A DNA stretch of 12,118 bases from Desulfobacteraceae bacterium. GTDB taxonomy: Bacteria > Desulfobacterota > Desulfobacteria > Desulfobacterales > UBA11574. Each line of letters opens with the position of its first letter. Position 1 is the stretch's first letter. The notes beneath the pieces were generated by a model. The model did no database searches. It saw nothing but the letters and a program-made list of their open reading frames with translations, and was not told where the DNA came from. Shown piece by piece: positions 1 through 12,118 of this stretch. Position numbers and translations under genes: made by a program. The stretch is from positions 1-12,118 of the forward strand of contig JAOUGB010000025.1 in assembly GCA_029857875.1 (NCBI GenBank), in the 5' to 3' direction.

Positions 1-1982
1 ACATTGTACGTTGAACCTGGAATATTCTTGATTCGGAACCGGACTTTTTTTCGTTCAGGTACGACGCGGTGAGCCTTTGTATTTTTTCGCGAACCCGGCA
101 ACTCAAGATTTGGTTGACCGGATCGGTTGAGGCAAACGTTCAGCATGGTACCATCGAGTGTCTTTTGATAAATCGGATCTTTGGGATCACTATGGCACAC
201 AAGACATTGGTTCACTGCCAGAACCCTTTTAATTTCCGAACTGTTTAGAGGCCGTGAATTTTCCCGGGTAATGGCGGAAAAGGCGCTGACTTTTCCGTTT
301 TTCATCTTCAAAAACCCATCCAGAGGTTTTTCTTTTGATTTTTCACAGAGCATGGTGGCCTGAATGCTGTTCCTATTGACCACATGCTGTCCAAAACCCA
401 GAAAAGCAGGATTGGCGTGACATTCTGAACAACCGACGGCGGTTCTGCCGGTATTGTGAGAATAAAACGGCGCAAAACGCAACCGGTTATTCCCCTTAAA
501 CTTTGTCACGTATTCCTTTTTGATTGTCCGGCCATGTTCATCGACCATCGTCACAAAGGTCTGACACCCTGGTGTTACCGGAGAAATCCTGCCGCGCTGG
601 TTGACCGCCAGTGAAAAGGGATAAAGCGTTCGCCAGTCCTCGGTTTCACTGAATTTGCCCGGTGTTTCCTGATCTTTGATATAATCTTTCCCAAACTTTG
701 TTCGGTCATACCGGGTGTGACAACCAAAACACTGGGGCACGGCTCGGGAGTGACACGTATAACACTCCAGCCGCTCATGACCGGCGATGGTGTGTTCCGG
801 TGTTCCGGTAATAACAGGGCTTTGATGCAATTTCCCGGTGCGTTTGCCCAGCACATAGACATTGCCGGATTCGAAAAACACATTGGAATATTTACGCCCT
901 TTACCGGTGATGATCATTTTCATGCCGGGCTGCATTTTTATCGGGTAGCTTTTGGATTCCCGCATGGCTTCATCGTTTTCACGGGTAATTTCTTTAAAAT
1001 CAGGGCGCTTTTTTCCAGTGCCATGGCAGTCCTCACAGCTGATCTCTGTCTGATGGTACATATTTTCATAGGCATAGCCGTCACCCATAATATCTCTGGA
1101 CGTATGACAGTCAATACAGTCCATTCCCCAGGCAAAATGGATGTCCTCTGTAATGTAAGTGAGATTGCGAGCGCCGCTGATCATTCTGGGACCCGGCAGG
1201 CCGTTTCGGGTGGGCACCAAACAATTATTTCCGTCATGAAGTCCCTGGTAAGTGAGCGCCATACGGCCGCTGCGGTTGTGACAGCGTAAACAGACATCAT
1301 TTCCGGGCAGGGCTGCCAATTGATGGTTTGCCGAATAAGGTCGCTTGCCTTTGACGGTAAGATCATTCCCCTGATAGATGGCGGTATCGTTATATGGAAA
1401 ATGGCATGCTGCACAGCCGGAGCCGTGGCTGGCGGCATACTTTTGATTGTCCTCTTGACCTACGTGGCACCGGGAACAAAATTTGCGATACAGTTCTCCT
1501 GAAAGATGATTCAGTTGGTCAACATCTTTCAGTTCAAGTGGACTGCCATTTTTGGAAAAGACCTTTTCCGGGCGTGTGCTGTAAAGCTTGCCGTCTTCTC
1601 CCTCCCAGGTTTTTTGGATGTTCTTGATCATGCCGGTATTGGTGAGCATGATATTGGCCCGGACCCGTTGTAATTGATAGGGATGACATTTTCCGCAGGT
1701 TTGCTCCCAAAATTTTGGATTTGAAGGATTTTTAGGGCCGTGCATGGTTCGGTGAGAAGCTTCTTTATCTTCTGATTTTGAATCGCCGCCGTGACAGTCG
1801 ACGCAAATCTGATGAGTGGCAGAGGCGAGTTCCAGGTCTTGATGGCATGAAGCGCAGGTGGATTTGCTATGAGAAGCATTGGTACATCCCAGTAAAAGAA
1901 ATACAGCAGTATTAACAAAAACAATTATGAATGGTCGAAACACAAAAAATCTGAAAGCTGGCAAAAGAATTAAAACCCCCAT
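1..1982 (-). CDS. Multiheme (at least 12-heme) lipoprotein cytochrome c, C-terminus cut by window edge
   Basis: An open frame of about 660 codons runs off the left edge without a stop. It encodes an exported electron-transfer cytochrome. Counting from the ATG at 1982, a hydrophobic N-terminus ends in a lipobox (L-L-G-C, Cys33), so the mature protein should be lipid-anchored in the cell envelope. Twelve CxxCH heme motifs start near residues 43, 60, 96, 169, 190, 231, 289, 316, 407, 418, 518 and 593 (CASCH, CVDCH, CGKCH, CSRCH, CAACH, CLRCH, CIDCH, CEDCH, CYTCH, CFGCH, CSECH, CLVCH). The start is uncertain: ATG 1988, ATG 1982 and GTG 1943 are in frame and none has a clear Shine-Dalgarno; GTG 1943 would give the most ordinary lipoprotein signal. 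It lies 118 bases behind the 193-residue membrane protein gene and may share its transcript. Residues 190-320 resemble part of the multiheme cytochrome at 7737-9680. Substrate or partner is unknown; an outer-membrane or periplasmic electron conduit is plausible. Confidence 0.9.
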   Translation of the reverse strand, partial: MGVLILLPAFRFFVFRPFIIVFVNTAVFLLLGCTNASHSKSTCASCHQDLELASATHQICVDCHGGDSKSEDKEASHRTMHGPKNPSNPKFWEQTCGKCHPYQLQRVRANIMLTNTGMIKNIQKTWEGEDGKLYSTRPEKVFSKNGSPLELKDVDQLNHLSGELYRKFCSRCHVGQEDNQKYAASHGSGCAACHFPYNDTAIYQGNDLTVKGKRPYSANHQLAALPGNDVCLRCHNRSGRMALTYQGLHDGNNCLVPTRNGLPGPRMISGARNLTYITEDIHFAWGMDCIDCHTSRDIMGDGYAYENMYHQTEISCEDCHGTGKKRPDFKEITRENDEAMRESKSYPIKMQPGMKMIITGKGRKYSNVFFESGNVYVLGKRTGKLHQSPVITGTPEHTIAGHERLECYTCHSRAVPQCFGCHTRYDRTKFGKDYIKDQETPGKFSETEDWRTLYPFSLAVNQRGRISPVTPGCQTFVTMVDEHGRTIKKEYVTKFKGNNRLRFAPFYSHNTGRTAVGCSECHANPAFLGFGQHVVNRNSIQATMLCEKSKEKPLDGFLKMKNGKVSAFSAITRENSRPLNSSEIKRVLAVNQCLVCHSDPKDPIYQKTLDGTMLNVCLNRSGQPNLELPGSRKNTKAHRVVPERKKVRFRIKNIPGSTYN

Positions 1983-2100
1983 AATCATCAAAAAAAAAAT
2001 TACAGTAGAGAAAAAATTAATCCACCGCCAAAACCACCTTGGTCAGAAGAAATGAAGTGGAAGAAAATGATCGATAGTAGTAAAACAAGAGGCACATTTA

Positions 2101-2682
2101 TTATTCTTCTGCTAATTTATATTTAGAGTATAGTTTTTCGACAACAAACCAGGCCAGATAAACCATCAGCATGGACAGCACAAACCATAAAACCGCACCG
2201 ATTTTAAAGACATCTCCGTTAAAATTGACGAATTTTAATATGTAATCCCGCCCGAAATTTTCAAGCAGTTTGTCCGACTTAAACGCCTCGTTGACATATG
2301 CCAGCATGATGAGAATGGGCAGGTATTTGGTCGGTATGCTATTTAAAAGACCCTCGAAAAAGTAGTCATAGTATACCTTGTTGAGTTGCGCCTGGTCGAT
2401 ATTTTTTGCAAGGGCTTTGCCTTTTTCAGGATCTTTACAGGTGAGTGCTTCATTCCGAAGATTGTACCAGTATTGAAATTCTTTTTTCAGTTTGAGGTAT
2501 CGTTTTGTCTTGTAGACTTTGCTCAGAAACTTGGTGGATGCAACCGTAAATAGAACGATCAACGATATAACCACCGCCGGTCCCAAGGGATTCAGCGGGG
2601 CAAATATGAAGTCGAGACCTTTGACGAAGGTATGGATGAGAACCAGTATTTTCAGCCATACGATGTCAAAAACATCTTCCAT
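2101..2682 (-). CDS. Small integral membrane protein, possibly Oxa1/YidC-superfamily (DUF106-like) topology
   Basis: A 193-residue membrane protein. I do not recognise it with certainty. Hydrophobic segments lie at about residues 8-28, 32-52, 118-132 and 160-180, with a very basic and charged stretch (about 53-110, many Lys, Glu, Asp) between the second and third. A membrane helix, a charged cytoplasmic helical hairpin and then further helices recall the Oxa1/EMC3/DUF106 insertase superfamily, but this rests on layout only. It follows the long TauE/SafE gene by 109 bases on the same strand and is probably co-transcribed, so it may serve as assembly or accessory partner of that permease. The ATG at 2682 has only a weak upstream ribosome binding site. 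There is no signal peptide and no heme or metal motif. Confidence 0.75.
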   Translation of the reverse strand: MEDVFDIVWLKILVLIHTFVKGLDFIFAPLNPLGPAVVISLIVLFTVASTKFLSKVYKTKRYLKLKKEFQYWYNLRNEALTCKDPEKGKALAKNIDQAQLNKVYYDYFFEGLLNSIPTKYLPILIMLAYVNEAFKSDKLLENFGRDYILKFVNFNGDVFKIGAVLWFVLSMLMVYLAWFVVEKLYSKYKLAEE

Positions 2683-2724
2683 AAAAAAGTAAAAGTGACT
2701 AAAGTTAAAAAAGTTCGCCCTTTA

Positions 2725-2762
2725 TGCCCGTTAACCCGAAAGTTGTAACCGGCAAACGGGCA
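2725..2762 (-). promoter_or_regulatory. Inter-cistronic inverted repeat (possible RNA hairpin)
   Basis: Perfect 8-base arms TGCCCGTT (2725-2732) and AACGGGCA (2755-2762) enclose 22 bases, in the gap between the long TauE gene and the downstream membrane protein gene. On the minus strand a T-rich run follows after about 10 bases, so it is not a classical terminator. It could be a partial attenuator or an mRNA-stabilising hairpin that sets the ratio of the two products. Confidence 0.35.
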
Positions 2763-2791
2763 AACCGGACAACCCCATATAGAGTATCCGA

Positions 2792-4498
2792 TTATATCCA
2801 AATCTCGATCTTGAAAAACCTGAAGAACAGAAAGAACAGGGTGATCGCCAGAACGATCTTCAGCGTCTTTTCGCTGAAGAGTTTCTGGGCTCTACTACCC
2901 AGCATGCCCCCTACAAATCCACCGATAATAATGGAAATCATCAGCCACATATCCGGATAATAGTCATTTAACAAATATCCAATAAAAGATCCGATACTGC
3001 TGAAACAGGTTCCGATGAGTGATATCGGCACCGCAACGTACATGGGAAGCGCACCCAGTGTGGTCATGGCCGGCACCAGCAAAAATCCTCCGCCGATACC
3101 AAAACTTCTGGAAACCACGCCGATGCCGACACCCAAAAGACCGAACAAAAGCGGATTGATATTGAATGTTTCACCCCAGAACTTGAAACGATAATTTGTT
3201 ACCCCGGTTTTAACCGGCTCGATCCTTCCCATTTCAACGGAAGTTCCTTCAGCTTTGGCTTTAGCCACCGCCTCGTTAAATTTTTTTACCATCATCTTGA
3301 TAGATTTTCTTTTTTCCATAACTTTGGGCGTTAGCTCATAGAGGGTCCTGATTCCCATGATCACCACCAGAATTGCCAGCCACTCTTTATAGGATTGCAT
3401 GGGCAGGTACTTGGTGGCATATTTTCCCAGCCAAATGGAACCGACAAAAATCCCCACGCCAAATGAAATTCCAACCGGCCAGGCCACACGCCTTTCTTTG
3501 ATCGCATACCTGTAGAAGGATCCTAAAGGAGAGAAAAGGGTCAATGCCATATTGGAGGGTCGGAGGACATTGGCGGCATTAATTCCAATAGGACCGGCGG
3601 TTTGCACCACCATGACCTGGAAGGCCGCCATGAGCATACCCCCGGCCGCACCGATCATGGAAAAGTAGGTGCCCACAAGAATTGCGCCGATAATGATCCA
3701 GATGGGATGCATATAGCGGCCGCCTAATTCCAGCCAGAAACCATTGGCCTTCACGTTATAATTGCCGGTTTTTTCACCGTTGACATAGACGTCAAATTTT
3801 GTATCAGGCGGTGTATGTCGAAAGGATTTAAAAGAAGCCTTGAATTTTCCGGTGGTTTTATCCAGAACAATGGATGTGCCTTTATCCCAGTAATTTTTGC
3901 CGGTATTGTAATCTCCCAAGACACTCCGGGCAAAAATGGTGACATTTCCCACATTGGTTCCTTCCTTGACGATGGTGTTGATGCCATAGCTGCTTTCGTG
4001 GGCGTATTTGTAAAAATTCCATTCCTGCTCTGTTTTGATGGTTGCCAGCGAAGCTTTTGCTTCAGCGTCAAGTGCATTAAAGTTCAACAATGTGAACATG
4101 GTGCTTTCATAGAGCCCTCTTTTACCTTTCTGGGTAAAAAAGGACGGTCCGCCAAATTTCTTTTTGTTAATTTTTCCGAATTTTTCCGGGTTCGTGGTCA
4201 GCATGTAATAAAGATCAGGGATCGACGTTTCTGTGGTGAATTCCTTATCCTTTGCATCTTTAGCCAATTGTTTGGTCTCATGAACACCTTTTGTGTTTTT
4301 GGGTGCAAAGGTTTTTTGAGACGAAACCGCAATGTAAAGGTCTTGACCAGGATCGATGGTTCCTTCTATGACTACCGTGTCACCGGCCTTGTAATCGGTT
4401 GCAGAAATGGTTGCAGCAGTACTGCAAACACCCAGACCGACGACAGCAAAAACGAATACCAGTGACAACATTATTACCGGAAACAGGTATTTTTTCAT
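2792..4498 (-). CDS. TauE/SafE family permease with large N-terminal exported domain
   Basis: A 568-residue protein of the sulfite exporter TauE/SafE family (anion permeases implicated in sulfite, sulfoacetate or other sulfur-anion transport). A signal peptide (about residues 1-30) is followed by a mostly hydrophilic, Lys-rich domain to about residue 255 that should lie in the periplasm. The permease part follows. Its two inverted halves each carry a glycine-rich signature: FSMIGAAGGML near residue 284 and SFGIGGGFLLVPAM near residue 470. A charged cytoplasmic loop of about 60 residues separates them, and the chain ends in four membrane segments. Most family members are about 250 residues, so the N-terminal domain is an addition; it has no heme or cysteine motif. 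The ATG at 4498 is preceded by AGGAGG at six-base spacing and a clear promoter lies 150 bases upstream. Family is confident; the transported anion is inference, with sulfite or another sulfur oxyanion favoured by context. Confidence 0.9.
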   Translation of the reverse strand: MKKYLFPVIMLSLVFVFAVVGLGVCSTAATISATDYKAGDTVVIEGTIDPGQDLYIAVSSQKTFAPKNTKGVHETKQLAKDAKDKEFTTETSIPDLYYMLTTNPEKFGKINKKKFGGPSFFTQKGKRGLYESTMFTLLNFNALDAEAKASLATIKTEQEWNFYKYAHESSYGINTIVKEGTNVGNVTIFARSVLGDYNTGKNYWDKGTSIVLDKTTGKFKASFKSFRHTPPDTKFDVYVNGEKTGNYNVKANGFWLELGGRYMHPIWIIIGAILVGTYFSMIGAAGGMLMAAFQVMVVQTAGPIGINAANVLRPSNMALTLFSPLGSFYRYAIKERRVAWPVGISFGVGIFVGSIWLGKYATKYLPMQSYKEWLAILVVIMGIRTLYELTPKVMEKRKSIKMMVKKFNEAVAKAKAEGTSVEMGRIEPVKTGVTNYRFKFWGETFNINPLLFGLLGVGIGVVSRSFGIGGGFLLVPAMTTLGALPMYVAVPISLIGTCFSSIGSFIGYLLNDYYPDMWLMISIIIGGFVGGMLGSRAQKLFSEKTLKIVLAITLFFLFFRFFKIEIWI

Positions 4499-4873
4499 AG
4501 GTTACCTCCTTATTCGATCATGACACGCTATTAAAATTTTATATGCTTTCATTGTTACCTCTGCAAATATCTACAATGTTAGCCAGCGGTCCAAAGGGTG
4601 AAAGATAAGTGACGTGTCGGCGACTGAAAACCTTGATTTCTGCCTCATGTATAAACAATTTACCGTATTAATTGTCAAGACTCTCTTTTAATGTGATTTA
4701 TATAAATGTGTTTTCTTTCGGGAACATAATTGAGCTGCTTTGTTTTGAGCTTACCGTGGACCATCAGGGAAAACCCGACAAATTCTATGGATAATTTGGC
4801 GATCCTGAAGGTTCTTTTTTTTCAAACTGGTCCTGATATCCGAGTGATCAAGGTCAAGTGTTTCACGAGATTG
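4499..4873. other. Intergenic region: 5' leader and promoter of the long TauE gene
   Basis: This 375-base gap between the two TauE/SafE genes holds no protein-like frame on either strand. Its left part is a leader of about 145 bases in front of the long TauE gene, ending in a strong AGGAGG. I recognise no riboswitch in it. Its right part (about 4700-4873) lies downstream of the short TauE gene. An imperfect CCTTGAT/ATCAGG pairing there is not followed by a T-run, so no convincing terminator is visible. Confidence 0.5.
4650..4678 (-). promoter_or_regulatory. Sigma70-type promoter for the long TauE/SafE gene
   Basis: On the minus strand a perfect -35 TTGACA (4678-4673) and a -10 TTTATA (4655-4650) are separated by 17 bases. 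Transcription would begin near 4643, leaving a leader of about 145 bases before the ATG at 4498. The best-looking promoter in the window, and it suggests that the long TauE gene is transcribed independently of the short one. Confidence 0.6.
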
Positions 4874-5623
4874 TTAGGTCAAAACCATTCCCTGAAGTGT
4901 TTGTATGAATAAGAAGATCCCGATGATGATCAAAAAAGAGTAAATGATGCGATCAAATTTGCCTTGAGGAATTGCGCGATTCAACCGACCGCCGATAAAA
5001 GTGAATACAAAGACCAGCGGTAAGGAAAACAAATAATAGCTAAGTACTGTATGCGTCCAAAGCCCTGCAAATCCGTGCCCAAGACAAATAAAAATGCCGG
5101 CCATAAAAAAATAACCTTGTAACGTCGCTCTAAAGGTCATCGGTGACCATTTTCTCAAAGAACCGTATATGACAGCAGGCGGCCCGTTGGTGTTGTACGC
5201 TCCACCTAACACGCCGGCAAAAAACCCAAAAATGTATGCCGGATTTTCACTCTTAATTGCCGTCAGCCTGGGCTTGATCAAGTTGTAGGTAGAAAAACAA
5301 ATAATTACAGCCGCCAAAAACAGTTTCATGAGGGCATCATGGGTGCCTTTCAAAAACCATAAACCGAGAGGAATACCAGCCAAAGAGGAAATGAATAAAC
5401 GCCAAGCACTTTTAATTTTTACCTCTCGCCAGTTTTTAATAAGAATAGTGGCAGAAATTGTCATGGCCACGATGGCCATGAGCGGTGTCGCCGTTTTTAA
5501 ACCGATAATTATAGCAAGAAGCGGCATCGCAAACATGGCATCCGCAAATCCAAACGTAGATCGAAGTAAGGTTGCAAAAGAGACGATGGATAATACCAGG
5601 ATTGTCGATGGTTCAAAATTCAT
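4874..5623 (-). CDS. Short TauE/SafE family permease
   Basis: A 249-residue inner-membrane permease of the TauE/SafE family, at the usual length for that family. The two halves carry the expected pattern: FGFADAMFAMPLLA near residue 24, and GVLGGAYNTNGPPAVIY near residue 137, where the NGPP turn is typical of the second half. Seven to eight membrane segments are visible. The ATG at 5623 is preceded by AAGGG at five-base spacing. It lacks the exported domain of its neighbour at 2792-4498, so the two are not recent duplicates. The substrate cannot be read from sequence; sulfite, sulfonates and other carboxylated or sulfonated anions are known for the family. No partner gene directly adjoins it. 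Confidence 0.88.
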   Translation of the reverse strand: MNFEPSTILVLSIVSFATLLRSTFGFADAMFAMPLLAIIIGLKTATPLMAIVAMTISATILIKNWREVKIKSAWRLFISSLAGIPLGLWFLKGTHDALMKLFLAAVIICFSTYNLIKPRLTAIKSENPAYIFGFFAGVLGGAYNTNGPPAVIYGSLRKWSPMTFRATLQGYFFMAGIFICLGHGFAGLWTHTVLSYYLFSLPLVFVFTFIGGRLNRAIPQGKFDRIIYSFLIIIGIFLFIQTLQGMVLT

Positions 5624-5661
5624 TGTGACCCTTAAATATAGGAATGCCCCAACAATTATAA

Positions 5662-5691
5662 TGTATAACCTAAGTTTTGACGATACATCAA
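5662..5691 (-). promoter_or_regulatory. Candidate promoter of the short TauE/SafE gene
   Basis: On the minus strand TTGATG (5691-5686) and TATACA (5667-5662) are 18 bases apart, about 40 bases before the ATG at 5623. Both boxes are imperfect and the region is AT-rich, so chance matches are likely. Confidence 0.3.
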
Positions 5692-5847
5692 GTAATAATT
5701 TATGGACATGGAATAAGATAAGTGTTGGTTCTGTAAGGTTTTAAAAGAGAAAGACAATAAAATGCATGGTCTGTCAGGACAAAGCAGACTGGACGTTTCC
5801 CATGCCGATCCTTCACGCAGATCTCAAGGGAATTGACCATTTTTGCC

Positions 5848-6048
5848 TTAGACAAAGACCAGGCTCAGCCATGGTACCAGCATGATTGTAATCCAGGCAA
5901 TCAGTACAAATATCAGGAACGTCGGCACCCATTTGATCAGATTATCGTAAGGAATTCCCGTTATTCCGGAGGCAACAAAAAGATCCAGACCGAACGGCGG
6001 CGTAATTTGAAAGAAAAATAAATATTTCAAAAGCATTGAGTATATCAA
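5848..6048 (-). pseudogene. Relic of a TRAP transporter large permease (DctM C-terminus)
   Basis: A 66-codon frame encodes what looks like the last 50 or so residues of a DctM-type TRAP permease (full length usually about 430). The hallmark ITPPFGLDLFVASGITGIP is followed by a final membrane helix and WLSLVFV at the end, close to the usual DctM C-terminus. Upstream the frame closes at an in-frame TAG and nothing resembling the other eleven or so helices remains; no DctP or DctQ gene is present. The first codon would be TTG without a ribosome binding site. It is most likely the debris of a deleted organic-acid uptake locus and not an expressed gene. Confidence 0.7.
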
Positions 6049-6169
6049 AATCTATGCCAGTTCTTACCTATATGTTTAAACACCCATATATAGTGTGAAA
6101 AATTAGGTATCCACGGAGATATTTAACTTGTTAATGTTTTGGAAACTAAGGGTTGAGGTTGAAAATTTT

Positions 6170-6207
6170 CCAATTTGGAATACCATTAATTCCAAAATGG
6201 ATTTTTT
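6170..6207 (+). repeat. Inverted repeat with 3' T-run downstream of the cytochrome b operon
   Basis: Arms CCAATTTGGAAT (6170-6181) and ATTCCAAAATGG (6189-6200) pair over 12 bases with one mismatch around a 7-base loop. TTTTTT follows at 6202-6207 on the plus strand. On the minus strand it sits 33 bases after the subunit IV stop and could end that operon, although the T-run lies on the other side. The word CCATTTTGGAAT recurs at 9975-9986, at the other end of the same operon in opposite orientation. Confidence 0.5.
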
Positions 6208-6232
6208 CAGGATGGAGGTGTGCCAAAAACCA

Positions 6233-6604
6233 CTAGGGATTCAGCACCGCGATGCAGGTAAATAGCACAAACGAAAGCAGCAAGAGTATACCGGCAATCA
6301 ATACCTTTAGTCTGCCCCACTTGCCTTTGTCGATAAAAGGAACCAAAATGAGCACCAAAACAGCCGTCAGCGGTATAAACGTTGTACCGATTATGATTTG
6401 CTTTCCGGGAAAGTAACGAATGAGTTGATACAGCCAGAGAAAATACCACTCCGGCTTAGGGCTAAACGGTGTGGAAAAATCAATTTGGCGGCCGATGGCC
6501 GGCGGGTATAGCAGGGCGAGGGTAACGATCAACTCGATAATTAAAAAGATCACCAAAAGGATTTCAATGAGGTAATCGGGGTAAAAGTCCTTTTGTCGAT
6601 TCAC
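6233..6604 (-). CDS. Cytochrome b6f subunit IV-like protein (cytochrome b C-terminal half)
   Basis: A 123-residue membrane protein with three helices (about 12-33, 74-93 and 98-118). It supplies the C-terminal half of a split cytochrome b. The quinol-oxidation-site signature PEWY is at residues 51-54 in the context SPKPEWYFLWLYQLIRYFP, very like subunit IV of the b6f complex (PEWYFFPVFQILR in plants). PEWY/PEWF loops line the Qo site, and the Glu takes part in proton release from quinol. The start is GTG 6604: AAAGGAGG sits eight bases upstream, inside the last codons of the cytochrome b gene, and the two genes are one base apart, indicating translational coupling. Last gene of the four-gene operon. 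Subunit IV of b6f is about 160 residues, so this one is somewhat shorter, mainly at the N-terminus. Confidence 0.93.
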   Translation of the reverse strand: MNRQKDFYPDYLIEILLVIFLIIELIVTLALLYPPAIGRQIDFSTPFSPKPEWYFLWLYQLIRYFPGKQIIIGTTFIPLTAVLVLILVPFIDKGKWGRLKVLIAGILLLLSFVLFTCIAVLNP

Positions 6605-6605
6605 G

Positions 6606-7253
6606 CTACAAACCTCCTTTTACACCCTGGTGCTTTACCAGATGGAAATGTGCCCACAATAATAGACACATGAATAGCGGGATATAGAGAACATGGATGG
6701 CATAAAATCGAATCAGGGTAGCATTGGTGATGTCTTCGCCGCCTCGCAGGAAATAGCAAAGATAAGGACCCAGTAACGGCACGGTTCGAGCCATGGAGGT
6801 GCCGACTTCAGTGGCCCAGTACGCCTTCTGATCCCAGGGTAACAAATATCCGGTGAAACCAGAGGCGAATGCCAGAATCAGGGTTAACGATCCTGCGATC
6901 CAGTTGAGCTCGCGGGGATGACGATAGGCTTTATAAACAAAGACTCTGATGGTATGAAGAACAATCGCCACAATAAATAAATTGGCTGACCATTTGTGAA
7001 ATGACCGGATAAACCAGCCGAAGCGCACCTCATTATTGATGCGTAAAATACTGGCAAATGCTTCGTTCTCCGAAGGCACATAATAAATGGCAAGCATCAG
7101 GCCACTGATAAAAAGCATGATAAAAAGCGCAAATGCAATCCCACCCAAACAAAAGAAATAATTGACCCCTTCCGGAATGCGGCGATACAGGAACCTGCGG
7201 TGCGGTTTTTTTATTCCGAAATTACGATCGAGCCACTCAAAGAAATTTCCCAT
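6606..7253 (-). CDS. Cytochrome b6-like protein (cytochrome b N-terminal half) with predicted heme ci cysteine
   Basis: A 215-residue, four-helix cytochrome b, the same size as plant b6. It carries electrons across the membrane in a Rieske/b quinol oxidoreductase. Heme ligands are His86 and His100 (13 residues between) on one helix and His187 and His202 (14 between) on another; the 14-residue spacing is the b6 type rather than the mitochondrial bc1 type. Cys35 in FFCLGGIAF matches the b6 cysteine that binds the extra heme ci covalently. Other matches to b6 are FGWFIRSFHKWSA, HPRELNW and SGFTGYLLPWDQKAYWA, the last being the Qo-site region. The start ATG 7253 has GAGGAAG upstream; the gene begins ten bases after the Rieske stop. 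Position of the ligands is read directly; presence of heme ci is inference from the conserved cysteine. Confidence 0.96.
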   Translation of the reverse strand: MGNFFEWLDRNFGIKKPHRRFLYRRIPEGVNYFFCLGGIAFALFIMLFISGLMLAIYYVPSENEAFASILRINNEVRFGWFIRSFHKWSANLFIVAIVLHTIRVFVYKAYRHPRELNWIAGSLTLILAFASGFTGYLLPWDQKAYWATEVGTSMARTVPLLGPYLCYFLRGGEDITNATLIRFYAIHVLYIPLFMCLLLWAHFHLVKHQGVKGGL

Positions 7254-7263
7254 ATCATCTTCC

Positions 7264-7731
7264 TCATACCCTTAAACCGATATGTACCTTCTGGTGTTCA
7301 ATTTTCAGAGGCATGCGGTTCATAGGAGCCGGAGGCGGCCCCGCGACCACATTCCCGTTGGTATCGTACTGTCCGCCGTGACAGGGACATAGAAATTTGT
7401 TTTCGGGTCGGTACCAGTTTATCAGGCAGCCGAGATGCGTGCAAATCGCTGATAGTGCGAACAATTCTTTACCCGTGTTTACGATGAAAATCTTTTTTGT
7501 GCCGGCTTTGCCATGCAGCGGATAATCGATATAATATTGCCTAACCCCTTGAACCGGCAATTCCTCCTCCTCACAGGCATAGACATATACCGTTTTCTTT
7601 TTCCGTAATTGCTTTGGGAATGCAAATAGCAAATACAAGCCCATCATTATAAATAAACCGATAAATGAAAATAGCTTGCAGACCTTCTTTAAAAAAGATC
7701 TTCTATCTAATTTTGATGTATTTTGTAACAT
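7264..7731 (-). CDS. Rieske [2Fe-2S] protein of a quinol:cytochrome c oxidoreductase
   Basis: A 155-residue protein that accepts the first electron from quinol at the Qo site. The N-terminus has a twin-arginine motif (DRRSFLKK, residues 9-16) followed by one membrane helix (about 20-38), so it is Tat-exported and stays anchored. The cluster-binding boxes are CTHLGC (97-102) and CPCHGGQYD (115-123). Cys97, His99, Cys115 and His118 are ligands, and Cys102 and Cys117 the usual disulfide. Gly120 stands where high-potential Rieske proteins have Ser, while Tyr122 is kept; loss of that Ser hydrogen bond lowers the potential in studied Rieske proteins, in keeping with menaquinol. The ATG is five bases after the stop of the multiheme cytochrome gene; no strong ribosome binding site is visible, so coupled translation is likely. 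Confidence 0.96.
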
Positions 7732-7736
7732 TTAAT

Positions 7737-9680
7737 TCAGTTAGAGAAGTCATTCAAACGCGATACAACCTTTTCATCCTCAATATTGTGAAGCGCCGCC
7801 CCCTTGACATTTTGATAACGGCGCAGTGTTTTTGGATCCAGGAGCTTGGCATTTTGGTCGAGTTTTTCCAGTTTGACAGTAAAGGTTTGGTATTTCTCCA
7901 GATAAAGGCGGTATTTGGTTTCATCGGTCTTGATACTAAAATCTCTTTTAATTCTCCATTTATCTTTAAAAAATAACCAGGAAGCAAAATCACTCAGGTT
8001 ATAATCCTCAAAAGGAAGTATCGGGGAGGTGTTGTGCATATTACGTATGGAGAGGGTGCTTTGGTCTGCTACGACTTCATATGTACCGGTGAAGGTCTCT
8101 TCCGTTCCTTGTCCGTCAAGAAACTCCCAGTTTGACACCGAAATCTGTTGTTCCTGGTGACAGCTCTCACAGGACCGTCCCCTGCCAAAGGGGTGGGCGG
8201 CCTGTTGTATTTCCAGCCATAGCAGGTGGTTGTTGTTCTCAGCCAATCCGTCAAAGGTGCCGACAATGTAATAGGCGTCTTTTGTTTCTCCGGCCGGCCA
8301 CCTGTAATGCACGGTTGAAGACCGTGGAACTTTTTGTTTAATGTTGCCGACTGCTTGGGGCATTATTTTAACCGGCATCCACTTCCCCTGTTGGTCTTTC
8401 ATCAGGATTGGCGGCTTTTGGATTCCGTAATAGAGTGCATATTTGTAAAAGGGGTTGTGGGTGTCGGCAAAAAATCCAGGGCCCCAGATGGTGATCTGAT
8501 ACCCTCCGAGCGCATTGACATGGCAGGCGGAACAGCTAAGATTTTTATGGATACTCTTGGCGTGCGCCTCCTCGATGGCGATGTGGCAATCCTGGCAATC
8601 GGCCTTTCTTCGCATATCTCCCATGCCTTTTGGGCCGGTAGGATGGCAGTCTATACAGTGGATACCATTTTTATAATGCACATCGGGCTCCATTCCCGAA
8701 GGAATTGCGTAATCTCCGCCGACATACGTCTCACCTCTCCGGCTCTCCATGGACCCAGAATGACACATGCTACTGCGGCCGAATCCACTGCAACTTTCCG
8801 ATTTTGGTACTTTGGCAAATTGGTGAGGCCGTCCCTTTTGGGGCGTGTAATGACAGTCTAAGCAGCCGGCATGACAGGTATTGCAGATCCTTTGTTTGTC
8901 CTCCGCCTGCTTTCGGGTAAACGGAAAATTAAGGTTCTGACGAATTTTTTCAGTATTTAAATATTCAAAACCGGAAGCTTTCAGAATTTCATGCGGGGGA
9001 AGGTCGGCAAACGAAGGACCGCAGTTGTGCGGGCCGTAAGGATCCATCCATGTCTTCATTGTGCGTTGACGGAAATTGATGGCCATCAGGGTGGTATTGA
9101 ATTGCTTTAATTGCTCTGGATGACAACCGGATTTGGCACAGGTTTTTTGCGCCAGTTCCGGATCAAAATTGTAGGTTTCCAGATTCCGGTCATGCCAGAG
9201 GATGGTCCGAACTTCATATGGATATCGAAATCCTCCATCGATCGCATTTTTCGGAATCAATTCGAACAATCTGTTTGCACCGGTGGGTTGTAAGGGGTAT
9301 GGATAGAAAACCTTTCTTTGTTTAAGCTCGGCCTCATCACCGACGATCAGCATTTTCAGCATGCCTTTATGGGCCTTGTCTTTATCCGTTGCGCGGCCTT
9401 TACCCAGATGGCAATCCCTGCATTCGGCAGTGGTGTGTTTGCTCTGTTCGGATACCATTTCCGGAGTAATGTAAAATTCAGGGTGGCCGAGTTCCGTCAG
9501 TTTTTTTCGGTCCGAGTGGCATCGAACGCATTCGGCTGAACTCTGGTTCCAGGCATAATAACCGGAATACGAAATAATAACAGCAGCCTGCAAAACAAGA
9601 ATAAGGATGACCTTTTTGTTCAAGTAGGAGCTTATGGTGCCGGGTTTTTTCAGTAACATTTTGGCAAGCAAGCCTATCAA
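7737..9680 (-). CDS. Membrane-anchored multiheme cytochrome c of the Rieske/cytochrome b complex
   Basis: A 647-residue cytochrome, first gene of the operon, standing where a cytochrome c1 or f gene would be expected. One N-terminal helix (about residues 22-44) is uncleaved in appearance and the rest should be periplasmic. Eight CxxCH motifs start at residues 51, 87, 266, 273, 342, 362, 383 and 504. Two expanded candidates are CAKSGCH at 181 (C-x4-CH) and C297-x8-C306-H307, making up to ten hemes. The pair at 266 and 273 is almost continuous (CNTCH, AG, CLDCH). The C-terminal 135 residues after the last heme motif lack Cys. TTG 9680 is the most upstream start, ATG 9659 the alternative; neither has a good Shine-Dalgarno. 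Probable role: takes electrons from the Rieske protein and passes them to periplasmic or outer cytochromes, or acts in reverse. Its substrate, if it is itself a reductase, cannot be told. Confidence 0.92.
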   Translation of the reverse strand: MIGLLAKMLLKKPGTISSYLNKKVILILVLQAAVIISYSGYYAWNQSSAECVRCHSDRKKLTELGHPEFYITPEMVSEQSKHTTAECRDCHLGKGRATDKDKAHKGMLKMLIVGDEAELKQRKVFYPYPLQPTGANRLFELIPKNAIDGGFRYPYEVRTILWHDRNLETYNFDPELAQKTCAKSGCHPEQLKQFNTTLMAINFRQRTMKTWMDPYGPHNCGPSFADLPPHEILKASGFEYLNTEKIRQNLNFPFTRKQAEDKQRICNTCHAGCLDCHYTPQKGRPHQFAKVPKSESCSGFGRSSMCHSGSMESRRGETYVGGDYAIPSGMEPDVHYKNGIHCIDCHPTGPKGMGDMRRKADCQDCHIAIEEAHAKSIHKNLSCSACHVNALGGYQITIWGPGFFADTHNPFYKYALYYGIQKPPILMKDQQGKWMPVKIMPQAVGNIKQKVPRSSTVHYRWPAGETKDAYYIVGTFDGLAENNNHLLWLEIQQAAHPFGRGRSCESCHQEQQISVSNWEFLDGQGTEETFTGTYEVVADQSTLSIRNMHNTSPILPFEDYNLSDFASWLFFKDKWRIKRDFSIKTDETKYRLYLEKYQTFTVKLEKLDQNAKLLDPKTLRRYQNVKGAALHNIEDEKVVSRLNDFSN

Positions 9681-10360
9681 AGAGGTTACGTATAAAATCC
9701 TCGATCAACCGCCACCTTGTCGTTGTATACCTGTTGAAAATTGTGGAGGCCATTCTTCGTAACGTATGGCACCTCTTAATGTCAAGGCCGAAAATAAGCC
9801 CATGCCGCTGAAACAGCCCATCTCTTTAAAGTCGGTTTACAGACCTTTTGCGGAGTTCGATTTAGACCTTTGGTCCAAGTGGGCTAAGGGAAATGCTGAA
9901 AAAAATATGGAAACCAAGCTTTGACGGTTTCGAAAAAATTCAGTTTTACTCACCCTGCAAGTATTTTTGGGATTCCATTTTGGAATATATGCCGGCAATT
10001 AGAATGCGACCGATTGCACTTTGTTTTGAAATCAATAAAAATCTTGGTGGTCGGTTGATATTTTTGAATATTTAATTTTTCTTTCAGGGCATACCAGGAA
10101 CATATTTTTTTTATCTATTGTCGTCTAATTTAATGCCTAAAATGATCTAATACTTCAGAGCGTTTTGATATCATTGATCAAAACAAAATTTTTGCAAAGG
10201 TATGGTCGGTATAATGTAAGAATGTAATAAATTATGCATACTAAGCAAATATGATGGTATAAAAAATGCATGAAAATTAAAGCTCTGATTAATATCAACC
10301 GAACTCAAAAAAATAATTTCCAACCGATGATGGAATGCAGTGTACAAAGGAGGTTTTGCC
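9681..10360. other. Divergent AT-rich intergenic region between the cytochrome b operon and the sulfur-relay operon
   Basis: A 680-base spacer with no protein-like frame on either strand and no recognisable RNA gene. It must hold promoters for both flanking operons. For the minus-strand operon TTGACA occurs at 9785-9780, but the -10 at normal spacing (TTACGA) is poor. For the plus-strand operon TATAAT occurs at 10210-10215 without a good -35, and a perfect inverted repeat lies just upstream at 10162-10184, as expected if an activator replaces the -35. A small hairpin ATTCCA-TTT-TGGAAT is at 9972-9986. Confidence 0.5.
10162..10184 (+). promoter_or_regulatory. Perfect inverted repeat GTTTTGAT-N7-ATCAAAAC, candidate operator
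   Basis: Arms of 8 bases (10162-10169 and 10177-10184) surround 7 bases. The half-site TTGAT is that of CRP/FNR-family regulators, but FNR itself uses a 4-base spacer, so the exact regulator is not FNR-like in spacing. Its centre lies about 37-42 bases upstream of a TATAAT at 10210-10215, which lacks a -35 box. An activator site for the sulfur-relay operon is plausible. Confidence 0.45.
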
Positions 10361-10438
10361 ATTGAAAGAAACGAGTTTACGGAGTCAGATGCGGATTTTA
10401 CACCGCTGTGGGAGTATTTTCCATGGGCGGTTTCATGA
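10361..10438 (+). other. Probable N-terminal part of the small membrane protein, in a shifted frame
   Basis: AAAGGAGG at 10346-10353, an ideal ribosome binding site, precedes a frame that begins ATT GAA AGA at 10361. It reads ERNEFTESDADFTPLWEYFP followed by WAVS and then TGA (10436-10438). The stop overlaps the ATG at 10435 of the next frame. Restoring one T in the TTT at 10431-10433 would give WAVFMMMIGLALGS, a smooth run from an amphipathic segment into a membrane helix. Thus this is probably the missing start of the following gene rather than a separate peptide. No ATG, GTG or TTG lies at this position in this frame; ATT is a rare start codon. Confidence 0.45.
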
Positions 10439-10758
10439 TGATGATCGGTCTTGCACTCGGTTCAATTCTGGGCGTCAAATACCTGATATGGGAAATGCTG
10501 AACTGGCCGGTTAAAATACCCAGTCAACAACCGTTGGAATGTAAAAAAACTCCGCTGATCGATTGGTGCAAAGTGTATCCCTACTTCAAAAATGCCGTAA
10601 AAACCACTGCACTAGGGCCGTTCCTGGGTAAGGGTGTCTATGTAGTTAATGTGCTGACCTGGACCCGGACTCCGGTTTTTTATATCTCATTTTTTCTTGT
10701 ATGGTACTTATTGGCAGTATATAATGAAAAAACTGAAAAATTCGTTATCACATTCTAA
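10423..10758 (+). CDS. Small membrane protein of unknown family heading the sulfur-relay operon
   Basis: From ATG 10423 the frame encodes 111 residues; ATG 10435 overlaps the stop of the upstream short frame, and GTG 10408 is also in frame. None of these starts has its own ribosome binding site, which supports a frame disruption with the true beginning at about 10361. Two membrane helices are visible, one at the N-terminus (FMMMIGLALGSILGVKYLIW) and one near the C-terminus (VFYISFFLVWYLLAVY). The loop between holds two Cys (LECKKTPLIDWC). I do not recognise the family. Position directly before a TusA gene recalls the YedE-type permease genes that often precede tusA, but it lacks the glycine and cysteine signatures of YedE and is much shorter. 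It could deliver or receive sulfur at the membrane, or anchor the relay proteins; this is inference. Confidence 0.65.
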   Translation: MGGFMMMIGLALGSILGVKYLIWEMLNWPVKIPSQQPLECKKTPLIDWCKVYPYFKNAVKTTALGPFLGKGVYVVNVLTWTRTPVFYISFFLVWYLLAVYNEKTEKFVITF

Positions 10759-10770
10759 AGGAGCGAAAAT

Positions 10771-11019
10771 ATGGATGATTTAGAAAATATTAAGGCGGAC
10801 ATTGTACTGGATACTCGTGGATTGAGTTGCCCCATGCCGATTCTGAAGCTTAAAAAAGAGCTGAAAACCACGGAACCAGGTAAAATTGTTGAAGTCTGGA
10901 GCACGGATCCCGGCTCAAAAAAGGACATGCCGGATTTTGCCAAGAAGCAAGGCAATGAGTTTCTGGGCTACGTTGATGAGGCGGGGTATACGAGATACTT
11001 GATCAAAAAAGGAGGATAA
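10771..11019 (+). CDS. tusA: TusA-family sulfur carrier protein
   Basis: An 82-residue cytoplasmic protein of the TusA/SirA/YedF family. The catalytic signature is LDTRGLSCPMPILKLKK, with Cys20 in the CPMP box; this Cys carries sulfane sulfur as a persulfide. A beta-alpha-beta-alpha-beta-beta pattern fits the length. The acidic WSTDPGSKKDMPDFAKKQG loop in the middle matches family members. AAAGGAG lies seven bases before ATG 10771, overlapping the stop of the preceding gene. With DsrE-like and DsrH-like genes directly behind it, the protein should trade persulfide within a relay linked to sulfur respiration or disproportionation and not, or not only, to tRNA thiolation. Assignment to TusA proper rather than a YedF-like paralogue rests on context. 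Confidence 0.9.
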   Translation: MDDLENIKADIVLDTRGLSCPMPILKLKKELKTTEPGKIVEVWSTDPGSKKDMPDFAKKQGNEFLGYVDEAGYTRYLIKKGG

Positions 11020-11020
11020 C

Positions 11021-11317
11021 TTGGGCAAAGTTGATAAAGTCGCGGTACTTATCAAAGATGTTGATCAGCAGTATGAAGGGTTGCGAACCAGCCTTGGTTT
11101 GCTACTTGAAGCGGCTTCGGTTCAAATGTATGTCCTGAATCATGAAATTAAAAATATGGACGAGGCCTACCGGGATAACATGGCGTTTATTGATGAGATG
11201 GAAGGGGAACGTTACTCCAACCATCCGGCTAAAGTCGAAAAATACGGTTTCCAACCTGTAACCACTGAGGAATTGTTGGTCAAGCTCAAAGAGGTTGACC
11301 TTATTATTCCCTTTTAG
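11021..11317 (+). CDS. DsrE/DsrF-like protein lacking cysteine
   Basis: A 98-residue soluble protein. The beginning KVAVLIKDVDQQYEGLRTSLGLLLEA, the QMYVLN strand that follows and the C-terminal EVDLIIPF strand fit the DsrE/F fold, in which a sulfurtransferase subunit uses a conserved Cys near residue 78. Here there is no Cys at all, so it cannot form a persulfide itself; it may be a structural subunit, as DsrF is in the DsrEFH hexamer. The start is TTG 11021, preceded by GGAGG at five-base spacing, with one base between it and the tusA stop. The next gene is DsrH-like. Family call is by fold pattern and context. Confidence 0.72.
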   Translation: MGKVDKVAVLIKDVDQQYEGLRTSLGLLLEAASVQMYVLNHEIKNMDEAYRDNMAFIDEMEGERYSNHPAKVEKYGFQPVTTEELLVKLKEVDLIIPF

Positions 11318-11327
11318 AGGGCAATTA

Positions 11328-11528
11328 ATGATGAAAACGCTAAATATTGTTCGGTCAGCGCCAGATGATTTGGAAAAGAAGTTTATAGAAACTTTTTCCG
11401 AGAGCGAAGGAGACAAAGTAATCACCCTGTATGAAGGGGATGTGCCTGGCGTCGGTTTCAAGGACTTCGCTATGCAGGCAAGAAATGCGGAGATGATTAA
11501 AGAATGTGACCGCTATCTGGTTTTTTGA
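11328..11528 (+). CDS. Small DsrH/TusB-like protein
   Basis: A 66-residue protein starting at ATG 11328 (or ATG 11331), with AGAGG seven bases upstream, ten bases after the stop of the DsrE-like gene. The N-terminal KTLNIVRSAPDD, the strand KVITLYEGDV and the terminal CDRYLVF resemble the layout of small DsrH/TusB-type subunits. A single Cys lies near the C-terminus (residue about 61), roughly where DsrH/TusB carry their sulfur-linked Cys. The match is weak and the protein is shorter than TusB (about 95 residues). Together with its neighbours it would complete a three-part relay of TusA, DsrE-like and DsrH-like proteins. Confidence 0.6.
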   Translation: MMKTLNIVRSAPDDLEKKFIETFSESEGDKVITLYEGDVPGVGFKDFAMQARNAEMIKECDRYLVF

Positions 11529-11591
11529 ACAAACCACTGAGACATTTTGAATAGAACATCTTACCTGATATTAAGAACAAAGGAGAGAAAT

Positions 11592-11927
11592 ATGAATAGA
11601 AAGTGGATCTTCATATTTTTTACGTTGGTATTATCATTGTGCCTTTTCGGTTTGGGCATTGCAGGAGATAAGAAAGCAAATAGCCGCAAGGGAAAACTCC
11701 TTTTCCGAAAGAATTGCCGTGTGTGTCATGATGGCGGCAAAGCACAAGAACTGGGTCCATACCGGAAAAAAATTAAAGAGTGGGAAAGTGTATTTGCAAA
11801 AGACAAATACAAGGAATACGCATGTAAAGCCGAATGGGAAAAGCTCTCCGAACAGGATCTGCTCGACATATTGGCGTACCTGCGAGCCGGTGCCGCGGAT
11901 TCAAAGGTTCCCCGTGGGTGCGGCTAA
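11592..11927 (+). CDS. Exported monoheme class I cytochrome c with probable His/Cys heme ligation
   Basis: A 111-residue periplasmic electron carrier. A signal peptide (1-24, ending GLGIA) precedes a class I cytochrome c core: KGKLLFRKNCRVCHDG with the heme motif at Cys42-Cys45-His46, LGPYRKKIKEW after it, and the C-terminal helix LSEQDLLDILAYLRAG at 85-100. Class I cytochromes place a Met ligand about eight residues before that helix; here no Met follows the heme motif, and Cys78 (EYACKAEWEKLS) is in that place. A second Cys is at 110. No other His is available after His46. ATG 11592 is preceded by AAAGGAG at good spacing. Last gene of the operon, 63 bases after the DsrH-like gene and followed by a terminator. 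His/Cys ligation is known in SoxA, TsdA and DsrJ, all of sulfur metabolism; function here is inferred. Confidence 0.88.
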   Translation: MNRKWIFIFFTLVLSLCLFGLGIAGDKKANSRKGKLLFRKNCRVCHDGGKAQELGPYRKKIKEWESVFAKDKYKEYACKAEWEKLSEQDLLDILAYLRAGAADSKVPRGCG

Positions 11928-11962
11928 GACTGTAATTTCTTTTAAATCAGAAGGTTATTATG

Positions 11963-11999
11963 AGCGCCTAAGCTCGGTTGTGCCGGCTTGGGCGCTTTT
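11963..11999 (+). terminator. Rho-independent terminator of the sulfur-relay operon
   Basis: AGCGCCTAAGC (11963-11973) pairs with GCTTGGGCGCT (11986-11996) over 11 bases with one G-T wobble. CGG/CCG extends the stem within the loop. TTTT and then GGTTT follow. It lies 36 bases after the cytochrome stop. Confidence 0.8.
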
Positions 12000-12037
12000 G
12001 GTTTGGACGATTATTTTAAGCGATATTGCTATCCCGA

Positions 12038-12063
12038 ATTTCTCATAAAGATTTCTCATAAAG
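12038..12063. repeat. Tandem direct repeat, two copies of 13 bases
   Basis: ATTTCTCATAAAG occurs twice in immediate succession (12038-12050 and 12051-12063) in AT-rich sequence behind the terminator. No function is visible; it may be replication slippage or part of a promoter region of a gene beyond the right edge. Confidence 0.7.
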
Positions 12064-12118
12064 AATTTTCTGTGTTTTTATTTGAAAAATGAACAAATCC
12101 AGCTTGTGAGAAATTTTG

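Follow-up and report, generated by a model that had tools for sequence, protein, structure and literature searches.

In the passages covered of a 2026 report, YeeE/YedE, TusA and DsrE with two further small genes form the YTD cluster, the three small proteins are named DsrEFH type II, and the cable-bacterial DsrEFH type II complex has sulfur-transferase activity in vitro (PMC13293266). YTD and MOLY are given as the best current candidate markers of sulfur disproportionation (PMC12998232, passages covered); that YTD is essential for this process is disputed, a role in sulfur oxidation being favored (PMC13293266). As far as the published descriptions were covered (PMC13293266, PMC12998232, PMC9751629, PMC13047784), the YTD order is yeeE, tusA, a 98-aa gene, a dsrH-like gene and a dsrE-like gene, and relatives of the locus studied here have the same order (L031, L032, L034, L035, L052, L069, L080, L085). 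The published cluster, in the passages covered, has five or six genes and no cytochrome, whereas at loci of the family described here a cytochrome, or a related form lacking CxxCH, follows dsrE. The main texts of PMC13293266, PMC9751629 and PMC12998232 contain no instance of the word "cytochrome", and PMC13047784 mentions cytochromes c, in the passages covered, outside the YTD cluster. No description of the cytochrome family was found in the papers searched, as far as their main texts were covered. MOLY is the second point of comparison: a Tat-signal molybdopterin enzyme, an Fe-S subunit and a TorD/NarJ-type chaperone encoded near the cytochrome gene resemble MolyABC (PMC12998232, passages covered) and are putative counterparts of MolyABC OG1.

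SoxA and TsdA, both His/Cys heme enzymes, share with the cytochrome a c-type heme and a sulfur setting, together with the cysteine axial ligand that we propose for it; Pfam and NCBIfam scans gave no match of the cytochrome to SoxA or TsdA families at E ≤ 0.001. NaxLS and the PsbV2-type proteins are small c-type cytochromes with cysteine ligation that are not known as sulfur-operon proteins; by description only, they resemble the present protein in small size and in the cysteine ligand proposed. His/Cys cytochromes are a known kind, of which the present protein would be a variant. In TsdA, as described in the passages covered, the heme-bound cysteine can bear thiosulfonate during catalysis (PMC4423706).

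The cytochrome gene lies near the right end of the window, by which we mean the whole 12,118-nucleotide stretch analyzed (Desulfobacteraceae bacterium, contig JAOUGB010000025.1). Features are listed in Table 1.

Table 1. Features of the window, with the basis of each assignment
Feature	Position	Strand	Basis
Rieske protein, cytochrome b, cytochrome b C-terminal subunit	6233..7731	-	PF00355, PF00032
647-aa multiheme cytochrome with 8 CxxCH motifs, divergent from YTD genes	7737..9680	-	Conserved in L031-L033
yeeE/yedE remnant, residues 145-211 + 350-409 of 410-aa homologue	10391..10758	+	Match to relatives
tusA, 82 aa, intact	10771..11019	+	PF01206, 2.3e-25
DSRF98 (name used here), 98-aa second gene, DsrEFH type II-like trio, intact	11021..11317	+	Conserved in relatives
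In-frame fusion of dsrH front and dsrE back, internal deletion relative to relatives	11328..11528	+	Halves match two genes
Monoheme c-type cytochrome, probably exported, 111 aa	11592..11927	+	PF00034 match and family alignments
Predicted signal peptide, residues 1-24	11592..11663	+	Read by eye; model helix 2-24
Heme-attachment motif CRVCH, residues 42-46	11715..11729	+	160/240 family members with CxxCH, 80/240 without
Cys78 codon, proposed sixth heme ligand	11823..11825	+	231/240 members
Cys110 codon, penultimate residue of cytochrome	11919..11921	+	234/240 members; missing in L055-L059, P0032

The cytochrome ORF starts with ATG, preceded by AAAGGAGAG, a ribosome-binding-like stretch. Judged by eye, the predicted signal peptide is of Sec type, with a basic start, then a hydrophobic run and small residues ahead of position 25. 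The protein matches PF00034 (Cytochrom_C) at 25.6 bits against a cut-off of 21.3, with the front half matched, and scores 26.6 against a cut-off of 27 for PF13442. A sequence-only reading of this DNA had described an intact class I core with CRVCH, no Met beyond the heme motif and a cysteine seven residues ahead of the final helix, and each of these features was borne out. CxxCH and a helical core, the marks of class I, are both present, the structure model predicting a helix at residues 87–99; the LSEQ stretch begins at residue 85, seven past Cys78; and neither Met nor His occurs after residue 47. The predicted mature protein has no Met at all and a single His, that of the heme. Absence of Met, the usual class I sixth ligand, is compatible with class I membership because class I cytochromes c with other sixth ligands exist. 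A database protein (P0001) is 99% identical to the window cytochrome and may come from the same population.

Homologues were gathered by a first search (62 homologues; matches in 27 of 60 related genomes), by scanning named genomes (32 loci, of which two are SAR324 and most carry the label Desulfobacterales, Desulfobacteraceae or Deltaproteobacteria) and by a profile search, from which the best 120 of 1983 matches were taken, 115 of these being new. From a 198-genome sample, 14 of 27 match rows were examined; the window's own row, a fragment at a contig edge and 11 weaker matches make up the remainder. Dropped before counting were P0055, which is truncated, P0059, a fusion lacking CxxCH, and L091, which contains a run of N; L060 and L061, on the same contigs as L032 and L031, were left out; L110, L112 and L115, whose contigs equal in length those of L080, L087 (Desulfocarbo indianensis) and L081 and carry the same cytochrome neighbors, were treated as repeats; and identical cores were counted once. 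Homologues, loci and the best 120 profile matches together gave an alignment of 240 distinct members. Such an alignment had been proposed as a check in the sequence-only reading, and it showed no lack of conservation: Cys78 is kept in 231 members of this set, and is therefore not a chance residue. CxxCH and Cys78 occur together in 151 members, 150 of which also have Cys110. A further nine have CxxCH without Cys78, and all nine carry a loop His in its place (Cys110 being present in four), as compared with any His in that loop in 6 of the 151. Neither His nor Met follows residue 47 in 33 rows of the first alignment, including the window protein and P0001, and in 32 of the 151 distinct heme-motif members with Cys78 in the larger set. 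The near-invariance of Cys110 is a feature beyond those that the sequence-only reading had pointed out.

Fold matches of the window cytochrome were mostly to cytochromes c6, c4 and DHC; none reached Foldseek E ≤ 0.001, and they were therefore used for the ligand register alone. The best structural matches were to the first domain of DHC (2fwt, 3u99), in which the sixth ligand lies 17 residues from the helix signature, as it does in the present family, where this spacing holds for Cys78 in 229 of 231 members. By fold matches and spacing, then, Cys78 sits in the DHC ligand register. DHC has two hemes and a His ligand, whereas the window cytochrome has one CxxCH and a Cys, and so falls outside the two-heme definition of DHC (PF09626). 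This profile gave no match to the window cytochrome at E ≤ 0.001; among ten proteins scanned it matched just L057 and L058, of the outgroup, below cut-off. A sequence search of solved structures for a counterpart of Cys78 gave alignments mainly around CxxCH, and DHC was absent among the matches listed. Near-invariance, the loop His in all nine heme-bearing exceptions and the DHC register together uphold the earlier placing of a cysteine at the sixth-ligand position. The window cytochrome is most likely periplasmic, and ligation of its heme by His46 and Cys78, taken alone, is quite likely.

The sequence-only reading did not anticipate that a branch of the family lacks CxxCH while keeping Cys78. 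The motif is absent in 80 of the 240 members, and all 80 retain Cys45, Cys78 and Cys110. Residue 42 is Tyr in 76 of them and Phe in four; residue 46 is Met in 25, His in 21, Asn in 20 and other residues in the rest. Sequencing error was considered and rejected as an explanation, the 80 sequences being distinct and those included in the locus tree grouping as a single, well-supported clade (19 rows, support 100/98). The branch has presumably lost its heme. In some protists heme is attached through a single cysteine, and the 21 members that keep His46 (as YxxCH or FxxCH) may still attach heme through a single thioether. Cys78 and Cys110 are invariant where CxxCH is missing, and therefore probably have roles besides or other than heme ligation; for Cys78, function probably extends beyond heme binding. 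We know of no counterpart to this three-cysteine branch.

Upstream of the cytochrome gene, the sequence-only reading had placed TusA/DsrE-type genes, which was correct in part. TusA is intact, and the 98-aa gene, which has no Pfam match and is named solely by its position in a YTD-type cluster, matches the second gene of a DsrEFH type II-like trio in relatives; the 66-aa "TusB" ORF is a dsrH/dsrE fusion. Measured against L031–L033, its front corresponds to dsrH residues 1–39 and its back to roughly the final 31 of dsrE, and a direct repeat of 13 nt, near-perfect, lies where the two meet. The ORF was rejected as a genuine TusB/DsrE-type gene, its halves matching two different genes of the relatives. 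Missing from the fusion is the DsrE part that bears the conserved Cys of the relatives, presumably the published active Cys67. At the middle yeeE junction, repeat likeness is weaker than at the dsrH/dsrE junction. With yeeE and dsrH/dsrE internally deleted, the window contig lacks the YTD synteny (yeeE, tusA, dsrE and two small genes) that L031 and L032, both near relatives, display. Elsewhere in the window's genome are a full yeeE (C207), a dsrF-H-E end piece (C130) and, where contig C285 ends, the terminal part of an OTR gene together with a b561-like ORF, each on a contig of its own. Completeness of this genome is 87% and contamination 6%; second copies may therefore reflect a paralogue or a strain mixture, and the deletions may be real or an assembly fault.

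The sequence-only reading knew of no described system with this set, but YeeE/YedE-TusA-DsrE is the published YTD cluster, though without a cytochrome in the passages covered (PMC13293266). It had also suggested a direct part for the cytochrome in a TusA/DsrE persulfide relay, which is unlikely because, by eye, the cytochrome has a Sec-type signal and the TusA and DsrE-type carriers have none. In L033 (7201–8046), a full dsrE was not called between dsrH and the cytochrome gene, just its last part matching; dsrE may be damaged there too. On contig C130 (L098, 5363–7245), ORFs resembling thioredoxin and thioredoxin reductase (by eye) come after the dsrF-H-E end piece in place of the cytochrome, which suggests a thiol-redox partner for the C130 DsrEFH-II sulfur transferase. 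Elsewhere on the window contig, the Rieske/cytochrome b set, whose cytochrome b was named from sequence and from 94% identity to an L031 ORF, may supply or accept electrons through quinol. The contig carries this set, two multiheme cytochromes and two TauE/SafE-type transporters; the multiheme cytochrome at the left end (window 1–1988, minus strand) has 12 CxxCH in the translated frame and runs off the contig.

Gene neighborhoods were compared across 59 locus rows including the window: 34 with heme motif and Cys78, 19 without CxxCH and 6 without Cys78. MOLY-type, OTR, rhodanese and other labels came from small HMMs built from the loci studied, with Pfam checks on ten neighbor proteins, which confirmed a Tat-signal molybdopterin enzyme, PF11783 octaheme-type proteins, cytochrome b561 and rhodanese domains; one of the PF11783 proteins is fused to NrfD. 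Each of the 34 heme-motif loci with Cys78 has YTD (10), MolyA-type (25) or OTR (20) genes no farther than 6.5 kb away, the sets overlapping. Five of the six loci without Cys78 have none of these; the sixth, L090, has MolyA and OTR. Among the further His-type loci L121–L123, L121 has OTR and L122 has both MolyA and OTR, so His-type members occur in such operons too. In 23 of 25 MolyA loci the labelled gene immediately preceding molyA is the cytochrome gene; in L118 and L119 it lies after molyA instead, and in 12 of 14 YTD loci it stands directly behind dsrE. A tie to tusA/dsrE in particular, as first proposed, is not supported for the family: DsrEFH-II genes lie within 6.5 kb in 14 of 53 Cys78 loci, as against MolyA or OTR in 46 of 53. 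Six of those 14 loci lack both MolyA and OTR, six have OTR without MolyA, and two have MolyA. The 98-aa gene was matched in 32 genomes of the 198-genome phylum sample, with the cytochrome adjacent in three including the window's own, and the cytochrome was rejected as a general YTD component.

Other genes recur at these loci. A PAS-domain, sigma-54-type regulator gene (by eye), usually divergent, lies within 6.5 kb in 36 of 53 Cys78 loci (e.g., L083, 5511–6872). L062 (4669–7941) and similar loci encode a 1090-aa fusion of an NrfD-type membrane domain with a PF11783 multiheme cytochrome, alongside TusA and an Fe-S protein of Tat type; the NrfD part has 12 ORF matches. Between dsrH and dsrE, the YTD loci L035 (7097–7576) and L069 (2245–2751) have an extra 159-aa-type gene, which may correspond to the third "CHP" in published accounts.

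We favor, at a probability of about 0.6, the view that the protein is a periplasmic His46/Cys78 cytochrome acting with exported sulfur enzymes. It would be a monoheme c-type cytochrome with a fold like the first DHC domain, in which the ancestral distal His was exchanged for Cys78, most likely giving a His46/Cys78-ligated heme. It would work beside a MolyA-type molybdoenzyme, an octaheme OTR-type cytochrome and rhodaneses and, in the window's lineage, beside the YTD sulfur-import and sulfur-transfer cluster. It would probably relay electrons between the membrane and a sulfur enzyme, bear a sulfur group on its reactive, heme-bound Cys78 as TsdA does, or do both. Computed support comes from conservation, the His/Cys exchange, the ligand-register spacing, the neighborhoods and a clade that has lost CxxCH but not its cysteines; iron ligation, location, electron-transfer role and sulfur chemistry are what we infer from these. 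The presence of both Cys78 and Cys110 in 230 of 240 members, and the absence of both in five, would also fit a structural Cys78–Cys110 disulfide, and two free cysteines in a periplasmic protein tend toward oxidation; in that case the protein would be an ordinary electron carrier, its heme having five ligands or a weak sixth. This is rather improbable: Cys110 occurs alone in L090 and L121–L123 and Cys78 alone in P0032 only, the nine members without Cys78 have the loop His instead, and a third cysteine, Cys45, is retained in the CxxCH-less branch. More doubtful still is an ordinary cytochrome c or a relic of a decaying cluster. The internal deletions in yeeE and dsrH/dsrE, and the intact yeeE and dsrF-H-E end piece on other contigs, would suit a relic, but the cytochrome, tusA and 98-aa ORFs are open and 76–94% identical to their L031–L033 counterparts, P0001 is nearly identical (from what may be the same population), and conservation across the family is strong.

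The His46/Cys78 cytochrome has also to be weighed against a protein in which the cysteines come first. Here Cys78 and Cys110, joined by Cys45 in the CxxCH-less branch, would carry periplasmic sulfane sulfur or thiosulfonate between rhodaneses and a sulfur enzyme, the heme being an ancestral feature that becomes dispensable once the octaheme protein does the electron chemistry. Retention of all three cysteines in the CxxCH-less members fits this, as does the presence of rhodanese genes no more than 6.5 kb away at 31 of the 53 Cys78 loci. So does the genomic context: CxxCH-less loci have OTR in 18 of 19 (the exception, L079, sits on a 3-kb contig), YTD in four and MolyA in none, against MolyA in 25 of 34 heme-motif loci (Fisher 6e-8, a value overstated as evidence since all CxxCH-less members there fall in one clade). 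Eleven further loci include eight with Cys78, which split likewise: six heme forms with MolyA (L111, L113, L116, L118–L120), several sharing genus or genome, and two CxxCH-less forms with OTR and no MolyA (L114, L117). Against it, CxxCH was lost once in the tree, so that the split consists of non-independent cases, and the 21 of 80 members with His46 could hold a single-thioether heme. We regard such a carrier as a tentative alternative, somewhat unlikely as things stand.

A cysteine-first, heme-optional carrier is the boldest reading that the data allow. In its fullest form, put forward more tentatively still, a DHC-like cytochrome would have taken a Cys for its heme His, become able to hold substrate sulfur and then, in one branch, become a heme-free three-cysteine periplasmic carrier, a counterpart of TusA that serves the MOLY, OTR and YTD systems in bacteria that disproportionate sulfur or reduce sulfate. 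To our knowledge, the extracytoplasmic sulfur-handling proteins of these bacteria are largely unknown. The present work places one small family beside three candidate gene sets, YTD, MOLY-type and OTR-type, and provides an evolutionary series from a His-type heme through a Cys-type heme to a form without CxxCH that keeps the same cysteines. This series makes it testable whether the cysteine is there for iron, for sulfur or for both.
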